This document shows, piece after piece, positions 1 to 64,000 of a stretch of DNA of 64,000 nucleotides; within the stretch, counting starts at the first letter, position 1; the number at the start of each line of letters is the position of its first letter. Origin of the DNA: Chitinophagaceae bacterium (GTDB lineage Bacteria; Bacteroidota; Bacteroidia; Chitinophagales; Chitinophagaceae). Under the pieces are notes generated by a model. It did no database searches. It was not told the origin of the DNA and saw nothing but the letters and a program-made list of their open reading frames with translations. The position numbers were made by a program, and so were the translations under genes. The DNA is taken from assembly GCA_019752045.1 (NCBI GenBank), contig JAIEMP010000005.1, positions 124,001 through 188,000 on the forward strand, read 5' to 3'.

Positions 1-4
1 AACC

Positions 5-679
5 ATGTTCGATAAACTTTTTAACACAGCGAAATATTCTGATTTTGTATTGATTACTTTTTTAGCCGGATGTTTATTGTGGGCCGTTGTATATGTTTTT
101 GTTATTCGGGATATCATAAAACGAAAAGATGTGGGTATTCCCATTATTGCTGTTGCCGGCAATTTTGCATGGGAGTTTTACTGGGGCCTGAGCATTTTTA
201 TGAAAACAGATATGGGTCTTGCATTTCAGTGGGCTTACTTCATCTGGTTTTTTCTGGATTGTTTTATAGTATACTCCACATTTAAATATGGCTGGAAGCA
301 GGATATCGATGCATCTGAAAAAAGAAATCATGTTTTTGTTACAGCACTCTGCATTTTAGTATGGGGTGCATTGTTGTATTTCTTTATTCCGCAGTTTGAT
401 GATCATATCGGCGCATTTACCGGTTGGATAGTGAATGTAAACATGAGTCTTGCATTTGTACTGCAAAAAGTAAAACAACCGGAGTTTGGAACCAACAGAC
501 TGGTTGCCGTTTTAAAATTAATGGGTACCGGTCTTTGCACAACGGTTGTATATTATAACCTGAGAGAGAACACAACACTGGTTGCCCTCTGTTATATTTT
601 TGCCATACTCGATCTGATTTATATTTACATGGTATTCACAGGCCCTAAACATCTTGTTCCAAAAGTGGCAGGTAAATAA
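5..679 (+). CDS. transmembrane terpene cyclase-like integral membrane protein
   Basis: This 224-residue protein has about seven hydrophobic segments and almost no soluble domain. An NFAWEFYW stretch at residues 53-60 places a Trp-Glu pair (E57) at the end of the second membrane segment, and an Asp lies in the last segment (LDLIYIY). Fungal Pyr4/PaxB-type membrane terpene cyclases and their bacterial relatives have a conserved acidic residue in equivalent places, used to protonate the substrate; this is family knowledge. The gene ends 13 bases before the large signalling gene, so the two are probably co-transcribed. No prenyltransferase lies nearby, so the substrate is unknown. It could be an unrelated small membrane protein. 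Confidence 0.6.
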   Translation: MFDKLFNTAKYSDFVLITFLAGCLLWAVVYVFVIRDIIKRKDVGIPIIAVAGNFAWEFYWGLSIFMKTDMGLAFQWAYFIWFFLDCFIVYSTFKYGWKQDIDASEKRNHVFVTALCILVWGALLYFFIPQFDDHIGAFTGWIVNVNMSLAFVLQKVKQPEFGTNRLVAVLKLMGTGLCTTVVYYNLRENTTLVALCYIFAILDLIYIYMVFTGPKHLVPKVAGK

Positions 680-692
680 ATTTTAAACTTAC

Positions 693-3600
693 ATGACAAA
701 GGGTAATTTGATATATGAGGGGCCTGAATTTCTGATCTACAAAGAAACACTTGATGACTTTCCTGTACCGGTCGTTATTAAACAAATAAAAAGTAAAGAC
801 GCTTCTACGGAGTTATTGTTACAGTTAAAAAACGAGTTTGAGCAAACGCATGAACTCACGTTGAGTGGTGTAAGAAAAGCTATCCGGCTTCAACAGATGA
901 ACGGTGCGCCATCCCTTTTGCTTGAGTATGTAGATGGAATTACTTTAAAGGAAGCTTTTTTATTAAGAGACCGGAGCCTGGCCGAATTTTTAAAAGTAGC
1001 GATTCAGATAGCACGTTATACCGGAGAAATTCATCAGCACCAGATCATACATAAAGATTTAAACAGCAAGAATATTCTTGTAAGTAACGATCTGAGTAAA
1101 ATAACGCTTATAGATTTTGGCATTTCAACAAAATTCAATCTCAAGTCCGATTACTCCATTAACCCGGAACGTTTAGAAGGATCACTTGCCTACATGTCGC
1201 CCGAACAAACAGGCCGTATGAACAGGGCAATTGACTCAAGAAGCGATTTGTATTCACTGGGAATTATTTTTTATGAATTGGCAACCGGCCGCCTCCCGTT
1301 TGAAGCATCTGATCCGATAGAATATATTCATTGTCATATTGCCCGCAAGCCCATACCACCGGCACAGATTGATGCCGGCATTCCGGAAGTGTTGTCGAAT
1401 CTCATTATGAAACTGCTGGAGAAAAATGCAGAAAACAGATACCAGTCGGGCTTTGGTATTAAGCATGATCTTGAAATAATTCTGAAACAGCTGGAAACAA
1501 CCGGCAAAGCAGAAATGTTTCAACTGGCACAAAATGATTTTACCGGCAGGTTTATCATTTCACAAAAATTATATGGGAGAGAAAAGGAGTTTGAATTTTT
1601 ACTGGAAACTTTTCGCAAATCAGTAAAAGGAGAATTGCAAACGGCCATTGTGTGCGGTTATTCCGGTGTAGGAAAATCTTCAATCATACATGAAATGCAC
1701 CGGCCTGTAACAGAAGCACAGGGCTATTTTCTCGAAGGCAAATTCGGTCAGTATCAGCGCAACATACCCTATCAGGCATTTATACAGGCCTTTACTTCTT
1801 TTGTAAAACACTTTTTAACAAAAGATAATTATCAGCTCATTGAATGGAAACATAATCTGAAACAAACGTTGGGTGAAAATTTATCACTGTTACTTTCGCT
1901 CATCCCCGATCTTGGGTTGTTACTTGGTGAAGAACAGCCACAGCAAACCAGCCACTCATTTGAATCGCAAAGCCGGTTTAATTACAGCATCATTCAGTTT
2001 ATAAAAGTGATTGCAGCAAAAGAAAACCCTGTTGTTCTTTTTCTGGATGATATGCAATGGTCTGATCTGGCTTCGCTTGATTTACTGAAAGAAATATTAA
2101 CCGACAGCTCCATCAAATATGTAACTATTGTACTTGCTTACAGAGACAATGAAGTTACATCCGAACATCCGCTGAGTGTTACACTTAATGAAGTAAAAGA
2201 ATACAATTCGCATATCAGGCAAATAAGACTGAAGGGATTAACTGTACCCGATGTATCAATGCTGTTAAGTGATACATTAAATGAACCGGTGCAAAAGATT
2301 CAGCGCCTTGCAGATGTTGTATTTAAAAAAACGGATGGTAATCCGTTTTTTATGAATGAGTTTTTGAAGTCGTTGAATGCAAAAGACCTGATCTGGTGGG
2401 ATGCAGTTTCAAGTAAATGGCTGTGGCACGAGGAGCAAATAGAAGAAATGAGTGTAACAGAAAATGTGATTCACTTTCTAACTCAAAAAGTTCGCAGGTT
2501 CCCGGCAAATACCTTGAAAATTCTGCAGTATGCTTCCTGCATAGGAATGAAATTTTCGGTGCCTACGCTAGCGGGGGTAATGCATTTAAGCGGAGAAGAG
2601 ATTGTGAGCATACTTTTTCAGGCAATTAAAGAAGGGTATATTATTCCTTCTTCTATAGTTAAAAAAGATGCAGCAGAAGATAAGGAACAGGTACTCCTTT
2701 TCAGTGAAGCAAAATTTGCACATGACCGTTTTCTGCAGGCTGTTTATTCCATGTTGAGCGAAGAAGAGCGCAACCGCATTCATTATGCTATTGGGCAATG
2801 GATGCTGAATACAAACGAAAAAGAGGCTGATGTATTTGAACTGGTGAATCACCTCAATGAAGGCAGAACATTTATTTCAACGGCACAGGAAAAAAAACAA
2901 TTGTGTGAGTTAAATTTTGATGCTGGTAAAAAAGCCAAGAAAGCAAGTGCATATGAATCGGCTTTACACTATTATCAGAAAGCAGCTTCGTTACTGCCTA
3001 CAGATGCATGGGAGAATAATTTTGAATTTGCTTTTCAATTATCCTTGTCCCGTGCAGAAGCAGAGTATCTCAATCTTCATGCAAATGAAGCCGATCAGTT
3101 GTTTGATGGTTTGCTGGTGAAGGCCCGCAACAAAATGGAAAAAGGGTTGGTATACGAACGGAAATTATCGCTGGCAGTTGCTTTGGGAAAATATACAGAA
3201 GCGCTTGAATTGGCGCACACTGCATTAAACCTGTTTAACATCAGACTGCCTAAAACAAAAGCAGGGAAAATTTTATCCATCTTAAAGAATGTGCTATTAA
3301 TGAAATGGCGGTTCAGAAATATTGAAGCCGCTGATTTACTGAACTTGCCCGAAATTAAAAATGAAAAAGAACAGCTTGTTACAAGGATATTCAGTCTTGC
3401 TATTTCTCCCGTTTATTTCTCTAACGACTTTGAAGCATACTTCGCCACTTTTCTTTCATTGGTGAATTATACAATCAAGAGAGGCAACTCCATAGCATCA
3501 CCACACATCTTTGTTACCTATGCAATTATTGAGAATGTTTTTTTTCAGCATTATCAACGAGCTTTTGCAATAGGTAAAGTTTGTCTTGAACTGAACCAGC

Positions 3601-5843
3601 GTAATTTTTCACCGCAGGTTCGTGGGCAGTTAACATCCAATCTGGCCGGTGGTATTTATCATTGGGTAATGCCTTTGCGTGAAACCTTTCATGAATTTTA
3701 TACAGGGTATAAATATTCATTAGAAGCAGGTGATTATAATTATCTCGCCATAAACATCAATCAGCATATTGCTACACAAATCAGATCCGGCAGAAACCTG
3801 AAACTGATTCTCGACGAGTTTGGCGGATACCGTACCTGGGTTGAAAAACCAAATGATCCGAAAATGGTTTGGGAGTTTAATCTCTATACGTTTTGTATGC
3901 GAGAGCTCATGGGAAAAACTGAACAGGCAGAAGCGGATGTTTTTGAAGAAGCTTTTGTAAAAGAAAATCAACCCATAAAATTTAACCTTGGATATTTTTA
4001 TACTGCAAGAAGCAAGTACTATCTGTTTATGAATGAACCTGCAAAGGCGCTGAAGATGGCTGAGGAAGCTATATCCGTACTTCGGTTTTTGCAGGCAACT
4101 CCAAGCCATGCCGATGCTGTTTTTTATTACTGTATGGCAGGTATTTCAAACTTCACTTCCTTTTCGCCCATTAAAAAACGATTGTTCAAACGTAAGTTGA
4201 ATAATCATTTGAAGCAGTTTGAACGATGGGAAAAATTATGTCCGCAGAATTTTTCTGCTCAACGTCTGTTGATCTGTGCAGGCATTGCAAAAATCAATGC
4301 AGATATAGCAGCAGCGATTGATTTTTGTCAGAAAGCGGTACAATCTGCAAGAGACAATCAGTTTACACAATTAGAAGCGTATGGAAATGAACTGCTGGGA
4401 GCAATCTGTTTAGATAATAATCTGAAGAACGATGCAGATCAGTATCTGCAAAAAGCAATTGTATTATATGCAAGATGGGGCGCAACAGGTAAAGTAGCAC
4501 AGCTAAAAAAACAAAATCCTGCGTTGAAAGATATCGAAGTAAAAGATACGGTATCCATGACCTTTAGCGGTGAAATAACCATTCAGGACTCAGTGAACAT
4601 CAACAGCCAGAATATAGATCTGGCTTCGATCATGAAAGCATCTACAGCTATTGCAGGAGAAGTAAAGTTTGATCAACTGTTGAATAAAATGATGAAGATT
4701 TTGGTTGAAAACGCCGGTGCTCAGGAAGGGTATGTGTTGCTTGAAAAAGACGATCAGATATTATATAAACCGCCTCAAAATCAAAATGGCAATGAAGTAA
4801 AACTCATCATTGGTATCCCGGATGAAGAAAATGAACTCTTGCCGGTTTCTGTTGTGCAATATGTGTACAGAACAAAAGAAGAGGTGGTGCTGGAGGAAGC
4901 CTATAATGATGTACGGTTTGCTAAAGATGCATACATGCAGAAAAAGAAACCTCTTTCAGTATTATGTATGCCAATCCTGCACCAGGGAAATTTTACAGGA
5001 ATACTTTATCTGGAAAACAATGTAGCTGTTGGTGTATTTAATCAGCAACGTTTAAATCTTCTGCGGTTGCTGTCCGGGCAAATAGCTGTTTCAATAAACA
5101 ACTCACTGCTGTATGAAAACTTGGAACAAAAAGTAATTGACAGAACTGAACAGGTGGTACAGCAAAAAAATGTAATTGAACAGGAAAAACTTGTTTCAGA
5201 AAAACTGCTGCTTAATATTCTGCCGGCTGAAACAGCGTTTGAATTAAAACAAACAGGTAAGGCACAACCCAAGCGCTACGAACATGTAACTGTGATGTTT
5301 ACCGACTTTGTTGAGTTTACTAAAATAAGCAACATCACTCCTGCCGATGAACTGGTGAATGATATTGATTATTACTTCCGTGAGTTTGATGAAATCATCA
5401 GCAAATACAAGATTGAAAAAATAAAAACCATCGGCGACAGTTATATGTGTGTGTCCGGTTTGCCTGTCATCAATCAATCACATGCAGTTGATATGATTGA
5501 TGCAGCCTTACAGATTATTGCATTTATCAATCGTACAAAAGCTGAACGGATACAACAGCAAAAATCGTATTTCGATATCCGCATCGGTATTAATACAGGA
5601 CCTGTAGTTGCAGGAGTGGTAGGGTCAAAGAAATTTGCTTATGATATCTGGGGTGATACTGTAAATATTGCAGCACGTTTGCAGCAAACATCTGAGCCCG
5701 GCCGAATTAATATTTCTCCTTCTACTTATGAACAGGCGAAGGAAAAATTCAGGTTTACGGCACGTGGAAAAATCAGCATAAAAAATAAAGGGGAACTGGA
5801 TATGTATTTTGCAGATTCTTTGAATGCAACAGAGACTGCCTGA
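693..5843 (+). CDS. serine/threonine kinase - AAA ATPase - TPR - GAF - adenylyl cyclase fusion
   Basis: This is a 1716-residue cytoplasmic signalling protein. Residues ~10-265 are a Hanks-type kinase with HKDLNSKNIL (~120), DFG (~141) and a YMSPEQ activation segment. Residues ~290-620 are a predicted AAA/MalT-like ATPase with P-loop GYSGVGKSS (~322) and Walker B LFLDDMQW (~450). A long helical TPR-like region runs to ~1290, a GAF domain spans ~1315-1480, and a short coiled coil follows. The C-terminus is a class III cyclase with metal Asp residues in FTDFVEFT (~1535) and IGDSYM (~1580). Substrate-selecting Lys (KIKTIGD) and Asp (YDIWGDTVN, ~1650) predict ATP rather than GTP; the transition-state Asn and Arg are present in VNIAARL. 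The kinase HRD motif reads HKD, which is common in this multidomain class. No membrane segment is visible, so the input is probably a small molecule or partner protein. Confidence 0.88.
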   Translation: MTKGNLIYEGPEFLIYKETLDDFPVPVVIKQIKSKDASTELLLQLKNEFEQTHELTLSGVRKAIRLQQMNGAPSLLLEYVDGITLKEAFLLRDRSLAEFLKVAIQIARYTGEIHQHQIIHKDLNSKNILVSNDLSKITLIDFGISTKFNLKSDYSINPERLEGSLAYMSPEQTGRMNRAIDSRSDLYSLGIIFYELATGRLPFEASDPIEYIHCHIARKPIPPAQIDAGIPEVLSNLIMKLLEKNAENRYQSGFGIKHDLEIILKQLETTGKAEMFQLAQNDFTGRFIISQKLYGREKEFEFLLETFRKSVKGELQTAIVCGYSGVGKSSIIHEMHRPVTEAQGYFLEGKFGQYQRNIPYQAFIQAFTSFVKHFLTKDNYQLIEWKHNLKQTLGENLSLLLSLIPDLGLLLGEEQPQQTSHSFESQSRFNYSIIQFIKVIAAKENPVVLFLDDMQWSDLASLDLLKEILTDSSIKYVTIVLAYRDNEVTSEHPLSVTLNEVKEYNSHIRQIRLKGLTVPDVSMLLSDTLNEPVQKIQRLADVVFKKTDGNPFFMNEFLKSLNAKDLIWWDAVSSKWLWHEEQIEEMSVTENVIHFLTQKVRRFPANTLKILQYASCIGMKFSVPTLAGVMHLSGEEIVSILFQAIKEGYIIPSSIVKKDAAEDKEQVLLFSEAKFAHDRFLQAVYSMLSEEERNRIHYAIGQWMLNTNEKEADVFELVNHLNEGRTFISTAQEKKQLCELNFDAGKKAKKASAYESALHYYQKAASLLPTDAWENNFEFAFQLSLSRAEAEYLNLHANEADQLFDGLLVKARNKMEKGLVYERKLSLAVALGKYTEALELAHTALNLFNIRLPKTKAGKILSILKNVLLMKWRFRNIEAADLLNLPEIKNEKEQLVTRIFSLAISPVYFSNDFEAYFATFLSLVNYTIKRGNSIASPHIFVTYAIIENVFFQHYQRAFAIGKVCLELNQRNFSPQVRGQLTSNLAGGIYHWVMPLRETFHEFYTGYKYSLEAGDYNYLAININQHIATQIRSGRNLKLILDEFGGYRTWVEKPNDPKMVWEFNLYTFCMRELMGKTEQAEADVFEEAFVKENQPIKFNLGYFYTARSKYYLFMNEPAKALKMAEEAISVLRFLQATPSHADAVFYYCMAGISNFTSFSPIKKRLFKRKLNNHLKQFERWEKLCPQNFSAQRLLICAGIAKINADIAAAIDFCQKAVQSARDNQFTQLEAYGNELLGAICLDNNLKNDADQYLQKAIVLYARWGATGKVAQLKKQNPALKDIEVKDTVSMTFSGEITIQDSVNINSQNIDLASIMKASTAIAGEVKFDQLLNKMMKILVENAGAQEGYVLLEKDDQILYKPPQNQNGNEVKLIIGIPDEENELLPVSVVQYVYRTKEEVVLEEAYNDVRFAKDAYMQKKKPLSVLCMPILHQGNFTGILYLENNVAVGVFNQQRLNLLRLLSGQIAVSINNSLLYENLEQKVIDRTEQVVQQKNVIEQEKLVSEKLLLNILPAETAFELKQTGKAQPKRYEHVTVMFTDFVEFTKISNITPADELVNDIDYYFREFDEIISKYKIEKIKTIGDSYMCVSGLPVINQSHAVDMIDAALQIIAFINRTKAERIQQQKSYFDIRIGINTGPVVAGVVGSKKFAYDIWGDTVNIAARLQQTSEPGRINISPSTYEQAKEKFRFTARGKISIKNKGELDMYFADSLNATETA

Positions 5844-5876
5844 AAAAAAGGGGCCCTTTGTAAAAAACAAAAGGCC
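5843..5876 (-). terminator. rho-independent terminator for the minus-strand tRNA-like RNAs
   Basis: On the minus strand a 10-bp stem (GGCCTTTTGT with ACAAAGGGCC, one G-T pair) and a 5-base loop are followed by CC and seven T residues. It lies 22 bases past the 3' end of the nearer tRNA-like RNA and overlaps the stop codon of the plus-strand cyclase gene. The T tract exists only in the minus direction, which supports transcription of the RNA pair on that strand. Confidence 0.75.
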
Positions 5877-5898
5877 AGTAGAAAAGCATGAGAAAAGC

Positions 5899-6069
5899 TG
5901 TAGGGGGAGGGATCGAACCTCCACGGAGCAGTTAGTTGCAGCACAAAGTTCGGTGGTCGACCCCGGTCGAGTGGTTATTGCTAACCAAACGGCTCTATGC
6001 TGTATTTATCCTGTTATCTCCACCCCCGAGACGAGAGGGCATGTCTGCCTAAAATTTCATCACCCCACA
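5899..6069 (-). ncRNA. tRNA-like RNA with giant variable arm, copy 1
   Basis: This 171-nt RNA reads on the minus strand as a tRNA body with a 100-nt insertion. In order it has a 7-bp acceptor (TGTGGGG with CCCTACA), TG linker, leucine-tRNA-like D arm (ATG/CAT stem with AAATTTTAGGCAGA loop) and a 5-bp anticodon-like stem (CCCTC/GGGGG) with loop TCGTCTC. The insert is closed by GGAG/CTCC and holds a 10-bp helix (CAGCATAGAG with CTTTGTGCTG), a GCAA tetraloop hairpin (GGTTA/TAACC) and a CGACC/GGTCG hairpin. It is followed by a canonical T arm GGAGG-TTCGATC-CCTCC. CCA is not encoded. The anticodon loop has C instead of U at position 33 and nominal anticodon GUC, so normal decoding is doubtful. It could belong to a described Bacteroidota ncRNA family that I cannot check. 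Confidence 0.7.
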
Positions 6070-6165
6070 GTGTAAAAGAATAAAACACAAAATCCATTGT
6101 CCAAAATCCAATAGCCAAAAACATTTCTTGTATTTTGGTATTTGTGATTTGGTTTTTATTTGAGC

Positions 6166-6335
6166 TGTAGAGGGAGGGATCGAACCTCCACGGAGCAGTT
6201 AGTTGCAGCACAAAGTTCGGTGGTCGACCCCGGTCGAATGGTTATTGCTAACCAAACGGCTCTATGCTGTATTTATCCTGTTATCTCCACCCCCGAGACG
6301 AGAGGGCATGTCTGCCAAGATTTCATCACTCCACA
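6166..6335 (-). ncRNA. tRNA-like RNA with giant variable arm, copy 2
   Basis: This tandem 170-nt copy lies upstream of copy 1 in the direction of transcription, with a 96-base spacer. It is nearly identical to copy 1. Acceptor base pair 6 changes from G-C to A-T (TGTGGAG with CTCTACA), a compensatory change that supports the stem. The other differences are in the D loop (CTTGG for TTTTAGG) and one C-to-T change in an unpaired spacer of the insert. The T arm, anticodon-like loop and all insert helices are unchanged. No terminator separates it from copy 1, so both are probably processed from one transcript. Confidence 0.7.
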
Positions 6336-6363
6336 GTATGTTGTTCAAAGAACGATTACAGTG

Positions 6364-6396
6364 CAATATTAGGCTAATAGACATATTCGTTGCAAA
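6364..6396 (-). promoter_or_regulatory. candidate Bacteroidota promoter for the tRNA-like RNA pair
   Basis: On the minus strand TTTG (6393-6396) and TAATATTG (6364-6371) are separated by 21 bases. The Bacteroidota consensus is TTTG and TAnnTTTG, so the -7 element has one mismatch. The predicted start falls about 20 bases before RNA copy 2. This is a motif match only. The surrounding 6336-6480 stretch is AT-rich and otherwise empty up to the divergent Lrp gene. Confidence 0.4.
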
Positions 6397-6480
6397 TTTT
6401 CAAACAAATATTTTAAAACTTTCGATTTAATTTAAAAAATATTACTTAATATTGAAAAATAACTAAAAACCGTTTAGTAA

Positions 6481-6957
6481 ATGGCTGTAAAATTAAATCT
6501 TGACAAACTGGATCTTCAGATTATTTCAGAAATGATGGAAGATGCACAGATTTCTTATGCCGATCTTGGTAAAAAACTCTTTGTATCGGGCGGTACCATT
6601 CATGTACGCATAAAAAAATTGCAGGAACATGGAATTGTGATTGGCACCAGACTAAATGTTGATTTAAAAACATTGGGATACGACATTACTGCTTTTGTAG
6701 GGATTTATTTAGAAAAAAGTTCGCTGTATGATACAGTTGCAAAAGATTTGCGGAAGATCCCGGAAATTGTGCGTTTAAATTATACAACCGGAAACTACAG
6801 TATGTTTATAGAAGTGGTTTGTAAAGATATCAACCAGCTCCGGTATGTATTACATGATGCGCTGCAGAAAATTAAAGGAATTGAACGTACAGAAACGTTT
6901 ATTTCATTAGATGAAAGCTTTAACCGCAATGTACAGGTTGTACAAAACCCTGCTTAA
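6481..6957 (+). CDS. Lrp/AsnC family transcriptional regulator
   Basis: This is a 158-residue protein of normal Lrp/AsnC length. An N-terminal winged helix-turn-helix spans about residues 8-55; its recognition helix lies in VSGGTIHVRIKKLQEHG. A C-terminal RAM (amino-acid-binding) domain follows, in which TGNYSMFIEV is typical. Such proteins form octamers or dimers and respond to small effectors, usually amino acids. The gene stands alone, divergent from the tRNA-like RNAs. Its effector and targets cannot be read from the sequence. Confidence 0.88.
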   Translation: MAVKLNLDKLDLQIISEMMEDAQISYADLGKKLFVSGGTIHVRIKKLQEHGIVIGTRLNVDLKTLGYDITAFVGIYLEKSSLYDTVAKDLRKIPEIVRLNYTTGNYSMFIEVVCKDINQLRYVLHDALQKIKGIERTETFISLDESFNRNVQVVQNPA

Positions 6958-7021
6958 AGCTGTTGATGCATCAGCAAATAAAACAGTTGTATTTTAGCCA
7001 CCACAGTTTATCCCGTTTATT

Positions 7022-7864
7022 ATGAATTTAGATATTGTATTTGAAGTTATCCGGCACCGCTGGAAACAATCTGCAATAATTGTATTGCTTGCAACAATCA
7101 GCACGGCTGCTGTTTTGCTGTTGCAGAAACCGTATTTCAGAAGTTCAGCCATTTTTACCGCTGCAAATCCTAACCTTGGCGATCGGGCAAATATTTACCG
7201 TACAGAATTCTGGGAACAATATTTTTATTACGGGGCCGAATTTGATAACGACCGGTTAATGGCCATTGCACGTTCAGAAGAAATGTGCCGCTTTATGGTA
7301 GATAGTTTTGATCTCATTAAACATTACAAGATCAATGCAACCGGTGAGCGGGCGAAGTACCTGGCTGATGTTGAGTATAAAGAAAATGTACGCATTCATA
7401 AAAATGAATTCGGCCATATTAAAGTAAATGTGTGGGATACGGATAAGCAACTGGCAGCAGCTATTGCCAATACCATTGTAAAAAGAGTAAACGAAAAAAG
7501 TGTTGTTGCTGTTAATTCAATGAAAGTTGAAATACTGCAAAAACTACAGAGAGATTTTAATGCACAAAAAGATTCATTAGTGCAAACAGAAGCCGGACTG
7601 CAGCAATCACCCAACGGCTTTCTTGCTGCACGCAGAGAGGGACTTATTCAGCAATTAAACGAAAAAGAAAAACTGATAGAGCAGTTTAATACCAGTGTGA
7701 ACAATGTAAGCGCATTGTTTACTATTGAAGAGGCACTGCCTGCATTTAAAAAAGATAAACCCAAAGTACTGGCGGGTATTCTCATGGCCGCTGTAGTATC
7801 ATTCGTTTTTTCTGTATTCCTTTTGTTACTGATGGAGTGGAGATCACACACTAAAACCAGCTGA
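7022..7864 (+). CDS. Wzz-like polysaccharide chain-length determinant protein
   Basis: This 280-residue protein has one membrane segment near the N-terminus (residues ~18-34) and one near the C-terminus (~250-270). The region between them is largely periplasmic and ends in a coiled coil (~175-235). This is the layout of Wzz/polysaccharide co-polymerase proteins that set O-antigen or exopolysaccharide length. No tyrosine kinase domain or Walker motif is present. The stop lies just before the start of an O-antigen-ligase-like gene, so the two form an operon for a surface polysaccharide. The middle region is shorter than in enterobacterial Wzz. Confidence 0.65.
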   Translation: MNLDIVFEVIRHRWKQSAIIVLLATISTAAVLLLQKPYFRSSAIFTAANPNLGDRANIYRTEFWEQYFYYGAEFDNDRLMAIARSEEMCRFMVDSFDLIKHYKINATGERAKYLADVEYKENVRIHKNEFGHIKVNVWDTDKQLAAAIANTIVKRVNEKSVVAVNSMKVEILQKLQRDFNAQKDSLVQTEAGLQQSPNGFLAARREGLIQQLNEKEKLIEQFNTSVNNVSALFTIEEALPAFKKDKPKVLAGILMAAVVSFVFSVFLLLLMEWRSHTKTS

Positions 7865-7865
7865 T

Positions 7866-9305
7866 ATGCTGCAATTATTTTCCAGGCAGCAGATTATTCA
7901 ATGGTGGTTGCCATCGCTGGCAGCAGTTACTTTATTTATAAGTGGTATTGTATTACAGCAACCTTTGCTGCTGGTGATTCCTTTCACTATACTTGCAGTT
8001 GTTGTGTTCAGCAGCAATCTCCGGTTGCTTTTTTTTGCATTGTTGTTTGCAATTCCGTTATCAACCGAATTTGCTGTTACAGATTCCCTTTCAACTGATT
8101 TGCCCGATGAACCAATGATGCTGCTCCTGTCTGCTTCATTGATTGCCGTGTTCCTTTTAAAACCCTCCTCTTTTCCGGTGCAAATTAAAAAAAGCAGTTT
8201 GTTTGTTCTTGTATTACTCCAGCTCATATGGGTATTGGTAACTGTATTGTTTTCTTACGAAACGGCGTTGAGTATAAAATACATGCTTGCCAAACTCTGG
8301 TTTCTTCTGGCTTTTGTGGCAGGTGTGTTGATGTTTTTAAAAACAAAAGAAGATGTTGTACTGGCATCAAAGATGTTGATCTTTTCCATGCTCATTCCGG
8401 TTGTTGTAAGTTTAGTGAGACATGCAGGCAGTGGATTTTCGTTTGAATCAATCAACGATACCTTAACTCCTTTCTTCCGGAATCATGTAAACTATTCGGC
8501 TTTGCTGGTTTGTTTACTTCCTGTTCTGTTTGTGTGGTATCGTTTTACAACAAGTACAGTCAGAAAGTGGGTGGTTGTTTGTATGGTGCTTTTTCTGCTG
8601 GCATTATTTTTTGCTTATTCAAGAGGCGCATGGCTTTGTTTATTATCGGGCGCTGTTACCTGGTTGGCCATCCGTAAAAAGTTTCTGCTGTCATTACTGC
8701 TTGCTGCAGCTATCATTACTGTAACGGCTTTGTTTTGGCTCATCCGGGACGAAAACTATTTAAAGTTTGCGCCTGACTTTAATACCACAACACAGCATAC
8801 CAATTTTGGTGAACATATTGAAGCAACGTATACCTTAAAGGATATGTCAACCATGGAACGTTTTTACCGCTGGATAGCAGGCATGCGCATGGTGAATGAA
8901 GAGTTGCTGAAAGGATATGGTCCCAATACATTCAGTCTGCATTACAAAGAATACACCGTTGCAGCGTTTAAAACTTGGGTCAGCAATAACGAAGAAAAAT
9001 CATCGGTACATAATTATTTTCTGTTAACCGCCATTGAACAGGGTATTCCCGGTTTTATTATACTGTGCATATTGCTGCTGAGTATGTTCCGTGTTGCACT
9101 AAATGGGTATCATTATTTTAAGGATCCTTTTTATAAAGCACTGTCAATGTTATGCGGCGTTGTATTAAGTATGGTTGTTACATTAAACCTGTTAAGCGAT
9201 TTAATTGAAACAGATAAAATAGGAAGCATCTTTTTTATTGTACTTGGTTTGCTTATTCAAATGCAGATAAAAATGACAACCGAGAAAAAGCAAATGAACT
9301 TATAA
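7866..9305 (+). CDS. O-antigen ligase/polymerase family membrane protein
   Basis: This 479-residue protein has about ten or more membrane helices. It has the large periplasmic loop and the SRGAW motif (~260) typical of the Wzy_C/O-antigen ligase family, followed by a long loop with GYGPNTF. Members either join O-antigen to lipid A-core or polymerise repeat units; sequence alone does not separate these roles. It follows the Wzz-like gene directly. Its stop codon overlaps the convergent lacI-type gene by six bases, and no terminator is visible between the two. Confidence 0.78.
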   Translation: MLQLFSRQQIIQWWLPSLAAVTLFISGIVLQQPLLLVIPFTILAVVVFSSNLRLLFFALLFAIPLSTEFAVTDSLSTDLPDEPMMLLLSASLIAVFLLKPSSFPVQIKKSSLFVLVLLQLIWVLVTVLFSYETALSIKYMLAKLWFLLAFVAGVLMFLKTKEDVVLASKMLIFSMLIPVVVSLVRHAGSGFSFESINDTLTPFFRNHVNYSALLVCLLPVLFVWYRFTTSTVRKWVVVCMVLFLLALFFAYSRGAWLCLLSGAVTWLAIRKKFLLSLLLAAAIITVTALFWLIRDENYLKFAPDFNTTTQHTNFGEHIEATYTLKDMSTMERFYRWIAGMRMVNEELLKGYGPNTFSLHYKEYTVAAFKTWVSNNEEKSSVHNYFLLTAIEQGIPGFIILCILLLSMFRVALNGYHYFKDPFYKALSMLCGVVLSMVVTLNLLSDLIETDKIGSIFFIVLGLLIQMQIKMTTEKKQMNL

Positions 9306-10289
9306 AGACCCTCCTGCAACATAACGTGAGGTAATAAATAATTCTTTAGGTTCAGTATTACCGATGATGTAATCCATCATCCGTTCAAATGCAAGTTTAC
9401 CCAGTTTATAACCGCTGGTTTCAATGTATGTAATTTCGGGATAATACAGTTTTGGAAAGGATCCGTCGCTCAATGCAATAATTCCTGTATCAACCGGCAG
9501 CTTCATGTTCATTCGCTGCATACTCTTCATTACCCCCGTGAGTATTTCATCACTCATGCAAAACACTGCATCGGGTTTTTGTTTGGGTTGAAAGTAATGC
9601 TCTGTTTTTTCTTCGGCCTGCTGACTGTTATTTGCATGCTCAACTATTAATTTTACCTGTTTGTGTTCTTTCATACATCCTGAAAATGCAGAAAGTCTTC
9701 GCTTGGTGATGGAAAGTTGATGATTGCCGAAAATGGCCAGTATATTTTTTTTGCCCTTTTCTAAAAGTGTTTCAGCAGCTAACACTGCAGCGTCTTTATC
9801 TGCAAGGCAAATTTTATCAAACGCATCATCATCCGGCACTTTATCAAAAAATACAATCGGTATTTCGGCTTCTTTCATTTTATGATATGGGATCATATTA
9901 ATTGTTTCCTGCGAAATACAGGCAAACAAACCACTCACTCTGTTTTGCCGGTATATTTTTAAATTTTCAATTTCAGCCTCCGGGTTATCTCCACTCTGCA
10001 GTATCATTAATGAATAACCGCTTTTTCTGGCCTCTTCTTCCACAGCAGCAATAAATGAATCATAAAAGTTATTGGTTATGGAAGGAATCATTACTCCAAA
10101 CACTTTTGTATTTTTACTGCGCAGGTTAACTGCCATAGCATTGGGCTCATACTCCAGTGTTTGAGCCAGCTCCATTACTTTTTGTTTGGTAGAAACCGAA
10201 ATATCCGGATGATTCTTTAGTGCACGTGATACAGTTGAGATACTGATATCCAGAACTTTTGCAATTTTTTTAAGCGTCGTATTTGACAT
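9300..10289 (-). CDS. LacI family transcriptional regulator (first copy)
   Basis: This is a 329-residue LacI/GalR protein. The N-terminal helix-turn-helix (TLKKIAKVLDISISTVSRALKN, residues ~4-25) and hinge (MAVNLRSKNTKVFG) precede a type I periplasmic-binding-protein-like effector domain. It shares its start and architecture with the second LacI at 31.8 kb, so the two look like paralogues. It is divergent from the susC-susD locus, and an 18-base palindrome of LacI-operator type lies between them. It probably controls that locus and possibly itself. The effector is presumably a sugar; this is inference. Confidence 0.93.
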   Translation of the reverse strand: MSNTTLKKIAKVLDISISTVSRALKNHPDISVSTKQKVMELAQTLEYEPNAMAVNLRSKNTKVFGVMIPSITNNFYDSFIAAVEEEARKSGYSLMILQSGDNPEAEIENLKIYRQNRVSGLFACISQETINMIPYHKMKEAEIPIVFFDKVPDDDAFDKICLADKDAAVLAAETLLEKGKKNILAIFGNHQLSITKRRLSAFSGCMKEHKQVKLIVEHANNSQQAEEKTEHYFQPKQKPDAVFCMSDEILTGVMKSMQRMNMKLPVDTGIIALSDGSFPKLYYPEITYIETSGYKLGKLAFERMMDYIIGNTEPKELFITSRYVAGGSL

Positions 10290-10327
10290 AATAAAATAAA
10301 AGATTCAATTTTTCCACCGCAATTATT

Positions 10328-10345
10328 TTCGCAATCGTTTGCGAA
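10328..10345. promoter_or_regulatory. LacI-type operator between lacI and susC
   Basis: TTCGCAA-TCGT-TTGCGAA is a perfect palindrome apart from its four central bases. It lies in the 266-base divergent spacer, 39 bases before the lacI start and 211 before susC. It matches the LacI/GalR/CcpA operator style and resembles three other sites in this window. The rest of the spacer (10346-10555) shows no clear gene or hairpin. Confidence 0.6.
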
Positions 10346-10555
10346 TATGAATTCCAAACTTAGGATGATTTGATGAATTTTTATACTAAAAACTTCAGTT
10401 AAATTCACAGTAATTTAACAGCCCGACGATTGCATAATTGCCTGTAAGTAAGGATTTTTTAGAAGACGATATTCTGAAAACCTGTTTCTGCACTGGTATC
10501 GCTGCAAAAAATCTGGCTGAAAAAACAACCCTCAACAATTTAAAAACTACTGATT

Positions 10556-13500
10556 ATGACCTTGACGAAATTTGCAAGAGGTGTTCTCGCTGTGTTTTGT
10601 TTATTGCTGGTGACCAATGTTGCACTGGCACAAACAAGAACCATTACAGGAAAGGTAACTGACTCAAAAGGAGATGCAGTTCCTTCTGCAACTGTAGCAG
10701 TGAAGGGCTCCAAAAATTCAACCACTACAGCAGCTGACGGATCGTTCAGACTGTCTGTACCAACCGGAGCATCTACTCTGGTGATTTCATCTGTTGGTTT
10801 TACAACAATGGAAGTAAGTATTTCTGGAAAAGATGATGTATCCGTATCACTCGAAACAAACAATGCTGCATTGAATGAAGTGGTGGTAATTGGTTATGGT
10901 ACCCGTAAAGTAAAAGACTTAACAGGTTCTGTTGCTAACATTACACCCAAAGATTTTAACAAAGGCCAGATCAGTACTCCTGATCAATTATTACAAGGCC
11001 GAACTCCAGGTGTGTTGATCACTCCTTCAAGCGGTCAGCCCGGTGCTGCTGCTACCATCAACATCCGTGGTACTGCATCTATTCGTGGTAACCAGGAGCC
11101 GCTGTATGTAATTGATGGTGTTCCTATCTCAAACGGCGGTACAGTTGGTAGTGCAAGTGGTGTGGAAGGTAGTTCTACCCCATTGAACCCGTTGATGTTT
11201 ATCAATCCCAACGACATTGAAAGCATGGTTGTTTTAAAAGACGCATCGGCTGCAGCTATTTATGGTGCAAGAGGTGCAAATGGTGTTATCCTTATTACTA
11301 CCAAATCAGGTAAGGGTGGTAAAAAAGGACAGTTTACATTTGGTGCCAATACAAGTATTGCAACTACTGCTAAAAGATATGATCTGTTAGGACCAAGTGA
11401 ATTTTTGGCTGCAGCAAGACAGGCAAATATTGATGGCGGTTCCGATCCTGCTGCTGCTGCCATTGCTGTGCAGGCTTTGGATGGCGGAGCAAATACAGAT
11501 TGGCAGGATGAAATTTTCAGAACTGCATTTTCTCAAAACTTCAACCTTGGTTATGGTTTCAACACCAAAACAACCAATGTTCGGTTAAGTGGTTCTTACG
11601 ATAACCAGGAAGGTATTGTGCGTAACAGCAGCTTAAAGCGTGCAACGATCCGTGCAAATGCTTCTCAGAAATTTTTGAATGATAAGTTGAAATTTGATTT
11701 AGCAACCACTTTCTCAAACTCCCGTAATGAATATCCGCCGTTAAGTAACAACGCCGGTTTTCAGGGAAGTTTGTTAGGTGCTGCCCTTCAATTTAACCCA
11801 ACATACCCGGTTAAAAATGCCAATGGGTCATTCTTCCAGCCGGGAGATCAGCGTAATCCTTCACAGATGCTTGCTTATTTTGAGGATAAGGATAACATCA
11901 ACCGTTTCCTTACCAGTTTAACAGGCACTTACCAGATTACAAAAGGTTTATCTTATAAAGTGGTATTTGGATACGACATGTTAAATACGAACGTACTTCA
12001 TTTTCAGATCCACGTTTAGGAGCAAATGCTTATGGTGGAACTGTTTTTTATTCAGTGCCTAACGGACCTTCAGAAAATCTGAACAACCCCATTTTTGGAA
12101 ATGGCAGAACAACCCGCCAGAACAATGAGTTACGTTCAACTTTATTAGAGCAATATGTTACTTGGGACAGAGACTTCGAAAAGCATTCATTTAATATTGT
12201 AGGTGGTTATTCTTATCAAAGTTTCCAAAATGAGTATAGACAAAAAGTTGGCTGGGGCTTAAACACACCTGTTGTAAATCCCGGTGATGTATTTATTAAG
12301 AACTTCGATAATTTTAAAAACTACAGAGACCTGTTTCCAGGCTTTGATAAAAATGAATTACAGTCATTTTTCGGTCGTGTAAACTATAGTTATGATAATA
12401 AATACTTTCTTACGGCAACAGTAAGGGTGGATGGTTCATCTAGATTCGGTGCCAATAACAGATATGGTACATTCCCTGCCTTTGCTGCAAAATGGAAACT
12501 CAGCAATGAAAAATTTGCTGAAAGAAGCATTGCCAAATGGTTCAATGAGTTCAGCTTAAGAGCTAACTACGGTATCATTGGTAGCCAGGATGGCCTTGCA
12601 TCTTATGGTGCCGTTCGTTTAGGATTTGCATATCCTGCGTTTGGAACAAATCCTGCAGGTAACGCTTTTCAACAAGACGAGAACAAAGATCTTAAATGGG
12701 AGCAGGCAGCTACTACCGGATTTGGTCTTGATTTCACGACCAGAAACAGCCGCTTATCAGGTACCATTGATTATTTCTATACAGAGCGTAAAAACCTTTT
12801 GGTTCTTGATTATGTACCAGGCGGATTTTCTGCGACAGCACGCTTATTTGCAAACCTGCCCGGCATTGTGGTTAACAAAGGTTGGGAGTTTAGTTTAAGT
12901 TATAAAATCCTTCAGGGAAGGAAATTCAACTGGGAAGTAAGTGGTAACCTTACAAAGATTTCAAATGAATACAGAGACTTACCCAACCCAATCATTACAG
13001 GTGCTGTAAGCGGACAAGGTTTAACAGGTGCGTATGCACAAACTTTTGTTGCCGGCCAGCCATTATTTACATGGTCTATGCCGGTATTCCAGGGCTTTGA
13101 CGGTAACGGTAATGCCCGTTATGAGAAAGGTGCTGCCAATCAATTATCAGGAACTGCACTTCCTAACATGTTTGCTGGTTTAACCAATAACTTTAGTATG
13201 GGCAACTGGAACCTGAGTGTATTTCTCAATGCAGTTACAGGATTTAAAGTGTATGACAATACCTCTAATGCTTTGTTCTTAAAAGGTAGTTTGAGAAATG
13301 GACGTAACGTTACCACTTCGGTAGCAAACAGTAATGAAAATCCATTTAACCCCGGAAGTGTTTCTACAAGATTCCTGCATAATGGAGATTTTATTCGTCT
13401 TGCGAACGTTAACTTAAGCTATACGTTTAATCTGGAGAGTAAAGTCATTCGTTCACTTTCAGTGTTTGCATCTGGCCAAAACCTTGCGTTATTTACCAAG

Positions 13501-13626
13501 TATCCCGGTTTAGATCCTGAAGTAAACGTTGATAAACAAATTGCCGGTGTTCCTTCACGTGGTTTTGATTACACACAATATCCAAGACCAAGAGTAGTTA
13601 CAGTTGGAGTGAACCTTGCATTTTAA
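10556..13626 (+). pseudogene. SusC/RagA TonB-linked outer-membrane receptor, broken by a -1 frameshift
   Basis: Read across the frameshift this encodes about 1023 residues, the normal SusC length. A signal peptide (cleavage near ALA-Q, residue ~25) is followed by a carboxypeptidase-regulatory-like domain (~28-112), an EVVVIGYGT region, the plug (YVIDGVPIS; DASAAAIYGARGANGVILITT) and a beta barrel. The first frame stops at 12019. The barrel continues in the next frame from about 11992 (RTSFSDPRLGANAYGG), so one base, probably a C in AAC-CGT, is missing near 11990-11993. The downstream frame shows no further damage. The gap could be a sequencing error, a recent mutation or a phase-variable site, although no long homopolymer is present. 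SusC imports oligosaccharides together with the SusD encoded next. Confidence 0.85.
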
Positions 13627-13654
13627 AATTTGTTAAATAAATAAATTGTCTATA

Positions 13655-15304
13655 ATGAAAACATTTTCCAAAATTTTTACAGTAAGCGCTCTGTGCAGCT
13701 CTATGTTGCTTGCAGCTTCTTGTAATATTGATCCTGAATTGGGCGCCAATAACGTGGTGCTTCCTCCTCCAACAGAGGGTGCACCTGCTGCGCCATCCAT
13801 CGGAGCGGTTTATTCTCAATTAAATAATCTGGTGGGCCAGTACGGATACCAGGCCTTGCAGGAGCACTCAACTGATGAGTTGCTCGGACCAACACGTGGT
13901 ACAGACTGGGACGACTTTGGTACATGGCGTCGTCTTCACCTGCACACATGGGGACCCGATCACAACCAGATCAACGATGTTTGGAGTCAGGTAAACGGTG
14001 CTCTTTTCCAAACAACACTTGCGGCTGAGTTATTATCCGGTCAGGCAAAAGCAGAGGGTCAGTTTCTCCGTTCATACTTCAGAATGATTTCTGCTGATTT
14101 ATTTGGTGTAGTTCAATCAAGACCGGCAACTGCTCCCTCAAGAGGTATTCCGAATGTTATTCCAAGAGCTGCTGCAATTGATACTATTATTGCTGAATTA
14201 GAATCTGCAGTTGCAGGATTACCTACATTTAACGGCACTAACAAAAGTGTAGCAACCAAAGAAGCTGCATGGGCATTACTGGCCAAATGTTATTTAAACA
14301 AAGCGGTTTACAAAGCAAGTGCTACCACTCCTGCAGGTCCGTATACTTTTGCAGCAGCAGATATGAATAAGGTGATTCAGTATTGCGACCTGATTGATGC
14401 AAATCCTTTATTAGAAATTGATGCCAACTACTGGGATAATTTTAAGTGGGATAACGGAACCGCTTCTTCTGAAAACATATTTGTAAGAAAAAACAGCGAT
14501 GGAATTAACGTTGTTTGGGCTACCAACATGGGAGGCCATTACAACCAAACTCCAAGCGGATGGAATGGCTTTACCACTTTATCTAATTTCTATGACAGTT
14601 TTGAGGATGGTGATATCCGTAAAAAAGATACTGTAGCAGGAATACTTCAATATAATGTAAGCCCATCTGTAGTTGTAGTTGATTCTTCCATATATTTCAA
14701 CACAGCAAGTGGCCCAAGAACATCTTATAATAGATTAACTGGTATAAATGCAGGATTTTTGGTAGGTCAGGTTCAAGGTCCTCAAAGTCAAAAAATTGGC
14801 CAAAAGATTGTTAATCTAAAAGATAGAAGCGGAAATCCATTAGTACTTACCAAAAATGTAAGCCCTTTCTTTAACAGCGAGGTAACAGGTATCCGTACAA
14901 ATAAATTTCCTCTTGATCCATCAACCATTAATGATGGTGGTTGGGGAAGTGCCAATGATTTTCCTTTCTTCCGTTTTGCTGATGTTCGCTTAATGAAAGC
15001 TGAAGCTATTTTAAGAGGAGGTACAGGCACCAATGGTGAAACTGCACTTTCTATTGTTGCCGGAATCAGATCTCAAAGAGGGATCACAACAACAGGAACA
15101 ATGGATCTTCCAAAACTTCTTGCAGAACGTGGTCGTGAAATTTATCTGGAAGGCTGGAGAAGAAATGATTTGATCCGTTTTGGAGCATTTAATAATCCTA
15201 CACAGGGTCGTACAGCTGCTTCAGAAGGATACAAAGTTGTTTATCCAATTCCAACCATTGCACTTTCATCGAACCCTAATCTGAAACAAAACTTCGGTTA
15301 TTAG
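13655..15304 (+). CDS. SusD/RagB family nutrient-binding outer-membrane lipoprotein
   Basis: This 549-residue protein starts at ATG 13655, which gives a clean lipoprotein signal peptide (LLAASC, lipid-anchored Cys ~20). An upstream TTG in frame is less likely. The C-terminal region has features typical of SusD (FFRFADVRLMKAEAILRGG; LLAERGREIYLEGWRRNDLIRFG). SusD caps the SusC barrel and binds the glycan. The gene follows susC by 28 bases and ends at a strong terminator. Confidence 0.94.
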   Translation: MKTFSKIFTVSALCSSMLLAASCNIDPELGANNVVLPPPTEGAPAAPSIGAVYSQLNNLVGQYGYQALQEHSTDELLGPTRGTDWDDFGTWRRLHLHTWGPDHNQINDVWSQVNGALFQTTLAAELLSGQAKAEGQFLRSYFRMISADLFGVVQSRPATAPSRGIPNVIPRAAAIDTIIAELESAVAGLPTFNGTNKSVATKEAAWALLAKCYLNKAVYKASATTPAGPYTFAAADMNKVIQYCDLIDANPLLEIDANYWDNFKWDNGTASSENIFVRKNSDGINVVWATNMGGHYNQTPSGWNGFTTLSNFYDSFEDGDIRKKDTVAGILQYNVSPSVVVVDSSIYFNTASGPRTSYNRLTGINAGFLVGQVQGPQSQKIGQKIVNLKDRSGNPLVLTKNVSPFFNSEVTGIRTNKFPLDPSTINDGGWGSANDFPFFRFADVRLMKAEAILRGGTGTNGETALSIVAGIRSQRGITTTGTMDLPKLLAERGREIYLEGWRRNDLIRFGAFNNPTQGRTAASEGYKVVYPIPTIALSSNPNLKQNFGY

Positions 15305-15327
15305 TTTTTATCATAATCAATAGGGAA

Positions 15328-15358
15328 GAGGTCGCTACTTTTAGCGGCCTCTTTTTTT
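15328..15358 (+). terminator. rho-independent terminator after susD
   Basis: A perfect 10-bp stem with one G-T pair (GAGGTCGCTA with TAGCGGCCTC), a CTTT loop and seven T residues lie 23 bases after the susD stop. The stretch from here to the next start (15359-15551) holds no recognisable gene. Confidence 0.9.
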
Positions 15359-15551
15359 ATGTCTGTTATTTTTGGTATTCATTATAACAATTATTTATTC
15401 TGAGGAAGAAGATTATAGACAGTTCTGTTGAAACGTTCAAGCAGCAAATCATCATTACACATCTGTCATAAAATAACAATACTTAAGGACTGACCATTGC
15501 ATTTGTATGGCGCTTTTCATTTAACTTGAGCAGCCGATGATTTTATTTATC

Positions 15552-18500
15552 ATGAAACAAAAGCTTTTCTTTTTTCTGCTCCTGTTCTGCAGTTTTGTAT
15601 CCTGCAATCAAACCAAAAAAGATCTGCTGTTTAAACAGGAAAAAAATTCCGGTATTGTATTTACAAACAGTATAGAGTCTTCTGATGAAAATAATGTGTT
15701 CAAGTACCGAAACTTTTATAACGGTGGCGGTGTAGCTGCAGGCGATTTAAACAACGATGGATTACCCGAAGTTTTTTTTACTGCCAACAATGGCGATAAT
15801 AAACTCTTTCTTAATAAAGGCGATTTTAAATTTGAAGATATTACCGCCAAAGCTGGTTTGAATAATAAAGGAAGATGGAGCACAGGTATTGTGTTTGCAG
15901 ATATAAACGCAGACGGATGGCTCGACATCTATGTATGCAACGCAGGTAATATGATGGAGCCTGCATTAAGAAAAAATCAACTCTACATCAATAATAAAAA
16001 TTTAACCTTCACTGAACAGGCAGCTGCTTATGGTTTGGATAATGATGGTTATTCCACCCACGCCTCTTTTTTTGATTATGATCTGGATGGTGATCTGGAT
16101 TGTTTTCTGGTGAATAACAGTCCCATGCCCGTCAACAGTTTTAATTATGCCAACATGCGTGATCTTCCGGCAAACGAATGGCAGGTAAAAGATTTTTTAA
16201 AAGGCGGCGGCGATCATTTTTATAAAAATGAAAATGGATTATTTACTGAAGTAACAAAGCAGGTTGGGCTGCATGGCAGTTTAATCAGTTTAGGATTGGG
16301 GGTTACTGTGGGCGATGTTAATGGCGATCATTATCCTGATGTGTACGTAAGCAACGATTTTTTTGAACGGGATTATCTCTACATCAATCAGCAAAACGGA
16401 ACGTTTAAAGATGAGTTTGAAACCTGGATCCAGCATGGCAGCTTATCTTCTATGGGAGCCGATATGAATGACATGAACAATGATGGATACCCCGATATTT
16501 TTACAACAGATATGCTGCCCGATGATGATTACCGCTTAAAAGCAAATTCGTCTTTTGAAGGGTATGAAGTATTTCAGCAAAAAATCAATCTTGGCTTCTA
16601 TCAGCAGTATACACAAAATGCATTACAGATAAATAACCGCAACGGACAATTTCTTGAAACAGGTTTTTACAGTGGTGTTGCTGCGAGTGATTGGAGCTGG
16701 GGCGCTTTAATGTTTGATGCCGACAACGACGGCTTAACCGATATCTATGTTTGTAATGGCATTTATCATGATGTAACCGATCAGGACTTTATTGATTTTT
16801 TTGCAGACGAAGTAATGCAGCAAATGGTTTTGAGTGGTAAGAAAGAAGAAGTGAATAATATCATAAAACGAATGCCATCGAATCCGATACCCAACAATAT
16901 GTTTCATAACAAAGGCAACCTGCGTTTCGAAAATGCATCAACTGCTTGGGGACTTGATCAGCCTTCTTTTTCTAACGGGGCTGTATATGTGGATTTAGAT
17001 AATGACGGCGATCTTGATATACTGGTGAACAATGTAAACATGGATGCATTTGTATACCGAAATACCAGCAGGGAAACAAATCAAAATAATTACATCAGCA
17101 TCCGGCTTAAAGATAAAGCACCCAACACATTTGCTGTTGGCAGCAGTATTAAAGCATACGCCGGTAACCAGATTCTTTCAAGAGAAGTGATTCCTGCAAG
17201 AGGCTTTCAATCGAGTGTTGATTATGTACAAACTATTGGGCTTGGCAAAGGCAGCGTAGATTCATTGGTTATTACATGGCCCGACAGAACGGTAACGGTT
17301 ATTCAAAAGCCTGCCATCAATCAACTGCACGTCATTGAAAAAGGATCGGCTACAAAACAATTGTTCCAAACTGCAACCGTAACACCTGCACTGTTTACAA
17401 AAATGGATTCATCTTTTGAAACACACAATGAAGATGATTATGTTGATTTTTTTGTTGAACGCAATATTCCATTCATGCTTTCACGGCAAGGTCCAAAAGC
17501 CGCAGCTGCAGATGTAAATGGAGATGAACTTGATGATTTGTTTATTGGTGGAGCAAAAGGGCAGGCTTCTCAACTCTATCTGCAAACAGCAAATGGATTT
17601 ATAAAAAAAGAAATTCCAGATTTTAAAACCTATACGTTTAACGATATTACTGCTACTTTGTTTTTTGATTGCGACGGTGATGGCGATCTTGATCTGTTTG
17701 CCGGCGGTGGCGGTAACTTTGCCAATGCAGCATCGGGTGTGTTCCAAAACTTTTTATACATCAATGATGGCAAAGGATTGTTTACACTCAAACGTGGAGC
17801 CATCCCTCCATCATTGACCAACTGTGGATCTGTAACAGCACTTGATTACAATGAGGATGGAATGTTGGATTTATTTGTGGGCAGCAGAAGCGAACCGCAA
17901 TCTTACGGGCAAACTCCAAGAAGTTTTTTATTAAAAAACAAAGGCGACGGAAGCTTTGAAGATGTAACAGCTCAAATAGCACCGGTATTACAAATGTCCG
18001 GCATGATTACAGCATCGGCCATTGCCGATGTAAATGGCGACGGGAAAAAAGAGTTGATTGTTACGGGCGACTGGATGCACACAAAGATTTACAGCATCAG
18101 CAAAACAAAAATAGAAGAACTTACATCAACCGGTTTGGAACAATATGCAGGTTGGTGGCAAGCGATAAAAATAGCCGATGTTGATAAAGACGGTGATATG
18201 GATTTGATTCTTGCAAACATGGGTGAAAACTTTTATCTGCATGTGAATGCACAAAACCCGGCTGGTTTGCATGTGTTCGATTTTGATCAAAACGGCATAC
18301 AGGAAAAAGTATTGAGCCGCACTTTTAATACCAAAGAAGTGCCGGTATTTATGCGGAGAGAAATGGCCGATCAAATCCCTTCGCTTAAAAAACAAAATCT
18401 GAAACACAGTGATTATGCAAAGCAAACGGTGCAGGATCTCTTTGGTAATAATGTAAACAAAGCAACTAAACTTTCAGTTAATTATTCCTCTTCCTGTATT

Positions 18501-18860
18501 GCATATAATAACGGAAAAGCAGGTTTTACATTAAAGCCATTACCAATGGAAGTGCAGCTTTCCAGTGTACATGCTGTTGAAGTAACAGACATTAATCAGG
18601 ATGGTTTTCCTGATTTACTGATGGCAGGTAATTTCTTTGACCTGCCGCCGCAGTTATGTCGCCTCGATGCCAGCTACGGACATGTGCTTATAAACGATCA
18701 AAAAGGAGGCTATACCGTACAGCCAATGCAAACAACCGGAATAAAACTGCCCGGACAAACAAGAGATATTGTTTCTTTCCGCTTCAACAATCAAACAAAC
18801 TATTTATTTCTGTTGAACAACAGCACACCTGTTTGGTATCAATTAAAGAATAAAAACTGA
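15552..18860 (+). CDS. FG-GAP/VCBS repeat lipoprotein with ASPIC/UnbV domain (CRTAC1-like), first copy
   Basis: This large exported lipoprotein has about 1102 residues. The start at 15552 gives a compact signal peptide ending in SFVSC; an in-frame ATG lies five codons upstream. Many Asp-rich FG-GAP/VCBS repeats (DLNNDGLPEVFFT, DINADGWLDIYV, DVNGDHYPDVYV) indicate a calcium-binding beta-propeller. An ASPIC/UnbV-like segment (~520-600, VGSSIKAYAGNQ, SRGFQSS-like) follows, and then more repeats. Such proteins commonly follow SusC/SusD genes and are thought to bind or process surface glycans; the exact activity is unknown. The next gene is a paralogue whose start overlaps this stop. Confidence 0.87.
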   Translation: MKQKLFFFLLLFCSFVSCNQTKKDLLFKQEKNSGIVFTNSIESSDENNVFKYRNFYNGGGVAAGDLNNDGLPEVFFTANNGDNKLFLNKGDFKFEDITAKAGLNNKGRWSTGIVFADINADGWLDIYVCNAGNMMEPALRKNQLYINNKNLTFTEQAAAYGLDNDGYSTHASFFDYDLDGDLDCFLVNNSPMPVNSFNYANMRDLPANEWQVKDFLKGGGDHFYKNENGLFTEVTKQVGLHGSLISLGLGVTVGDVNGDHYPDVYVSNDFFERDYLYINQQNGTFKDEFETWIQHGSLSSMGADMNDMNNDGYPDIFTTDMLPDDDYRLKANSSFEGYEVFQQKINLGFYQQYTQNALQINNRNGQFLETGFYSGVAASDWSWGALMFDADNDGLTDIYVCNGIYHDVTDQDFIDFFADEVMQQMVLSGKKEEVNNIIKRMPSNPIPNNMFHNKGNLRFENASTAWGLDQPSFSNGAVYVDLDNDGDLDILVNNVNMDAFVYRNTSRETNQNNYISIRLKDKAPNTFAVGSSIKAYAGNQILSREVIPARGFQSSVDYVQTIGLGKGSVDSLVITWPDRTVTVIQKPAINQLHVIEKGSATKQLFQTATVTPALFTKMDSSFETHNEDDYVDFFVERNIPFMLSRQGPKAAAADVNGDELDDLFIGGAKGQASQLYLQTANGFIKKEIPDFKTYTFNDITATLFFDCDGDGDLDLFAGGGGNFANAASGVFQNFLYINDGKGLFTLKRGAIPPSLTNCGSVTALDYNEDGMLDLFVGSRSEPQSYGQTPRSFLLKNKGDGSFEDVTAQIAPVLQMSGMITASAIADVNGDGKKELIVTGDWMHTKIYSISKTKIEELTSTGLEQYAGWWQAIKIADVDKDGDMDLILANMGENFYLHVNAQNPAGLHVFDFDQNGIQEKVLSRTFNTKEVPVFMRREMADQIPSLKKQNLKHSDYAKQTVQDLFGNNVNKATKLSVNYSSSCIAYNNGKAGFTLKPLPMEVQLSSVHAVEVTDINQDGFPDLLMAGNFFDLPPQLCRLDASYGHVLINDQKGGYTVQPMQTTGIKLPGQTRDIVSFRFNNQTNYLFLLNNSTPVWYQLKNKN

Positions 18861-21800
18861 TGCAGAAGATTGTGCAAATAAAGTTGATTGTACTCTTGCT
18901 GTTATCAGTAGCCGGATGTAGACCAAACAGGCAATCCTTGTTTGAAGTGTTAGATGCTTCTCAAACGGGTATTACTTTCAGTAATCAGCTAAAGCCAACG
19001 CCGCAGTTTAACTTGTTTTCTTACATGTACTATTACAATGGTGCAGGAGCAGGTGCAGGCGATTTCAATAATGACGGGTTGATAGATTTATTTTTTGCAG
19101 CCAATCAATCACAGAATAAACTTTTCATCAACAAAGGAAATCTGCATTTTCAGGATGTAACAACAGAAGCAGCTATACCTGCAGACAGTGCATGGAGCAC
19201 CGGTGTTTCAGTTGTTGATATTAATAACGACGGACTGTTGGATATTTATGTGTGCCGTGTAGGTAAGTATAAAATGCTGAAAGGAAAAAATCAATTGCTT
19301 GTTTGCAAAGGAATAAATAAATCGGGAGTTCCTTTCTACATAGATGAAGCTACTGATTATGGTCTTGATTTTTCAGGTTTCAGTACGCAGGCTGCTTTTT
19401 TAGATTATGATCTGGATGGAGACCTGGATCTTTTTTTATTAAACCATTCGGTAAATCATGATGGTAACTATGCGCCACGCAGCAATTTTATCAATACCTA
19501 CGACTCACTTGCCGGACAAAAATTTTACAAAAACGACCGTATTGTAAAAGATGGAAAACAGCAATCCTATTTTACAGATATTACCAAACAAGTGGGCATC
19601 AATGGAAGTAAGATTGGTTATGGACTGGGTGTTGTGGTGAGCGATATCAATATGGATGGATGGCCTGATTTTTATGTGGGTAATGATTTCCATGAAAATG
19701 ATTATCTCTATATCAATCAAAAAAACGGAACGTTTAAAGATGAAAGCACTGTGCAGCTGATGCATACAAGCCAGTTCAGCATGGGGGTAGATGCAGCTGA
19801 TGTAACCAATGATGGACTGCCCGATCTTATTTCGGTGGATATGTTGCCCTACGATCCATACATGATACGGCGCTCATTAGCAGAGGATGATTATATCTAC
19901 TTCAACGAAAAAAGAAAATACGGGTATCATTATCAATATGCTCGCAACAACCTGCAATGGAACAGAGGGAACGGAAAGTTTACCGAAGCCGGACAGTATG
20001 CCAATGTATATGCAACCGATTGGAGCTGGGCTGCACTTTGGATGGATTTTGACAATGATGGATTGAAAGATTTATTTGTGAGCAATGGCATTCCCAAACG
20101 AATGAACGATATTGACTATGTAAACTTTGTTACGAACGATGCGTTGCAGCAAAAACTCCGTACCAATACACTCGAAGAAAAAGATATGAAGCTGGTGGAG
20201 AAGTTTCCCGAGATAAAAATTCCCAATCATTTTTTCAGCAATAAAGGCAATCTCACGTTTACCAATTTTACTGACAGCATTACTGATCAGCCGTTAACTT
20301 TTTCAAACGGATCAGTGTATGCCGATTTAGATAATGATGGCGATCTTGATTTGGTGGTGAATAACATTAATGCGCAGGCAATCGTTTATAAAAATACCGC
20401 TAACGATTCTAAGCAAAAGCCTTTTGCATCGCTGCAATTAACAGGGGACAGCAGTAACCGCAATGCCATTGGTGCTAAAACAGTTTTATTTGCAGGTAAT
20501 GAAATACGAACCTATGAAAACAATCCCGTTCATGGTTTTCTCAGCAGTATGCAACTCCCTGTTCATATTGGGTTAAATGCTACAACTATTGATTCTGCTT
20601 TTTTGGTATGGCCCGATAACAGTTTTCAGAAAATCGAAATCGTAAAGGATACCATTAACCGCTTTTCTTACAGAAAGGGACTACCTATGTTTGATTACTC
20701 CATCATTACATCATGGAATAAAAAACAAATCACTGTTCAGGACATTAGTTTACAAACAAAGTTCAGTTATCAGCATACGGAAAATCAGTTCAACGAATTT
20801 GACCGTGAGCCTTTGATGCCTCATATGGTTTCAACAGAAGGTCCTGCTTTAGCGGTTGCAGATATTAATCACGACGAACTGCAGGATGTGTTCATTGGTT
20901 CTTCGAAAGGAAATCACCCTGCAGTGATGTTGCAAACTGCAAACGGAACATTCACAGAGTTGAAACAAACACAATTACTGCAGGATAGTATGTGGGAGCA
21001 TGTAGATGCAATATGGACCGATGTGAATAATGATACACATGTTGATTTAGTGATAGCAACAGGTGGCAATGAATATTATGGAGCTGATGAACATTTACTG
21101 CCGCTCTTGTATTTGAACGACGGGAAGGGAAATCTTACACGTAAAACAGATGCATTTACAGGAATTGATGTAACACAATCAACCATTATTCCCTTTGATA
21201 TCAACAATGATGGTTTTACAGATCTGTTTATTGCCGGAAGAGCTGTTTCGTGGGAGTATGGTACAACGCCGAGGTCTTATTTATTACAGAACGATGGAAC
21301 AGGTAAGTTTACAGATGTTACAAAGCTGTATGCTGAAGAATTGTTGAACCCCGGTATGGTAACGGACGCCAAGCTGATTGATGTGAATAAAGATGGTGCA
21401 GAAGATTTACTCCTCAGTTATGAATGGGGTGGTATTGATGTATTCTTACGCATACAAAATAAATTTGTGAAACAGTCGGTTACAAGTACAAGAGGTTGGT
21501 GGAGCAGCCTGCTCTCCTTTGATGCAGATGGAGATGGTGATATTGATGTGCTGGCAACAAATTATGGTCTTAACACAAAATTGAAAACAACCGAAAAGCA
21601 ACCTGTTAAATTATACCATCATGATTTTGATGGTAACGGAAGAAAGGAACAATTGCTCACTTACTATTTACAAAACAAAGAAATTCCTTTTGCCACCAAG
21701 ATGGATCTGGAAAAACAAGTACCAGTTCTTAAAAAACAATTTTTATATGCAGAAGATTTTGCAAATGCAACGCTCAGTGATCTATTTGGTGCAGATAAAT

Positions 21801-22189
21801 TAAAACAGGCACAACTGCTAACCGTTACACAGTTTGCACATACACTGTTCATCAATAACAATGGAACATTTGAAGCAAAACAGTTGCCCTGGCAAACCCA
21901 GCTCAACAATTATCGCACATCTCTCAGTATAAATGCAAACAACGATGCTTTACCTGATCTGTTGCTGCTGGGGAATTATTATGATCATCATGTGCAAACA
22001 GGAAGACAGGATGGAGATTTCGGTACAATACTCATCAATAAAGGCAATGCACAGTTTGAGTACAACAGCTTTAAAGGCTTTACTGATTTAAAACAGGTGC
22101 GTAAGATCAAAGCGATTGAAATCAATAAACAAACGGCTTACATTTTGGCAAGGAACAATACTTCTGCAGTGATTGTACAGATCAATTAA
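18860..22189 (+). CDS. FG-GAP/VCBS repeat lipoprotein with ASPIC/UnbV domain (CRTAC1-like), second copy
   Basis: This is an 1109-residue paralogue of the preceding gene with the same order of Asp-rich propeller repeats (DFNNDGLIDLFF, DINNDGLLDIYV, DADGDGDIDVLA) and an ASPIC/UnbV-like middle. Its lipoprotein signal ends in SVAGC. The ATG overlaps the upstream TGA (TGATG), so translation is probably coupled and equal amounts of both propellers may be made. The pair arose by tandem duplication but has diverged substantially. It ends 19 bases before a convergent gene. Confidence 0.87.
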   Translation: MQKIVQIKLIVLLLLSVAGCRPNRQSLFEVLDASQTGITFSNQLKPTPQFNLFSYMYYYNGAGAGAGDFNNDGLIDLFFAANQSQNKLFINKGNLHFQDVTTEAAIPADSAWSTGVSVVDINNDGLLDIYVCRVGKYKMLKGKNQLLVCKGINKSGVPFYIDEATDYGLDFSGFSTQAAFLDYDLDGDLDLFLLNHSVNHDGNYAPRSNFINTYDSLAGQKFYKNDRIVKDGKQQSYFTDITKQVGINGSKIGYGLGVVVSDINMDGWPDFYVGNDFHENDYLYINQKNGTFKDESTVQLMHTSQFSMGVDAADVTNDGLPDLISVDMLPYDPYMIRRSLAEDDYIYFNEKRKYGYHYQYARNNLQWNRGNGKFTEAGQYANVYATDWSWAALWMDFDNDGLKDLFVSNGIPKRMNDIDYVNFVTNDALQQKLRTNTLEEKDMKLVEKFPEIKIPNHFFSNKGNLTFTNFTDSITDQPLTFSNGSVYADLDNDGDLDLVVNNINAQAIVYKNTANDSKQKPFASLQLTGDSSNRNAIGAKTVLFAGNEIRTYENNPVHGFLSSMQLPVHIGLNATTIDSAFLVWPDNSFQKIEIVKDTINRFSYRKGLPMFDYSIITSWNKKQITVQDISLQTKFSYQHTENQFNEFDREPLMPHMVSTEGPALAVADINHDELQDVFIGSSKGNHPAVMLQTANGTFTELKQTQLLQDSMWEHVDAIWTDVNNDTHVDLVIATGGNEYYGADEHLLPLLYLNDGKGNLTRKTDAFTGIDVTQSTIIPFDINNDGFTDLFIAGRAVSWEYGTTPRSYLLQNDGTGKFTDVTKLYAEELLNPGMVTDAKLIDVNKDGAEDLLLSYEWGGIDVFLRIQNKFVKQSVTSTRGWWSSLLSFDADGDGDIDVLATNYGLNTKLKTTEKQPVKLYHHDFDGNGRKEQLLTYYLQNKEIPFATKMDLEKQVPVLKKQFLYAEDFANATLSDLFGADKLKQAQLLTVTQFAHTLFINNNGTFEAKQLPWQTQLNNYRTSLSINANNDALPDLLLLGNYYDHHVQTGRQDGDFGTILINKGNAQFEYNSFKGFTDLKQVRKIKAIEINKQTAYILARNNTSAVIVQIN

Positions 22190-22208
22190 ACATCATTGAG
22201 TAATGTGT

Positions 22209-23144
22209 TTAATACATCACCGGATAATACAATCTTGTTTTCCACTTACTCGTATCAGGTTCAGCACGTCTGTCGGTTAGCATCATTTGAAAAGGAATTG
22301 CAGGAGAAGATTTCTGGTGGTCCATCACGTATTGTTTTATTGCTGCTTCACCTTGTTCAATAGCAGCATTGCCTCCTGTTATTTCGCTTACTAAGATGTA
22401 ACCATTGGCCAGCATTCGCTTTTGTAAAAAAGTTTCGTTACCCGGCACCTGTGTATGTGTGGGAACAGCTACCATCACCAGGTATTGATTGGCTCCCTCC
22501 TTATACACATGCAGCATGGGTGGGTTTGATGCTGTACCTCCATTTGCTTTGATGTAAGTTTGAATGGCATCTGCCATCTCATAAATTTCTTTTACGGAAG
22601 GATAATGATTGAGCATTGTACGGGTTGAAATCATGGCCGAATCTTTTACACGGTTCATTTCAACTTTCAATCCGTAAACCAATTCTTCACCATCATATTT
22701 CTTTTTCAGGGATGCCAGCAAAGCATCAACCTGTTGTTGTAATTGTTTAACAGCAAAAAATTGTTTGATGCGATGTATTGGATGCAGAGGAAGTGCTGCA
22801 GCGGTTTGGATGATAAACCGGCTTGAATCGGGAGTGGTTTCCTCAATCACTAATTGAGCAGGGTATTTTTTTTCAGCATAGGTAAAACTTAAACCGGTTG
22901 TATTAATGAGTGTAGCACCGGTAGTATATTGTAATTGTTCAAATTGGAATGTGCTGTCGTTCATCCGTTCGCCGGGCCATGCCTGTTTGTTGCTGTCTAA
23001 AGTTGACAGCATTCGAAGGGCTCCATCATTGGTGCAGGCAACAAGAGTAGATTTTGCAAACGATTGCTGTGATGAAATACCAATGTATAAAATACCTGTT
23101 GAAACGGCGATGAGTAAAACAAAAATTACAAGTACTCTTTTCAT
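22209..23144 (-). CDS. membrane-anchored SRPBCC/GyrI-like effector-binding protein
   Basis: This protein of about 311 residues starts at the Met giving MKRVLVIFVLLIA, an N-terminal membrane anchor. The middle is compatible with a polyketide-cyclase/SRPBCC fold. The C-terminus (VAVPTHTQVPGNE to the end) looks like a GyrI-like/AraC effector-binding domain, in which a small molecule is bound without a DNA-binding domain. It is monocistronic, between the FG-GAP pair and the divergent GH65 gene. The family assignment is from pattern recognition; the ligand is unknown. Confidence 0.6.
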   Translation of the reverse strand: MKRVLVIFVLLIAVSTGILYIGISSQQSFAKSTLVACTNDGALRMLSTLDSNKQAWPGERMNDSTFQFEQLQYTTGATLINTTGLSFTYAEKKYPAQLVIEETTPDSSRFIIQTAAALPLHPIHRIKQFFAVKQLQQQVDALLASLKKKYDGEELVYGLKVEMNRVKDSAMISTRTMLNHYPSVKEIYEMADAIQTYIKANGGTASNPPMLHVYKEGANQYLVMVAVPTHTQVPGNETFLQKRMLANGYILVSEITGGNAAIEQGEAAIKQYVMDHQKSSPAIPFQMMLTDRRAEPDTSKWKTRLYYPVMY

Positions 23145-23194
23145 AAAAAATATTTCTAATTCAATTATATTCACTTTCTAAAATACATGCAAAT

Positions 23195-25279
23195 ATGCAA
23201 CGCCTGATCTTAACTTTCATCATAAGTTTCGTAATAAATAGTTTGTTTGCACAAACCATTGATCTCCGCCCGGATGAGGCGGTCGGACGGGAATGGAAAA
23301 TTTCTGCAACCAAATTCGATCCATCCAATTATTACGGCATTACCGTTGCTAATGGAATGATTGGTGTTGTATCATCACCCGAACCATTTAAAGTAAGAGA
23401 AGTAGTGCTCGCCGGGGCGTACGATTTATATGGCAGGGGAAGGGTAAGCAACTTTTTAAAAAGCTTTAATCTCCTCAACATGTATTTGGAGATTGATGGC
23501 AGACGCATTGATGCAAAATCAGCTTCCAACATGAAACAGGAACTGGATATGCAGCGGGCCTCTTTTACTACATCATTTGATTACGGAAATAAAGCCACTG
23601 TAACGTATACGTATTATTCACTCCGTCATTTGCCTTTTACTGTATTGATGGATATTGCTATTCAGCCAAAACAGGATATAACCATTACCGGAGCAAGTGT
23701 AATGGAAGCACCGGATGCATTAAAAGATGTACAGAATTATTATAACGAAATTGATCGTCCGCATGTAACTATGAGTTTACTCACATCATCAGCAAAAAGC
23801 CCTACAGGTAAATTGTTGATGTGCGCCAGCAGTACATTTTTGTTTGAAGAAAAACATGGCAATGAACCAAGAGTGATTCATGAAATGTGGGATAACAATA
23901 TGCACTTGCTCAAGTTTACCAAAAAATTAAAAGCCGGTGAAACCTATCGTTATTCAGTTGCAGGTTCATCCATTACATCTGCACATCATGATGATCCGTT
24001 AAATGAAGCAGAACGTTTAACCATTTATGCAAAGCTCGAAGGAAGGGAGCGCTTGCTCAACTTTCATCACAAAGCATGGGATGAATTATGGAAAAGCAGA
24101 ATAATTCTTGAAGCAGATGCAGCACATACAACACAAACAAGCCAGGATCAGCAAGACATCAACAGCATGCTGTATCATCTGTATTCGTTTACAAGAGAAG
24201 GCACGGCGTTGTCACCTTCACCCATGGGTTTGAGCGGACTCGGTTATAACGGTCATGTGTTTTGGGATACCGAGTTGTGGATGTATCCTGCCATGCTTGT
24301 ATTAAAACCGGAGCTGGCAAAGAGTATGGTAGAGTATCGGTACCAACGGTTAGAAGCTGCAAAGCGAAATGCTTTCAGCAAAGGATATAAAGGAGCCATG
24401 TATCCTTGGGAAAGTGCAGAAACAGGTGTGGAAGAAACTCCGGTATGGGCATTGAGCGGACCATTTGAACATCATATCACCGCATGTGTTGCTATTGCTG
24501 CATGGAATTATTATTGTGTAACACAGGATAAAGTTTGGTTGAAGGAAAAAGGTTACCCCATCATCAGTGCCACGGCCGACTTTTGGGCAAGCCGTGTTGA
24601 ACGCAATGGAGTTGGTAAGTTTGAAATTAAAAATGTAGTAGCTGCCGATGAGTGGGCCGAGAATGTAGACAACAATGCATTTACCAATGCAGCAGCAAAA
24701 GCCAATCTGCAGTTTGCAACAGAAGCAGCAAAGATTTTAGGCATTACACCCGATGCTGATTGGATGAATGTGGCAAATAATATTCCCATCTTAAAATTTC
24801 CTGATGGAGTTACAAGAGAACATGCAACTTATAATGGCGAAGGCATTAAACAGGCCGATGTTAACTTATTGTCTTATCCATTAAAAGAAGTGAAAGATCC
24901 TGCAGGTATAAAAAAGGATTTAGAGTATTACGAGAAGCGTGTTCCCAATGAAGGAACACCAGCTATGACACAAGCAGTGTTTACTACGCTCTATGCCCGG
25001 TTGGGAAATGGGGAGAAAGCCTATGATTGGTTTCAGGATGCATATGTTCCAAATCTCAATCCGCCCTTTCGTGTTATTGCAGAAACGAAAGGTGGAACCA
25101 ATCCTTATTTCGCAACAGGTGCAGGAGGTATTTTACAAAGTGTATTGATGGGTTTTGGTGGATTGGAAATCACACAGCAGGGGATTATCCAGATAAGGAC
25201 GGCATTACCCAAACAGTGGAAGAGTGTAACCATTACGGGTGTTGGCGTGCAGAAAAAAACGTTTGTGAATAAGCAATAG
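23195..25279 (+). CDS. secreted glycoside hydrolase family 65 protein
   Basis: This 694-residue protein has a signal peptide (cleavage near FAQ, ~20). An N-terminal beta-sandwich precedes an (alpha/alpha)6 barrel with NGHVFWDTELWMYPAML and the GH65 acid region AADEWAENVDNN, where E486 is the expected general acid. GH65 includes trehalose, maltose and kojibiose phosphorylases and hydrolases acting on alpha-glucosides. A secreted enzyme is more likely a hydrolase than a phosphorylase (inference). It closes the susC-susD-FG-GAP locus. Confidence 0.85.
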   Translation: MQRLILTFIISFVINSLFAQTIDLRPDEAVGREWKISATKFDPSNYYGITVANGMIGVVSSPEPFKVREVVLAGAYDLYGRGRVSNFLKSFNLLNMYLEIDGRRIDAKSASNMKQELDMQRASFTTSFDYGNKATVTYTYYSLRHLPFTVLMDIAIQPKQDITITGASVMEAPDALKDVQNYYNEIDRPHVTMSLLTSSAKSPTGKLLMCASSTFLFEEKHGNEPRVIHEMWDNNMHLLKFTKKLKAGETYRYSVAGSSITSAHHDDPLNEAERLTIYAKLEGRERLLNFHHKAWDELWKSRIILEADAAHTTQTSQDQQDINSMLYHLYSFTREGTALSPSPMGLSGLGYNGHVFWDTELWMYPAMLVLKPELAKSMVEYRYQRLEAAKRNAFSKGYKGAMYPWESAETGVEETPVWALSGPFEHHITACVAIAAWNYYCVTQDKVWLKEKGYPIISATADFWASRVERNGVGKFEIKNVVAADEWAENVDNNAFTNAAAKANLQFATEAAKILGITPDADWMNVANNIPILKFPDGVTREHATYNGEGIKQADVNLLSYPLKEVKDPAGIKKDLEYYEKRVPNEGTPAMTQAVFTTLYARLGNGEKAYDWFQDAYVPNLNPPFRVIAETKGGTNPYFATGAGGILQSVLMGFGGLEITQQGIIQIRTALPKQWKSVTITGVGVQKKTFVNKQ

Positions 25280-25282
25280 GTT

Positions 25283-25362
25283 ACACAAAGAACACAAAGG
25301 GTGCACAAAGTACACGGAGATTTCTTTGTCCCCTTGGTGAAACAACTTTGTGTTCTTAGTGA
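25283..25362. repeat. palindromic repeat unit A (CACAAAG type)
   Basis: This ~80-base unit contains a perfect 12-base inverted repeat (AAGAACACAAAG at 25288-25299 with CTTTGTGTTCTT at 25346-25357). It is a direct repeat of unit B, with about five differences, 109 bases away. It follows the GH65 stop closely. Confidence 0.85.
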
Positions 25363-25391
25363 TATAGTTTTATTAGTAATTAATTCAGGTA

Positions 25392-25471
25392 ACACCAAGA
25401 ACACAAAGGATGCACAAAGTACACGGAGATTTCTTTGTGCCCTTGGTGAAATAACTTTGTGGTCTTAGTGA
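25392..25471. repeat. palindromic repeat unit B (CACAAAG type)
   Basis: This second ~80-base unit has the same internal inverted repeat with one mismatch (CTTTGTGGTCTT). It ends 15 bases before the GxxExxY gene, so the gene and repeat pair form one block between neighbouring functional genes. Confidence 0.85.
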
Positions 25472-25486
25472 AACAAAAACTTGTTT

Positions 25487-25876
25487 ATGAATGAAAATGA
25501 ACTTTCAAAAGAGGTAGTTGATGCAGCCATTAAAATACATAAAACGTTTGGCCCGGGTCTTTTAGAAAAGGCTTATGAGGAATGTCTTGCATTTGAACTT
25601 CGCAAAAGAGGATTAAAAGTGGATCAGCAAAAAGGGCTTCCATTAACTTATGAAGAAGTAACCATGGAAGTTGGTTATCGGGTGGATATACTCGTAGAAA
25701 ATAAGTTGGTGGTTGAAATAAAATCTGTTAGAGCTCTACAGGAAAATGATACAGCACAGGTATTGACCTATCTACGTTTGTCTGGTTGCAAGTTAGGTTT
25801 GCTGATAAACTTTAATGTAGTATTATTAAAAAATGGGATTAAGCGGTTAATACTTGGGCAACTTCATGAGGAATAA
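25487..25876 (+). CDS. GxxExxY family protein, putative PD-(D/E)XK nuclease-like (first copy)
   Basis: This small protein of 129 residues carries the family signature GPGLLEKAYEE (G-x-x-E-x-x-Y). It also has a nuclease-like core, GYRVDILVENKLVVEIKS, with D and E-x-K placed as in PD-(D/E)XK enzymes. The start is ATG 25487; a TTG two codons earlier is also possible. It sits directly behind two palindromic repeats and has no functional link with its neighbours. A second member lies at 62.8 kb with a different repeat. The function of the family is unproven. Confidence 0.85.
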   Translation: MNENELSKEVVDAAIKIHKTFGPGLLEKAYEECLAFELRKRGLKVDQQKGLPLTYEEVTMEVGYRVDILVENKLVVEIKSVRALQENDTAQVLTYLRLSGCKLGLLINFNVVLLKNGIKRLILGQLHEE

Positions 25877-25980
25877 GCCTTGGAGTCCAAGCCTTGCAAT
25901 CGTTTTCTGAAAAAAATCCCCATTAAGTTCATTCAATCCCGCCAAAATATTTTAATTTCCCTCCTTAAACAAAACGGCTT

Positions 25981-26538
25981 TTGAGGTTTACTGCTTCCAT
26001 ATTCTTCCTTTCCATTCTGCTGTTCAACTGGTTCGGGTACGAATTGGTTATGAATTATGCTGATCAGCAACAAACAGCCCAACTGGAATTACAACTCGAT
26101 AATAAAGAATACGATGCAGCAACCCTGGTTGAAATACGGGTTCCTGTTACACTCCCTTACCAAACAGACTGGAAAGAATTTGAACGGGTAGATGGCGAGA
26201 TTGAATTCAACGGGATGCATTATAAATATGTAGAGCGTAAATTGGAAGCGGGTGAAATGATTTACAAATTCATTCCTGATAAGAACAAGAAACAGCTAGT
26301 GAATGCAAGAGAAAACTTTTTTAAACTGGTGAACGATCTGCAAAGCCAGTCGCAGGAAAAAGAAACCAACAACCAACAACAACATTCGTATAAAACATTC
26401 AGTTTTGATTATTGCGAAAAACTGACCAACTGGAATTTTCATTCCATGCAACTTCAGTCTGCAAGTCGTTTTATGCATTCAACTCAGTCACTTCTTACGA
26501 TGGTGATTCCTGCTCCTGTTCAACCGCCGGATGCATAA
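25981..26538 (+). CDS. hypothetical membrane-anchored or exported protein
   Basis: This 185-residue protein begins at TTG, the only start that includes the hydrophobic N-terminus (residues ~5-23). The rest is soluble and charged, with a Gln/Asn/Lys-rich stretch around 125-140. I do not recognise a family. A possible role with the following haloperoxidase-like lipoprotein is suggested only by the same orientation and 104-base spacing. Confidence 0.55.
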   Translation: MRFTASIFFLSILLFNWFGYELVMNYADQQQTAQLELQLDNKEYDAATLVEIRVPVTLPYQTDWKEFERVDGEIEFNGMHYKYVERKLEAGEMIYKFIPDKNKKQLVNARENFFKLVNDLQSQSQEKETNNQQQHSYKTFSFDYCEKLTNWNFHSMQLQSASRFMHSTQSLLTMVIPAPVQPPDA

Positions 26539-26642
26539 CTGATTTCTCTCCAACCAGTTTAAATGGTATATGTCAATTGAATTGCAGTCACTGCAAACCA
26601 ATTGATCCTTCTTTTATTTTTCACGATCTTGAAGTTTTGTTT

Positions 26643-27968
26643 ATGAAATTATTTTTTTCTGCAGCAGGTCTCTGTCTGTTTCTGATGAGTTGTAAACCAA
26701 CCGGCGATTATAAAAAGTTTACGAATGATCCTTTGCTCTATTCAAAAACAGTTAAGAAACTGAATGATGTGGTGTTGGGAAATAATTTTCCCCCCATGAT
26801 TGCCAGCCGTAATTATGTGTATGCAAATATTGCAGCGTATGAATGTATAGTGGCAGGTGATGCAACGTATCAAACACTCAGCGGCCAAATCAAACACATG
26901 CCGTCCATGCCCAAACCGGATACAAGCAAACCCATTGATTATTCATTAGCTGCTTTATTATCGTTTACCAAAGTGGGGAATGCTGTAACATTTCCTGAAG
27001 GAAGTATGATGGAGTATTACAACGAGTTAAAGGAGAAAGCAGACTCAGCGGGTATGCCATCGGATGTGCTGGAACATACCATTGCATTTTCTGATACCAT
27101 TGTAGCAACTATCATGAAATGGAGCAAGGGCGATAACTATGCTGCCACACGTGGAGCTGAACGGTTTACGGTGAAAGAAGAAGAAGGACGCTGGGTGCCT
27201 ACACCTCCCATGTATGCAACAGCAATTGAACCACAGTGGGGTAAAATAAGACCCATGGTGCTCGACAGTTCATCACAGTTTGAAATTCCACGTCCACCGG
27301 TATTTGATGTTACAAATAAAAACAGCACATACTATAAAGCGCTGATGGAAGTAAAAAATGTCGGCGACAGCTTAACAGAAGAACAAAAACATATTGCAGA
27401 TTTCTGGGATGATAATCCGTTTAAGATGAATGTAAGCGGACATGTAATGTTTGCGACCAAGAAATTTTCTCCTCCCGGCCATTGGTTAAATATTGTTGGC
27501 ATTGCTGCAAAAGCAGCGAAAGCAGATTTTAATTCAACTGTTGGTGCTTTTGCCATCACCTCCATTGCTTTTTTCGATGCATTTATTCGTGGATGGGAAG
27601 AAAAGTATAAAAGCAATTATGTTCGTCCTGAAACAAGCATCAGTAAATACATTGATCAGGAATGGCGCCCCTATATTCAAACACCTCCTTTTCCTTCTTA
27701 TGTGAGCGGCCATGCAACCAACTCTTCTGCAGCAGCAGAAACCATGACATCGTGGTTTGGTGATCAGCTTTCGTTTACTGACACTTCATTACTGGAGTTT
27801 GGTATTGCCAACCGTGAAATTAAATCGTTCCGTGCAGCAGCAGCAGAAGCAGCCATGTCGAGATTGTATGGCGGTATTCATTATCGTTTTGATAATGACG
27901 AAGGACTGAAAGTTGGAAAACAGGTAGGGGAACTTATTGTGAAACGCATTCAACTAAAAGCAAAGTGA
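26643..27968 (+). CDS. vanadium-dependent haloperoxidase/PAP2-like lipoprotein (first copy)
   Basis: This 441-residue lipoprotein starts at ATG 26643 (signal LFLMSC). The C-terminal half has the PAP2/vanadium haloperoxidase vanadate- or phosphate-binding motifs PPFPSYVSGHATNS (PSGH type) and SRLYGGIHYRFDNDEG (SR-x5-H type, final His as nucleophile or ligand). An upstream in-frame extension of about 77 codons overlaps the previous gene and is rejected. Related genes in Bacteroidota are annotated as vanadium-dependent haloperoxidases, but phosphatase activity is also possible. It is grouped with an outer-membrane protein and a second homologue. Confidence 0.82.
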   Translation: MKLFFSAAGLCLFLMSCKPTGDYKKFTNDPLLYSKTVKKLNDVVLGNNFPPMIASRNYVYANIAAYECIVAGDATYQTLSGQIKHMPSMPKPDTSKPIDYSLAALLSFTKVGNAVTFPEGSMMEYYNELKEKADSAGMPSDVLEHTIAFSDTIVATIMKWSKGDNYAATRGAERFTVKEEEGRWVPTPPMYATAIEPQWGKIRPMVLDSSSQFEIPRPPVFDVTNKNSTYYKALMEVKNVGDSLTEEQKHIADFWDDNPFKMNVSGHVMFATKKFSPPGHWLNIVGIAAKAAKADFNSTVGAFAITSIAFFDAFIRGWEEKYKSNYVRPETSISKYIDQEWRPYIQTPPFPSYVSGHATNSSAAAETMTSWFGDQLSFTDTSLLEFGIANREIKSFRAAAAEAAMSRLYGGIHYRFDNDEGLKVGKQVGELIVKRIQLKAK

Positions 27969-28009
27969 AAAATTTTGATCAATTGATCATCAACCAAAAT
28001 AATTATCAA

Positions 28010-28954
28010 ATGAAATGGAATAAACTTTTTTTATTACAGCTGTATCTGTGCATTGGAATCACACAGGTGTCGGCGCAAACAGATATGGATGCGATCTTGA
28101 TGGAGAAAAATGCATTCTGTGTTGGTCCCGGTTATTCATACAGCAGCTGGAAAAATTATTGGGAAGGAACAAAGAAAAGAGAAAACCTCAATCTCGGAAC
28201 GGTATCTACACAAACGTTTGCCATAATGGGTAACTATGGAATCAGCAATAAACTAAATGCTCTGTTCAATATTCCTTACGTGGTTACAAAAGCAAGTGCA
28301 GGAACATTAAAAGGACAACAGGGTTTACAGGATTTAAGTCTCATGTTGAAGTACAGGCCCATCAACCAAAAAATTGGTGATGCACGGCTTGCTGTTTTTG
28401 GTCTCATAGGAGGCTCATTACCTATGACAAATTATCTGGCTGATTTTTTACCATTGTCTATTGGCCTGAGAAGTAAAACTGCAATGGCCCGATTAATGGT
28501 TGATTATTATTACAACAGTAAATGGTTTGCAACAGCATCTGCAACATATGTGTACAGAAGCAATATTGAGCTGGACCGTAATTCATATTATACAGATCGT
28601 ATGGTATTGTCGAACCAGGTTGAAATGCCCAATGCTACCAGCTTCAATATCCGTGCAGGTTACAGAACGCAATGGCTGATTGCAGAAGCCATCCTTAATA
28701 ACTGGACCACACAAGGTGGTTTTGATATAACGCAAAACAATATGCCTTTCCCTAGTAACCGTATGAATGCAACTGCAGTTGGCGTAAACATGAAGTATGT
28801 TATGAAACGGTTACCTCAACTTTCATTAACTGGCGGTGCCAGTAATGTAATTGCCGGCAGAAATGTTGGACAGTCTTTTAACGCTAATGCTGCTGTTTTT
28901 TATGTGCTTGATCTGAGTAAGAAAGAAAAGAAAGTAAACACTTCAAACAATTAA
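28010..28954 (+). CDS. outer-membrane beta-barrel (transporter-like) protein
   Basis: This protein of about 314 residues has a signal peptide (start ATG 28010, cleavage near VSAQ) and alternating beta-strand patterns through its length. The pattern resembles outer-membrane transporter or MetA-pathway-type proteins (NYGISNKLNALFNIPYV, LSLMLKYRPI). It lies between the two haloperoxidase-like genes, with a 2-base gap to the second, so the three form an operon. It may export or import the substrate of these enzymes (inference). Confidence 0.65.
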   Translation: MKWNKLFLLQLYLCIGITQVSAQTDMDAILMEKNAFCVGPGYSYSSWKNYWEGTKKRENLNLGTVSTQTFAIMGNYGISNKLNALFNIPYVVTKASAGTLKGQQGLQDLSLMLKYRPINQKIGDARLAVFGLIGGSLPMTNYLADFLPLSIGLRSKTAMARLMVDYYYNSKWFATASATYVYRSNIELDRNSYYTDRMVLSNQVEMPNATSFNIRAGYRTQWLIAEAILNNWTTQGGFDITQNNMPFPSNRMNATAVGVNMKYVMKRLPQLSLTGGASNVIAGRNVGQSFNANAAVFYVLDLSKKEKKVNTSNN

Positions 28955-28956
28955 TC

Positions 28957-30504
28957 ATGAAACCGCAATCAATCTTCATTTATATACTGGTACTTGCATG
29001 TACGGCTACATCATGCAAAAAAGAAATAACAGAACAAACTGCCAATGCACAGGCATTAAATCCTGCGAACATTGATGCAGAAGCCGGTTTGTGGAAACCC
29101 ATTCTCTTAACATCAGCAACTGAGTTTGCAGTTGCAGCTCCTGCAGCAACCAATCTCCCCGGTTATAACGCAGAGATTAATGAAATAAAAAGCTGGCAAA
29201 AAAATATGGGTGAGCAGGAACGGAAGCTCATCAATTACTGGGGCGCAGGTGCGGTGCTTCGCTGGAATGAGATTACAAGAGGACTGGTAGCGAAATACAA
29301 TTTACCTCCTTATCAAAATCCTGATGGAACATATCCCATACCAGATGCAAACAATCCGTTTAACAATCCGCAATTTCCTTTTGCCAATCCACCATATGCT
29401 TCCAGAGCATATGCATACATCAGCGCTGCGGTATATGATGCATTAATTGCTGCATGGCATTATAAAAAAGTATACAACCGTGCAGCGCCATATAAAATTA
29501 ATACAACCGTAAATGCATTGTTACCAACATCTGATCTTCCATCCTACCCAAGTGAAGATGCAACTGTTACCGGCGTAATGGTAGAAATGCTGAAACTATT
29601 TTTTCCAACAGAGCAGGCATTTATCCAGCAAAAAGCAACTGAACATAAGAATGTAAGAGTGATGGCCGGTGTAAATATCAGAAGTGAACTGGATGCAGGT
29701 GAAGCATTGGGAAAACAGGTAGCACAAAAATTTATTACCCGTGCAAGAGGCGACAGAGCAGGTGCGGCCGTTGGCACTCCTGCATTGTGGCAACAGTTAG
29801 AAACACAGATGGCAGCAACAGGTGAAATACCATGGATCAGTCAGGAATCACCAAAACGGCCGCCCATGTTACCGTTGTTTGGAAGAGTAAGAACCTGGTT
29901 GTTTGATTCATCAACCATGGTTACCACAATACGCCCTAAGGCACCACCATCAACCAAATCAGAACAGTTTAAAAAAGAAACAGAAGAAGTGTTGCATTAC
30001 AGTAAGAATGCAACCAGACAGGAAATTGCCATTGTTCATTTCTGGGCCGATGGCGTGGCAACTGCAACCCCACCGGGCCACTGGAATGCAATTGCTGCAG
30101 ATGATTTTATTTCACAACGATACAGTGAAGTGCGCTGGGCAAGAAATATGGCATTACTCAACATGAGTTTAATGGATGCAGCCATTGCCTGTTGGGATGC
30201 AAAAACATTTTATTTCAATCCACGCCCATCACAGGTAAACCCTGCAATAAAAACAATCACCGGCTTACCAAATTTTCCGTCGTATACCAGCGGCCACTCA
30301 ACATTCAGCGGTGCAGCTGCAACTATATTAGGCCATATTATTCCGGGCAGAAAACAGGCATACGAAAACATGGCCAAAGAAGCATCGCTCTCAAGATTGT
30401 ATGGAGCAATTCATTACAGGAGTGATTGTGAAGAAGGATTAAAATGCGGTAATGCAATAGGAGCGTATGCCATTACAAGAGCAAGAACCGATGGGGCCGA
30501 ATAA
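28957..30504 (+). CDS. vanadium-dependent haloperoxidase/PAP2-like lipoprotein (second copy)
   Basis: This 515-residue lipoprotein (signal ending TATSC) carries the same two motifs as the first copy, NFPSYTSGHSTFSG and SRLYGAIHYRSDCEEG. It is longer because of an N-terminal region that aligns only loosely. The two paralogues are separated by the outer-membrane protein gene. The operon ends at a hairpin 37 bases downstream. Confidence 0.82.
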   Translation: MKPQSIFIYILVLACTATSCKKEITEQTANAQALNPANIDAEAGLWKPILLTSATEFAVAAPAATNLPGYNAEINEIKSWQKNMGEQERKLINYWGAGAVLRWNEITRGLVAKYNLPPYQNPDGTYPIPDANNPFNNPQFPFANPPYASRAYAYISAAVYDALIAAWHYKKVYNRAAPYKINTTVNALLPTSDLPSYPSEDATVTGVMVEMLKLFFPTEQAFIQQKATEHKNVRVMAGVNIRSELDAGEALGKQVAQKFITRARGDRAGAAVGTPALWQQLETQMAATGEIPWISQESPKRPPMLPLFGRVRTWLFDSSTMVTTIRPKAPPSTKSEQFKKETEEVLHYSKNATRQEIAIVHFWADGVATATPPGHWNAIAADDFISQRYSEVRWARNMALLNMSLMDAAIACWDAKTFYFNPRPSQVNPAIKTITGLPNFPSYTSGHSTFSGAAATILGHIIPGRKQAYENMAKEASLSRLYGAIHYRSDCEEGLKCGNAIGAYAITRARTDGAE

Positions 30505-30540
30505 ATAAACAGAATGATAATCAGTAGTAGTTTAATATAC

Positions 30541-30573
30541 ACTCCTCTGTTTCTACAGAGGAGTCTGTTTTTA
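30541..30573 (+). terminator. rho-independent terminator after the haloperoxidase operon
   Basis: A perfect 10-bp stem (ACTCCTCTGT with ACAGAGGAGT), a TTCT loop and a T-rich tail (CTGTTTTT) lie downstream of the second haloperoxidase-like gene. Confidence 0.85.
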
Positions 30574-30592
30574 AACCAAACATTAAATCAAC

Positions 30593-31729
30593 ATGAAAAA
30601 ATTTTTCTGGTTTGGATTAACGGGACTCATACTATTTGAGTTGGCGAATGTTTATTTTATTATGCCCATGCCCGGCAGTCAGCAAATGAACAGTATTGAT
30701 CTGGCTTATTTTTTATACAGCTACCGTTGGTATTTCAGAATAGGTTTGGCCATTGCAGCGGCAGTTGGTTTAATACTATCAGTCTGGAAACGGAAATGGA
30801 CCGTTGTAATTCCAATTGTAACAGCTGCAGTTGTGATTTATCTGGTCAATTTTAAAATGGCAGCAGATGCTATGTTTCAACAACCCCAAAAAATCATTTT
30901 TAAAACTGTTGCGGATAATAAAGTAGACAGTAACCGGTTGGTGATTGGTGTAGAAATAAACGGCAAAGCAAAAGCCTACCCTATTCAATACATCGGGTAT
31001 CATCATCATTTGCAGGACACGCTGGATGGTAACGCAATTCTTGTTACCTATTGTACGGTATGCAGAACAGGCCGTGTGTTTGAACCTATTGTAAACGGCA
31101 GGCAGGAACAGTTTCGATTGGTTGGGATGGATCATTTTAATGCCATGCTCGAAGATGCTACTACAAAAAGCTGGTGGCGACAATCAACCGGTGAAGCCAT
31201 TACAGGAAAACGAAAAGGTACTAAGCTCAAAGAGCTTATAAGTACACAAACCAGTTTGGGAAAATGGATTCAACTGCATCCGAATACTACTATTCTTCAG
31301 GCCGATCCTGCATTTGTAAAACGATACGACAGTTCGCTTAACTATGAACAAGGAAAAAGTAAAAGCAAACTCACGGGCACAGACAGTCTTTCCTGGAACG
31401 ATAAATCATGGGTGATTGGTATTAAAGCGGGGGATGCATCAAAAGCATATGACTGGAACATGTTGAAACAAAAACGCATCGTGCAGGATACGCTTAATCA
31501 AACAGCAATAATTGTTCTGCTTGCAAATGATAACCGCAGTTTTTTTGCATTTGAACTGCCTGCAAATGCGAACAGTGTTTCTTTACTGAACGACACACTG
31601 CTGCTAAATACAAAACACTATCGCATCAACGGAAAAGGGATTGATACAGGTTTTAACCTGAAGCCTGTCTACGCTTATCAGGAGTTTTGGCATAGCTGGA
31701 AAACATTTCAACCCCAAACCGATCATTAA
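30593..31729 (+). CDS. DUF3179 domain-containing membrane protein
   Basis: This 378-residue protein has about three N-terminal membrane segments (residues ~5-100) and then a DUF3179 domain with the family hallmarks VIGVEINGKAKAYPI and TYCTVCRTG (two cysteines). The function of DUF3179 is not established. The gene is preceded by a terminator, so it has its own promoter. Confidence 0.85.
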   Translation: MKKFFWFGLTGLILFELANVYFIMPMPGSQQMNSIDLAYFLYSYRWYFRIGLAIAAAVGLILSVWKRKWTVVIPIVTAAVVIYLVNFKMAADAMFQQPQKIIFKTVADNKVDSNRLVIGVEINGKAKAYPIQYIGYHHHLQDTLDGNAILVTYCTVCRTGRVFEPIVNGRQEQFRLVGMDHFNAMLEDATTKSWWRQSTGEAITGKRKGTKLKELISTQTSLGKWIQLHPNTTILQADPAFVKRYDSSLNYEQGKSKSKLTGTDSLSWNDKSWVIGIKAGDASKAYDWNMLKQKRIVQDTLNQTAIIVLLANDNRSFFAFELPANANSVSLLNDTLLLNTKHYRINGKGIDTGFNLKPVYAYQEFWHSWKTFQPQTDH

Positions 31730-31833
31730 AAAGCAGTGCACTTTACTCAGGAGTTTCTTTCTGCGAAGGCATAAAGAAAAAAATTATCTTGCAGTTGCAC
31801 GATTGACAGTTTTTTTATATTAAACAAACAGGC

Positions 31834-32826
31834 ATGCAGCAAAGTACATTAAAAAAGTTATCAGAAGCATTGGGCATCAGTATATCAACAGTCTCCCGTG
31901 CTTTAAAGGATCATCCGGATATTTCTGCATCCACCAAACTGAAGGTAAAAGAACTGGCGGCTGCAATGGAATACGAACCCAACAGTTATGCTGTTCAGTT
32001 ACGCACCAAACAAAGTAATCTCTTAGGTATTCTCGTTCCCTCAATTGATAATTATTTTTACGATTCTTTTATTGCTGCTGTTGAAGATGAAGCACGCAAA
32101 TACGGATATTCTGTTTTGATTATGCAATCAAGAGATGATGTGGCAATTGAAACAGCCAATATCAACATCTTCCGCAAAAATATGGTGATGGGACTGTTTG
32201 CTACCGTATCTATTGCAACAGAAGAACTGGCGCCGTTTAAAAAAATGGAGGACCTTAAAATACCGGTGATCTTTTTTGACCGTGTACCGGAAGAGAAAGG
32301 GTTTTATAAAGTTTGTTTGCCCGACGCTATGGCAGCTAAAATTGCTGCAGAAGCAATGATTGAAAAAAAGAAAAAGAATGTATTGGCTCTTTTTGGCCAC
32401 CCCCATTTAAGTATATCCAGAGTGCGTTGTAAAACGTTGGTTGATACGTTTAAACAACAGGCACCCGATACAAAGATTTCGATTGATTATCCCGAGCAGC
32501 CCGAAGCTTCAAAAGAGGCAGCGCTCAAAGCACTTACATCAAAAGCAGCACCCGATGTTATTTTTTGTATGGGCGATTTAATTCTCATTGGTGTAATGCG
32601 GGCCATTCATGAACTGAACCTGAGAGTACCGGATGATGTGGCGGTAATTGGAATCAGTAACGGCTTTATTCCAACTATGTATAATCCCGTAATTACGTAT
32701 GTAGAAACCAGTGGTTATAAGTTGGGCAAACTTTCTTTTTCACAAATGTTAGGTCGCTTAAAAGGAGAAGATATTAGCGAAAACGTTTGCGTTGAATCAA
32801 TGCTTATAAAAGGTGGTTCTTTATGA
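31834..32826 (+). CDS. LacI family transcriptional regulator (second copy)
   Basis: This 330-residue LacI/GalR protein has helix-turn-helix LKKLSEALGISISTVSRALK at the N-terminus and a sugar-binding-type C-terminal domain. It is clearly similar along its length to the LacI at 9.3 kb (shared SRALK-HPDIS, FFDRVPE/FFDKVPD and YVETSGYKLGKL). It precedes an MFS carrier and a trehalase on the same strand, and an operator-like palindrome is embedded in the last codons of this gene. It therefore probably controls the carrier-trehalase pair. Confidence 0.93.
   Translation: MQQSTLKKLSEALGISISTVSRALKDHPDISASTKLKVKELAAAMEYEPNSYAVQLRTKQSNLLGILVPSIDNYFYDSFIAAVEDEARKYGYSVLIMQSRDDVAIETANINIFRKNMVMGLFATVSIATEELAPFKKMEDLKIPVIFFDRVPEEKGFYKVCLPDAMAAKIAAEAMIEKKKKNVLALFGHPHLSISRVRCKTLVDTFKQQAPDTKISIDYPEQPEASKEAALKALTSKAAPDVIFCMGDLILIGVMRAIHELNLRVPDDVAVIGISNGFIPTMYNPVITYVETSGYKLGKLSFSQMLGRLKGEDISENVCVESMLIKGGSL
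32778..32791. promoter_or_regulatory. LacI-type operator inside the 3' end of lacI, before the MFS-trehalase pair
   Basis: CGAAAACGTTTGCG differs by one base from the perfect palindrome CGCAAACGTTTGCG. It lies 98 bases before the preferred MFS start. It is coding sequence too, so the match could be chance; the similarity to the other sites in this window argues against that. Confidence 0.5.
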
Positions 32827-32888
32827 TGAAATAGCTTTGGTAAATGAGGATGAACGGGTATATTTATTATTCATTTTATCCTCTTGCC

Positions 32889-34154
32889 ATGACCAACTTC
32901 CGCATTAAACTTTCGCTCTTTCTTAATTATTTTGTTTTTGCCATTCTGCTTAACAGTGTGGGTACTGTTATTTTACAAGTGCAGGCAAATTTTGATATTT
33001 CTAAAGGATCGGCCAGCATTCTTGAAGCATTTAAAGACCTGAGTATTGCTATCGCATCTTTTCTGATTGCATCTTATGTAAACAGGATCGGATACAAAAA
33101 AACCATGCTCATTGCATTAGGATTAATTGCAGTGATGTGTTTAATTATTCCATCGGTGAATAGTTTTTTCATGACCAAAATATTGTTTGCAGCTGCTGGT
33201 GTTGGTTTTGCATTAATTAAAGTAAGTGTGTTTGCAACCATTGGCTTGGTTACAAAATCGAAGAACGAACATCTGAGTCTGATGAATTTTCTGGAATCGT
33301 TTTTTATGGTGGGCATTTTGGCAGGATATTTTTTGTTTGCTTCAATGGTAGATAATAACAATCCTAAATCAACCACCTGGTTTAATGCCTATTATATTTT
33401 AGGAGGCCTTGCAATTCTTGCTTTTGCATTATTGCTTTCTACAAAACTCGATGAGTCTTCCATAAAAGAAGCAGAGCAATCAAAATCTGCAGCAGACGAT
33501 TTTATAGAAATGTTTAAACTGATCTTGTTGCCGCTCGTATTGGTGTTTATTTTCAGTGCATTTTTTTATGTATTGATTGAACAGAGTATAATGAGCTGGT
33601 TGCCTACTTTTAATAAAGATGTGCTGCAACTTTCTACCAGCCTCAGCATACAAATGGCCAGCATCCTTTCTGCATCTATTGCTTTAGGCCGTTTTCTTGC
33701 AGGATTAGTGTTGCGTAAAATGGATTGGCTGATTGTATTGGTAGTTTGTTTACTTGCAGCAGCCACACTGGTATTAGTAGCTGTTCCTTTAACAAAAAAT
33801 ATCACCGGTATTTCAGTAAACAGTCTGGCTGATGTTCCATTGGTTGCATTTATCTTTCCATTAATCGGATTATTTCTTGCACCCATTTACCCTGCTATTA
33901 ACTCTGTTATTTTAAGTAATCTGCCTGCGCATCGTCATGCATCCATGAGCGGATTGATAGTTGTATTTTCTGCATTAGGAGGTACAACCGGATCTATTAT
34001 TACAGGAAATATTTTTGGCACTTATGGCGGACAAACAGCTTTTTATTTTTCGTTGGCACCAATCGGGATCCTGATCGTGTTGTTGTATGTGTTTAAACGT
34101 CTGCAGCCAAAAGCAGGCACAGTGGTTGATCTTAAAACAGCAGGAGGGCATTGA
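32889..34154 (+). CDS. MFS transporter, probable sugar carrier
   Basis: This protein of about 421 residues has twelve predicted membrane helices and the MFS loop motif NRIGYKKTM between helices 2 and 3. ATG 32889 (MTNFRIKLSLF) is preferred over an ATG 15 codons earlier. The stop overlaps the start region of the trehalase gene, so the two are coupled. Trehalose or a related glucoside is the likely substrate by context only. Confidence 0.8.
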   Translation: MTNFRIKLSLFLNYFVFAILLNSVGTVILQVQANFDISKGSASILEAFKDLSIAIASFLIASYVNRIGYKKTMLIALGLIAVMCLIIPSVNSFFMTKILFAAAGVGFALIKVSVFATIGLVTKSKNEHLSLMNFLESFFMVGILAGYFLFASMVDNNNPKSTTWFNAYYILGGLAILAFALLLSTKLDESSIKEAEQSKSAADDFIEMFKLILLPLVLVFIFSAFFYVLIEQSIMSWLPTFNKDVLQLSTSLSIQMASILSASIALGRFLAGLVLRKMDWLIVLVVCLLAAATLVLVAVPLTKNITGISVNSLADVPLVAFIFPLIGLFLAPIYPAINSVILSNLPAHRHASMSGLIVVFSALGGTTGSIITGNIFGTYGGQTAFYFSLAPIGILIVLLYVFKRLQPKAGTVVDLKTAGGH

Positions 34155-34156
34155 TC

Positions 34157-35656
34157 GTGAAGCAGAAGGAATTATTTGAACTGAGTCCGTTGTTTGAAGA
34201 GGTACAGATGAACCGCATCTTTGAAGATGGAAAAACCTTTGTGGATTGTATTCCCAAACAACCGATGGAATTGATTCTTCAGCAATATGAAGAGCAAAAG
34301 AACTCAGCCAATTTTAACTTAAGCAGTTTTGTGCATGAACAGTTTGAACTGCCGCATGTATTTGCATGCGATTATCACACGGATGCGGCACAGGATGTGG
34401 AGCAGCACATTCACTCCTTATGGCCCGTGCTTACACGTATGCCCGATGAAAAGAAAGGATCATTAATTCCATTACCCAACGCATATATTGTTCCCGGCGG
34501 CCGCTTTGGTGAAGTGTATTACTGGGATAGTTATTTTACCATGCTTGGCTTAAAAGCGTCCAACATGTTTGAGATGATTGAAAACATGCTGAATAATTTT
34601 TCTCATCTCATTCAAACAATTGGATTTATTCCCAATGGTAACCGTACGTATTATCTCGGCCGTTCACAGCCTCCTTTTTTTTCATTGATGGTGAAGATGA
34701 TGGCGGATATAAAAGGAGAAGAGATCTTACCTGCTTACCTTTCTTCCTTAGAAATGGAGTACAGGTTCTGGATGAAAGGAGCAGATGAGTTGAATCAACA
34801 TCAAGCGGCAATTCATCATGTAATGTTGATGAAAGATGGGGTGGTGCTCAACCGTTATTGGGATGCATTTGCAACTGCAAGACCGGAATCGTACAGAGAA
34901 GATGTAGAACTCACACATCAATCAACACAGCCAAAAGAAATACTGTACCGACATTTAAGAGCCGGCGCAGAATCGGGCTGGGATTACAGTTGCCGTTGGT
35001 TTAAAGAGGGCCATTCATTTGCAAGCATTCACACCACAGAAATTGTTCCGGTTGATCTCAATTGTTTACTCTGTCATCTGGAACAAACAATTGCGGATGC
35101 ATTAAACGTAAAAGGCGATCTGTTGAAAGCAGAGAAATATCATTTGCTGGCTGAACAACGGAAAAAGGCCATTCATACATATTGCTGGAATGAAACACTA
35201 AGTTTTTTCACAGACTATGATTGTGCGGCACATGAACCAAAAACCATAAAAACATTAGCAGGGGTTGCTCCTTTATTCTTTGGAATAGCTACTGCACAGC
35301 AGGCAGATTCAATAGCTGGCATACTGGAAACTGAATTTTTAAAAGATGGCGGATTAACCACAACACTTGAAACAACGGGACAGCAATGGGATGCACCAAA
35401 CGGATGGGCACCATTGCAATGGATGAGTATAGTTGGTTTAGAAAATTATGGGCATCATTCTTTAGCAGCTACGATTGCCCAACGATGGATTCAGCTGAAC
35501 ACCGATGTGTATAAACGCACCGGCAAACTCATGGAAAAATACAATGTAGTAGATACACATTTAGAAGCAGGTGGTGGTGAATATGCAGGACAGGATGGTT
35601 TTGGCTGGACGAATGGCGTATTACTGGCGTTGATGAAAAAATATGGAAACGTTTAA
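34157..35656 (+). CDS. treF: trehalase, glycoside hydrolase family 37
   Basis: This enzyme of about 499 residues hydrolyses alpha,alpha-trehalose to two glucoses. Both trehalase signatures are present: PGGRFGEVYYWDSY (~113-126) and QWDAPNGWAPLQ (~409). No signal peptide is seen, so it acts in the cytoplasm like TreF. The start is GTG 34157, with AGGAGG ten bases upstream; a TTG two codons earlier is an alternative. It is coupled to the upstream MFS carrier, which suggests uptake and hydrolysis of trehalose. Confidence 0.93.
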   Translation: MKQKELFELSPLFEEVQMNRIFEDGKTFVDCIPKQPMELILQQYEEQKNSANFNLSSFVHEQFELPHVFACDYHTDAAQDVEQHIHSLWPVLTRMPDEKKGSLIPLPNAYIVPGGRFGEVYYWDSYFTMLGLKASNMFEMIENMLNNFSHLIQTIGFIPNGNRTYYLGRSQPPFFSLMVKMMADIKGEEILPAYLSSLEMEYRFWMKGADELNQHQAAIHHVMLMKDGVVLNRYWDAFATARPESYREDVELTHQSTQPKEILYRHLRAGAESGWDYSCRWFKEGHSFASIHTTEIVPVDLNCLLCHLEQTIADALNVKGDLLKAEKYHLLAEQRKKAIHTYCWNETLSFFTDYDCAAHEPKTIKTLAGVAPLFFGIATAQQADSIAGILETEFLKDGGLTTTLETTGQQWDAPNGWAPLQWMSIVGLENYGHHSLAATIAQRWIQLNTDVYKRTGKLMEKYNVVDTHLEAGGGEYAGQDGFGWTNGVLLALMKKYGNV

Positions 35657-35719
35657 TTTCAAGATGTGGTTTGTGAAAAAATTTTAATCGATTGTTTCGT
35701 TAGCAATTTGAATTTAGTG

Positions 35720-35744
35720 AGATGTCTCGTTCCTCGACATGACG
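35720..35744. repeat. REP-like palindrome (ATGTCTCG...CGACATGA)
   Basis: A short imperfect palindrome with TGTC/GACA arms lies between the trehalase and GIY-YIG genes. The style is common in Bacteroidota intergenic repeats. It is weak alone but stands 44 bases from a clearer unit. Confidence 0.45.
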
Positions 35745-35787
35745 GATTAAACAGCTTACGTAATTATTGAGAGTATAAATTTTTAGA

Positions 35788-35833
35788 GTGGTCGTCATTT
35801 CGATCCCGCAAGAGCGGGAAGAAATCCCCGCCA
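35788..35833. repeat. REP-like hairpin beside the GIY-YIG gene
   Basis: Nested inverted repeats comprise GTGG/CCAC, ATTTC (35797) with GAAAT (35821), and CCCGC-AAGA-GCGGG (35805-35818). The TCATTTCGA...GAAATC outline matches a repeat type widespread in Bacteroidota genomes (family knowledge). It lies 28 bases past the 3' end of the GIY-YIG gene. Confidence 0.65.
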
Positions 35834-35861
35834 CTTCAGAAAGAATGAAGAAAAGAGGATA

Positions 35862-36161
35862 CTACCATTTTTCAATTTCAGGCCAAAGATCAATCCATGT
35901 GGGATTGAGGACAGAAATCAATTCATCTTTCTTTTTTCTGCTCCACTTTTTTAACTCTTTTTCACGGCCAATTGCTTCTTCAATCCTTCCGAAATTTTCG
36001 TAATATACACAAATGGTACAATTGTACTTATCCGTAAAGCTTCCCTTAAAGTAATGTTCTTTGTGTTGAAGAATACGGCTTCTCAAATCAGTACTTACTC
36101 CAATGTAAACAACTGTACGCAGTTGATTGGTCATGATATATATACACCCACCATGTTCCAT
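35862..36161 (-). CDS. small GIY-YIG nuclease family protein
   Basis: This single-domain protein of about 99 residues has the GIY-YIG layout. GGCIYIMTNQLRTVVYIGVS provides the GIY/YIG-equivalent strands (CIYI and VYIG), followed by RSRILQHK with the catalytic Arg, and a Glu in FGRIEEAIGREKELKKW. It belongs to the UvrC/YhbQ-like small endonuclease group. An upstream in-frame Met would overlap trpF, so the start at 36161 is preferred. It is last in the minus-strand sugar operon but is probably unrelated to it, because it abuts REP-like palindromes. Confidence 0.87.
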   Translation of the reverse strand: MEHGGCIYIMTNQLRTVVYIGVSTDLRSRILQHKEHYFKGSFTDKYNCTICVYYENFGRIEEAIGREKELKKWSRKKKDELISVLNPTWIDLWPEIEKW

Positions 36162-36174
36162 ACAAAGATTTATC

Positions 36175-36825
36175 TCACCCCAACGCTGCTTTAAAGAATG
36201 CATCTAATTTGGCTTCATCCAATTGTCCGTTTGTTCGCACAGCACTGCAGAGATCAAGACCAAAGGGTTGCACCGTATCAATGGCCTCTTTTACGTTTGT
36301 TGTATTTAATCCACCGGCTAAAAAAACGGGAACCTTGCTTGAATCAACAATGCGTTTACTTAATTTCCAGTTATGTGTGCGACCTGTTCCGCCCAGTTCT
36401 TTTACGGCAAGATTTGGATTTCCACTATCAAGCAATAAAGCATCCACATGTTCGGCAATACCCAACGCTTCATCAATCGAAGATTCATCTATCACATGAA
36501 TTACCTGCACCAGCTTTACAAAAGGCAAGGCTGTTTTTATTTCTTTATAGCTGCCATCTGTTAATGCATCAACAATCTGAATGGTATTGGTGAGCACTTT
36601 ACTATGATGCGTAATAATATTTTTAGCAGCAGTTTCACTGGTTAACAGAAACGTACCAACAGGTGGCGGAACTGTTTGTGCAATGGTATAAATCATCTCA
36701 TCTGTAATAACACCGGGTCCGCTGGGCATATGCCCAACCAAACCTAATGCTGAAGCGCCGTAACGTACAGCCAGTGCGGCTTCTTCAACTGAACTGATGC
36801 AGCAGATCTTAATCCGGGGTTTCAT
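36175..36825 (-). CDS. trpF: phosphoribosylanthranilate isomerase-like protein
   Basis: This (beta/alpha)8 protein of about 216 residues has the catalytic Cys region RIKICC near the N-terminus. It also has LLDSGNPNLAVKELGGTGRTHNW, with the acid Asp and phosphate-binding GGTG of TrpF. TrpF converts N-(5-phosphoribosyl)anthranilate in tryptophan synthesis. No other trp gene is nearby, and it lies between a GH13 enzyme and a GIY-YIG gene. It may be a stand-alone TrpF or a paralogue with another role. The usual Gly after KIC is Cys here, and the Asp-Trp near the end of the motif is Asn-Trp. Confidence 0.8.
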   Translation of the reverse strand: MKPRIKICCISSVEEAALAVRYGASALGLVGHMPSGPGVITDEMIYTIAQTVPPPVGTFLLTSETAAKNIITHHSKVLTNTIQIVDALTDGSYKEIKTALPFVKLVQVIHVIDESSIDEALGIAEHVDALLLDSGNPNLAVKELGGTGRTHNWKLSKRIVDSSKVPVFLAGGLNTTNVKEAIDTVQPFGLDLCSAVRTNGQLDEAKLDAFFKAALG

Positions 36826-36854
36826 GTACATTGTTTTGCAGGTAAAAGTAAACA

Positions 36855-38798
36855 CTATCCTTCCAGCAATGCAAATCCATACGGTGGCAGTACAAAAAAT
36901 TCATGATCAGCACCGGTTTCATATTTTTTCCCGCTCCAGTGATCGTATAATACTGAAGGTGCGCCGCCTTTTTCTTTAAATGCAAACCAGGTTAAAAATG
37001 AAGTGCTGTTACTGAAATTAAATATACAGTATAAACGTTGGCCGTTTTTTTGTCTGATATAACCTGCTATATGAACATTATGAGGAGTAAGCCATACAAT
37101 ATTACTTTGATCAGAAACTGCATGTACTTGTTTTCTGATTGACAATAGTTTTTTTGTAGAATCAAAAATGATTTGTTCAACCGTTCCCTTTTTTTCTGTT
37201 TTTTTATTTTTCTTCCAGTCAATTAACGGACGGTGCATCCAACGGTTATCATAACTTTTTCCTTCGTCCTGCAAATAAGTATAATCGTTGGTATAGCCAA
37301 CTTCATCACCATAAAACAACATGGGCACACCACCCAGGAAAAAACTATGCGCCTGCATCAGTAATATTTTCTGGATAGACAGATCAATTGCAGCCTGATC
37401 TTTTTCATTTAATGCTTTTTCCAATCCGCACAAGGATGCCAATGAACCACTGATGCGTGCATCACCTGTTTTTGGGTTACTGGAGAACAGTGCACCAATA
37501 GCAGGTGAGCCGGGATGTGCTCCGGAATAATAATCTTTTAAAAATTTACGGTGGGCATAAGCATTGTATCCTGCCTGTTCAATCATGCTGTCATCATACC
37601 CCAAACCAATATCGTCGTGACAGCGTGTGTAGGTTATCCACGAAGTGCCATATGGTTTTTTCAACAATTCTTCCTGTGCAGCAAGCATTACTTTGGTATC
37701 ACCGGTTGCAAGCATATCCCACTGCAACGCCATATGAGTAGCATTGTAAGCAAAGTCGCATTCACGTGCAGTGAAATTACCTGTGCCAAAATATTTCATG
37801 ATTTCTTTAGGTGCAACAATTGCTTCGCCCAATATAGCCATACCCGGTGTCGCTACCTGTACACATTGCTTAATTAAACGTAACAGTGCATGTGCCTGTG
37901 GTAAATTTTGACAGGTAGTGCCGAGTTGTTTCCAGATAAAAGCAGGTGCATCAATGCGTATAATATCTACACCAAGGTTTGCATAAAAGAAAATGGTATC
38001 CAGCATTTCAATAAATACTAATGGATTGGTGTAATTCAAATCCCATTGATAATTGTGAAAAACAGTCATCACCCATTTATTACATTCTTCGATGTAGGTA
38101 AAATTTCCGGGCGAACTTTCAGGAAATATTTCGGGCATTGATTTGTCGTACTGATCGGGCAAACTCCGGTCGCTGTAGAAATAGAAATAATCCTGGTATT
38201 GTTTGATGCCCTGTTTTGCTTTCTCTGCCCACTCGTGTTTATGTGAAGTATGATTGAGGACTATATCCAGCATCAGGTACATATCACGTGAGCGCATTTC
38301 TTCCTGCAGTTGCTGCAAATCTTGCAGTGTACCAAAGCGTTCATCTACTTTTCTGAAATTGGAAACGGCATAACCGCCATCACTTTCGTTGGCCGGACTT
38401 TCAAACACAGGCATCAGGTGTAAAAAATTTACACCCAGCTCTTCAAAGTAATCCAGTTTGGTTTGCATGTTTTGCAGATTGCCGCAAAAGCGATCTACAT
38501 ACAAACTCATACCATTGATTTTATTACTAAGGAACCAATGTTCCTGTACCAGTTTTGTAATATCCCTTTGCTTTAATACAGCACTTCGTTGCTTGTAAGC
38601 TTTGATGATTGTTTTAATCACATCATCAAATAACTGCTCGGCAGCAGGATGATGTTCGTATAACTGCAGGTATAATTCAAAAATGGCAGACGTATCTGCA
38701 AGAAAACGTGTATAAAACGAATTGTCTTTTACTGCAACATCAATCTGATGTTCTTTTAAAACTGCATTGATATGTTCGTGAACTCCAAAACTGTACAT
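36855..38798 (-). CDS. amylosucrase-like glycoside hydrolase GH13_4
   Basis: This cytoplasmic protein of 647 residues is close to the 636 of Neisseria amylosucrase. The expected catalytic residues are D283 (VDIIRIDAPAF), E325 (AILGEAIVAP) and D395 or D396 (RCHDDIG). SDGGYAVS (~139) matches the sucrose-binding region. Amylosucrase transfers the glucose of sucrose to alpha-glucan and releases fructose; close relatives simply hydrolyse sucrose. The fructokinase encoded just upstream would take the fructose. The operon order is carrier, alpha-glucosidase, fructokinase, this enzyme. Confidence 0.88.
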   Translation of the reverse strand: MYSFGVHEHINAVLKEHQIDVAVKDNSFYTRFLADTSAIFELYLQLYEHHPAAEQLFDDVIKTIIKAYKQRSAVLKQRDITKLVQEHWFLSNKINGMSLYVDRFCGNLQNMQTKLDYFEELGVNFLHLMPVFESPANESDGGYAVSNFRKVDERFGTLQDLQQLQEEMRSRDMYLMLDIVLNHTSHKHEWAEKAKQGIKQYQDYFYFYSDRSLPDQYDKSMPEIFPESSPGNFTYIEECNKWVMTVFHNYQWDLNYTNPLVFIEMLDTIFFYANLGVDIIRIDAPAFIWKQLGTTCQNLPQAHALLRLIKQCVQVATPGMAILGEAIVAPKEIMKYFGTGNFTARECDFAYNATHMALQWDMLATGDTKVMLAAQEELLKKPYGTSWITYTRCHDDIGLGYDDSMIEQAGYNAYAHRKFLKDYYSGAHPGSPAIGALFSSNPKTGDARISGSLASLCGLEKALNEKDQAAIDLSIQKILLMQAHSFFLGGVPMLFYGDEVGYTNDYTYLQDEGKSYDNRWMHRPLIDWKKNKKTEKKGTVEQIIFDSTKKLLSIRKQVHAVSDQSNIVWLTPHNVHIAGYIRQKNGQRLYCIFNFSNSTSFLTWFAFKEKGGAPSVLYDHWSGKKYETGADHEFFVLPPYGFALLEG

Positions 38799-38800
38799 AG

Positions 38801-39754
38801 TTATTTAAAGATGTCGTTGCTTAAATGTTTAAATGCTTCCATGGCTCCCATGTATTCACAGGTTCTTGCACCGGCTTTATTGCCATTTGCAATCACTGCT
38901 TTCCATTCGTCTGTTGTGAGCAAGGAAATTTCCTGATTCGTTTTTTTGCTGAGCTGGTATAATACGGCTCCTGTAAATGCATCTCCTGCCCCGGTTGTAT
39001 CAACAGGTGTAATGGCAATGCTTGGTACAGTATGTGTTGAACCGTTAAGCCCAAGTAAGGTTCCTTCTTTACCAATGGTAATGGCAAAAACAGCGTTTGT
39101 CTTTTGCAGAAACACAGATGCAGCATCTTCATACGATGAAGTTGCTGTGAGCATCATCGCTTCTTCATCACTTACTTTAAAGAAATGACAGAGGTTTAAG
39201 AAGTTCCATGACTGCTCAATGAAAGAAGCTTTGTTGTGTTGAAACAACAGCTGACGATAGTTGGGATCGAAACTGATGAATAAATTTTTGTTGAGTGCGT
39301 TTTGGAGTAAGGTTGTATAAGCATCCTGTAACGGGCCGGGAAGAAAACCGGTAGCTGATCCAAAATGCACTATGGAAAATTCATCGAGATTAATTGCTTC
39401 AATTTCATCTTTGTTCAATTGCCCATCGGCGCCACGGTTGAAATAAAAATCACGCTCGCCATTTTCCATTAAAGACACAAATGCAAAAGTGGTAAAGAAG
39501 TTTTCATCCTGCAACATATGTTTGGTGCTTACACCAAATGCTTTCATCACATCTATCAGATGGTTGCCAAATGGATCTGTACCAACTTTAGCAGAGAGCT
39601 CTACTTCTCCACCTAATGCTGCTATAGCTGCGGCCACATTGGTTGGGGCACCTCCGGGCTTCTTTAAAAAATGTTCTCCATGAGATAAAGGTTGGCCTTT
39701 ATCTGTACAGATCATATCAATCAATGCTTCGCCAATACAAAGAATTTTGTTCAT
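38801..39754 (-). CDS. PfkB family carbohydrate kinase, probable fructokinase
   Basis: This 317-residue kinase has the PfkB signature GGAPTNVAAAIAALGG near residue 34 and the ATP-site signature DTTGAGDAFTGAVL near 250, with the catalytic Asp in GAGD. It probably phosphorylates fructose to fructose-6-phosphate. Its two-base gap from the amylosucrase-like gene and three-base gap from the alpha-glucosidase gene show a tight operon and support fructose as substrate. Confidence 0.9.
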   Translation of the reverse strand: MNKILCIGEALIDMICTDKGQPLSHGEHFLKKPGGAPTNVAAAIAALGGEVELSAKVGTDPFGNHLIDVMKAFGVSTKHMLQDENFFTTFAFVSLMENGERDFYFNRGADGQLNKDEIEAINLDEFSIVHFGSATGFLPGPLQDAYTTLLQNALNKNLFISFDPNYRQLLFQHNKASFIEQSWNFLNLCHFFKVSDEEAMMLTATSSYEDAASVFLQKTNAVFAITIGKEGTLLGLNGSTHTVPSIAITPVDTTGAGDAFTGAVLYQLSKKTNQEISLLTTDEWKAVIANGNKAGARTCEYMGAMEAFKHLSNDIFK

Positions 39755-39757
39755 AGT

Positions 39758-41485
39758 CTATAATTCATAAATGAGCGCTTCGTATGGCCGCAGGTTTTCT
39801 GCAGCAGGCGCCGATGTATAATTTCCGATGAGCAGTTTTGCTTTACTTACATCTATACCTGTGTTAACAGCAGCCGGTTTGTTTGTGAAGTTGAGAAGTA
39901 CAAGCAGCTTTCTGTTGTTCAACTCTCTTGTGTATGCAAACACATCCGGATTATTTTTGTCGAGTGAAGTAAATTTACCATACACTAATACTTCATTGTC
40001 TTTACGCAGCTTCACCATCTTTCTGAAATAATTCAGACAACTGTTTGCATCTTTCTCCAGCGCTGCAACGTTAATGGAAACAAAGTTTTTATTTGTTTTG
40101 AGCCAGGGTGTTCCGGTTGTAAAACCGGCATTAGCACTTGTGTCCCATTGCATTCCTGTACGTCCATTATCACGACAGCTGAATTTGATCAGCTCCATAT
40201 ATTTTTTCAAATCACCACCAATATTAATCTGGTTCTTGTATTCATTCAGAGTTGGCATATCCTTGTAGTCTTCAATTTTTTCAAAACCGGCATTGGTCAT
40301 ACCTAATTCATCACCATAGTAGTAGTAAGGAGTGCCACGCATGCTCATTAAAAAAGTTGTCAGCATTTTTGAAGACAGCTCTCTGAAAGCAGGTTGATCG
40401 TTTCCAAACCGACTCACCAATCTTGCCTGATCGTGATTAGCCAGCACAACGGATAGCCATCCTTTTTCAGCAAAGGCACTATCCCATTTGCTGAATACAT
40501 TTTTCAAATGCAACACACTGTAACCTGCGGGCTTTGCAATATCAATTGCTTCAAATGCATAGGCCATGTTTAATTCGTTACGGTCTGCATCTACCAAATC
40601 ATGTGCATCTTCAAATGTATTACCGGCACCTTCAGCCACACTCATTACATTATACTTGCTGAATACCTCTGTATGCATTTCTTTTAAATAAGTATGCAAG
40701 TTGGGTCCCATGGCGTAGTACTGCACAAAGTTTTTTTCAAACCCTTTCGGAAAAGCAGGGAAGGTTGTGTCTTTAGCTGCAAATTGAAATGCGTCCAATC
40801 TGAAACCATCTACACCTTTCTCTGCCCAGAATTTCATCATGTCATAAATTTCCTGACGAAGTTTTGGATTTTCCCATTTGAGGTCCGGTTGCTTCTGAGA
40901 AAAGTAATGCAGGTAATAGGCATTGGTTAGTGAATCATATTTCCATGCATCATGATTTACATCAAACAAACTGTAACGGTAAGGAGGTTTTCCTTTCTCG
41001 GCATTCCACCAATGATAGTAATTACGATAAGGATTATCTCTGCTGCTCCTGCTTTGTTTAAACCATTCATGTTCATCACTGCTGTGGTTTACCACAATAT
41101 CCATCACCAGCTTAATCTTGCGTTCATGCATCGCTTTCAACAATGCATCAAAATCGTCCATCGTTCCAAAATCTTTCATGATGTTGCGATAATCGCTTAC
41201 ATCATAACCATTATCATCATTGGGCGAGCTGTAGATCGGGTTTAACCAAACAGCATCAACACCAAGGCTTTTGATATAATCCAGTTTTGAAAGAATTCCT
41301 TTGAGATCACCAATGCCATCGCCATCACTGTCTTTAAAACTGCGGGGGTAAATTTGATACACCACTGCTTCTTTCCACCACTTGCGATCTGCCTGATCCT
41401 TTGTTTGAGTAGTTGTTTTTGATTTGCATGAAATAAAACCAAAAACAAGTAATAAGAGTACAATGCAATAGCTGAATACTTTCAT
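39758..41485 (-). CDS. GH13 alpha-glucosidase/alpha-amylase family lipoprotein
   Basis: This 575-residue lipoprotein (signal ending GFISC) starts the mature enzyme with WWKEAVVYQIYPRSF, typical of oligo-1,6-glucosidase and alpha-glucosidase groups. The catalytic triad is D231 (GFRLDAF), E285 (SVAEGAG) and D352 (NHDQ). The calcium-type loop DSDGDGIGD is present. It probably cleaves alpha-glucosides at the cell surface or in the periplasm before import by the adjacent carrier. A residue-level substrate call (maltose, isomaltose, sucrose or trehalose) is not possible here. Confidence 0.92.
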   Translation of the reverse strand: MKVFSYCIVLLLLVFGFISCKSKTTTQTKDQADRKWWKEAVVYQIYPRSFKDSDGDGIGDLKGILSKLDYIKSLGVDAVWLNPIYSSPNDDNGYDVSDYRNIMKDFGTMDDFDALLKAMHERKIKLVMDIVVNHSSDEHEWFKQSRSSRDNPYRNYYHWWNAEKGKPPYRYSLFDVNHDAWKYDSLTNAYYLHYFSQKQPDLKWENPKLRQEIYDMMKFWAEKGVDGFRLDAFQFAAKDTTFPAFPKGFEKNFVQYYAMGPNLHTYLKEMHTEVFSKYNVMSVAEGAGNTFEDAHDLVDADRNELNMAYAFEAIDIAKPAGYSVLHLKNVFSKWDSAFAEKGWLSVVLANHDQARLVSRFGNDQPAFRELSSKMLTTFLMSMRGTPYYYYGDELGMTNAGFEKIEDYKDMPTLNEYKNQINIGGDLKKYMELIKFSCRDNGRTGMQWDTSANAGFTTGTPWLKTNKNFVSINVAALEKDANSCLNYFRKMVKLRKDNEVLVYGKFTSLDKNNPDVFAYTRELNNRKLLVLLNFTNKPAAVNTGIDVSKAKLLIGNYTSAPAAENLRPYEALIYEL

Positions 41486-41495
41486 ATCAATTTAA

Positions 41496-42833
41496 TTAAT
41501 GTCCACCTCCGCCACCAAGTGTTATCATTTCATCATCCGGCTTTTTGGTTTTGATCAACAGTGTTGCAGAAGCTGCGATTAGTAAAAAAACACCTGCAAA
41601 CGTGATGGCTTTGCCGGGATCGTTGTTCAAAAAGTTTTTTAGGATGTATCCGAATGAAAGATTTTGAATGATCATTGGGATCACAATCATCATATTAATA
41701 ATACCCATGTACACACCGTATCGTTCTTTGGGAATATTGCTTACCACCATTAAATAAGGAATGCCCATCATACTGGCCCATCCAATACCAAAACCAGTGA
41801 TAGTAGGGAACAGCAAGTATTTATTTTCAATATGCGGGAAAGCAAGAAAACCAATACCTGCCAAAACCAAACAACTGAAATGAACAAGCTTTGGTGAATA
41901 GCGTTTGGCAAACCACACTAATCCAAAAGCACATAAGAAGGTTACAATATTATACCAGCCGTTTACCAAACCCGTCCAGCTCACTGCTTTTTCATACAGA
42001 TCAGGATTTTCAGAAGGGGATGTTTTATAAACAGATTGTGCAATACTCTTAGATGAGTTTTGCCAATAACAAAACAATGCATACCATTGAAACAAATACA
42101 CCAACGCCAGTTGCCACATTACTTTGGGCATGTCTTTAATGGCATGAGCAATTTCAATGAACGGAGAAAAAACATTGAGGCGTTCTGACTTCATCTTCTT
42201 CAGCTCTTCATCCGTAGGAGGAATTTCCGGTGTTGTACGCATGCTCCACCAGATAGAACCAATAGAACAAACGGCACCTAAAAAGAACGAAGCAAAAACC
42301 CATGTAGGAAGTTTTCCTGTTTTGCCAATAAAGATCAATGGGAAAATAAACAATGACACGTTGGCCAATGTTTGTCCAAGCCCGGTAAAAAAACTCTGCG
42401 ATTGAAACCCCGTAGGCTGTTGTGCAGGATTTAATTTATCGGCAATAAATGCACGATAAGGTTCCATGGCGGTGTTGTTACCGGCATCTAAGATCCACAG
42501 CAAACCTGCAGCCATCCATAAACTGCTGCTGAAAGGATAAAAGAATAACGCAATACTGCAAAGCAAGGCACCAACAAGGAAGTAAGGCTTTCTCCTGCCG
42601 AAACGGGGATGCCATGTTTTATCGCTCAACGCCCCAATAATAGGTTGCACAATTAAACCAGTCATAGGACCTGCTAAATTGAGAAACGGAATTTCATCGG
42701 GACTTGCACCAAGCATATCATAAATGGGGTTCACAGCACTTTGCTGCAAACCAAAACTGTATTGAATGCCAAAGAAGCCAACATTCATATTGATGATTTG
42801 CCAAAAACTTAAATGAGGTTTGGAAACAGGCAT
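41496..42833 (-). CDS. MFS sugar transporter, GPH/SLC45 sucrose-maltose type
   Basis: This 445-residue protein has twelve predicted membrane helices. [16 protein letters not shown] and [20 protein letters not shown] are typical of the GPH/SLC45-like alpha-glucoside carriers, including plant and bacterial sucrose transporters. It is the first gene of the minus-strand sugar operon, and a LacI-type operator lies about 103 bases upstream of its start. Sucrose or maltose is the likely cargo. Confidence 0.85.
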
Positions 42834-42935
42834 GCAGTTACTTTAAATTAGAGAATGGTTGGATAAACTTCAGTTTACAACTGCAAGGAGCAGCAATACT
42901 AATGAAGATAAAATAAGTTTCTTATCTGTTTATTT

Positions 42936-42947
42936 CGCAAACGGTTG
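42936..42947. promoter_or_regulatory. LacI-type operator before the sucrose/maltose operon
   Basis: CGCAAACGGTTG has one mismatch to the palindrome centre CAAACGTTTG. On the minus strand it contains TTTG, which is followed 22 bases later by TATTTTAT, a weak match to TAnnTTTG. Binding here would therefore cover the putative -33 element of the operon. Confidence 0.5.
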
Positions 42948-42975
42948 ATGTTGGGAAATCCTTAATGCTTTTTAT

Positions 42976-43024
42976 CTCGACTTCGCTCGACAAAAAACAA
43001 AGCCCCTTCGACTGCCGCTCAGGG
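42976..43024. repeat. REP-like intergenic repeats (CTCGACTTCGCTCGAC; CCTTCGACTGCCGCTCAGG)
   Basis: Two short palindrome-like blocks lie back to back in the space between the ABC permease stop and the sugar operon. The style is frequent in Bacteroidota intergenic DNA. No gene is visible in 42834-43028. Confidence 0.5.
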
Positions 43025-43028
43025 TATT

Positions 43029-44111
43029 TTAATTTCTTACATCCAGCACATCTCTCAACCCGTTCCCCAGTAAATTAAAGGCAAGTACCAGTAACATAAT
43101 GGCAATACCGGGCGCAATAGCCAGCATGGGATTGCTGGTGATGATGAAGTTGTAGTTTTCTTTGATCATCAATCCCCAGCTTGGTTGCGGTGGTTGTACG
43201 CCAACACCCAGAAAACTTAAACCGGCTTCTATCACAATGGCGCTGGCAAAATTGCTGGCGGCAATTACTATCACCGGGCCCATCACGTTTGGAAGTATAT
43301 GTTTGAAGATGGTACGTGCATGAGAAAAACCCATGGCCTTGGTTGCTTCAATATAATTCAGTTCACGCAGGCTGAGTACCTGACCACGAACAAGCCGGGC
43401 AACATTTACCCAGAGTGTTAAACCAACGGCAAGGAACACCTGCCAGAAACCTTTGCCCAGCGCCAAAGTAATGGCAAATACAAATAGTAATGTAGGGATA
43501 CTCCACACTACATTGATAAGCCAGAGGGTCACTTCGTCTACCCAGCCACGAAAGTAACCGGCAACAGCACCCAAAAAAATTCCAACTGTGAGTGAAATGA
43601 GTACAGCAATAAGCCCCACACTTAAACTGATACGTACACCAACAATTAAACGGCTGAGAATATCACGGCCGAATTTATCGGTGCCCAGCCAGAATGTTTT
43701 TGTTACAATGCGGTTCTCTGATTTGTTATTGTTGAATGTAAAACTTAATGGTTCAGTTACACCTTCATCAACAAATTTTTCTATGTCATATCGGTTGCCT
43801 GTTTGTTTGTACGAAGTGATGGGGATGTATTGATCCTGATCTTCTTTACCAAAGAAAAATGCTGTAAGAGAAGATGAATTTGTTTGTGTGTTTCTTTCAA
43901 TTTTGATGAACTGTTGTTGATAGCCCGGTTTTTTTGCAGCAATTTCCACAATAATGCGGTTGGCGTTTGGCGTAGAATCAGGAGCAATCACATAGGCAAA
44001 CACAGCCATCAGCAATGCAAGTACAATAATGCACAGCCCAAACACAGCGCCTTTGTTACGGCGTAGTTTTTTCCAGAAAATTTTTGTGAATGAATATTCC
44101 TGTTTGGACAT
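43029..44111 (-). CDS. peptide ABC transporter permease, OppC/DppC type
   Basis: This 360-residue inner-membrane permease has an N-terminal anchor with the OppC_N pattern (NKGAVFGLCIIVLALLMAVF). A periplasmic stretch of ~110 residues follows, then the five-helix transport domain with the ABC-coupling loop EATKAMGFSHARTIFKHILPN. The partner permease, ATPases and binding protein are not adjacent, so it works with genes elsewhere. The Met at 44111 is preferred over one four codons upstream that lies in a repeat. Confidence 0.9.
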   Translation of the reverse strand: MSKQEYSFTKIFWKKLRRNKGAVFGLCIIVLALLMAVFAYVIAPDSTPNANRIIVEIAAKKPGYQQQFIKIERNTQTNSSSLTAFFFGKEDQDQYIPITSYKQTGNRYDIEKFVDEGVTEPLSFTFNNNKSENRIVTKTFWLGTDKFGRDILSRLIVGVRISLSVGLIAVLISLTVGIFLGAVAGYFRGWVDEVTLWLINVVWSIPTLLFVFAITLALGKGFWQVFLAVGLTLWVNVARLVRGQVLSLRELNYIEATKAMGFSHARTIFKHILPNVMGPVIVIAASNFASAIVIEAGLSFLGVGVQPPQPSWGLMIKENYNFIITSNPMLAIAPGIAIMLLVLAFNLLGNGLRDVLDVRN

Positions 44112-44115
44112 TGAT

Positions 44116-44138
44116 GCCCCCATCCTAAAGGGGAGTAG
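44116..44138. repeat. short CCCC/GGGG palindrome, DUF559-type repeat family (weak)
   Basis: CCCCC-ATCCTAAA-GGGG lies at the start of the permease gene. It resembles the repeats around the DUF559 gene but is degraded. The spacer 44139-44236 holds nothing recognisable. Confidence 0.4.
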
Positions 44139-44236
44139 TTTTTTTATAAAAATGAAGCTAACTATTTAAATCAAAAAATGAAATTCAATTAAGTAACTAC
44201 AATAGTGAGTTTAAAATTTACTCAAACTGTGACTGG

Positions 44237-44262
44237 TTCCCCCTTCAGGGGGCGGAGGGGGT
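44237..44262. repeat. solo DUF559-type palindromic repeat
   Basis: CCCCC-TTCA-GGGGG followed by a GGAGGGGG run has the same core (CCCCCTTCAGGGGG) as the repeat bracketing the DUF559 gene at 59 kb. It abuts the stop of the glycosyltransferase gene, and no nuclease gene accompanies it. Confidence 0.65.
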
Positions 44263-45411
44263 TTACTTCACCTTCCTTCCCTTCCATTCATAACTCCCAA
44301 ATTTCCCCAGCCATCCTGCAATCACCGTATATACAATATGAAATGGTTGTGCCAAGGGAAACCAAAGCAACAATTTTTCTTTTTGAAAGAAGCTTGCTAC
44401 AGGCATTAAGAAGATAAGCTCAACAATTGTTTTAAACAATAAAATTCCTGCAAGCAGGATCCATAAACTGCTGTTGAAAATACCGCCAATAAAAAGAACA
44501 AGCTGGAACAGATTGAGCAGGTAGACCAATAACAATACCCAGAAGATGCGTTTATCATCATACTGATCGGCTTTGCTGGCCCATCGAATGCGCTGACGGA
44601 AAAATTCAGTAACTGTTTCAACAGGATTAGTGAGCACAATACTATCGGCTGCTTTGCAATATTGTACTTGTGTTGGAAACATACTGTACAGTTTATGCAT
44701 GAGCAGCATATCATCGCCACTGGCAATATGGTCTACATCTTTAAAGCCATTGACTTTGTAAAAAGCTATTTTGCTGTAACAAAGGTTAGCACCATTGCAC
44801 ATGCTGTGAAAACCTGCCCCAACAGAAGCAGCAGTAATTCCCTGAAGTGTTAAAAAATCCAGTGACTGAAACAACTTAATAAAAGAATTTTCTTCTTTCA
44901 TTGCCACAGGTGCAGCAATAAATACTGTTGGTTGCTGTTCGATCATGAAAGCAAAGTTCCTTAACCAGTTTGCAGGTACAATACAATCAGCATCTGTTGT
45001 AACAATAAAGTTGCCGGTTGCTTTTTCAACACCCAGTTCAATCGCTTTCTTTTTGTAAGAGTTGATTTTTTCTTTCAGGATCTCTTTTAACTCAAGCACG
45101 GTAACTCCGGTAAATTGTTTGGCAACAGCAACCGTTGCGTCTTCACTGAAATCATCAATCAATATCACCTCACACAAATGGGCAGGATAATTCAGCTGCT
45201 GTATGGATTGCAGACAGGATTTGATATTCTCTTCTTCATTTCTTGCAGGAATGAGAATACTGAAAGTAGTTGTTGGTTGAAATGTATGCGGGACCTGCAG
45301 TATAGCTTGCTTACTCCACCAGTAACGATAGAGGAATAACAAAACAGCATAAGGAACAAACAGAAGAAATGTAGGCAGCAGCCAAAGCATGGCTGCAAAA
45401 TAATCATTCAT
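44263..45411 (-). CDS. glycosyltransferase family 2 membrane protein
   Basis: This protein of about 382 residues has an N-terminal membrane helix, then a GT-A domain (FSILIPARNEEENIKSCLQS, VILIDDFSEDAT, TTDADCIVP with the DxD metal motif) and C-terminal membrane helices. The QRIRWASK motif (Q/RxxRW) indicates a processive or lipid-linked glycosyltransferase. The start at 45411 overlaps the end of the hydrolase gene by eight bases. The product is unknown; envelope glycolipid or polysaccharide is likely. Confidence 0.88.
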   Translation of the reverse strand: MNDYFAAMLWLLPTFLLFVPYAVLLFLYRYWWSKQAILQVPHTFQPTTTFSILIPARNEEENIKSCLQSIQQLNYPAHLCEVILIDDFSEDATVAVAKQFTGVTVLELKEILKEKINSYKKKAIELGVEKATGNFIVTTDADCIVPANWLRNFAFMIEQQPTVFIAAPVAMKEENSFIKLFQSLDFLTLQGITAASVGAGFHSMCNGANLCYSKIAFYKVNGFKDVDHIASGDDMLLMHKLYSMFPTQVQYCKAADSIVLTNPVETVTEFFRQRIRWASKADQYDDKRIFWVLLLVYLLNLFQLVLFIGGIFNSSLWILLAGILLFKTIVELIFLMPVASFFQKEKLLLWFPLAQPFHIVYTVIAGWLGKFGSYEWKGRKVK

Positions 45412-46216
45412 TGTTGAGCAACGAAATAATGAAAGCCGCCTGTTTTTCCCTGAGCAACTGATGACCTGCAGCAAGTACATCAACTGTTACTAATTTTTCA
45501 GTTCCCTTTTGAAAAGAAAAACCATGTTTTGACAGGATAACCCTGTCGTAACTGCCAAAAACCAGATGAACAGGGATGTGATGAGCTGCGATCTTTTTTT
45601 TAATCTGTTGCAGATCGGGTCTGAACTTTCGCATGGTGGTCCAGATACGGTAGAGATTAGTCCTCATTTTTTCGTCATCAATATAATAATGTACAAATTT
45701 GGCTACACTGGGGTTGATCCATTTTACACGTTTGAGCAAATCAACAATAAAGCCGAACCACTGGGGGTGGCGCATGGTATATTTAAACAGACCATTACCC
45801 AACCATGTTTGTGTAGCCAGTTTATACCAACGGTTCACTTTCAATCCATCAGGAGCAAGCAATACTGCTTTTGTAATTTTTTCGGGTATGCGTTCCAATA
45901 AGCTCAAACAAATCCTGCCGCCCATGCTGTAACCAAGCAGATAAATGGAGCAGTTGTTGAAATGTGGGATGATCTGTTCCAGTAATCCAATCATATCCTT
46001 TACAGGAAAAGTGAGTTGGTTGTTCCAGTTTGTTTTACCATGCCAGGGGAGGTCAATGGCATATACAGTATAATCATTCTTTAAAAATTGTTCCAGAAAC
46101 GAAAACGTATCTGCATCTTCTCCAAAGCCATGCAGACAAACCAGAACCTTGTTGCCATTGCCGCATGTGAGGTAAGAAAATTCTGAATGCTGATATGTGA
46201 TGTATTTCCGTTCCAT
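45404..46216 (-). CDS. alpha/beta hydrolase
   Basis: This 270-residue alpha/beta-hydrolase-fold protein has the oxyanion region VCLHGFGED, the nucleophile elbow GYSMGG (~95) and a C-terminal His in AAGHQLL. The Asp is probably in FGSYDRVI. The substrate is unknown. It forms an overlapping pair with the glycosyltransferase, so a shared role in lipid or glycolipid metabolism is possible. Confidence 0.87.
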   Translation of the reverse strand: MERKYITYQHSEFSYLTCGNGNKVLVCLHGFGEDADTFSFLEQFLKNDYTVYAIDLPWHGKTNWNNQLTFPVKDMIGLLEQIIPHFNNCSIYLLGYSMGGRICLSLLERIPEKITKAVLLAPDGLKVNRWYKLATQTWLGNGLFKYTMRHPQWFGFIVDLLKRVKWINPSVAKFVHYYIDDEKMRTNLYRIWTTMRKFRPDLQQIKKKIAAHHIPVHLVFGSYDRVILSKHGFSFQKGTEKLVTVDVLAAGHQLLREKQAAFIISLLNNE

Positions 46217-46392
46217 TGCTGCTAATCTAAATTAAATTATTGCCGGAAAGTCGGGAAGCCGGAAAGAATATATTAATTGAAGTAGAAAACCTGCCACAGT
46301 TAGTACTTTGAGAGCCATCGTCATTTTTGAGTAGTCACTTACAATCGCTAAATTAAAATTAAATGTGCCTATGAATTATTAATTGCAGTTGC

Positions 46393-47187
46393 ATGAATTT
46401 AGATTTGCACACATTTATGGCCCGACGTAAACATAAACCTTCCTATTATCTTCCATGGGTTATTATTGCACTGGTATTGGCAGCCGGCGCTTTTTTATAT
46501 GGCCGTAACTGGTGGCTTGAGCGTGAAGCAGGCCGTATCCGATATAAAGAGTTTGGTATTGCAATACCTGCTAACTACAATGTGCATGGTATTGATGTGA
46601 GTAAATATCAGCAGCTGATCAACTGGGATGCAGTAAAAGCAATGAATGTGCAGAATACCCGTATTCATTTTGCATTTATCAAAGCAACGGAAGGTAATGA
46701 TCACCGAGATGTTTATTTTAAACGTAACTGGCGCAAAGCAAAAGAAGCCGGAGTGGTTCGTGGTGCTTATCATTTTTTTATTCCATCAAAAGATGGCACT
46801 GTTCAGGCACGCAACTTTATTCAAACAGTACAACTTCAACCCGGCGATTTGCCACCTGTGGTGGATGTGGAACAAATTAACGGAACAGGCAAAGCCATTT
46901 TACAACAACGTGTAAAAGCGTTTGTTTATGCAGTTGAACTGGCTTACGGGGTGAAACCGATTATTTATACCAATGCAGATTTTTATAAAGCATATTTAAG
47001 TAATGTGTTTGATGATTATCCTCTTTGGGTTGCACATTATCTGCGACCGGTTGAACCACGTATTAACAGAGACTGGCATTTCTGGCAACACAGTGAAAGC
47101 GGCCATGTGAACGGCATAAACGGTAAAGTTGATTTTAATGTGTTTAACGGAGACAGTACAGGGTTTGTAAATCTCCTGCTTAAATAA
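46393..47187 (+). CDS. glycoside hydrolase family 25 lysozyme-like protein
   Basis: This 264-residue protein has an N-terminal membrane anchor (YLPWVIIALVLAAGAFLYG) followed by a GH25 muramidase domain. The catalytic pair is expected in GIDVSKYQ (Asp) and VVDVEQ (Glu); FIKATEGNDH, GAYHFF and PLWVAHY are family motifs. It cleaves peptidoglycan from the periplasmic side of the membrane. No phage genes are nearby, so it is a chromosomal cell-wall enzyme. The spacer 46217-46392 shows no other feature. Confidence 0.9.
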   Translation: MNLDLHTFMARRKHKPSYYLPWVIIALVLAAGAFLYGRNWWLEREAGRIRYKEFGIAIPANYNVHGIDVSKYQQLINWDAVKAMNVQNTRIHFAFIKATEGNDHRDVYFKRNWRKAKEAGVVRGAYHFFIPSKDGTVQARNFIQTVQLQPGDLPPVVDVEQINGTGKAILQQRVKAFVYAVELAYGVKPIIYTNADFYKAYLSNVFDDYPLWVAHYLRPVEPRINRDWHFWQHSESGHVNGINGKVDFNVFNGDSTGFVNLLLK

Positions 47188-47210
47188 TTACATTTGTAAA
47201 AATCATTTGT

Positions 47211-47672
47211 ATGAAGAAAGGAATCTTGTTCAGTTTATTTGTTCTTGGAATTCAGATTGCGATAGCTCAAAATAAAACAGCAACCGGTACAGATTATAAA
47301 ACAGCCATTGGTGTAAAAATCTGGGATGGTGCCGGTCTTTCTCTTAAAACATTCATCTCAGAAAAAACGGCGTTGGAGTTTGTTGGATTTTTTAACCGCA
47401 ATGGTACACGTATTACAGGCTTGTACGAAATACATGGTTTGCTGAATACTGAAGGAAATCTGAGATGGTATGCGGGATTTGGTGCACATGCAAGTTTGTA
47501 TAAGCTTGCAAAAGGTGGCGGTATTGACGGCGTTACCGGACTTGATTTTAAGTTTAATAATTTGCCATTGAATATTGCACTCGACTGGCAGCCCAGCTTT
47601 GAGTTTGGTGTAGGAACGCTCAATGGCTTTCAGGGTAACTGGGGCGGACTTGCGGTAAGATATACTTTGTAA
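47211..47672 (+). CDS. small outer-membrane beta-barrel-like protein
   Basis: This 153-residue protein has a signal peptide (cleavage near AIAQ). Short alternating strands and a C-terminal aromatic/Leu residue (VRYTL) are typical of an eight-stranded outer-membrane barrel. No named family is recognised. It follows the GH25 gene by 23 bases and ends at a terminator. Confidence 0.7.
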   Translation: MKKGILFSLFVLGIQIAIAQNKTATGTDYKTAIGVKIWDGAGLSLKTFISEKTALEFVGFFNRNGTRITGLYEIHGLLNTEGNLRWYAGFGAHASLYKLAKGGGIDGVTGLDFKFNNLPLNIALDWQPSFEFGVGTLNGFQGNWGGLAVRYTL

Positions 47673-47688
47673 AAACAATTTTCACGAT

Positions 47689-47719
47689 AAGCTGTTGTAC
47701 ATGTTGCAACGGCTTTTTT
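47689..47719 (+). terminator. rho-independent terminator
   Basis: A 9-bp stem (AAGCTGTTG with CAACGGCTT, one G-T pair), a nine-base loop and a T run lie 17 bases after the small barrel protein gene. Confidence 0.75.
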
Positions 47720-47777
47720 GTTGCTGCAACTTTGTACTTTCGTATACCTGTTGTACACATCTTTAAACAATCAGCTC

Positions 47778-48005
47778 ATGAGTGGTATTGAACCGGAAGC
47801 ACAGGAATTTTTAAAACGGGTCATGCAAACTGTATCAACAGGTATGTTGTTTCTGCTTTTGCACATGACCTTTGGCTTGTATTTTAACTGGGCTTTTTTT
47901 GAAGGGACTCCCCGCATCGGAAATATCATCTACTACATTGTCTTTCTCGCTTCACTTGCAGGCCTTATCTATTTCTATTACCGATTGTGGAAAGGTAAAC
48001 TCTGA
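47778..48005 (+). CDS. small two-helix membrane protein, hypothetical
   Basis: This 75-residue protein starts at ATG 47778 and has two hydrophobic segments (residues ~20-40 and ~48-67). No family is recognised. It ends five bases before the convergent sulfatase-like gene. Confidence 0.65.
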   Translation: MSGIEPEAQEFLKRVMQTVSTGMLFLLLHMTFGLYFNWAFFEGTPRIGNIIYYIVFLASLAGLIYFYYRLWKGKL

Positions 48006-48010
48006 TCGGT

Positions 48011-49543
48011 TTATTTTAAGTGAATATAAAATGTCTGATCCGGTAACATGGGCAGCTGCTGCCCAAAGTATTTGTTTACAATCACTCGCAAGCTGTTTAC
48101 ATTACTCATGCTGTCGTACACAAGTTTATAATCCGCATCTGAAAAATAAATAGCCGAGTAGTTACGGAAAGCATCCTGCTTTCTTGTGGGATCCAGATCT
48201 GCAATGCCATGATCGCTTTGGAGCAAAATCACCTGATTGCTTTTTTTCTGCTGAAGGCTGTTAATGGTTTTGAGCAACTCTTTGTTGGCATATTGAATAT
48301 ATGCTGCAAATTTTTTCCTGTCGGTAATCATTGAATCTGTAAACACTTCTTCATCGGTATAAGGCTTACCTTCTTCGTTATAAAAATAAGGGTAGTGCGG
48401 AAAGCTCAGGTGCAGATAAATAAATCGAGGCTGTCCTGTTTGTTGTGGTTTGATGTTGAGAATGGAATCGGTAATATTTTTTGAATAGGTCTTTAAAGGA
48501 GTGTAATGAGCTTTCATCTTTTTTCTCATCACTTCTTTTTTATTAGCAAACCAGTGAAAGCGGATGTCTTTGATGAAATAGTTTCCAAAGCTGTATTTGA
48601 ATATGAGTTCATCAGGATCGTTATTCAAAAAATATTCTTTGCGGTATGCAGGCTGATCTGTAATATCAAAAATGGATAAATTGATGAACTGATAGTTATA
48701 CTGCTGCAGTAAATGAAAGAATGGGGCCTGTTTTACTTCGTTCATTGCACGGTTAAAATCTTTTGCCTTTACACTGCTTTCGTTTTGCAACCAGGAAACA
48801 GGATGCAGTTGAAATGTGCTGAGCATGGAAAAAGCCGTACGGTTGTAATTACTTTTTGATTGACTGATCAACCTGAATCCTTTTGATAAAAGCGAATCAT
48901 CAAAAGATTGATTGTTGCTTTTTAGCATCTCTGCCTGATAGGTGGTGGAAGGATAGCAGTCAGGAACAATAAAATAAATATCGGGCAGCTTGCCTTTAAG
49001 TGAATCAAAAGGCACAACCTGCTTTATTTCTGCAGTTGTTTGATATGGCTGATTGTTTTTTGTAAACAGTTGTACAACTTCAATGCTGCAGATAAGCAGT
49101 AAAAATATATTCAGATAACGGACAAGCCCGTTTACCTGCGTGTTTCTTTTTACAAACAGGTATAATAACAGGTATGCAAGAGCGATGAGCGGCAGCAATA
49201 CTTTATAATGAGAAAACCAATGAAGGCTTTTTGTGTTTTGCAGAAACTCTCTAAAGTCGCCAAAAAAAAGATAGCCAAATCCTAAACAGGTTGTAAGCGC
49301 AGCAGCTTTTTGAAATGATGTTACAAGAGGTTTAAGCAATAAAGCACCTGCAGCTAAGACAACTGTTACAAGCAGCCAGCTTTTTATTACTAAACCGGTA
49401 GTAAGAAAACCTTCATACAGATTGTATTTAAACGCAATAAAAAAAACCGGCAAAAGAAACAGATGCAGCGGACGATTGCTTATAAACGAAGCAGCTCCCT
49501 GCAGTAAAGGTTGGACTGTTTTTTTCATTACTTGTTCCGGCAC
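48011..49543 (-). CDS. membrane sulfatase-like hydrolase/transferase
   Basis: This 510-residue protein has about five N-terminal membrane helices (to residue ~165) and then an alkaline-phosphatase-superfamily domain. LPDIYFIVPDCYPSTTY supplies the first metal-binding Asp and a Thr nucleophile position; LLQSDHGIAD supplies the second metal Asp-His. The layout resembles LTA-synthase or phosphoethanolamine-transferase-like proteins rather than secreted sulfatases. The start could be five codons downstream. The prohibitin-like gene lies three bases upstream in the same operon. Confidence 0.8.
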   Translation of the reverse strand: MPEQVMKKTVQPLLQGAASFISNRPLHLFLLPVFFIAFKYNLYEGFLTTGLVIKSWLLVTVVLAAGALLLKPLVTSFQKAAALTTCLGFGYLFFGDFREFLQNTKSLHWFSHYKVLLPLIALAYLLLYLFVKRNTQVNGLVRYLNIFLLLICSIEVVQLFTKNNQPYQTTAEIKQVVPFDSLKGKLPDIYFIVPDCYPSTTYQAEMLKSNNQSFDDSLLSKGFRLISQSKSNYNRTAFSMLSTFQLHPVSWLQNESSVKAKDFNRAMNEVKQAPFFHLLQQYNYQFINLSIFDITDQPAYRKEYFLNNDPDELIFKYSFGNYFIKDIRFHWFANKKEVMRKKMKAHYTPLKTYSKNITDSILNIKPQQTGQPRFIYLHLSFPHYPYFYNEEGKPYTDEEVFTDSMITDRKKFAAYIQYANKELLKTINSLQQKKSNQVILLQSDHGIADLDPTRKQDAFRNYSAIYFSDADYKLVYDSMSNVNSLRVIVNKYFGQQLPMLPDQTFYIHLK

Positions 49544-49546
49544 TGT

Positions 49547-50455
49547 TTATTTATCGCCCGGATTGAGAATTACCGGTGTATTTCCTTTGCCCATGATAAT
49601 AATTTTTGCGTTTTGCGATTTACTCAATTCCAGCTGGGCTTTAATGCTTTCATATTGCAACTGCCGGTCTGTTAAACTTTCGCTGATGATGCGCTGATAA
49701 TCTGAAATACCCTGTGCTTCTACCCGTTTACGTTCAGCTTCCTGTTTTTCTTTTTGCAAAACAAACTGCATTTTCTGTGCATCCTGCTCGGCGTTGATCT
49801 TTTGTTCAATAGTGGCTTTTACACTGGCGGGCAATGTAATATTCCGTACCAGTAAATTTTCGAGCAACAGCCCTCTTTTTTTAAAGTCTTCTTCAATGTT
49901 TTTAAAAATGCGTTGCTGAAATTCGTCACGTTTGGTGGAGTAAAGTGCAACCGCATCATAGTAAACTGCATTGTCTCTGATGCGTGTACGGGTAAGCGGC
50001 CGCACAATTTTATCTTCAAAATCTTCACCTGTTTGTGCCAGCAAGCGAGGTGCTTCACTTGGCACTACCCGGTATAATACAGAGAGATCAATTGTTACTT
50101 CCAGTCCGTCGGCTGTTAATACACGTATTGCATCATCGCCTGCTTTTTCACCTTCATCATGCACACCGCTCATGGTGTAATTTTTTGTTTTGATATCCAT
50201 TTTAATCACATCAACCAATGGATTCACAAAGTTTAAACCGCTCTGTAAAATGCGGTTCTGTACTTTACCAAACAGTTTCTGAATACCCACCTGTCCTGCA
50301 TCAATCTGTACAATGCAGGATGTAAGAGCACCAATAATAATCACAACAAATCCAACGGTGCGTATGAGTTTTGCATAGCGTTGAACGGGGCTTTCTGTTT
50401 TGGCAACTGCAAAGCCAACGGCTATAGCAATCACTCCGAGAATGATGAGGAACAT
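49547..50455 (-). CDS. prohibitin family SPFH-domain protein
   Basis: This 302-residue protein has two N-terminal hydrophobic segments and then the SPFH/prohibitin domain (IDAGQVGIQKLFGKVQ to ~230). A helical coiled-coil tail rich in Glu/Lys/Gln (~225-285) follows. Such proteins form ring-like membrane scaffolds and often regulate FtsH-type proteases. It heads a pair with the sulfatase-like gene. Confidence 0.9.
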   Translation of the reverse strand: MFLIILGVIAIAVGFAVAKTESPVQRYAKLIRTVGFVVIIIGALTSCIVQIDAGQVGIQKLFGKVQNRILQSGLNFVNPLVDVIKMDIKTKNYTMSGVHDEGEKAGDDAIRVLTADGLEVTIDLSVLYRVVPSEAPRLLAQTGEDFEDKIVRPLTRTRIRDNAVYYDAVALYSTKRDEFQQRIFKNIEEDFKKRGLLLENLLVRNITLPASVKATIEQKINAEQDAQKMQFVLQKEKQEAERKRVEAQGISDYQRIISESLTDRQLQYESIKAQLELSKSQNAKIIIMGKGNTPVILNPGDK

Positions 50456-50544
50456 TTTATTTAAGTTTATTAGTTGATTGTTTGTTATACCATCTGCTTC
50501 AACTGATGGGTAATAATCATCTTTATATTTTCAACGGGCAAAAC

Positions 50545-50970
50545 CTAACTGCTGTGATCTGCAACAATCACCCATTGCCCTTTGACCTTTTTAAACAGTA
50601 AAGTATAATGTCCATTTACATCGCCTGCTTTTTCTCTTGTTAAATGCCACTTGCCAATTATGTAGTAGGCATCGGGTGCAAGTTTGGTTACTTTTATAAT
50701 GGTAAACTTTAATTCGCCCATGGCATCCATATCGGGGTAGCCCTTTCGGTAGTTGGCGAGGGTTTGATCGTAGCCATACGTTACTCCGCTTTTGCCGATA
50801 AACATCAATGAATCGTTTTTCCAGTAGCCACTCATAAAACCGTTCAGATCACCACAGTTCCATGATTGTGTTTGTTTTTCTAAAATGGCCAATATCTGTT
50901 TTTCGTCTTTTGATTGTGCAGCTGCATGCGTTGCTGCAAACAGGAGAGAGAAGAGGAGGAACTTTTTCAT
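50545..50970 (-). CDS. secreted NTF2/SnoaL-like (DUF4440) protein
   Basis: This 141-residue protein has a signal peptide (LFAATHAAAQ). An NTF2-like fold is suggested by ILAILEKQTQSWNCGDLNGFMSGYW and the C-terminal HYTLLFKKVKGQWVIVADHSS. DUF4440/SnoaL-type proteins bind or isomerise small ligands; the function here is unknown. It is monocistronic. Confidence 0.8.
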   Translation of the reverse strand: MKKFLLFSLLFAATHAAAQSKDEKQILAILEKQTQSWNCGDLNGFMSGYWKNDSLMFIGKSGVTYGYDQTLANYRKGYPDMDAMGELKFTIIKVTKLAPDAYYIIGKWHLTREKAGDVNGHYTLLFKKVKGQWVIVADHSS

Positions 50971-51003
50971 TGATTGAAATTACAGGAAATCAAAAATAAA
51001 CGG

Positions 51004-51036
51004 TAAAAAGAAAGCGGCTCATTGAGCCGCTTTCTT
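51004..51036 (-). terminator. rho-independent terminator of the 51-57 kb minus-strand genes
   Basis: A perfect 13-bp stem (AAGAAAGCGGCTC with GAGCCGCTTTCTT), a three-base loop and five T residues on the minus strand lie just after the TIM-barrel gene. The hairpin also carries T residues in the plus direction. Confidence 0.88.
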
Positions 51037-51041
51037 TTAAA

Positions 51042-51935
51042 TTAATCATTTCCCCAGTTTTGCTTTTTCATATAGGCAATACTTTTCTTAATACATTCTT
51101 CTTCGGGCATTGTATACGCTTCCTGTTCTACAAAGGCATATTTTAGACCTGCATGTTTCCTGTGTTCAAAAATTTTACTGAAGTTGATGGTTCCGTCACC
51201 TACCTGTGTGCTCTCTTTTTTGCCATCTTTATTAACGGTCATATCTTTTACATGCCACATGGCAAAACGACCGGGATATTTGTTAAACCATTCCACTGCA
51301 TCTTCATTCATAAAAGATGACCAATAGATATCCAGTTCAAAATCTACCATGGCCGGATCTGTACCATCTAACAGTGTTTGCATAAATGATTTACCATTAT
51401 CCATTTTATTGAATTCAAAATCATGATTATGATAAGCCAGTTTCATGCCTGCTGCTTTGGTAAGCTCTGCTGCTTTATTCACCAGCTCAACCAGTTTAGG
51501 CAAGGTATCTGCACCACGTTGTGTAGGGTCTAACCATGGAACGGTTGCATATTTATTCCCCATTGTGGCGGCGGCTTCTAATGCTTTCTTCCAAAAGTCC
51601 AGATTGCCGGTAGATAATACCTGTCCGAAATTGTAATGACCACTTGGTGCAGTTAATGCCAATCCATCAAACATGGCTCTGAACTCTTTTGGCGATTTAC
51701 CAAAGAAACCGGTTCCGTCAAATCCGAACAATTCAATTTGAGAATACCCGGCTTTAGCAACATAATTTAATGTGGCTGCAAGATTCTTTGCTACATCGTT
51801 CCGAACTGTGTAAAGCTGTATACCATATTTTTTTGTACCGGCTGTTGCACATGAAAGTAATGGCAAGCCGCTAAGTGTAAGACCTGCTGTAACTGCCGCC
51901 GATGTTTTTAAAAAATCTCTGCGATTGTATGCCAT
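51042..51935 (-). CDS. Tat-exported sugar phosphate isomerase/epimerase-like TIM barrel
   Basis: This protein of about 297 residues has a twin-arginine-type signal (NRRDFLKTSAAVTAG). A xylose-isomerase-like/AP-endonuclease-2 TIM barrel follows, with metal residues expected in YHNHDFEF, DFELDIYW and WHVKDM. Relatives in Bacteroidota act on sugars or 3-keto sugars; the precise substrate is unknown. Upstream in-frame Met codons give no better signal, so ATG 51935 is chosen. It is probably in the same transcription unit as the GMC/subunit 3 pair. Confidence 0.85.
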   Translation of the reverse strand: MAYNRRDFLKTSAAVTAGLTLSGLPLLSCATAGTKKYGIQLYTVRNDVAKNLAATLNYVAKAGYSQIELFGFDGTGFFGKSPKEFRAMFDGLALTAPSGHYNFGQVLSTGNLDFWKKALEAAATMGNKYATVPWLDPTQRGADTLPKLVELVNKAAELTKAAGMKLAYHNHDFEFNKMDNGKSFMQTLLDGTDPAMVDFELDIYWSSFMNEDAVEWFNKYPGRFAMWHVKDMTVNKDGKKESTQVGDGTINFSKIFEHRKHAGLKYAFVEQEAYTMPEEECIKKSIAYMKKQNWGND

Positions 51936-52041
51936 AATAGTTGAATGTTGCATTCCGTGTAATGCCCTCATCACACGGAGTTGTATGGATGAATGTTCGT
52001 GCATCGTTCGAGGGCGTTTGATGACGAAATGATCGTTTACT

Positions 52042-52680
52042 TTACTCTGCCCAGGCTTTATCGCCTTTGTTATATGCTAAGTTTCCATCGTACTTACCCG
52101 GTACAGGAATATGACGAAGCGTTTCCGTCATACCTGTTTTTGAGGTAAAGAAACCCATCAGCGTTAATTGCTTCATCATGGTATAGTAATGACTTGGCGA
52201 TTCCTGAAACTCTTTCTGATCTTTCCATGGAAGCGTACTGTTCTTTTTTTCATTTTCTTCACGCAATGGCTTGTCTGTTTCATCACGCTTTGTATTAAAT
52301 GCTTTGGCTTCTGCTTCCAGACTAACCAGTAATGCTTTGCGTTGGTCTGCGTTGCAGTCCATAAATGATTTGCTGTGCATTTTTTCGCAGGCTTTATCCA
52401 GTTCAGCAATGCCGTTCATAAATGCATCCTGTTGCGGCTGCGTGTAGCAATCCGTTACCATTACTTTCATTAACTCACCTACTTGTGCGGCTTTTGCTCC
52501 GGGAGTTGTGGTAGCCGGGATAATGGTTTCTGCTACTTCATCAAGCAACGAAATATGAGCAGCTGTAAAACCTGCATCGGCTTTTACGCCGGTTTTGCAA
52601 CCGCTTAAAAAAAGTTCGCCACCAATAACTGCACCACCGGTAAGGAGTGCGATTTGTTTTAGAAGATCACGACGATTCAT
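52042..52680 (-). CDS. gluconate 2-dehydrogenase subunit 3 family protein (first pair)
   Basis: This protein of about 212 residues has a twin-arginine start (MNRRDLLKQIALLTGG) and a lipoprotein-like Cys (LSGC). The subunit 3 body contains LDEVAETIIPATTTPGAKAAQVG and a C-terminal HYYTMMKQLTLMGFFTS. In FAD-dependent glucose and gluconate dehydrogenases this subunit partners and exports the GMC subunit. A longer reading frame begins in a repeat (SPSTGEGTRER) and is rejected. Its GMC partner is the gene upstream. Confidence 0.88.
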   Translation of the reverse strand: MNRRDLLKQIALLTGGAVIGGELFLSGCKTGVKADAGFTAAHISLLDEVAETIIPATTTPGAKAAQVGELMKVMVTDCYTQPQQDAFMNGIAELDKACEKMHSKSFMDCNADQRKALLVSLEAEAKAFNTKRDETDKPLREENEKKNSTLPWKDQKEFQESPSHYYTMMKQLTLMGFFTSKTGMTETLRHIPVPGKYDGNLAYNKGDKAWAE

Positions 52681-52696
52681 ATAAATAAGTTTAAGT

Positions 52697-52735
52697 GGCC
52701 TCTCCCTCGTTCCCTCTCCCGTAGAGGGGGAGGCC
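52697..52735. repeat. solo DUF559-type palindromic repeat (left of pair)
   Basis: GGCCTCTCCC...GGGGGAGGCC is an imperfect palindrome with CCCTCTCCC and GAGGGGGAGG arms. It lies in the spacer between the subunit 3 and GMC genes, facing a second unit about 100 bases away, with no gene between them. Confidence 0.65.
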
Positions 52736-52831
52736 ATGATTTTAAATAATTATTTAGCATTTGTATTTACACCTTTCATCTGCATCAATTCATTTAACTT
52801 TTTAATAAGCTGGCCTTGTGCTATGCTATTC

Positions 52832-52858
52832 TCCCCTTCTGGGGGAGCTAGAGGGGGC
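52832..52858. repeat. solo DUF559-type palindromic repeat (right of pair)
   Basis: CTCCCC-TTCT-GGGGGAG plus TAGAGGGGG abuts the GMC stop codon. With the unit at 52697-52735 it frames about 100 AT-rich bases that hold no gene. Confidence 0.65.
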
Positions 52859-54541
52859 CTACAGATTTCCTTTCTTCAATTCTTTTACAGCAAAATCAGC
52901 AGCACGAGCTGTTAATGCCATATAAGTTAATGAAGGGTTTACACAAGATGCTGATGTCATACATGCACCATCGGTTACAAATACGTTGGGCGCATCCCAC
53001 ACCTGGTTGTTACCGTTGAGTACCGATGTTTTAGGATCACGACCCATCCGTGCAGTACCCATTTCATGAATACCCATGCCCGGTGCATATCCTGCATCAT
53101 ATGTATTTACATTTTTTACACCGGCAGCTTCCAGCATTTCTTTGGCATCGTTCATCATGTCTATCCGCATCTTCTTTTCATTCTCTTTAATCTCTACATC
53201 AAACTTCAGTACAGGCAAGCCCCATTTATCTTTTACATTTTTATCGAGTGTAATTTTATTTTCATGATAAGGAAGCATTTCACCAAATGCCATGATACCC
53301 ATGTTCCAGTTATCGCTTGGTACGCTTAATGCATCTTTGAGATCTGCACCAATGGTTGCTTCAGCAATTTCTACACCTCTGCCACGGCCTGCGCCTCCCT
53401 GATAACCAAAGCCACGGAGGTAATCCCGTTTATCATCATAAATATTACGGAAACGGGGAACATACACACCTGTTGGTCGGCGTCCGTATTCATACTTATC
53501 ACTGAAACCTTCCATTGTTCCGTTTGCACCACAACGGAAATGATGATCCATTACATTATGCCCAAGTTCATTGCTGCTGCTGCCTAAACCACCTTCCCAC
53601 ACATCAGTTGCAGAATTCATTAACACCCATGCAGAGTTTAAAGCAGATGCACAAACGAACACAATCTTTGCTTTGTACTCGTATGTTTTGTTTGTTTCTG
53701 CATCTAGAATTTCTACACCGGTTGCTTTTTTGGTATTCTTATCGTACAATATTTTTGTAACAATTGAAAACGGACGGAGCGTTAATTTACCTGTTGCCAT
53801 GGCTGCAGGTAAGGTAGCAGATTGTGTGCTGAAATAACCACCAAACGGACAACCTCTCCAGCAACGATCACGGTACTGACAGTTGGTTCTGTTATGATGT
53901 GGTTGAGTAATATTGGCACTGCGACCAATGATTAAATGGCGCATACCTTTATAGTGAGCCTCTAAACGTTTCTTTACTTCTTTCTCAACGCAGTTCAGTT
54001 CCATGGCAGGCATGTAATCACCATCCGGTAATACTTCTAAACCATCTTTACTTCCCTGGATGCCGGCAAATTTTTCTGCATAGCTGTACCATGGAGCAAT
54101 CTCATCGTAACGGATAGGCCAGTCAACAGCAATGCCTTCTTTGGCGTTGGCTTCAAAATCCCATTTATTTAAACGGTAGCTCTGGCGGCCCCACATGAGT
54201 GAGCGACCACCTACATGATAACCACGGTACCAGTCGAAACGTTTTTCTTCAACGTAAGGACATTCTTTATCCTTTACCCAATAATCCAGTACCACTTCGT
54301 TTAAAGGATAATCTCTTTTTAACACGGGGTAATCATTGATCATTTGTTGCGTTCGCTGCCCACGGTGCGGAAACTCCCATGGTTCTTTGCTGGCGTTTAC
54401 ATAATCTTTGATGTGTTCAATATTACGTCCACGCTCCAGCATGATCGTTTTTAAACCTTTTTCGGTGAGCTCTTTTGCAGCCCATCCACCGCTGATTCCT
54501 GAGCCAATTACAATGGCATCGTACTCATAGTTATCCGGCAT
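52859..54541 (-). CDS. GMC family FAD oxidoreductase, glucose-3-dehydrogenase-like (first pair)
   Basis: This 560-residue flavoenzyme has an N-terminal FAD dinucleotide fold (AIVIGSGISGGWAAKEL). The C-terminal GMC active-site region is GIHEMGTARMGRDP, with the His-Asn pair completed by VNPSLTYMAL. Cysteines C221, C227 and C231 (NCQYRDRCWRGC) could bind the 3Fe-4S cluster known in FAD glucose, sorbitol and glucose-3 dehydrogenases. It probably oxidises a sugar hydroxyl and passes electrons outward. The adjacent subunit 3 gene supplies the exported partner. Confidence 0.88.
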   Translation of the reverse strand: MPDNYEYDAIVIGSGISGGWAAKELTEKGLKTIMLERGRNIEHIKDYVNASKEPWEFPHRGQRTQQMINDYPVLKRDYPLNEVVLDYWVKDKECPYVEEKRFDWYRGYHVGGRSLMWGRQSYRLNKWDFEANAKEGIAVDWPIRYDEIAPWYSYAEKFAGIQGSKDGLEVLPDGDYMPAMELNCVEKEVKKRLEAHYKGMRHLIIGRSANITQPHHNRTNCQYRDRCWRGCPFGGYFSTQSATLPAAMATGKLTLRPFSIVTKILYDKNTKKATGVEILDAETNKTYEYKAKIVFVCASALNSAWVLMNSATDVWEGGLGSSSNELGHNVMDHHFRCGANGTMEGFSDKYEYGRRPTGVYVPRFRNIYDDKRDYLRGFGYQGGAGRGRGVEIAEATIGADLKDALSVPSDNWNMGIMAFGEMLPYHENKITLDKNVKDKWGLPVLKFDVEIKENEKKMRIDMMNDAKEMLEAAGVKNVNTYDAGYAPGMGIHEMGTARMGRDPKTSVLNGNNQVWDAPNVFVTDGACMTSASCVNPSLTYMALTARAADFAVKELKKGNL

Positions 54542-54604
54542 GTTATTGTATTTGAGTTGTTATTGTTTATATGAACTAAGTTTTTTGTTTGGCCCCTATC
54601 TCCG

Positions 54605-54629
54605 GCTCTTTCCCCGGAGGAGAAAGAGC
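54605..54629. repeat. intergenic palindrome
   Basis: GCTCTTTC (54605-54612) and GAAAGAGC (54622-54629) form an 8-bp stem around a C/G-rich loop, preceded by GGCCCCTATCTCC. It may be a terminator-like hairpin or a degraded member of the C/G-rich repeat family. The rest of 54542-54707 has no recognisable gene. Confidence 0.45.
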
Positions 54630-54707
54630 GGTACTTTTTATCTATTCCAATCATTTAAACTTCCACATGATCTTTTGCTCCCTACTCATCATTCATTACT
54701 CATCTTC

Positions 54708-55613
54708 TCATACATCACACCTCTTCACCGCATCTTTCAACGCTGCCAGTTTTTCTTTATTCGTTTTTCCTGTTGGCATGTATTCCTGTGCTACATATCC
54801 TTTATATCCTGTTTCAAGAATTGCTTTCATAATAGCCGGGTAATACAATTCCTGATTTTCGGTAATCTCATGTCTGCCCGGAACACCTGCTGTATGATAA
54901 TGACCAAAATATTGATGATTCTTTTTGATTGTACTAATGATATCTCCCTCGCTGATCTGCATATGATAAATGTCATACAGGATTTTAAAGTTGGGCGAAC
55001 CCAAACGCTTACACAGTTCAATGGTCCAGGTGGTATTATCGGCCATATAATCCGGATGATTCACTTTGCTGTTGAATACTTCTATCTGGATGATGACATT
55101 GTGTTTTTCGGCCAGCGGCATAATCTGTTTCAACCCTTCCACACAATTCTGTAAACCGGTTTCATCACTCATTCCGTTACGGTTACCACTGAAGCAAATC
55201 AGGTTTTGATAACCTGCTTGCGCCACCAAAGGAATGGCTTCTGTAAAAGCAGCAGTCAATTGTGCATGATTTTTCTTATCGTTCCAACCTTCTGTTAAAC
55301 TGATTTTTCCGTTGGTGTAGCACATGGAACAATGGATGCCATGCTTTTTGGCAACAGGCCATTCAGCAGGTGTAAGCAGATCAATAGCAGAAAAGCCCAT
55401 CTTCTTTACTTCAACACATAATTCATCCAGTGAAAGAAAATTATGCGTCCAGTAACAAACCGAATGGTTGATGTTACCTTTTAAGCGGTCGTAATCTGTA
55501 TTGATAAGTTGTTCCATGGTATCACCTGCAGCCAATGCACTGCCTGCTGTGAGAGCAACTGATGCAGCGGCAAATTTTTTAATAGCTTCTCTTCTTGATG
55601 ATTGATGCGACAT
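54708..55613 (-). CDS. hydroxypyruvate isomerase-like TIM-barrel protein with Tat-type signal
   Basis: This 301-residue protein has a twin-arginine-like N-terminus (SRREAIKKFAAASVALTAG). Its xylose-isomerase-like TIM barrel most resembles hydroxypyruvate isomerase: IQIEVFNSKVNHPDYMADN, ILYDIYHMQISEGDI and GHYHTAGVPGRHEI carry the metal and substrate residues. In this gene context a sugar-derived keto compound is the likely substrate. It follows the nucleoside-symporter-like MFS gene in an operon. Confidence 0.87.
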   Translation of the reverse strand: MSHQSSRREAIKKFAAASVALTAGSALAAGDTMEQLINTDYDRLKGNINHSVCYWTHNFLSLDELCVEVKKMGFSAIDLLTPAEWPVAKKHGIHCSMCYTNGKISLTEGWNDKKNHAQLTAAFTEAIPLVAQAGYQNLICFSGNRNGMSDETGLQNCVEGLKQIMPLAEKHNVIIQIEVFNSKVNHPDYMADNTTWTIELCKRLGSPNFKILYDIYHMQISEGDIISTIKKNHQYFGHYHTAGVPGRHEITENQELYYPAIMKAILETGYKGYVAQEYMPTGKTNKEKLAALKDAVKRCDV

Positions 55614-55642
55614 ACTCCTCAGTTCAGTTTATGAATATATTA

Positions 55643-56863
55643 CTAAGCTGCCTTTTTTTCATCTTTAAATAATAAAGCGAATATCAGAAATACAACAAAC
55701 GCAATACCCGCCGGAATTAGCCATACCATTTTATAGTCGAGTGTTCCGTCGGTGAGTTTGTAGGCATCAGTAATTTTTCCTGCTACTGCAAAACCAATAA
55801 GCATACCAACTCCATAAGTGGCTAATGTAATTAATCCCTGAGCGGCACTCTTGTGTTGCTCACCAGCTTTCGAATCGGTATAAATCTGTCCTGATACAAA
55901 AAAGAAATCGTAACAAATACCGTGCAGGGCAATTCCTATTAATAGCATAAACGTAAGATCGCCTGCATTGCCATAAGCGAACAACACATAACGGATAGCC
56001 CAAGCCAGCATACCAACCAAAATGGTTTTCTTAAATCCGAAGCGGTTAAAGAATAAAGGCAATAATAATAAGAACAGCACTTCCGATCCCTGACCGATCG
56101 TCATTTTACCCGTTGGGTTTTCTACGCCGATGTTTGAAAGAAATGCATTCGTGTTCTGATAATAAAATGCCAGCGGAATACAAATAAGAATGGATGAGAT
56201 AAAGAAGATGAGGAAATTTTTATCCTTCAACAGCTTTAATGCATCCAAACCAAGAATATCGCTCAGCGTCACTTTTGTACCTTTTCCTTTGGGTGGTGTT
56301 TTGGGTAATGTAAAACTGAAAAGACCAAGAGCCAATGATGCTGCACCCGACAACAGGAATGTATTTTTTAATAAGCCTTCTTTTGTTCCTTCAGCAGAAT
56401 CCCAATGAAATAAATAACTGATCAATAAGCCTGCAGCAATCCAGCCCAGTGTACCAAACAAACGAATAACCGAAAACTCCTTCTCCGGATTTTTCATTTG
56501 ATTAAAGGATACAGAGTTCACCAACGCCAACGTAGGCATATAGCAGATCATATAAACCAGTACATAAGGATAAAATACTGAAATATTATCGGCACTGTAC
56601 ATCTGATACATTAATAAAGCACCAATGATGTGTAATACGCCCAGAATCTTTTCTGCATTGATAAAACGATCAGCAATTAATCCGATAATAAACGGAGCAA
56701 TAATGGCACCCCAAGATTGTGTAGAAAAAACCTGACCTGATTCAACACCGGTTGCAGATAAGTTGTTGTTTAAAAAAGTACCCAACGTTACAAACCAGCC
56801 CCCCCAGATAAAAAATTCCAGAAACATCATTACAGAAAGCTGTACACGGGTGGTAGATGACAT
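55643..56863 (-). CDS. MFS transporter, nucleoside:H+ symporter (NHS) type
   Basis: This protein of about 406 residues has twelve predicted membrane helices. MMFLEFFIWGGWFVTLGTFLNN at the N-terminus is characteristic of the NupG/XapB-like group in Bacteroidota. Members near sugar-oxidation genes may carry sugars or sugar derivatives rather than nucleosides (inference). The start at 56863 is preferred over a Met 16 codons upstream. It is divergent from the second GMC gene and shares its operator. Confidence 0.83.
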   Translation of the reverse strand: MSSTTRVQLSVMMFLEFFIWGGWFVTLGTFLNNNLSATGVESGQVFSTQSWGAIIAPFIIGLIADRFINAEKILGVLHIIGALLMYQMYSADNISVFYPYVLVYMICYMPTLALVNSVSFNQMKNPEKEFSVIRLFGTLGWIAAGLLISYLFHWDSAEGTKEGLLKNTFLLSGAASLALGLFSFTLPKTPPKGKGTKVTLSDILGLDALKLLKDKNFLIFFISSILICIPLAFYYQNTNAFLSNIGVENPTGKMTIGQGSEVLFLLLLPLFFNRFGFKKTILVGMLAWAIRYVLFAYGNAGDLTFMLLIGIALHGICYDFFFVSGQIYTDSKAGEQHKSAAQGLITLATYGVGMLIGFAVAGKITDAYKLTDGTLDYKMVWLIPAGIAFVVFLIFALLFKDEKKAA

Positions 56864-57002
56864 GTGCAATCGATTTAGTTGGTTGGTAGTTGTGGTCCTG
56901 AAAAATTGCAATTGATTTTTTCAGACAGTTTGCTTAATCTTTCAGAAAACTAAATTTAGGAGTTTTATCAATTCATTGCAGGTAAAAAATGATGAGTGAA
57001 AC

Positions 57003-57014
57003 CGCAAACGTTTG
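57003..57014. promoter_or_regulatory. LacI-type operator in the divergent promoter of the sugar-oxidation genes
   Basis: CGCAAACGTTTG contains the perfect palindrome CAAACGTTTG. It lies between the divergent MFS (minus) and GMC (plus) genes and could regulate both. Confidence 0.6.
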
Positions 57015-57039
57015 TTATTGAACAGAAAATCAATTTTTG
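57011..57039 (+). promoter_or_regulatory. candidate promoter of the second GMC operon
   Basis: TTTG (57011-57014), 17 bases and AATTTTTG (57032-57039) match the Bacteroidota TTTG/TAnnTTTG pattern with one mismatch. The TTTG is the right half of the LacI-type palindrome, so a bound repressor would block it. Confidence 0.4.
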
Positions 57040-57088
57040 TTTTTTGATATAACTGTTACCTTTAAGATCTTCAAATCAATTGCTTGTT

Positions 57089-58834
57089 ATGGGAGATTTC
57101 CAGATCAAAGTACAGCCAAAAAAGTATGATGTAGTCATTGTAGGATCAGGCGCAGGTGGCGGTATGGCCGCTTATGAGTTGAGTAAAGCCGGCCTCAGTA
57201 TTTGTTTGCTTGAAGCAGGTGCCATGTACAATCCGCAAAAAAATGTAACGCAGTTTAAAAACCCATGGGAAAGTAAACGCCGTGGTGCCAGCACAAAGTT
57301 CAGACCCTTTGGCGATTTTGATGCCTGCTATCACGGCTGGGACATAGAAGGAGAACCGTTTACAAAAGCAGAAGGTACTCAATGGGACTGGTGGCGTGCA
57401 CGTATGCTGGGTGGCCGAACCAATCATTGGGGAAGAATATCACTCCGCTTTGGTCCAAAAGATTTTAAACGCAGAAGTATTGATGGACTTGGAGACGATT
57501 GGCCAATTGGATATGATGACATCAAACCTTATTACGATCGCATTGATCAACTCATTGGTGTGTTTGGTACCAACGAAGGATTGGAAAATGATCCCGATGG
57601 ATTTTTTCTTCCGCCACCAAAGCCACGTTTGCATGAACTCATGATCAAAAACGCAGCAACTACAGCAGGCGTTAAAGTAATTCCATCCCGTTTATCCATC
57701 CTCACAAAAAAAATTGAAAGCACAACAGATCGTGGAGCTTGTGTTTTTTGCGGACAATGTAACCGTAACTGCAGCACGGCTAAAGCCGACTTCTCATCAA
57801 CCAACGTATTAATATATCCTGCTTTAAAAACAGGGAAGGTAGATGTTGTGGCAAACGCAATGGCCAGAGAAATTCTCACTAACAAAGAAGGGCTGGCTAC
57901 CGGAGTGAGTTATATTAATAAAGAAGATCTGCAGGAATACCAGGTAAACGGCAAAGTGGTGATTGTTGCAGCCAGTGCATGTGAGAGTTCAAGATTATTA
58001 TTGAATTCAAAATCTCAACGTCATCCAAACGGATTAGCCAACAATAGTAATGTAGTTGGTAAATATTTACACGACAGTACAGGTGCTGCGATGGGTGGAG
58101 TGTTACCGCAATTGTTTGGCCGCAAAAAATACAATGAAGATGGTGTGGGCGGTATGCACATTTACAGTCCGTGGTGGTTAGATAATAAAAAACTTGATTT
58201 CCCCAGAGGGTATCATGTAGAGTATTGGGGTGGCATGAGTCAGCCGGCGTATGGTTTTGGATGGGACATTCATACCTACAATGGGAAATACGCTGTTGCC
58301 GGTAAAACAAAAGAGGCCGGTGGTTACGGTGCTTCTCTAAAAGAAGACTACCGGTATTTTTATGGAGCAGGTGTTGGTATGGCCGGCAGAGGTGAAGCTA
58401 TTCCGTTAGAAAGTAATTATTGCGAAATTGATCCGACAGTAGTAGATAAGTATGGTATTCCTGTTTTAAAGTTTAATGTAAAATGGAGTGAGCATGAAAT
58501 CAATCAGGCCAAACACATGAAAGAAACCTTTCGTGAAATCATGCACAATATGGGTGCAGTAATTACATGGGGTAATGATGGTCCTGAAAATAATTATGGA
58601 TTGGAAGCGCCGGGAAAAATTATTCATGAAGCAGGTACTGCACGTATGGGTAACGATCCAAAGAAAAGTGCATTGAACAAATACAACCAGGCACATGATT
58701 GTAGAAATTTGTTTGTGGTGGATGGTGCCGCATTTGTATCACAGGCTGATAAAAATATTACCTGGACCATTTTAGCATTGAGCATGCGGGCAAGTGAATA
58801 TATAGTTGATGAGTTGAAGAAAAATAATTTGTAA
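57089..58834 (+). CDS. GMC family FAD oxidoreductase, glucose-3-dehydrogenase-like (second pair)
   Basis: This flavoenzyme of about 581 residues has FAD fold VVIVGSGAGGGMAAYEL near the N-terminus and GMC active-site region IIHEAGTARMGNDP with the downstream Asn in DKNITW. A four-Cys cluster CVFCGQCNRNC (C218, C221, C224, C228) is suited to an iron-sulfur cluster. ATG 57089 is chosen over a TTG three codons upstream. The gene pairs with the subunit 3 gene at 59.5 kb, but a DUF559 nuclease element lies between them. Confidence 0.88.
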   Translation: MGDFQIKVQPKKYDVVIVGSGAGGGMAAYELSKAGLSICLLEAGAMYNPQKNVTQFKNPWESKRRGASTKFRPFGDFDACYHGWDIEGEPFTKAEGTQWDWWRARMLGGRTNHWGRISLRFGPKDFKRRSIDGLGDDWPIGYDDIKPYYDRIDQLIGVFGTNEGLENDPDGFFLPPPKPRLHELMIKNAATTAGVKVIPSRLSILTKKIESTTDRGACVFCGQCNRNCSTAKADFSSTNVLIYPALKTGKVDVVANAMAREILTNKEGLATGVSYINKEDLQEYQVNGKVVIVAASACESSRLLLNSKSQRHPNGLANNSNVVGKYLHDSTGAAMGGVLPQLFGRKKYNEDGVGGMHIYSPWWLDNKKLDFPRGYHVEYWGGMSQPAYGFGWDIHTYNGKYAVAGKTKEAGGYGASLKEDYRYFYGAGVGMAGRGEAIPLESNYCEIDPTVVDKYGIPVLKFNVKWSEHEINQAKHMKETFREIMHNMGAVITWGNDGPENNYGLEAPGKIIHEAGTARMGNDPKKSALNKYNQAHDCRNLFVVDGAAFVSQADKNITWTILALSMRASEYIVDELKKNNL

Positions 58835-58862
58835 CCCCCTAAATCCCCCTTCAGGGGGACTT
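58835..58862. repeat. left inverted repeat of the DUF559 element
   Basis: This 28-base sequence starts with CCCCCTAAATCCCCC, has an inner CCCCCTTCAGGGGG palindrome and ends GGGGGACTT. It begins at the base after the GMC stop codon. The reverse complement of 59442-59469 matches it with one mismatch. Confidence 0.92.
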
Positions 58863-58904
58863 ACTGCTTCGGTTTTTTAAAGATGCAGTTGAACTTAATC
58901 TCAA

Positions 58905-59405
58905 ATGCACTTCATTATTCAACAAATGAAAATGAACTTAAAAGATGATAAGAAAATAAATGCTGGTTACCCTCCCCCTCAAGGGGGAGATGGAGGGGGA
59001 GATAAAGCTGGTAATAATTTAAAGAAGTATGGAGATATGTTCGAAGCTGCAAATAACCTTGTATTCGAATTAGCAAAAGAGTTAAGACGAAATATGACAG
59101 AAGCTGAAAGAAAGCTATGGAGTCATTTAAAACAGGGAATTGGTGGTTTAAAATTCAGACGTCAGCATCCGTTAAAAAATTACATTGCTGATTTTTATTG
59201 TCATAAAATAAAATTAATTATTGAAGCAGACGGTGGGATTCATAATAAACCTGATATAAAGCAATATGATGAAAACAGAGAAGCAGATTTAAAAGAGTGG
59301 GGTTACGAAGTGATACGGTTTAAAAATGCTACTATATTATATGACGAAGAAAATGTAATCAGAAAAATTTCAGAAAAGGTTGATGAATTGAAAAATAAAA
59401 GATGA
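58905..59405 (+). CDS. DUF559 domain endonuclease-like protein
   Basis: This 166-residue protein has a C-terminal DUF559 (Vsr/PD-(D/E)XK-like) domain of about 115 residues. Its landmarks are RNMTEAERKLWSHLK, LKFRRQHPLKNYIADFYC, LIIEADGGIHN and EVIRFKNATI. Asp in IADFYC and Glu in IIEADG are expected catalytic residues. The N-terminal ~44 residues include a Pro/Gly-rich stretch encoded by a palindromic repeat (58972-59002), so translation may really begin at the Met at 59037. It is bracketed by 28-base inverted repeats and sits inside an unrelated operon. Confidence 0.88.
   Translation: MHFIIQQMKMNLKDDKKINAGYPPPQGGDGGGDKAGNNLKKYGDMFEAANNLVFELAKELRRNMTEAERKLWSHLKQGIGGLKFRRQHPLKNYIADFYCHKIKLIIEADGGIHNKPDIKQYDENREADLKEWGYEVIRFKNATILYDEENVIRKISEKVDELKNKR
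58972..59002. repeat. internal DUF559-type repeat inside the nuclease reading frame
   Basis: CTCCCCCTCAAGGGGGAG plus ATGGAGGGGGAGA is a third copy of the same repeat. It is translated in frame as a Pro/Gly-rich segment of the DUF559 protein if the upstream start is used. Confidence 0.8.
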
Positions 59406-59441
59406 GCTATTATTCAAAATTAAATTAATGTACTCAGCCGA

Positions 59442-59469
59442 AAGTCCCCCTGCAGGGGGATTTAGGGGG
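59442..59469. repeat. right inverted repeat of the DUF559 element
   Basis: AAGTCCCCCTGCAGGGGG followed by ATTTAGGGGG is the mirror of the left copy, with one mismatch. It ends 14 bases before the subunit 3 ATG. Confidence 0.92.
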
Positions 59470-59483
59470 TGCGATGTTTTTTT

Positions 59484-60140
59484 ATGAAAAGAAGAGATTC
59501 CATTAAAGCAATCCTGGTTGGTACTGTTGCATCTTCAGTAATAGTAGATGCGTGTACAACTTCAGAAGAAAAATCAGCTACAGCAGCAGATTCTGCAGCC
59601 AGTACTATTGACCGTACAAAAGAAGAAGCCGAACGGGAAGCCAAGCTGATGGCCGAAACGTTTTTTACATCACATGAACTGGCAACTATTGCTGTGCTGA
59701 GCGATATCATTATTCCGAAAGATGATGTAAGCGGAAGTGCAACAGAAGCAGGTGTTCCTGATTTTATTGAGTTCATTGTAAAAGATATGCCGCATTATCA
59801 AACGCCCATGCGTGGTGGTTTACGATGGCTCGATATGGAATGTTTTGACCGTTATCAAAAAGCATTTACAGAGTGCGATATCAAACAACAGATTGCATTG
59901 GTAGATGAAATTGCTTATCCTGAAAAAGCAACACCTGAAATGAAAAGAGGCGTTGTGTTTTTTAATATGATGCGTAACCTCACTGCAACAGGTTTTTATA
60001 CTTCGCAGATTGGAGTAAAGGATATTGGCTATGCCGGTAATACAGCCAACCGCTGGAACGGCGTGCCCGATGAAGTATTGAAACAATACGGACTGGCTTA
60101 TTCAGAAAAAGAATTAAAAGAATGTATTTCATTTGATTAA
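59484..60140 (+). CDS. gluconate 2-dehydrogenase subunit 3 family protein (second pair)
   Basis: This protein of about 218 residues starts at ATG 59484 (MKRRDSIKAILVG, twin-arginine type) with a lipoprotein-like Cys in VDAC. The subunit 3 domain follows (ELATIAVLSDIIIPKDD; GVVFFNMMRNLTATGFYTS). It partners the GMC enzyme upstream, from which the DUF559 element now separates it by about 650 bases. A GTG five codons upstream lies in the repeat and is rejected. Confidence 0.88.
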   Translation: MKRRDSIKAILVGTVASSVIVDACTTSEEKSATAADSAASTIDRTKEEAEREAKLMAETFFTSHELATIAVLSDIIIPKDDVSGSATEAGVPDFIEFIVKDMPHYQTPMRGGLRWLDMECFDRYQKAFTECDIKQQIALVDEIAYPEKATPEMKRGVVFFNMMRNLTATGFYTSQIGVKDIGYAGNTANRWNGVPDEVLKQYGLAYSEKELKECISFD

Positions 60141-60151
60141 TCAATTGTACC

Positions 60152-61567
60152 ATGAGTAATAAAAGATCAAGAAGAGATTTTTTACGCACAGCATCAACTG
60201 CAGCGGCTGGTTTTTTTATCATACCACGTCATGTGCTGGGCCGTGGATTTATTGCACCAAGTGATAAACTCAACATTGCCGGTATTGGTGTGGGAGGCAA
60301 AGGAGCAAGCGATTTAGCCGAATTTGCAAAAAGCCCCAACGTAAATATCGTTGGGCTTTGCGATGTAGATGATCGTATGGCAAAATCGTCCAGAGCACTT
60401 TTTCCCAAAGCAGCGTATTACAAAGACTTTCGGGAAATGCTGGCAAAAGAAAAAAATAACATTGATGCAGTTTCGGTTTCAACACCCGATCATACACATG
60501 CTGTTGCAGCACTGGCCGCCATGCAATTGGGAAAACATGTGTATGTACAAAAACCATTAACACATACCATACAAGAAGCAAGAATTTTAACGGAGGCTGC
60601 AGCGAAATACAAAGTGGTTACGCAAATGGGCAACCAGGGAGCAAGCGGAGAAGGTGTAAGACAAATGCAGGAATGGTATAAAGCCGGAGTTATTGGTCAT
60701 GCACATACCATTTATGTTTGGACCAACCGACCTGTATGGCCACAGGGTTTTGGAAAACCTAAAAAAATTACAGACATACCAAAAGAACTGGATTGGGATT
60801 TATGGCTCGGCCCTGCTAAATGGGAAGAGTATAAAGATGGTTATGTACCATTTAACTGGCGTGGATACTGGAGTTTTGGAACAGGTGCGCTGGGCGATAT
60901 GGGTTGTCATTTAATTGATCCTGCATTTAAAACAGTAGGTCTTGGTTATCCAACAGAAGTTGAATGCAGTGTTGCTGCTATATATGAACAAATGTGGACG
61001 GCAGCATATTATCCCGACAGTTGTCCGCCTGCATCAACCGTTATTTTAAAATTCCCCGGTAAGAAAAAGAAACGGGATGTTGAATTGCATTGGATGGATG
61101 GCGGCATTCGCCCCGAACGTCCGGAAGAATTAAGTCCAAATGAAGTAATGGGCGATGAAGATGGCAGCGGGGGTGTCATCATCGAAGGAACAAAAGGAAA
61201 AATCATGTGCGGAACTTATGGCAGCAACCCAAGATTATTATTTTCATCCGGTAAAAAAGAAGTCTCTGTTGAAAAAACCATTGAACGTGTACCTGAAGGA
61301 CATTACGTACAATGGGTAAATGCATGCATTGCCGGGTATGGAAAAAATAAACTCAGTTCTTCGTTCGACTATGCAGGTCCGTTAACCGAAAGCATATTAA
61401 TGGGTAATCTTGCCATCAGAAGCTGGATGATGAAAAGCGCTGATGGAAAATTTACCGGACGCAAAAAATTAATGTGGGATGCAGTGAATATGAAGATCAC
61501 CAATTATGATGAAGCCAATCAATTTGTAACAAAAGAGTATAGAAAAGGATGGGAACTACCCAAGTAA
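60152..61567 (+). CDS. Gfo/Idh/MocA family oxidoreductase with Tat signal
   Basis: This 471-residue protein has a twin-arginine signal (KRSRRDFLRTASTAAAGFF). A Rossmann NAD(P)-binding fold (LNIAGIGVGGKGASDLAEF, VYVQKPLTH with the catalytic-type Lys) and a C-terminal Gfo/Idh substrate domain follow. Exported members of this family use tightly bound NAD and act on glycosides; in Bacteroidota they include 3-keto-sugar enzymes. It follows the subunit 3 gene by 11 bases. Confidence 0.9.
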   Translation: MSNKRSRRDFLRTASTAAAGFFIIPRHVLGRGFIAPSDKLNIAGIGVGGKGASDLAEFAKSPNVNIVGLCDVDDRMAKSSRALFPKAAYYKDFREMLAKEKNNIDAVSVSTPDHTHAVAALAAMQLGKHVYVQKPLTHTIQEARILTEAAAKYKVVTQMGNQGASGEGVRQMQEWYKAGVIGHAHTIYVWTNRPVWPQGFGKPKKITDIPKELDWDLWLGPAKWEEYKDGYVPFNWRGYWSFGTGALGDMGCHLIDPAFKTVGLGYPTEVECSVAAIYEQMWTAAYYPDSCPPASTVILKFPGKKKKRDVELHWMDGGIRPERPEELSPNEVMGDEDGSGGVIIEGTKGKIMCGTYGSNPRLLFSSGKKEVSVEKTIERVPEGHYVQWVNACIAGYGKNKLSSSFDYAGPLTESILMGNLAIRSWMMKSADGKFTGRKKLMWDAVNMKITNYDEANQFVTKEYRKGWELPK

Positions 61568-61592
61568 TTATTAAAGTTGAAAATATAAACAC

Positions 61593-62750
61593 ATGAACAG
61601 AAAACTTCGCATGGCAATGATCGGTGGTGGTAAAGATGCATTCATTGGTGCCGTTCACCGTCTTGCAATGAATATGGACGGACAGGTAGAGTTGGTTGCC
61701 GGCGCATTAAGTGTAAATGCAGAAATCGCCGTTGAATCAGGTAAGATGTTGTTTTTAGATGAAAGCAGAATTTATACCGATTATAAATTGATGCTGGAAA
61801 AAGAAGCTGCCATGCCTGCAGAGAAACGGATTGATTTTGTAACCATTGTTACACCCAACTTCGTGCATTTTGAACCGGCCATGATGGCATTGGATAAAGG
61901 CTTTCATGTAGTCATTGAAAAGCCAATCACATTTACATTAGAAGAAGCCAAACAGCTCAAAGCAAAAGTGGATGAAACAGGTTTGAGTTTATTGCTTTGC
62001 CATACCTACAATGGATACCCCATGGTAAAACAGGCAAAACAATTTTTAAAAAGCGGTGCATTGGGTAAGATCCGTAAAGTGTATGTAGAGTATCCGCAAG
62101 GATGGTTGAGTACGTTCTTAGAAAAAACCGGACAGGCACAAGCAAGCTGGCGTACCGATCCAAAGAAAAGTGGTAAAGCAGGAAGCATGGGCGATATAGG
62201 AACACATGCGTTCAACTTAGCCGAATATGTAACGGGTTTACAGGTTACACATCTTTGCGCAGATATTAATATTGTTGTAGAAGGAAGAATGCTGGATGAT
62301 GATGGAGCTGCATTTTTAAAATTCAACAATGGAGCAACAGGTGTGCTCATGGCAACACAAATTGCAGCGGGTGAAGAAAACAATGTAAAGATTCGGGTGT
62401 ATGGAGAAAAAGGTGGTATTGAATGGAAGCATGAAGATGCAAATACATTGCTTGTAAAATGGCTCGATAAGCCTACTGAAATTTACAGAACAGGTGGAGG
62501 TTACAACAGTTCGTTTGCAGCTCATAACACAAGAACACCTGCAGGTCATCCCGAAGGATTTTTAGAAGCGTTTGCCAATCTCTATCGCAATTTTGTATTA
62601 ACCGTTCGTGCAAAAATAGATGGGGAACAACCCAAAGAAGAATGGCTCGATTTCCCGGGAGTAAACGAAGGAGTACGTGGAATGGCGTTTGTAAATAATG
62701 TGATTGAGAGTGGAGAGAGTGAAGTGAAGTGGAAAGAGTTTACGGTGTAG
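61593..62750 (+). CDS. Gfo/Idh/MocA family oxidoreductase, cytoplasmic
   Basis: This 385-residue protein has no signal peptide. The Rossmann fold starts at MAMIGGGKDAFIGAVH; VVIEKPITFTLEEAK carries the family EKP motif, and GDIGTHAFNLAEYV the typical substrate His. It probably oxidises or reduces a sugar inside the cell, downstream of the exported enzymes. It follows the exported homologue by 25 bases in the same operon. Confidence 0.9.
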   Translation: MNRKLRMAMIGGGKDAFIGAVHRLAMNMDGQVELVAGALSVNAEIAVESGKMLFLDESRIYTDYKLMLEKEAAMPAEKRIDFVTIVTPNFVHFEPAMMALDKGFHVVIEKPITFTLEEAKQLKAKVDETGLSLLLCHTYNGYPMVKQAKQFLKSGALGKIRKVYVEYPQGWLSTFLEKTGQAQASWRTDPKKSGKAGSMGDIGTHAFNLAEYVTGLQVTHLCADINIVVEGRMLDDDGAAFLKFNNGATGVLMATQIAAGEENNVKIRVYGEKGGIEWKHEDANTLLVKWLDKPTEIYRTGGGYNSSFAAHNTRTPAGHPEGFLEAFANLYRNFVLTVRAKIDGEQPKEEWLDFPGVNEGVRGMAFVNNVIESGESEVKWKEFTV

Positions 62751-62757
62751 AGGTTTG

Positions 62758-62775
62758 GCACACAGAGGCACAGAG
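62758..62775. repeat. left inverted repeat of the second GxxExxY element
   Basis: GCACACAGAGGCACAGAG begins 7 bases after the oxidoreductase stop. It is a perfect reverse complement of 63261-63278, 485 bases away, and is followed by further CACAGAG-type sequence. Confidence 0.93.
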
Positions 62776-62844
62776 GGCACAGAGAAGAAAGAAAATGAAG
62801 TGTGAACTTTTCTATTGTAATAAGAATAGTTGATCAACGTATCC

Positions 62845-63249
62845 ATGAGTGTTCTGTATAAACAAATACAAATGACGATGGGGCTTAATGAAATCACCGG
62901 GATTATTATAGAAGAGTCCATTTCTATACACAGGGAACTTGGGCCAGGTTTAATGGAATCAGTATATGAAGAAGCATTGTATGTTTGTTTAATAGAAAGA
63001 GGTCTAAATGTTGAACGACAGGTTGCAATTCCGGTTTATCTTAAAGGAAAAAAACTGGAAGTTGGTTTCAGAGCAGATTTGATTGTTGAAGGGTTGGTTA
63101 TTATTGAATTGAAATCTACAGAAGTTGTTGCCCCTGTTCATTATAAAAAATTATTAACCTATTTGAAATTATCATCTTTGCCGGTTGGATTAGTGATAAA
63201 TTTTTATGTCGATCTTTTAAAAAATGGAATTAAACGAATTGCCAATTAA
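62845..63249 (+). CDS. GxxExxY family protein, putative PD-(D/E)XK nuclease-like (second copy)
   Basis: This protein of about 134 residues has the signature GPGLMESVYEE and nuclease-like core GFRADLIVEGLVIIELKS (D, E-x-K). It is clearly homologous to the copy at 25.5 kb (shared C-terminal LLKNGIKR), though the flanking repeats differ in sequence. ATG 62845 is used; Met codons at 62872 and 62878 are also possible. It lies exactly between two 18-base inverted repeats, within an operon of sugar-oxidation genes. Confidence 0.88.
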   Translation: MSVLYKQIQMTMGLNEITGIIIEESISIHRELGPGLMESVYEEALYVCLIERGLNVERQVAIPVYLKGKKLEVGFRADLIVEGLVIIELKSTEVVAPVHYKKLLTYLKLSSLPVGLVINFYVDLLKNGIKRIAN

Positions 63250-63260
63250 AACTCAGTGAG

Positions 63261-63278
63261 CTCTGTGCCTCTGTGTGC
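63261..63278. repeat. right inverted repeat of the second GxxExxY element
   Basis: CTCTGTGCCTCTGTGTGC is the perfect mirror of the left copy. It ends 13 bases before the next gene starts. Confidence 0.93.
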
Positions 63279-63291
63279 AAATACATTTTAA

Positions 63292-64000
63292 ATGAAAACA
63301 ATTAAAGGACCAGCTATCTTCTTAGCACAATTCATGGGCGATGCAGCACCCTTCAACAGTCTTGACAGCATCTGCCAATGGGCTGCATCACTTGGTTTTA
63401 CTGCCATACAGATTCCTACATGGGAAAAACGATTGATTGATTTAAAACTCGCAGCAGAAAGTAAAACCTATGCAGATGAGTTAAAAGGAAAGATCAACAG
63501 TTACGGATTGCACATTTCTGAACTGAGTACACACCTGCAGGGACAGCTTGTTGCGGTACATCCGGCATACGATACCATGTTCGATAATTTTGCAGCAGAG
63601 GAAGTAAAGAACAATCCTAAAGCACGTCAGCAATGGGCGGTACAGCAGGTGATGTATGGCGCAAAGGCATCGCAGAATTTAGGATTAACAGCACATGCTA
63701 CTTTCAGCGGTTCGTTATTGTGGCATACATTTCATCCATGGCCGCAACGGCCCGATGGGTTGGTAGACGAAGGTTTTAAAGAACTCGCAAAACGTTGGTT
63801 GCCTATTCTCAATTACTTTGACGAATGTGGTGTGGATGTTTGTTACGAAATACATCCCGGCGAAGATTTGTTTGATGGAATTACGTATGAAATGTTTTTA
63901 GAAAAAGTAAACAACCATCCTCGTGCATGTTTGCTTTACGATCCATCGCATTTTGTGTTGCAGCAGCTTGATTATTTGCAGTACATTGATTTTTATCACG
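63292..64000 (+). CDS. sugar phosphate isomerase/epimerase-like TIM barrel (3' end beyond the window)
   Basis: This reading frame is open from ATG 63292 (MKTIKGPAIFLAQF) to the window edge, 236 codons. A xylose-isomerase-like TIM barrel is indicated by GFTAIQIPTW near the start and by the metal residues expected in CYEIHPGEDLFDG (Glu) and LLYDPSHF (Asp). It has no signal peptide and would work in the cytoplasm with the Gfo/Idh enzyme upstream. The true C-terminus is not visible. Confidence 0.85.
   Translation, partial: MKTIKGPAIFLAQFMGDAAPFNSLDSICQWAASLGFTAIQIPTWEKRLIDLKLAAESKTYADELKGKINSYGLHISELSTHLQGQLVAVHPAYDTMFDNFAAEEVKNNPKARQQWAVQQVMYGAKASQNLGLTAHATFSGSLLWHTFHPWPQRPDGLVDEGFKELAKRWLPILNYFDECGVDVCYEIHPGEDLFDGITYEMFLEKVNNHPRACLLYDPSHFVLQQLDYLQYIDFYH

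Follow-up and report, generated by a model that had tools for sequence, protein, structure and literature searches.

The window, a 64,000-nucleotide stretch of a Chitinophagaceae genome (contig JAIEMP010000005.1, positions 124,001 to 188,000), contains two tandem minus-strand RNA genes (5897-6070 and 6164-6336) that combine a tRNA scaffold with a giant structured variable arm. The genes belong to a real, conserved, covarying and widely distributed family of tRNA-scaffold RNA genes of Bacteroidota. The family appears to be an uncatalogued bacterial class, and we regard it as new as an RNA class; its nearest kinds are allo-tRNAs, tmRNA and tRNA mimics, and it does not fit the structural definition of either of the first two. 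A widespread full-scaffold tRNA-like RNA gene with a regulator partner was apparently missed in much of a phylum. As to its role, we tentatively favor, at somewhat less than an even chance, a non-decoding RNA that undergoes tRNA-type processing, probably accepts aspartate and is controlled by an AsnC-type regulator. If the RNA is indeed aminoacylated yet non-decoding, tRNA chemistry would have found a novel use beyond the genetic code, and the question of why some bacteria with AsnRS and GlnRS retain GatCAB could be put to the test. Among the options offered in the original prediction, which was made from the letters of the window, the best fit is a new class of tRNA mimic, and that reading is supported in part; the AsnC-like partner, the Asp-type identity elements, U1-A72, the viral copies and the shrinking insert go beyond it.

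Results

The two RNA genes and their parts

The two copies are 97% identical, with a start-to-start spacing of 267 nt and MFE z-scores of -2.55 and -2.90, and they are the sole matches in a blastn search of their own genome. The acceptor stem, the Leu-like D arm and the T arm that had been predicted for both are present, and the fold is supported in an alignment of 63 sequences (see below). The features are the following:

5897-6070, minus strand: tRNA-like RNA copy 1, from base -1 to C74
6164-6336, minus strand: tRNA-like RNA copy 2, the copy closest to the asnC-like gene
6041-6060, minus strand: copy 1 D arm, AUG/CAU stem, G18G19 kept, tRNA-Leu-like
6023-6039, minus strand: copy 1 anticodon arm, 5-bp stem and 7-nt loop UCGUCUC with C38; G34, U35 and C36 are 6032-6030
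5925-6021, minus strand: copy 1 giant variable arm, with GGAG/CUCC, bulged CAG/CUG, a conserved internal loop, a 10-bp helix and two hairpins
5906-5922, minus strand: copy 1 T arm, GGAGG UUCGAUC CCUCC
5897-5905, minus strand: copy 1 acceptor 3' strand CCCUACA, discriminator G73 (5898) and C74 (5897)
6364-6396, minus strand: promoter-like pair TTTG ... TAATATTG, upstream of copy 2 (from sequence and enrichment in relatives)
6347-6353, minus strand: boxA-like GTTCTTT, between copy 2 and the promoter (from sequence and enrichment in relatives)
5852-5876, minus strand: intrinsic-terminator-like hairpin and T run, downstream of copy 1
6481-6957, plus strand: AsnC-like (Lrp/AsnC family) regulator, the divergent partner

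The Bacteroidota promoter pattern, of which we take the promoter-like pair to be an instance, occurs in 70 of 202 sequences upstream of the RNA, compared to a mean of 1 after block shuffling. The motif GYTCTT (GTTCTTT in the window), presumably a boxA, is found in 84 of the 202, compared to a shuffled mean of 6.7. A promoter scan with an E. coli-type consensus found nothing. The gene for a 1716-aa protein (693-5843), whose domains are of the kinase, AAA_16, GAF and guanylate-cyclase types, converges on the RNA genes. At 10556-13626 of the window, an apparent receptor, which we take by its look to be SusC-like, is split into two ORFs with a break near 12019-12055.

Comparison to catalogued RNAs

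An already described Bacteroidota ncRNA family such as Flavo-1 had been considered. No Rfam match was obtained in the whole window at gathering thresholds, and nothing meaningful was found among the weaker matches in 5850-6400; therefore, the RNA is not Flavo-1 as modelled in Rfam. ARAGORN made no call in the window or in 24 cellular loci. Searches of the openly accessible literature found no prior description of the family: the motif table of PMC2864571 includes Bacteroidetes motifs, but the term tRNA-like is absent from that paper, and PMC8632094 likewise lacks terms for such an RNA. A prior description could exist elsewhere. Two candidate identities were rejected: (i) tmRNA, as a genome search with RF00023 gives a separate tmRNA and lists neither copy, and the anticodon arm is kept in 206 of 206 members; (ii) a bacterial Y RNA with a Ro partner, as the own genome has no Ro60/Rsr (TROVE) protein.

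Distribution and covariation

Using blastn with copy 1 (E 0.01 or better), we found matches in 269 of 394 same-family genomes. Members for alignment came from 31 automatically chosen loci and 40 loci chosen by place; 95 nhmmer hits yielded 78 distinct members after removal of duplicates and of hits with fewer than 100 model positions, and 63 of the 78 were aligned, both window copies included. The rows of this first set (A1) were cut at TGTGG and ACAGC, which are present in all 78 members. The consensus structure derives mainly from RNAalifold, to whose output the D stem and two pairs were added. In the 63-sequence alignment, 98.5% of the 2973 cells are paired, and double-sided changes occur in 18 of the 48 pairs; double-change cells number 247, whereas slid controls give 14-46 and shuffling gives a mean of 68. 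The supported helices are the acceptor stem, the D arm, the T arm, GGAG/CTCC and the 10-bp helix, so that the closing stem and the long helix of the predicted insert are both borne out. The D stem is invariant in this alignment, and it varies with pairing kept in the wider set. In that wider, pattern-scan set, the alignment of which was fitted to the covariance model R1 and leans towards the structure, 34 of the 48 pairs have double changes among the matches listed.

Of 395 phylum genomes, 40 contain members that score above 75 bits with R1. A further 120 phylum genomes produced only matches under 60 bits (mostly ~85 nt among the matches listed), which were set aside as ordinary type II tRNAs; the one that was read (L125) is a tRNA-Leu-like sequence. 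A pattern scan of named genomes found at least 80 loci, in which R1 gives 102 members; U35, C36, Y37 and C38 are fixed by the scan pattern in this set. Among the matches listed, the hosts are Chitinophaga, Pedobacter, Mucilaginibacter, Hymenobacter, Spirosoma, Dyadobacter, Cyclobacterium, Algoriphagus, Pontibacter, Saprospiraceae and others. Homologues with covarying stems, whose absence would have refuted the prediction, exist in hundreds of genomes.

Two collections are used below: 206 members that mix sets A1, A2 and A3 (one of 207 was left out as a misfit to the D-arm search), and 112 members (A1+A2) in which the loop was unfixed by the search, although recruitment by blastn and the model still favors look-alikes. 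Sequence L125 and two partial matches in locus L090 were left out of the counts. Positions 976-1361 of L090 contain two truncated tandem variable-arm and T-arm halves followed by other sequence, and look like T-loop integration remnants.

Anatomy and ends

Cellular members are about 110 to 212 nt long. In other lineages, the variable arm shrinks down to a short hairpin on an internal loop of GAYAAAC/GCUAA type; this pattern, loosely defined, fits 107 of the 112 members (A1+A2) and 93 of 100 pattern-scan members among the matches listed. Despite the shrinkage of the insert, U1-A72, G2-C71, G73, C74, U35, C36 and C38 are fixed or nearly so. The nested structure proposed for the insert is present, although the proposal overlooked a bulged 3-bp CAG/CTG helix above the closing stem as well as the conserved GAYAAAC/GCUAA internal loop. 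The predicted GCAA hairpin exists but is lineage-variable across the family, and in place of the CGACC/GGTCG hairpin, covariation supports the pairing RGG/CC with R121-Y133 (AU 38, GC 20, GU 4).

The canonical 5-bp anticodon stem has 4 or 5 of its 5 pairs in all 206 members, with true swaps, for example to CCCGC/GCGGG (3) and CCGTC/GACGG (5), and a U-U mismatch in 28 members. The MFE stem CUCUCG/CGGGGG was rejected: it retains only 2-3 of 6 pairs in 8 of the 206 members, whereas the canonical stem always retains at least 4 of 5. This alternative also forms 5-6 pairs in 192 of the 206, and thus most members do not separate the two stems.

In the tRNA genes of the own genome, C74 follows the discriminator in 30 of 30 examined (of 35 matches), and the full CCA is encoded in 2 of the 30 (L140, L152). 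Because host tRNA genes have C74, the CAGC end is read as C71 A72 G73 C74, with a 7-bp acceptor (U1-A72 to G7-C66) and U8 in place; the -1 base is weakly paired, and the T stem has 5 bp. An 8-bp acceptor with C73 was dropped given the C74 of host tRNA genes. The acceptor stem is complete as predicted, and its ends are redefined accordingly (7 bp, U8, G73, C74). The suggested use of tRNA-processing or CCA-adding enzymes is consistent with this 3' end, which is that of host tRNA genes. The D loop carries extra small hairpin-like inserts in L021, L040, L044, L045 and viral L305, L329 and L360, and L040 has an extra small insert in the variable arm as well. The loop region has an apparent resemblance to the 3' end of 16S rRNA.

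The AsnC-like partner gene

The product of the divergent gene is an Lrp/AsnC protein. Its nearest NCBIfam model is AsnC (159.7 bits, below the cut-off of 227 for that model), and among solved structures the match to AsnC (PDB 2cg4, E 3e-32) compares to 2.5e-11 for Lrp (2gqq). Of 93 pieces examined, 76 have an AsnC-like gene upstream of the RNA and encoded on the other strand; a few pieces are the same place twice, and 2 of the 17 misses are contig ends. Among the matches listed, such a gene occupies that place in 48 of 80 named loci, and the 32 loci without such a gene nearby include Saprospiraceae, Cyclobacterium, Algoriphagus and Pontibacter. Every AsnC-like neighbor found has the identical orientation, with gaps of about 120-360 nt. 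Across 388 genomes of the own family (kinship ignored), 262 have the RNA and the AsnC-like gene, 4 the RNA only, 15 the gene only and 107 neither; the two genome draws behind this sample differed by six genomes, which are taken here as outside the search for the gene; if they were within it, the RNA-only class becomes 7. Genus g29 contributes eight pieces with the AsnC-like gene and no R1 match beside it (L281-L288; one piece extends only ~295 nt upstream). From the conserved gene order, we infer that transcription of the RNA may be set by the divergent AsnC-like regulator.

Identity elements

The following positions are invariant in all 112 members (A1+A2): U1-A72, G2-C71, U3-A70, G73, C74, U35, C36 and C38. 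In the same set, G34 is found in 109 members, U33 in 76 and a purine at position 37 in 3. Decoding tRNAs carry U33 and purine 37, and both window copies have C33 and U37. The loss of U33 that had been noted thus holds for the window pair but not for the family as a whole. With a pyrimidine at position 37 in nearly every member and no U33 in one third of them, the RNA is unlikely to take part in ordinary decoding.

PMC9976931 lists G73, G34, U35, C36 and C38 as the strong aspartate determinants and states that bacterial tRNA-Asp keeps G1-C72 and G2-C71. All five determinants are present in 109 of the 112 members and in both window copies. In the pattern-scan set, among the matches listed, G34 is found in 87 of 100, U1-A72 in 99 and U3-A70 in 98; a base other than G at position 34 (3 of 112 in A1+A2 and 13 of 100 among the matches listed) is mainly a feature of Hymenobacter and Pontibacter. 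The near fixation of U3-A70 indicates that the constraint is not confined to identity positions. The identity set (G73, G34, U35, C36, C38, G2-C71) suggests that the RNA is probably charged with aspartate by AspRS. Two features count against this reading: the large variable arm is foreign to AspRS substrates, and G1-C72 is missing, with U1-A72 in its place in 112 of 112 members.

As described in PMC9976931, U1-A72 confers amidation of Asp-tRNA-Asn, whereas G1-C72 and U20a block it. The family has the corresponding features of GatCAB substrates, i.e., U1-A72 is present, and G1-C72 and U20a (0 of 112) are absent. In the own genome, tRNA-Asp has the loop CUGUCAC and G73 (L134), and tRNA-Asn has U1-A72 and G73 (L132).

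Occurrence of GatCAB

The own genome has gatB, asnS and glnS; it also has two AsnB-type (asparagine-synthetase) genes above cut-off, which counts against an Asp/Asn reading. Among the 395 phylum genomes, gatB is present in 40 of the 40 that carry the RNA (kinship ignored). For genomes of the same class or nearer, 37 have both, none has the RNA only, 4 have gatB only and 25 have neither (kinship ignored); a further 38 genomes lack gatB, one of which (G719) belongs to another class, and the remainder are given with no kinship. In other classes, gatB is present in 291 genomes, of which only 3 carry the RNA, and this argues against a general link. PMC4206432 reports genera with AsnRS, GlnRS and GatCAB, most of them with asparagine synthetase, in which the use of GatCAB is uncertain; it also reports GatCAB, perhaps vestigial, in deltaproteobacteria that have asparagine synthetase as well.

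Viral members

The same pattern was found in 69 viral stretches, 67 of which have a full-length R1 match above 60 bits. Among 55 distinct viral members, U1-A72, G2-C71, G73 and G34 are present in 55 and U3-A70 in 49. Another tRNA or tmRNA gene is located in the same piece for 56 of the 67; for the 48 long forms, these numbers are 44 of 48 for another tRNA gene and 8 of 48 for tmRNA. The commonest neighbor is tRNA-Ser (27 of 49 within 100 nt of viral long forms), a neighborhood that speaks for serine no less than for aspartate; these neighbor counts are not independent because the contigs include near relatives. ARAGORN assigns every one of the 19 viral forms of ordinary length (92-97 nt) to tRNA-Asp(gtc). 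In viral L305, L318, L322, L329 and L360, ARAGORN found 23-26 tRNA/tmRNA genes, for most or all amino acids. With tblastn at 1e-3, the regulator has no match in the 69 viral pieces. Searches of phage and plasmid records with the window copy gave no match, and plasmid carriage was rejected on the latter result; for three viral members compared to phage records, two match one unannotated record each, and the third has none.

Discussion

A possible course of events

Transcription would start at the RNA gene's own promoter, and the C74 end suggests that the transcript is cut to tRNA ends and receives CCA in the way of host tRNAs. The product would retain the body of a class II (Leu-like) tRNA, from which a large and structured variable arm extends. 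It would probably be charged with aspartate by AspRS, and pyrimidine 37 together with the frequent loss of U33 would exclude it from ordinary decoding. If transcription is set by the AsnC-like regulator, then the RNA may serve the aspartate/asparagine balance as an aminoacylated reporter or carrier. The conserved GAYAAAC/GCUAA loop is a likely site for a protein partner. In the most speculative step, GatCAB would turn Asp-RNA into Asn-RNA, as U1-A72 and the lack of U20a would allow.

We consider it rather improbable that the whole of this chain holds, i.e., that the RNA is a non-coding aminoacyl carrier which AspRS loads with Asp and GatCAB amidates, so that asparagine is signaled or supplied in RNA-borne form and the AsnC-like regulator is in control. 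If true, this would explain why these Bacteroidota keep GatCAB despite AsnRS and GlnRS, and viruses rich in tRNAs would have copied the RNA as a means of managing the pool in their host.

Alternative explanations

The RNA could be an uncharged scaffold, either a regulatory or ribosome-associated tRNA mimic or a decoy for tRNA-binding proteins or anticodon nucleases, with the loop or the arm binding a partner. The anticodon loop and the GAYAAAC/GCUAA loop are both unpaired and strongly conserved, and the viral long forms keep company with tRNA and tmRNA genes; yet it is hard to see why an RNA that is never charged would preserve an entire acceptor end in which U1-A72, G2-C71, G73 and C74 are fixed, and we see this explanation as somewhat unlikely. 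Charging with serine is also unlikely in our estimate. Here the RNA would be a class II tRNA-like molecule akin to allo-tRNAs, recognized by SerRS through the long arm and G73, with GUC being no identity element. The class II body, G73 and the frequent tRNA-Ser neighbors of viral long forms are consistent with such a role, although the dependence among viral contigs limits the neighbor counts. As stated in PMC9976931, A73G switches Leu to Ser identity, but most bacterial tRNA-Ser have G1-C72, and the RNA has U1-A72. PMC7609411 names GUC among the predominant anticodons of 8/4 allo-tRNAs, yet also among those found once. Fixed U35, C36 and C38 and nearly fixed G34 are left unexplained by seryl acceptance.

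Less probable still, and in our view very unlikely, is a decoding role as an odd extra tRNA-Asp isoacceptor, in which case the RNA would count as a tRNA variant rather than a new class. The tRNA-Asp(gtc) calls for the 19 short viral members and the U33 of 76 of the 112 members point in that direction; however, U33 is lost in 36 of 112, purine 37 occurs in only 3, and a standard tRNA-Asp is also present in the host and in 13 of 48 viral long-form pieces. We give next to no credence to a mobile-element attachment site or a decaying tRNA duplicate. The truncated tandem remnants in L090 resemble T-loop integrations, but strong covariation, the promoter signals, the conserved partner gene and the lack of matches to the window copy in plasmid or phage records are at odds with attachment or decay.

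Comparison with known systems

The probably aspartate-accepting, non-decoding RNA that we tentatively favor shares some properties with several known RNAs. Allo-tRNAs (Mukai 2017), as described in PMC7609411, are likewise class II, with an anticodon unfit for the body, GUC among their anticodons and serine features of the G73 type; they differ in their acceptor branches, which are 8/4 or 9/3, and in their sources, namely Clostridia, Proteobacteria and Acidobacteria. The RNA described here has a 7/5 branch, reaches up to 212 nt, is spread over Bacteroidota and in most cases accompanies an AsnC-like gene; its T stem of 5 bp and acceptor of 7 bp with an optional -1:73 pair do not form the 12-bp acceptor domain (8/4 or 9/3) of allo-tRNAs. 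With tRNA-Asp, it shares the GUC anticodon, C38, G73 and G2-C71, and it differs in the class II body, the giant variable arm, U1-A72 and pyrimidine 37. The GatCAB substrates tRNA-Asn and tRNA-Gln are similar in U1-A72 and the lack of U20a, and the own tRNA-Asn also has G73; in contrast, the RNA has a different anticodon and arm and a loop unsuited to decoding. Like tmRNA, which it adjoins in two viral pieces, the RNA is tRNA-like; unlike tmRNA, which the own genome has separately, it retains an anticodon arm, and the original prediction noted the lack of a tag frame. Bacterial Y RNAs (YrlA) are an example of tRNA mimicry in a non-decoding RNA, from which the present family is distinguished by its intact acceptor stem, in a genome with no Ro/TROVE protein.
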